From contig JASHZU010000506.1 in NCBI GenBank assembly GCA_030042375.1, positions 1 through 6,130 on the forward strand: DNA of 6,130 bases, in the 5' to 3' direction. Shown one piece after another: positions 1 through 6,130 of this stretch; positions within the stretch are counted from its first letter, which is position 1; the number at the start of each line of letters is the position of its first letter. A program made the translations under genes and the position numbers. Origin of the DNA: Verrucomicrobiia bacterium. Lineage in GTDB: Bacteria > Verrucomicrobiota > Verrucomicrobiae > Limisphaerales > UBA11358. The notes under the pieces were generated by a model that was not told where the DNA came from, ran no database searches, and saw nothing but the letters and a program-made list of their open reading frames with translations.

Positions 1-20
1 ATAAAAAATAATTCTTTAAA

Positions 21-80
21 AAACTGCTTTAGTAGCCTTGAGCAGCCTTTAATAGCCTTTAGCAGGTTTGATCCGCCTTC
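21..80. repeat. Degenerate 10-bp tandem repeat
   Basis: Written in blocks of ten from base 21, the sequence shows a repeated unit close to A(G/A)(C/T)AGCCTTT. The best copies are agtagccttg (31-40), agcagccttt (41-50), aatagccttt (51-60) and agcaggtttg (61-70). Weaker copies flank them at 21-30 and 71-80. The period is exactly 10, close to one DNA helical turn, so each copy presents the same face of the helix. The frame is probably not coding. The array could be a protein-binding tract or a simple-sequence expansion; its function is unknown. The last copy runs into the CCGCC inverted repeat. Confidence 0.6.
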
Positions 81-96
81 GCCAAGGCTATGGCGG
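73..96. repeat. CCGCC...GGCGG inverted repeat element
   Basis: CCGCC (73-77) is the reverse complement of GGCGG (92-96). Inside, GCCTT (75-79) and AAGGC (84-88) can form a competing 5-bp stem with a CGCC loop, so two exclusive folds are possible. Elements of this kind (TCCGCC, then TTCGCCAAGGCTA, then TGGCGG) occur as short interspersed repeats in many bacterial genomes as I remember them, but I cannot confirm copies elsewhere in this genome. No T-run follows, so it is not a classical terminator. Confidence 0.45.
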
Positions 97-166
97 GACG
101 CGGGAGAGGGCAAACCAGTGTGCGATTTCTGGTCTTTGAATGGCCTTTCAGCCACGCCAGTCCTAT

Positions 167-185
167 GTGATTGCAGAATAATCAC
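167..185. promoter_or_regulatory. Small dyad, possible operator or hairpin
   Basis: GTGATT (167-172) and AATCAC (180-185) are perfect reverse complements separated by seven bases. It could be a regulator half-site pair or a short hairpin. The spacing does not match the CRP consensus (TGTGA-N6-TCACA). One 6-bp dyad is not strong evidence of function. Confidence 0.15.
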
Positions 186-284
186 CGGGGCATTTTAGCG
201 GGCCCGGAGAAATAAATAAGGTATTGGGGAACGCAAAAAAGGATTATCAAAAAGCCTGAGATTGACCGATACAGGAAAACGCTC

Positions 285-314
285 TTGACAATTATTGTTT
301 CTTATGAGGCAATA
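285..314 (+). promoter_or_regulatory. Possible weak promoter for the membrane-protein gene
   Basis: A perfect -35 hexamer, TTGACA, lies at 285-290. The -10 region at the expected distance (around 308-314, ggcaata) matches TATAAT poorly, and no extended -10 compensates clearly. If it is used, the mRNA would carry an untranslated leader of roughly 100 nt before the TTG start at 421. No better promoter is apparent between 97 and 420. Confidence 0.25.
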
Positions 315-382
315 GATGGCGGGAAGGCAGGGGAGAAGTCAGTCAGGCGGAATCACAGAAGAGGCAAAGAAATTCAAATTAC

Positions 383-404
383 GGCCACCTTTTATGGTGG
401 AGCC
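383..404 (+). promoter_or_regulatory. Hairpin just upstream of the TTG start
   Basis: CCACC (385-389) pairs with GGTGG (396-400) around a 6-nt loop, ttttat. Two more G-C pairs (383-384 with 403-404) can be added across a two-base bulge. The stem ends 17 nt before the TTG start and covers the only G-rich stretch (GGTGGAG) in that region. An ATG at 394 begins a 7-codon reading frame (MVEPFYI) in the same frame as the gene. It stops at TGA 415-417, three bases before the TTG. The hairpin could affect initiation or couple translation of the mini-frame to the gene, or it may be coincidental. Confidence 0.3.
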
Positions 405-420
405 ATTTTATATCTGACCC

Positions 421-3400
421 TTGAACGATCAAAGTCAAAACTCAAAAATTGCCGGCATTGTGGTTGCGCTGTTAACCATGCTGCTGGGGTATGGTTTTAT
501 CCGCGAGAACCTTCAAAGTCCACGCCCTTATTCACTTCTGGCGCCCTCCCAAATGTTGGATACGGAAGATAATCACAGGGTTGAATCCAGACTCTGGCAG
601 GATCCATTTGAGCCTTTTGAATCATCCACAAATCAAACGGATGTAGCGGGAAAAGCCCTGTCCCGAGCTTTGTTGGACAACTGGACCAATGATATTTATC
701 AGTTATTATGGAATGACATCACAAACCGTGCCGCGAACAATCGGATTGCCATCCTGGGGGTAATGTTGCCAGGAGGGTCCTACGGTGAAGACAAGGAAGT
801 GCGTTTACGTCTGCGCTACGCAGTAGAACTGGCCTTGTTGACGAAAGATGTCGGGCCGGAGGATAGCACTCATATCTATACCAACTCGGTCTGGCTCAAC
901 CGGATTGACTTTTTCCACACCAACGTGATTTCGGGCACCAACGTGGTCATTCGTTATGGAATCGACCCGGAATCCCGTCTCAGCCAGTACTCCTATGAAT
1001 GGTTTAAAACTACAAATGATCCGGCTTATGGACCAAGAACCAATAATTTTCAGGCATGCGTCCTATGGCTCAACGAAGATGATTTTGCAGACGATCCAGC
1101 ATCGCGATTGGGGTCATTATTGACCAACATACCTGCGCTTACCACAGGGACGAATGTGTCCTTTTATCTCATTGGCCCGCGCGCTTCCGACACTCTGCAA
1201 GCTCTGGCTTACACGGACAAAACTAAATTATCACACGCTCTTTACACCAGCCTGACAAATGCGGCGGATCTCCATCATTTCTACATCCTTTCGCCGGAAG
1301 CCACTGCTTCGGTACTTCCTGCCAACGCCAACGACGAGGAGGACAAAGGCGTGAGCCTGCGATTGGGCACGCTATTTAGTACCAATGTTTTTTACAATTG
1401 GATTGCCACCGATGAGCGAATCGCGAATTTGATTTCGCGGGAATTGGTTAACCGTCTGGATTCACCCACCGTCAATTCCAATAATGTTGTGGTTCTGTTG
1501 AGCGAGCAGGACACTTACTACGGAAGGAAGCTTGCGGACGAATGGACGTGGGCATTAGTCACGAATGGCGTTTGTGCAGATGCCAAGCATGTCTGGCAAT
1601 TTTCTTATTTGCGCGGGCTGGACGGCTCCAAGCCACAAGCACAGACCCCGGACCAGCCGCCAGCGCTGCCGAACACCCCAGAGGCAGCTTTGCAGACAGC
1701 AATGCAGCAGCAACAGGGTGAACGTGCAGATGGGGATGCCCAATTAGACTATATCATTCGACTGGGAGAATTTTTAAAAGAAAGAGACGATGAACTGAAA
1801 AGCCAGGGCGGAGGGAGGATCATCGCTGTCGGCCTTACAGGCAGCGATGCCTATGACAAGTTAATCCTGTTAGAGCAATTGCGCCGCAAATTTCCCGAAG
1901 CCGTCTTCTTCACGTCTGACCTTGATGCACCTCTCTGGACAGCCCAGGAGCAAAGATATACCCGCAATCTTCTCATTGGCTCCGCCTATTCGGTCAATCC
2001 GATGATAACGCAAACGAGCACGCAGTCAACCTCTGACCAGTTCACATCGTTTCGTGATGTTTACCAGACGGCAGTGTTCCGGGCGTGTTTGGCCGTAGTC
2101 AAATATGAAAAAACCGGCAACGCGGGTTTTCTCAACGACCATGACTTGCAGGGAGGGTTGTATAAAATCGGACGGCATGGCCCAGTCCCGCTTTCTATAA
2201 TAAGCGGTGCGGGGGAGCCGCCGGAACCGGATCCTTTTCTGGCGCGTTGGTTGCCGTTGGTCTTGATGCTGGCAGCTTTTGCAGTAATGCTGGTATATTT
2301 TACCGCCGGGTGCTCGGGGGGAATTGAGCGGCCCGAGGAAATTAATCAAGACCATCCGTCTTCATCGAAAATTCGCAAAGCGGAAGAGAATGAGCGCTTG
2401 CGACAAATATCCTACGGCAAGTTGCTGGCAATATTTATTTGCATCATGTTAGCCGGCCTAGTGGGATTGGGATTCCAGTACTGGACTTGGACAATAGCCA
2501 TGAGCGCCGGGGAAGAACCATGGGGCTTTATGGAGGGAGCCAGCATTTGGCCTTCGGAATATGTGAGGTTGCTCGTTGTCTATTTGGTCTTTGTTTTCTT
2601 CTATGTTGCTCATCGGCGGCGGCAACGCCACCGCAGGAAACTTTGGAAAAAATATTTCCGAGAAGATGCCAATCCGAACCAGGATGAAGATGAGGATGAA
2701 AATTTGGATGAATCATGGAAGGCTTTCCAGGAAAAATGCATGGAGCGATGGAAGGATGACTTGGCGCCCAGGAAAAAGCGTGAAATTGCGGAATCGGACG
2801 GCTATCAGCTTTGGAAAAAGTCCGGGAAACCCAGCGGCAAAAATTTGAAAGATTGGATAGCACAGGCTGAAACGGAATTAGAGCGTGAAAGAAAAAGCTC
2901 ATTAATTTTCAGCTGGATGCCGCCTTTCATCGAAGTACATAAGGCCGGAATGCCTCGGGAAGTATGCGTTAACGCTACAGCCCTTTTTAGAGGTTATCTT
3001 AATTTGGGACAATTTAAAAAACGCATAAAGAGAATGTGCTTTTGCGTAGCAATTTATTTCATGCTGGCAGCATCTTTGGTTTTGTGTCTTCACGACGTTC
3101 CAACCCTTTGGCTGATCCGAGGTTCCCAGTCGCATTTGTTTGATAAATTTATGCTTTTAACTGTAGTTTCAGGGACATTGTTCGTCCTCTTTTATGTTTT
3201 CGACTCTGTGCTTCTCACAAAACGGGTGCTTGATTATATCAGCCGCCACGCCACCTGCTGGCCGGAACCAGCACTGAGGCAAAATGCGATTGAATTTGGC
3301 GTCAAGCCAGAACATCTGGATGCCTTGCTGGATGTTGATTTTGCTGCCGTCCAGACTGCAGAGATAGGGCCTCTCATGTTTGGCCCCATTATCCTGCAAT

Positions 3401-3819
3401 TGCTTTTGCTGATTTCCCGCAGCCCATGCTTTGATGATTGGACATGGCCGACCGGTTTGATCCTGATTTTTGTGATAAATTTTCTGGCCGCAGGGATCTG
3501 TTGGTTTGTTGTACGGGCCGCCACCAGTAATGTCCGGAACGACGCCCGCAAACGTATCAATAAGGCGATATCGTCCGTAAAAAATTCCAGTGAAAATTCT
3601 TATTTTGTCGTTCCTGCGGCCGGGCCCCCGGAATCAACCAAAAGAATATCACCTACAGAATATTTGAATAACCTGGGGAATGTGCAAAACGAAATCGAAG
3701 GTGAAAAGCGCGGAGCATTTGCCAATTGGTTTCAAGACCCAACCTATTTGGCGGTTTTTATTCCTTCAGGTGCTACGGGGGTCATTACTTTGGTTGGCAC
3801 TTTTTTACTCAGAAAATAA
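421..3819 (+). CDS. Large polytopic membrane protein with extracytoplasmic binding-protein-like region, function unknown
   Basis: This is a 1132-residue protein with no function I can name. Residues 10-27 form a membrane anchor. Residues 28-608 should lie outside the cytoplasm and show repeated beta-strand/helix units like type I periplasmic binding proteins: RIAILGVMLPGG (108-119), NVVVLLSEQDTYYGRKLADE (355-374), and RIIAVGLTGSDAYDKLILLE (466-485) followed by FPEAVFFTSDLDA. A Gln/Pro/Ala-rich insert occupies about 403-435. Further membrane segments are near 609-628, 666-688, 714-730, 872-892, 908-929, 981-999, 1011-1031 and 1108-1130. The basic run after residue 730 (HRRRQRHRRK) places loop 731-871 in the cytoplasm. 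That loop has an acidic run (DEDEDE, 755-760) and a DUF2934-like motif (about 787-822). The FDDWTWP motif (1004-1010) and the GAFANWF tail resemble an uncharacterised bacterial family as I remember it. TTG is chosen as the start because TGA at 415-417 closes the frame upstream and the next ATG (codon 20) would cut the anchor. There is no Shine-Dalgarno. The ORF is certain; a receptor or sensor role is inference. Confidence 0.93.
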   Translation: MNDQSQNSKIAGIVVALLTMLLGYGFIRENLQSPRPYSLLAPSQMLDTEDNHRVESRLWQDPFEPFESSTNQTDVAGKALSRALLDNWTNDIYQLLWNDITNRAANNRIAILGVMLPGGSYGEDKEVRLRLRYAVELALLTKDVGPEDSTHIYTNSVWLNRIDFFHTNVISGTNVVIRYGIDPESRLSQYSYEWFKTTNDPAYGPRTNNFQACVLWLNEDDFADDPASRLGSLLTNIPALTTGTNVSFYLIGPRASDTLQALAYTDKTKLSHALYTSLTNAADLHHFYILSPEATASVLPANANDEEDKGVSLRLGTLFSTNVFYNWIATDERIANLISRELVNRLDSPTVNSNNVVVLLSEQDTYYGRKLADEWTWALVTNGVCADAKHVWQFSYLRGLDGSKPQAQTPDQPPALPNTPEAALQTAMQQQQGERADGDAQLDYIIRLGEFLKERDDELKSQGGGRIIAVGLTGSDAYDKLILLEQLRRKFPEAVFFTSDLDAPLWTAQEQRYTRNLLIGSAYSVNPMITQTSTQSTSDQFTSFRDVYQTAVFRACLAVVKYEKTGNAGFLNDHDLQGGLYKIGRHGPVPLSIISGAGEPPEPDPFLARWLPLVLMLAAFAVMLVYFTAGCSGGIERPEEINQDHPSSSKIRKAEENERLRQISYGKLLAIFICIMLAGLVGLGFQYWTWTIAMSAGEEPWGFMEGASIWPSEYVRLLVVYLVFVFFYVAHRRRQRHRRKLWKKYFREDANPNQDEDEDENLDESWKAFQEKCMERWKDDLAPRKKREIAESDGYQLWKKSGKPSGKNLKDWIAQAETELERERKSSLIFSWMPPFIEVHKAGMPREVCVNATALFRGYLNLGQFKKRIKRMCFCVAIYFMLAASLVLCLHDVPTLWLIRGSQSHLFDKFMLLTVVSGTLFVLFYVFDSVLLTKRVLDYISRHATCWPEPALRQNAIEFGVKPEHLDALLDVDFAAVQTAEIGPLMFGPIILQLLLLISRSPCFDDWTWPTGLILIFVINFLAAGICWFVVRAATSNVRNDARKRINKAISSVKNSSENSYFVVPAAGPPESTKRISPTEYLNNLGNVQNEIEGEKRGAFANWFQDPTYLAVFIPSGATGVITLVGTFLLRK

Positions 3820-3822
3820 CCT

Positions 3823-3867
3823 TTTTTTCCAAAAAACGTTGACCTTTTGGCGTATTTGGCCTATAAA
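3823..3867 (+). promoter_or_regulatory. Strong sigma-70-type promoter in front of the structured RNA
   Basis: TTGACC (3839-3844) and TATAAA (3862-3867) each differ from consensus at one position and are separated by exactly 17 bp. Upstream of the -35 lie T7 (3823-3829) and A6 (3831-3836) tracts, resembling an UP element. Transcription should start near 3874-3875. It sits right after the stop codon of the membrane-protein gene, on the same strand as smc, and is the best promoter in the window. It may drive a small RNA, the smc leader, or both. Confidence 0.6.
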
Positions 3868-3873
3868 AAGGGT

Positions 3874-3979
3874 GATTTGGTGAATAAAAGTAAGTGAGTT
3901 GACGGCACAACCCAAATCAGGGTTCCTCACCATTAGTTGTGCCCTCAGCGGCAGAAACCGCATTAGGTTGTGGTTTTTT
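3874..3979 (+). ncRNA. Candidate structured RNA with H-type pseudoknot (sRNA or smc leader)
   Basis: The predicted transcript is about 105 nt, from the promoter above to the T-run. Two perfect 8-bp pairings interlock. TGATTTGG (3873-3880, overlapping the predicted start) pairs with CCAAATCA (3912-3919), and GGCACAAC (3904-3911) pairs with GTTGTGCC (3936-3943). The 5' strand of the second stem lies within the loop of the first and its 3' strand lies outside, which is the topology of an H-type pseudoknot. The inner junction has zero bases, so the stems could stack coaxially. The connecting loops are 23 nt and 16 nt. A terminator-like hairpin follows. I do not recognise it as a known riboswitch or ribozyme class. 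Competing pairings (AACCC 3909-3913 with GGGTT 3920-3924; CACAACC 3906-3912 with GGTTGTG 3966-3972) suggest a switch. No expression or covariation evidence is available. Confidence 0.45.
3955..3979 (+). terminator. Probable intrinsic terminator before smc
   Basis: AAACCGC (3955-3961) pairs with GTGGTTT (3970-3976) through seven pairs, one of them G-U, around an 8-nt loop. The run TTTTTT covers 3974-3979, so the T-tract partly belongs to the stem. A shorter competing stem, GCGG (3948-3951) with CCGC (3958-3961), shares bases with it. It would end the small transcript and also any read-through from the membrane-protein gene, which has no other terminator after its stop. The stem is of modest strength. 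Confidence 0.5.
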
Positions 3980-4038
3980 GCTTTACACGTACCGGCGATT
4001 GTGGTTGCCTAGTGGCAAGCAAATTGCAGTTAAACGAC
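3980..4038 (+). promoter_or_regulatory. Immediate upstream region of smc
   Basis: Between the T-run and the smc ATG I find no Shine-Dalgarno-like sequence (the last bases are gttaaacgac). There is no convincing promoter either: TTTACA at 3982-3987 has no good -10 partner. A small hairpin is possible, TTGCC (4005-4009) with GGCAA (4014-4018) around TAGT. If smc has no promoter here, its transcription must pass through the terminator at 3955-3979, which would make that element regulatory. Confidence 0.3.
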
Positions 4039-6130
4039 ATGTATCTCAAAAATTTAACGGTTTTTGGCTTTAAATCCTTCGCGGACAAGACCGCGCTTAA
4101 CTTTCAACCCGGCGTTACCGCCATCGTAGGCCCCAATGGCTGTGGCAAATCGAACGTCTCGGACTCGGTGCGCTGGGTACTGGGCGAGCAATCGGCCAAG
4201 GCGCTGCGTGGCGGCGAAATGGCGGATGTGATTTTCAACGGCACGGACGGGCGCAAACCGATGGGCATGGCGGAAGTCTCGCTCACGCTCGGCGGCGTGG
4301 CGGAGGAAAACCTGAAGGCGGCGGGCGTGGAGATGGCGTATGATGAAGTGACGCTGACACGCAGGATTTTCCGCGACGGGGCGAGCGAGTATTTCCTGAA
4401 CAAGGTTCCCTGCCGGCTGAAGGACATCCAGCAGTTGTTCATGGGCACGGGGGTGGGCCGGACAAGCTACAGCATCCTGGCGCAGGGGCACATTACGCAG
4501 ATCCTCTCGAGCAAGCCGGACGATCGCCGGGTCATTTTCGAGGAGGCCGCGGGCATCACGAAGTTCAAATCGCAGAAGAAAGAATCGCTGCGCAAATTGG
4601 AATACACGGAACAAAATCTTTTGCGCGTGGCGGATTTGATTCGCGAAGTGAAACGGCAGATCGGGTCGCTGCAACGCCAAGCGGGCAAGGCACGGCGGTA
4701 CAAACAAATTTCGATGGAGCTGCAGCACCTGGAAACGCAATTGGCGCGGCACCAGTTCGACGTATTGCTGGCGGAAATTGACGAACGCAATTCGGCCGCG
4801 GCGAAGTTGCGCGATGAAATTGAGACCGGCTCGGCAGAGGTTCTACGAAGCGAGGACGAAATCAAGCGGTTGCGCGAGCGGTTGATGGAATTGGAGCATG
4901 AAGTCTCGGCGCAGCAGCAGCGCGGGCTGGAATTGAAGGGCGAGATGGAACGGCACGAGAGCCGGATCCAGTTTAACGAAGAGCGTTTGCGCGAGCTGGA
5001 ATCGCAAAATTCGCGCGCGCTGGCGGACATCGCACAGGCGGAAGAACGCTGCCATGCGGCGAATGAAGAACTCACCAACGTGCAACAGCATTTGGCGAAG
5101 TCTGAGACGGCGCTGGCGGACCATAAGCAGGCGCTGGAGCAGAAACAAGCCGCGCTGGGCCAGGTGGAAAGCGATTTGAAGCAGTTGCAAGAGGATTTGC
5201 GCGCGGCGCAATCGGCGGCGTTCGCGGCGGCGCAGGATTTGTCCCGCGTGCGCAACGAAATTACAGCGCTGGATTTGCAAAAGCAGGGCAACACGGTGCG
5301 GCTGGAAAAATTGTCCGCGGAGAAAGTGCAGCTCGAAGAAGAGCGCGCGCGGCTGGACAGCCGGTTGCAGGAATTTACCGTGAGCGTGGAGGCCGAAAAA
5401 TTAAACGCGCAAGCACAACGCGGTTCGGTGGAGCAGCGGCAGAACCGGCTGCATGAGTTGCAGACGGATTTGCAGGCGTCGTCCACGGAGCAGGACCAGC
5501 TTTTGCAGCAGCAGGCCGAGAAACGGTCGCGCCTGACGGTGATTGAGCAACTCGAACATTCGCGCGAGGGTTTCGACGCCGGCGCAGTCGCGGCGTTGCG
5601 GCAGTCGCGTTCGGTCATTGGCTCACTGGCGGACCGGATTCGCGTGCCGGAACAATTTGTCGTGGCGGTGGAAAACGCGCTGGGCCATCACCTGCAACTG
5701 GTGCTGACGGAGCAGCCGGAATCCGCACAGGAAATTCTCGCGGACCTGAGCGCGAACAAGACGGGCCGCGCGAGCGTCGCGGCACTGGCGATCCAGCAAA
5801 CGCCCGATGAAAAGCAACTGGCGTTTGAAGGAGAAATGTCGCCTGCGGCGAACGGTTCGCCGGAAAAACACCTCGAGCAGGGCCAGATCATCCATGCGTT
5901 GAGCGTGGTGCAGGCGGATGCGTCGGTGGAAAAACTTTTGAAATCGCTCCTGGGCCGGACGTTTATCGCGTCGGATCTATCCACGGCAACAGCGCAAATC
6001 CAAAACGGCCACGCCGGTTGCGATTTTGTGACGTTGAGCGGGGATCTGTTGAGCCGCCACGGAATTTACACCGGCGGTTATTTGAACGGCCACGGCAATC
6101 CCAAAGCGCCGGCATCCATCCTTGGCCGCA
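4039..6130 (+). CDS. smc: Chromosome partition/condensation protein SMC, N-terminal part (runs off window)
   Basis: SMC is the ATPase subunit of the bacterial Smc-ScpAB condensin, which extrudes DNA loops and compacts and separates sister chromosomes. The 697 codons present cover the N-terminal half of a protein usually near 1,150-1,250 residues. The head begins MYLKNLTVFGFKSFADKT. Walker A is GPNGCGKSN at 31-39 with catalytic-site lysine K37. An arginine in the KALRGG motif (R57) sits where the B. subtilis R-loop arginine lies. The Q-loop glutamine is Q149 in YSILAQGHITQI, followed by DDRRVIFEEAAGITKFK (161-177). A long coiled coil runs from about 178 to 505. The hinge spans about 515-690, including VPEQFVVAVENALGHHLQLV and the Gly-rich end GIYTGGYLNG (675-684). 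The final visible residues, SILGR, match the return point into the second coiled coil. Signature and Walker B motifs lie beyond the window. The ATG is supported by alignment with the family N-terminus; there is no Shine-Dalgarno. Neighbouring genes do not inform its role. Confidence 0.97.
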   Translation, partial: MYLKNLTVFGFKSFADKTALNFQPGVTAIVGPNGCGKSNVSDSVRWVLGEQSAKALRGGEMADVIFNGTDGRKPMGMAEVSLTLGGVAEENLKAAGVEMAYDEVTLTRRIFRDGASEYFLNKVPCRLKDIQQLFMGTGVGRTSYSILAQGHITQILSSKPDDRRVIFEEAAGITKFKSQKKESLRKLEYTEQNLLRVADLIREVKRQIGSLQRQAGKARRYKQISMELQHLETQLARHQFDVLLAEIDERNSAAAKLRDEIETGSAEVLRSEDEIKRLRERLMELEHEVSAQQQRGLELKGEMERHESRIQFNEERLRELESQNSRALADIAQAEERCHAANEELTNVQQHLAKSETALADHKQALEQKQAALGQVESDLKQLQEDLRAAQSAAFAAAQDLSRVRNEITALDLQKQGNTVRLEKLSAEKVQLEEERARLDSRLQEFTVSVEAEKLNAQAQRGSVEQRQNRLHELQTDLQASSTEQDQLLQQQAEKRSRLTVIEQLEHSREGFDAGAVAALRQSRSVIGSLADRIRVPEQFVVAVENALGHHLQLVLTEQPESAQEILADLSANKTGRASVAALAIQQTPDEKQLAFEGEMSPAANGSPEKHLEQGQIIHALSVVQADASVEKLLKSLLGRTFIASDLSTATAQIQNGHAGCDFVTLSGDLLSRHGIYTGGYLNGHGNPKAPASILGR

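Follow-up and report, generated by a model that had tools for sequence, protein, structure and literature searches.

Upstream of smc in the stretch of Verrucomicrobiota DNA analysed here (6,130 nucleotides, called the window) two palindromic boxes of the NrdR type lie 31 bp apart, and judged from the sequences the smc gene of these Verrucomicrobiota is very probably a target of NrdR, with a predicted NrdR site in front of it. NrdR is known as a repressor of ribonucleotide reductase (RNR), and the parts of PMC4409342 cited here describe one further direct target, topA. Our literature search, which covered titles and abstract openings and left most subscription journals outside its coverage, returned no paper describing NrdR control of smc. 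NrdR is conserved in the PVC superphylum (PMC4989314); smc is not mentioned in the sections of that paper cited here. A bolder and wider reading, to which we give a probability of about 0.45, is that smc is controlled by NrdR in one large Verrucomicrobiota clade (and in its sister clades probably by DnaA as well), the nucleotide pool setting the condensation capacity, and that in the clade of the window the NrdR site also forms part of a new leader hairpin, with DNA and RNA control written in the same letters. A conserved NrdR site before smc would tie the organisation of the chromosome to dNTP sensing, and the supply for replication to the level of condensin in a way open to testing.

Gene organization and comparison set

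The features of the window, in order of position, are the following:

421-3819, open frame of 1132 aa, searched by Pfam profile comparison
3839..3867, + strand, upstream promoter P_up, TTGACC (3839-3844), 17 nt, TATAAA (3862-3867), proposed from its letters and its conservation in relatives
3873..3880, + strand, TGATTTGG, 5' side of a claimed pseudoknot stem with partner 3912-3919, unsupported as a conserved pairing
3898..3949, + strand, leader hairpin GUUGA-C-GGCACAAC / GUUGUGCC-C-UCAGC, very likely an RNA structure given its covariation (alignment A1)
3927-3942, no strand, NrdR-type box 1, TCACCATTAGTTGTGC, predicted site; with box 2 it outscores all 5883 other positions in the window
3958-3973, no strand, NrdR-type box 2, CCGCATTAGGTTGTGG, 31 bp from box 1, predicted with the matrix; coincides with a presumed terminator hairpin
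3981..4010, + strand, proposed smc-proximal promoter, CTTTAC (-35), about 17 nt, TGGTTGCCT (extended -10-like), from the conservation of CTTTAC/CTTGC
3989..4004, no strand, weak third box, GTACCGGCGATTGTGG, lying 31 bp from box 2 between the -35 and the -10; score 2.3
4039..6130, + strand, 5' part of smc, with SMC_N (1e-31) and SMC_hinge (3.3e-19); the gene extends beyond the window end

The product of the open frame at 421-3819 gave no Pfam family above the cut-off (DUF2934, at E 0.0044, was below it) and by eye it resembles a membrane protein. For the comparison set, the Smc part of the window was searched against genome contigs and the best 80 of 546 confirmed stretches were taken; one locus without the gene start (L054) was left out, and the remaining 79 loci plus the window made up the 80 sequences compared. 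The relatives are labelled mostly Limisphaerales, Verrucomicrobia (often subdivision 3), Verrucomicrobiales and Pedosphaera, with six named only "bacterium" and one Proteobacteria; judged by these matches, the window probably comes from the same group. The ATG start of smc (4039 in the window) was at the same place in all 80 sequences (the window and 79 from the best 80 of 546). Most of the 80 upstream regions contain a common block with a fixed layout, i.e., ..ATTAGTTGTG.. and, 31-32 bp on, ..TATnTTGTGG, followed by a T-rich stretch, CTTTAC or CTTGC, and the ATG. Both marks of this block are right halves of the palindrome CACAA-N4-TTGTG, and the block is independent of the pseudoknot that the initial annotation had drawn in this region (see below).

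NrdR-type boxes

A two-box matrix was trained solely on the upstream regions of RNR genes, starting the fit from an NrdR consensus. Of the 80 smc-set loci, 35 were given to searches for RNR and nrdR, and 30 loci of each were examined. The RNR large subunit was found in 35/35 genomes searched, as was NrdR (TIGR00244, over the family cut-off), and from these relatives we infer that the organism of the window has NrdR as well. Training used 28 of the 30 RNR loci, leaving out L081 (cobalamin riboswitches) and L096 (contig end); it yielded the palindrome CCCCAACTAGTTGGGG, with pairs spaced 31 or 32 bp in 26 of the 28 loci, 33 bp in one and 35 bp in another. In all 30 nrdR loci examined the best pair of the locus was located directly upstream of nrdR, which fits the published observation that NrdR often controls its own gene (PMC9110341).

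With this RNR-trained matrix, the pair upstream of smc ranked first in its locus in 76 of the 80 sequences and among the top three in all of them (window plus 79 from the best 80 of 546). The window pair, 3927-3942 with 3958-3973, scored 21.8 and ranked first. The pair was not at rank 1 in L040, L043, L045 and L072, and the pair in L047 lies out of place and seems spurious. Upstream of smc, the best scores averaged 11.0 at a spacing of 31 bp and 10.5 at 32 bp, and no other spacing between 20 and 44 bp exceeded a mean of 3.5. The boxes of the window type resemble the RNR and nrdR boxes of the same genomes, sharing a common matrix with them.

The spacing agrees with what has been published for NrdR, whose boxes commonly have spacers of 15-16 bp (about three turns between centres), with binding and repression depending on helix phase (PMC12051234); such spacers correspond to 31-32 bp centre to centre, and the centres of the window boxes are 31 bp apart. 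NrdR binding also depends on the G-C pairs 9/18 and 40/49, with a distance of 9 bp inside each box and of 31 bp from one box to the other (PMC9110341), and both window boxes carry G-C pairs 9 bp apart (C4/G13). When no score filter was applied, 74/80 sequences had C4/G13 at a distance of 31 or 32 bp upstream of box 2, whereas other neighbouring offset pairs averaged 5.4 and did not exceed 35. After score filtering C4/G13 was present in 80/80 sequences for box 2 and 66/67 for box 1, figures that are partly built in since the filters favour these letters.

Scores above the 99th percentile of background were reached by box 2 in 80/80 sequences, by box 1 in 67/80 and by the third box in 14/80 (window plus 79 from the best 80 of 546), the value for box 2 being partly built in because it was chosen as the best of 16 offsets. 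Box 1 stayed under that percentile in 13/80 sequences, in some of which the third box replaces it; in some distant sequences (e.g., L049, L052, L055, L064, L066 and L077) the best pair consisted of box 2 and the third box. In the window the third box scored 2.3 against a 99th percentile of -1.9. A third box present everywhere was ruled out by its count of 14/80.

To what extent the boxes spread over the phylum was assessed in 240 genomes. In 162 of these the Smc query found a match at E ≤0.001, the weak matches not being Smc-like in strength. Forty upstream regions were taken stepwise down the strong Smc matches (one locus of this sample, L240, was shortened by a contig end), and eight of them, all within the first 17, had a pair scoring at least 12. 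With 8/40 sampled regions at that score, the boxes are restricted to a clade, and a general feature of Verrucomicrobiota smc is ruled out.

In the one genome scanned at large (G026; 1.2 Mb of about 3.4 Mb, on two contigs) matrix matches were rare, with no more than three pairs scoring at least 15, the one at RNR (31.7), a third site (24.2) and the one at nrdR (17.2). The smc pair of the same genome (L050) scores 20.5. The third site (L163:15677-15755) has three boxes at 31 and 32 bp (24.2 and 11.5) and directly precedes a gene on the minus strand (14992-15660), whose product has what we take to be an ImmA/IrrE-like HExxH motif. Among the RNR loci, L081 has two cobalamin riboswitches (34-222 and 3293-3518) flanking the RNR gene, where simple box scans gave no NrdR pair, and upstream of the RNR promoter L083, L084, L099 and L104 share another conserved string, GAATAnCGTTnGCGTAACTTTTTT.

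Predicted promoters

The letters and coordinates named in the initial annotation were all correct, and its proposal of a near-consensus promoter at 3839-3867 was borne out by the closest relatives, where it is kept: 10-11 of 12 letters match in the window, L001-L005, L007 and L020. In the eight closest sequences TTGACN-16/17-TATAAN was found at a near-constant distance 5' of the hairpin, the -10 ending 69-75 nt upstream of the hairpin 3' arm. A wider set of 40 distinct leaders was composed of the window, 31 sequences from the best 80 of 546 smc loci and eight from loci with the loop motif (see below), after dropping eleven duplicates and omitting L218, whose contig ends at the motif; at least 9/12 letters matched in 21/40 of these leaders, and the shuffle P was ≤0.05 in 14/40. 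The consensus promoter scan did not report 3839-3867, because its rule needs T as the sixth base of the -10, which here is A.

Closer to the gene, CTTTAC or CTTGC was found at most 22 nt downstream of box 2 in 78/80 sequences (window plus 79 from the best 80 of 546), a motif that had also been the anchor in the box scoring. This conservation suggests that 3981..4010 may act as the smc-proximal promoter.

Leader hairpin and interlocking stems

The initial annotation had described two interlocking stems of 8 bp, of which GGCACAAC (3904-3911) with GTTGTGCC (3936-3943) is one and TGATTTGG with CCAAATCA (3912-3919) the other, followed by AACCGCA..TGTGGTT and a T-run to 3979. It had proposed to test both for compensatory changes; among the relatives they were found by covariation in the 3' stem, while the 5' stem had no excess of own over swapped pairing. 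The 3' stem, GGCACAAC:GTTGTGCC, belongs to a conserved hairpin of 14 pairs with compensatory changes in 39 sequences including the window. These were aligned as A1 (39 leaders, 38 distinct; L063, in which no 5' arm was found, was excluded). Covariation was 0.301, compared with 0.187 (sd 0.014) in shuffled alignments and at most 0.172 in slid ones; 0/500 shuffles reached it. Of the cells in the 39 aligned leaders, 78.5% pair, and both sides change in 9/14 pairs, a number reached by 9/500 shuffles. As examples, the pair 9-55 goes from G-C to A-U in five sequences and to C-G in one, and the pair 12-52 from A-U to G-C in two. A swap test on 32 sequences concurs (8.28 own vs 6.80 swapped, sd 0.21), and the per-position swap count gave a modest excess outside the core (at the second outer pair, for instance, 0.62 vs 0.43). 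Compared with this per-position count, the covariation count on the alignment is the stronger test, and kinship among the sequences inflates both covariation and swap tests. Taken from sequence comparison, the hairpin at 3898-3949 is very likely a real RNA structure.

Its loop is nearly invariant and ends with ..CGGTTCCTCACCAATTAG in the relatives (alignment A1), and the loop and the 3' arm share letters with box 1. A 22-letter motif of loop plus arm, searched as an exact string, had a single copy in each of 26 of the 293 genomes of the order, and in 19 of the 20 loci retrieved an Smc start was encoded at most 600 nt downstream; the twentieth ends at a contig edge. Stability, translation or read-through are candidate roles for such a leader. 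The minimum-energy fold of 3870-3985, with pseudoknots disallowed, extended the 3' stem by GUUGA:UCAGC and added the hairpin of the T-run; its z was -1.95, and 7/200 shuffles folded at least as well. We also noted a possible second leader stem between the left half of box 2 and the sequence after CTTTAC, which in the window would join 3956-3962 with 4000-4006; the same complementarity of the box 2 left half is seen in L013, L027, L036, L038 and L061.

The span of the presumed terminator, 3956-3979, is that of box 2 together with the T-rich sequence beside it, and the terminator is the less likely account: its letters are those of an NrdR-type palindrome, and in L003 and L007 the stem is reduced to three pairs, of which two are G-U. 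A short stem is still drawn there when the eight closest sequences are folded to a consensus, with three pairs common to all eight and the T-run kept; the letters common to all eight are those of the box. Box 2 replaces the terminator as the better account of these letters.

Alternative readings

The H-type pseudoknot formed by the two abutting stems is probably not real, and the likelihood that it is both real and functional seems very small. In its favour are the two 8-bp matches lying directly next to each other, whose rarity, asserted at the outset, was upheld: among 20,000 dinucleotide shuffles of 3870-3980, one or more 8-bp stems turned up in 8.6%, an interlocking pair of such stems in 0.045% and an interlocking pair joined by 2 nt or less in 0.01% (0.0001-0.00045 of shuffles for interlocking and abutting pairs), the true significance being lower because the region was picked for its striking look. 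In the window alone, the match TGATTTGG:CCAAATCA also exceeds what shuffling its 5' region gives (P 0.0165), and L020, with the stem TGATTGGC:GCCAATCA, differs from the window by a paired change. Against these points, the 5' stem did not covary over the 40 leaders, where own pairing was 5.10 and swapped pairing 5.06 (sd 0.16); the closest relatives scored from 4.5 to 8, and leaders with quite different letters equalled them (L202 with 8, L025 with 7). As a conserved feature the pseudoknot was rejected, its 5' stem having no within-genome excess. With the terminator letters palindromic and the pseudoknot unsupported, a stand-alone small RNA, also suggested initially, is not the best reading of a region that we take as regulatory and leader DNA of smc. 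Such an RNA of about 105 nt would run from the upstream promoter to the T-run and act in trans via the pyrimidine-rich loop GGUUCCUCACC, the palindromes being incidental. The promoter kept in the closest relatives, the covarying hairpin, the nearly invariant loop and the short stem with T-run of the window, still drawn in the consensus fold of the eight closest, would suit it; the decayed last stem of L003 and L007, the palindrome and the 31-32 bp spacing kept where the hairpin 5' arm is absent by eye (e.g., L011 and L014), and the single loop motif per genome, tied to a downstream Smc start, speak against it, and we hold it to be improbable.

A cis-acting leader (attenuator or riboswitch-like), in which the hairpin and a second pairing decide on read-through to smc, could coexist with the NrdR boxes, and we regard it as a rather unlikely account of the region. 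Besides the covariation of the hairpin, it draws on the pairing of the box 2 left half with downstream sequence (e.g., TGCCCTGTA:TGCAGGGCG in L038), for which own pairing was 4.49 against 4.07 swapped (sd 0.09, highest swap 4.30; 80 sequences including the window). This second pairing is, however, short and patchy, with 14/80 sequences reaching at least 6; relatedness inflates swap tests; and the hairpin seems absent from clades that keep the boxes. In line with the initial annotation, which recognised no known RNA class, no Rfam family reached its gathering score in the window; the segment 3800-4060 gave two matches only, at E 8.1, which is chance level, and the loci L013, L020 and L036 gave no family match, a result that also weighs against the cis-acting leader. 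That another regulator with paired palindromic sites binds upstream of smc, RNR and nrdR is hardly credible, given that the palindrome pairs at 31-32 bp before RNR and nrdR, with the essential G-C pairs, fit the description of NrdR boxes, and that NrdR was present in every genome searched.

Proposed mechanism and relation to known systems

From the boxes, their spacing, their conservation and the hairpin, all seen at the level of sequence, we infer that NrdR binds at the boxes, that this affects smc, and in which direction. NrdR needs dATP plus ATP (or ADP) to bind, and does so as a tetramer on two boxes (PMC9110341). Upstream of smc, a NrdR tetramer would bridge box 1 (3927-3942) and box 2 (3958-3973), which are separated by three helical turns and lie directly in front of the proposed smc-proximal promoter. 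High dATP would keep NrdR bound and smc transcription lowered, binding reducing the output both of the upstream promoter, in whose path the boxes lie, and of the smc-proximal one. When dNTPs are being consumed, smc would be released together with RNR; smc, the ribonucleotide reductase gene and nrdR would all respond to one dNTP signal. In the clade of the window, the transcript from the upstream promoter would begin with the hairpin 3898-3949, which overlaps box 1.

Repression rather than activation of smc is the direction we favour, with some reserve. Boxes 1 and 2 are upstream of the presumed -35, whereas the RNR boxes seem to cover their promoter. This position makes repression less obvious and activation, as at topA, conceivable. 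The likeness to the NrdR box pairs of RNR operons is in the C4/G13 palindromes at 31-32 bp centre to centre and in the NrdR present in 35/35 genomes; the differences are that the target here would be smc, that the boxes are upstream of the presumed -35 and that box 1 overlaps a leader hairpin. In Pseudomonas, NrdR activates topA, a target outside the RNR genes (PMC4409342). The predicted control of smc resembles the P. aeruginosa topA case in that NrdR acts on a gene of chromosome topology and not on an RNR gene (PMC4409342), but topA has a single box and is activated, whereas smc has two, sometimes three, boxes. The promoter-proximal hairpin with a conserved loop recalls the structured leader and small RNA families of Rfam, none of which matched.

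DnaA-box-type motif

The string TTATTCACA, which we take to be a 9-mer of the DnaA-box type, occurred in 29 of the 80 smc upstream regions (160 nt each; window plus 79 from the best 80 of 546), against a background of 4 occurrences in 1.2 Mb of G026. The window does not have it; at the corresponding position its clade carries GGTTCCTCACC. DnaA is among the further regulators of the nrdA promoter (PMC12176259), and E. coli nrdAB, with DnaA among its regulators besides NrdR (PMC12176259), offers a parallel for these 29/80 upstream regions, but it differs from the window, where the 9-mer is missing. In 20 dnaA loci TTATTCACA had 13 occurrences, mostly at one place, and TTATNCACA was found at most 200 nt upstream of nrdR in 5/30 loci and near the RNR start in 7/30. 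Upstream of smc, TTATTCACA is located on or beside the NrdR boxes in L006, L014, L049, L053, L068 and others.
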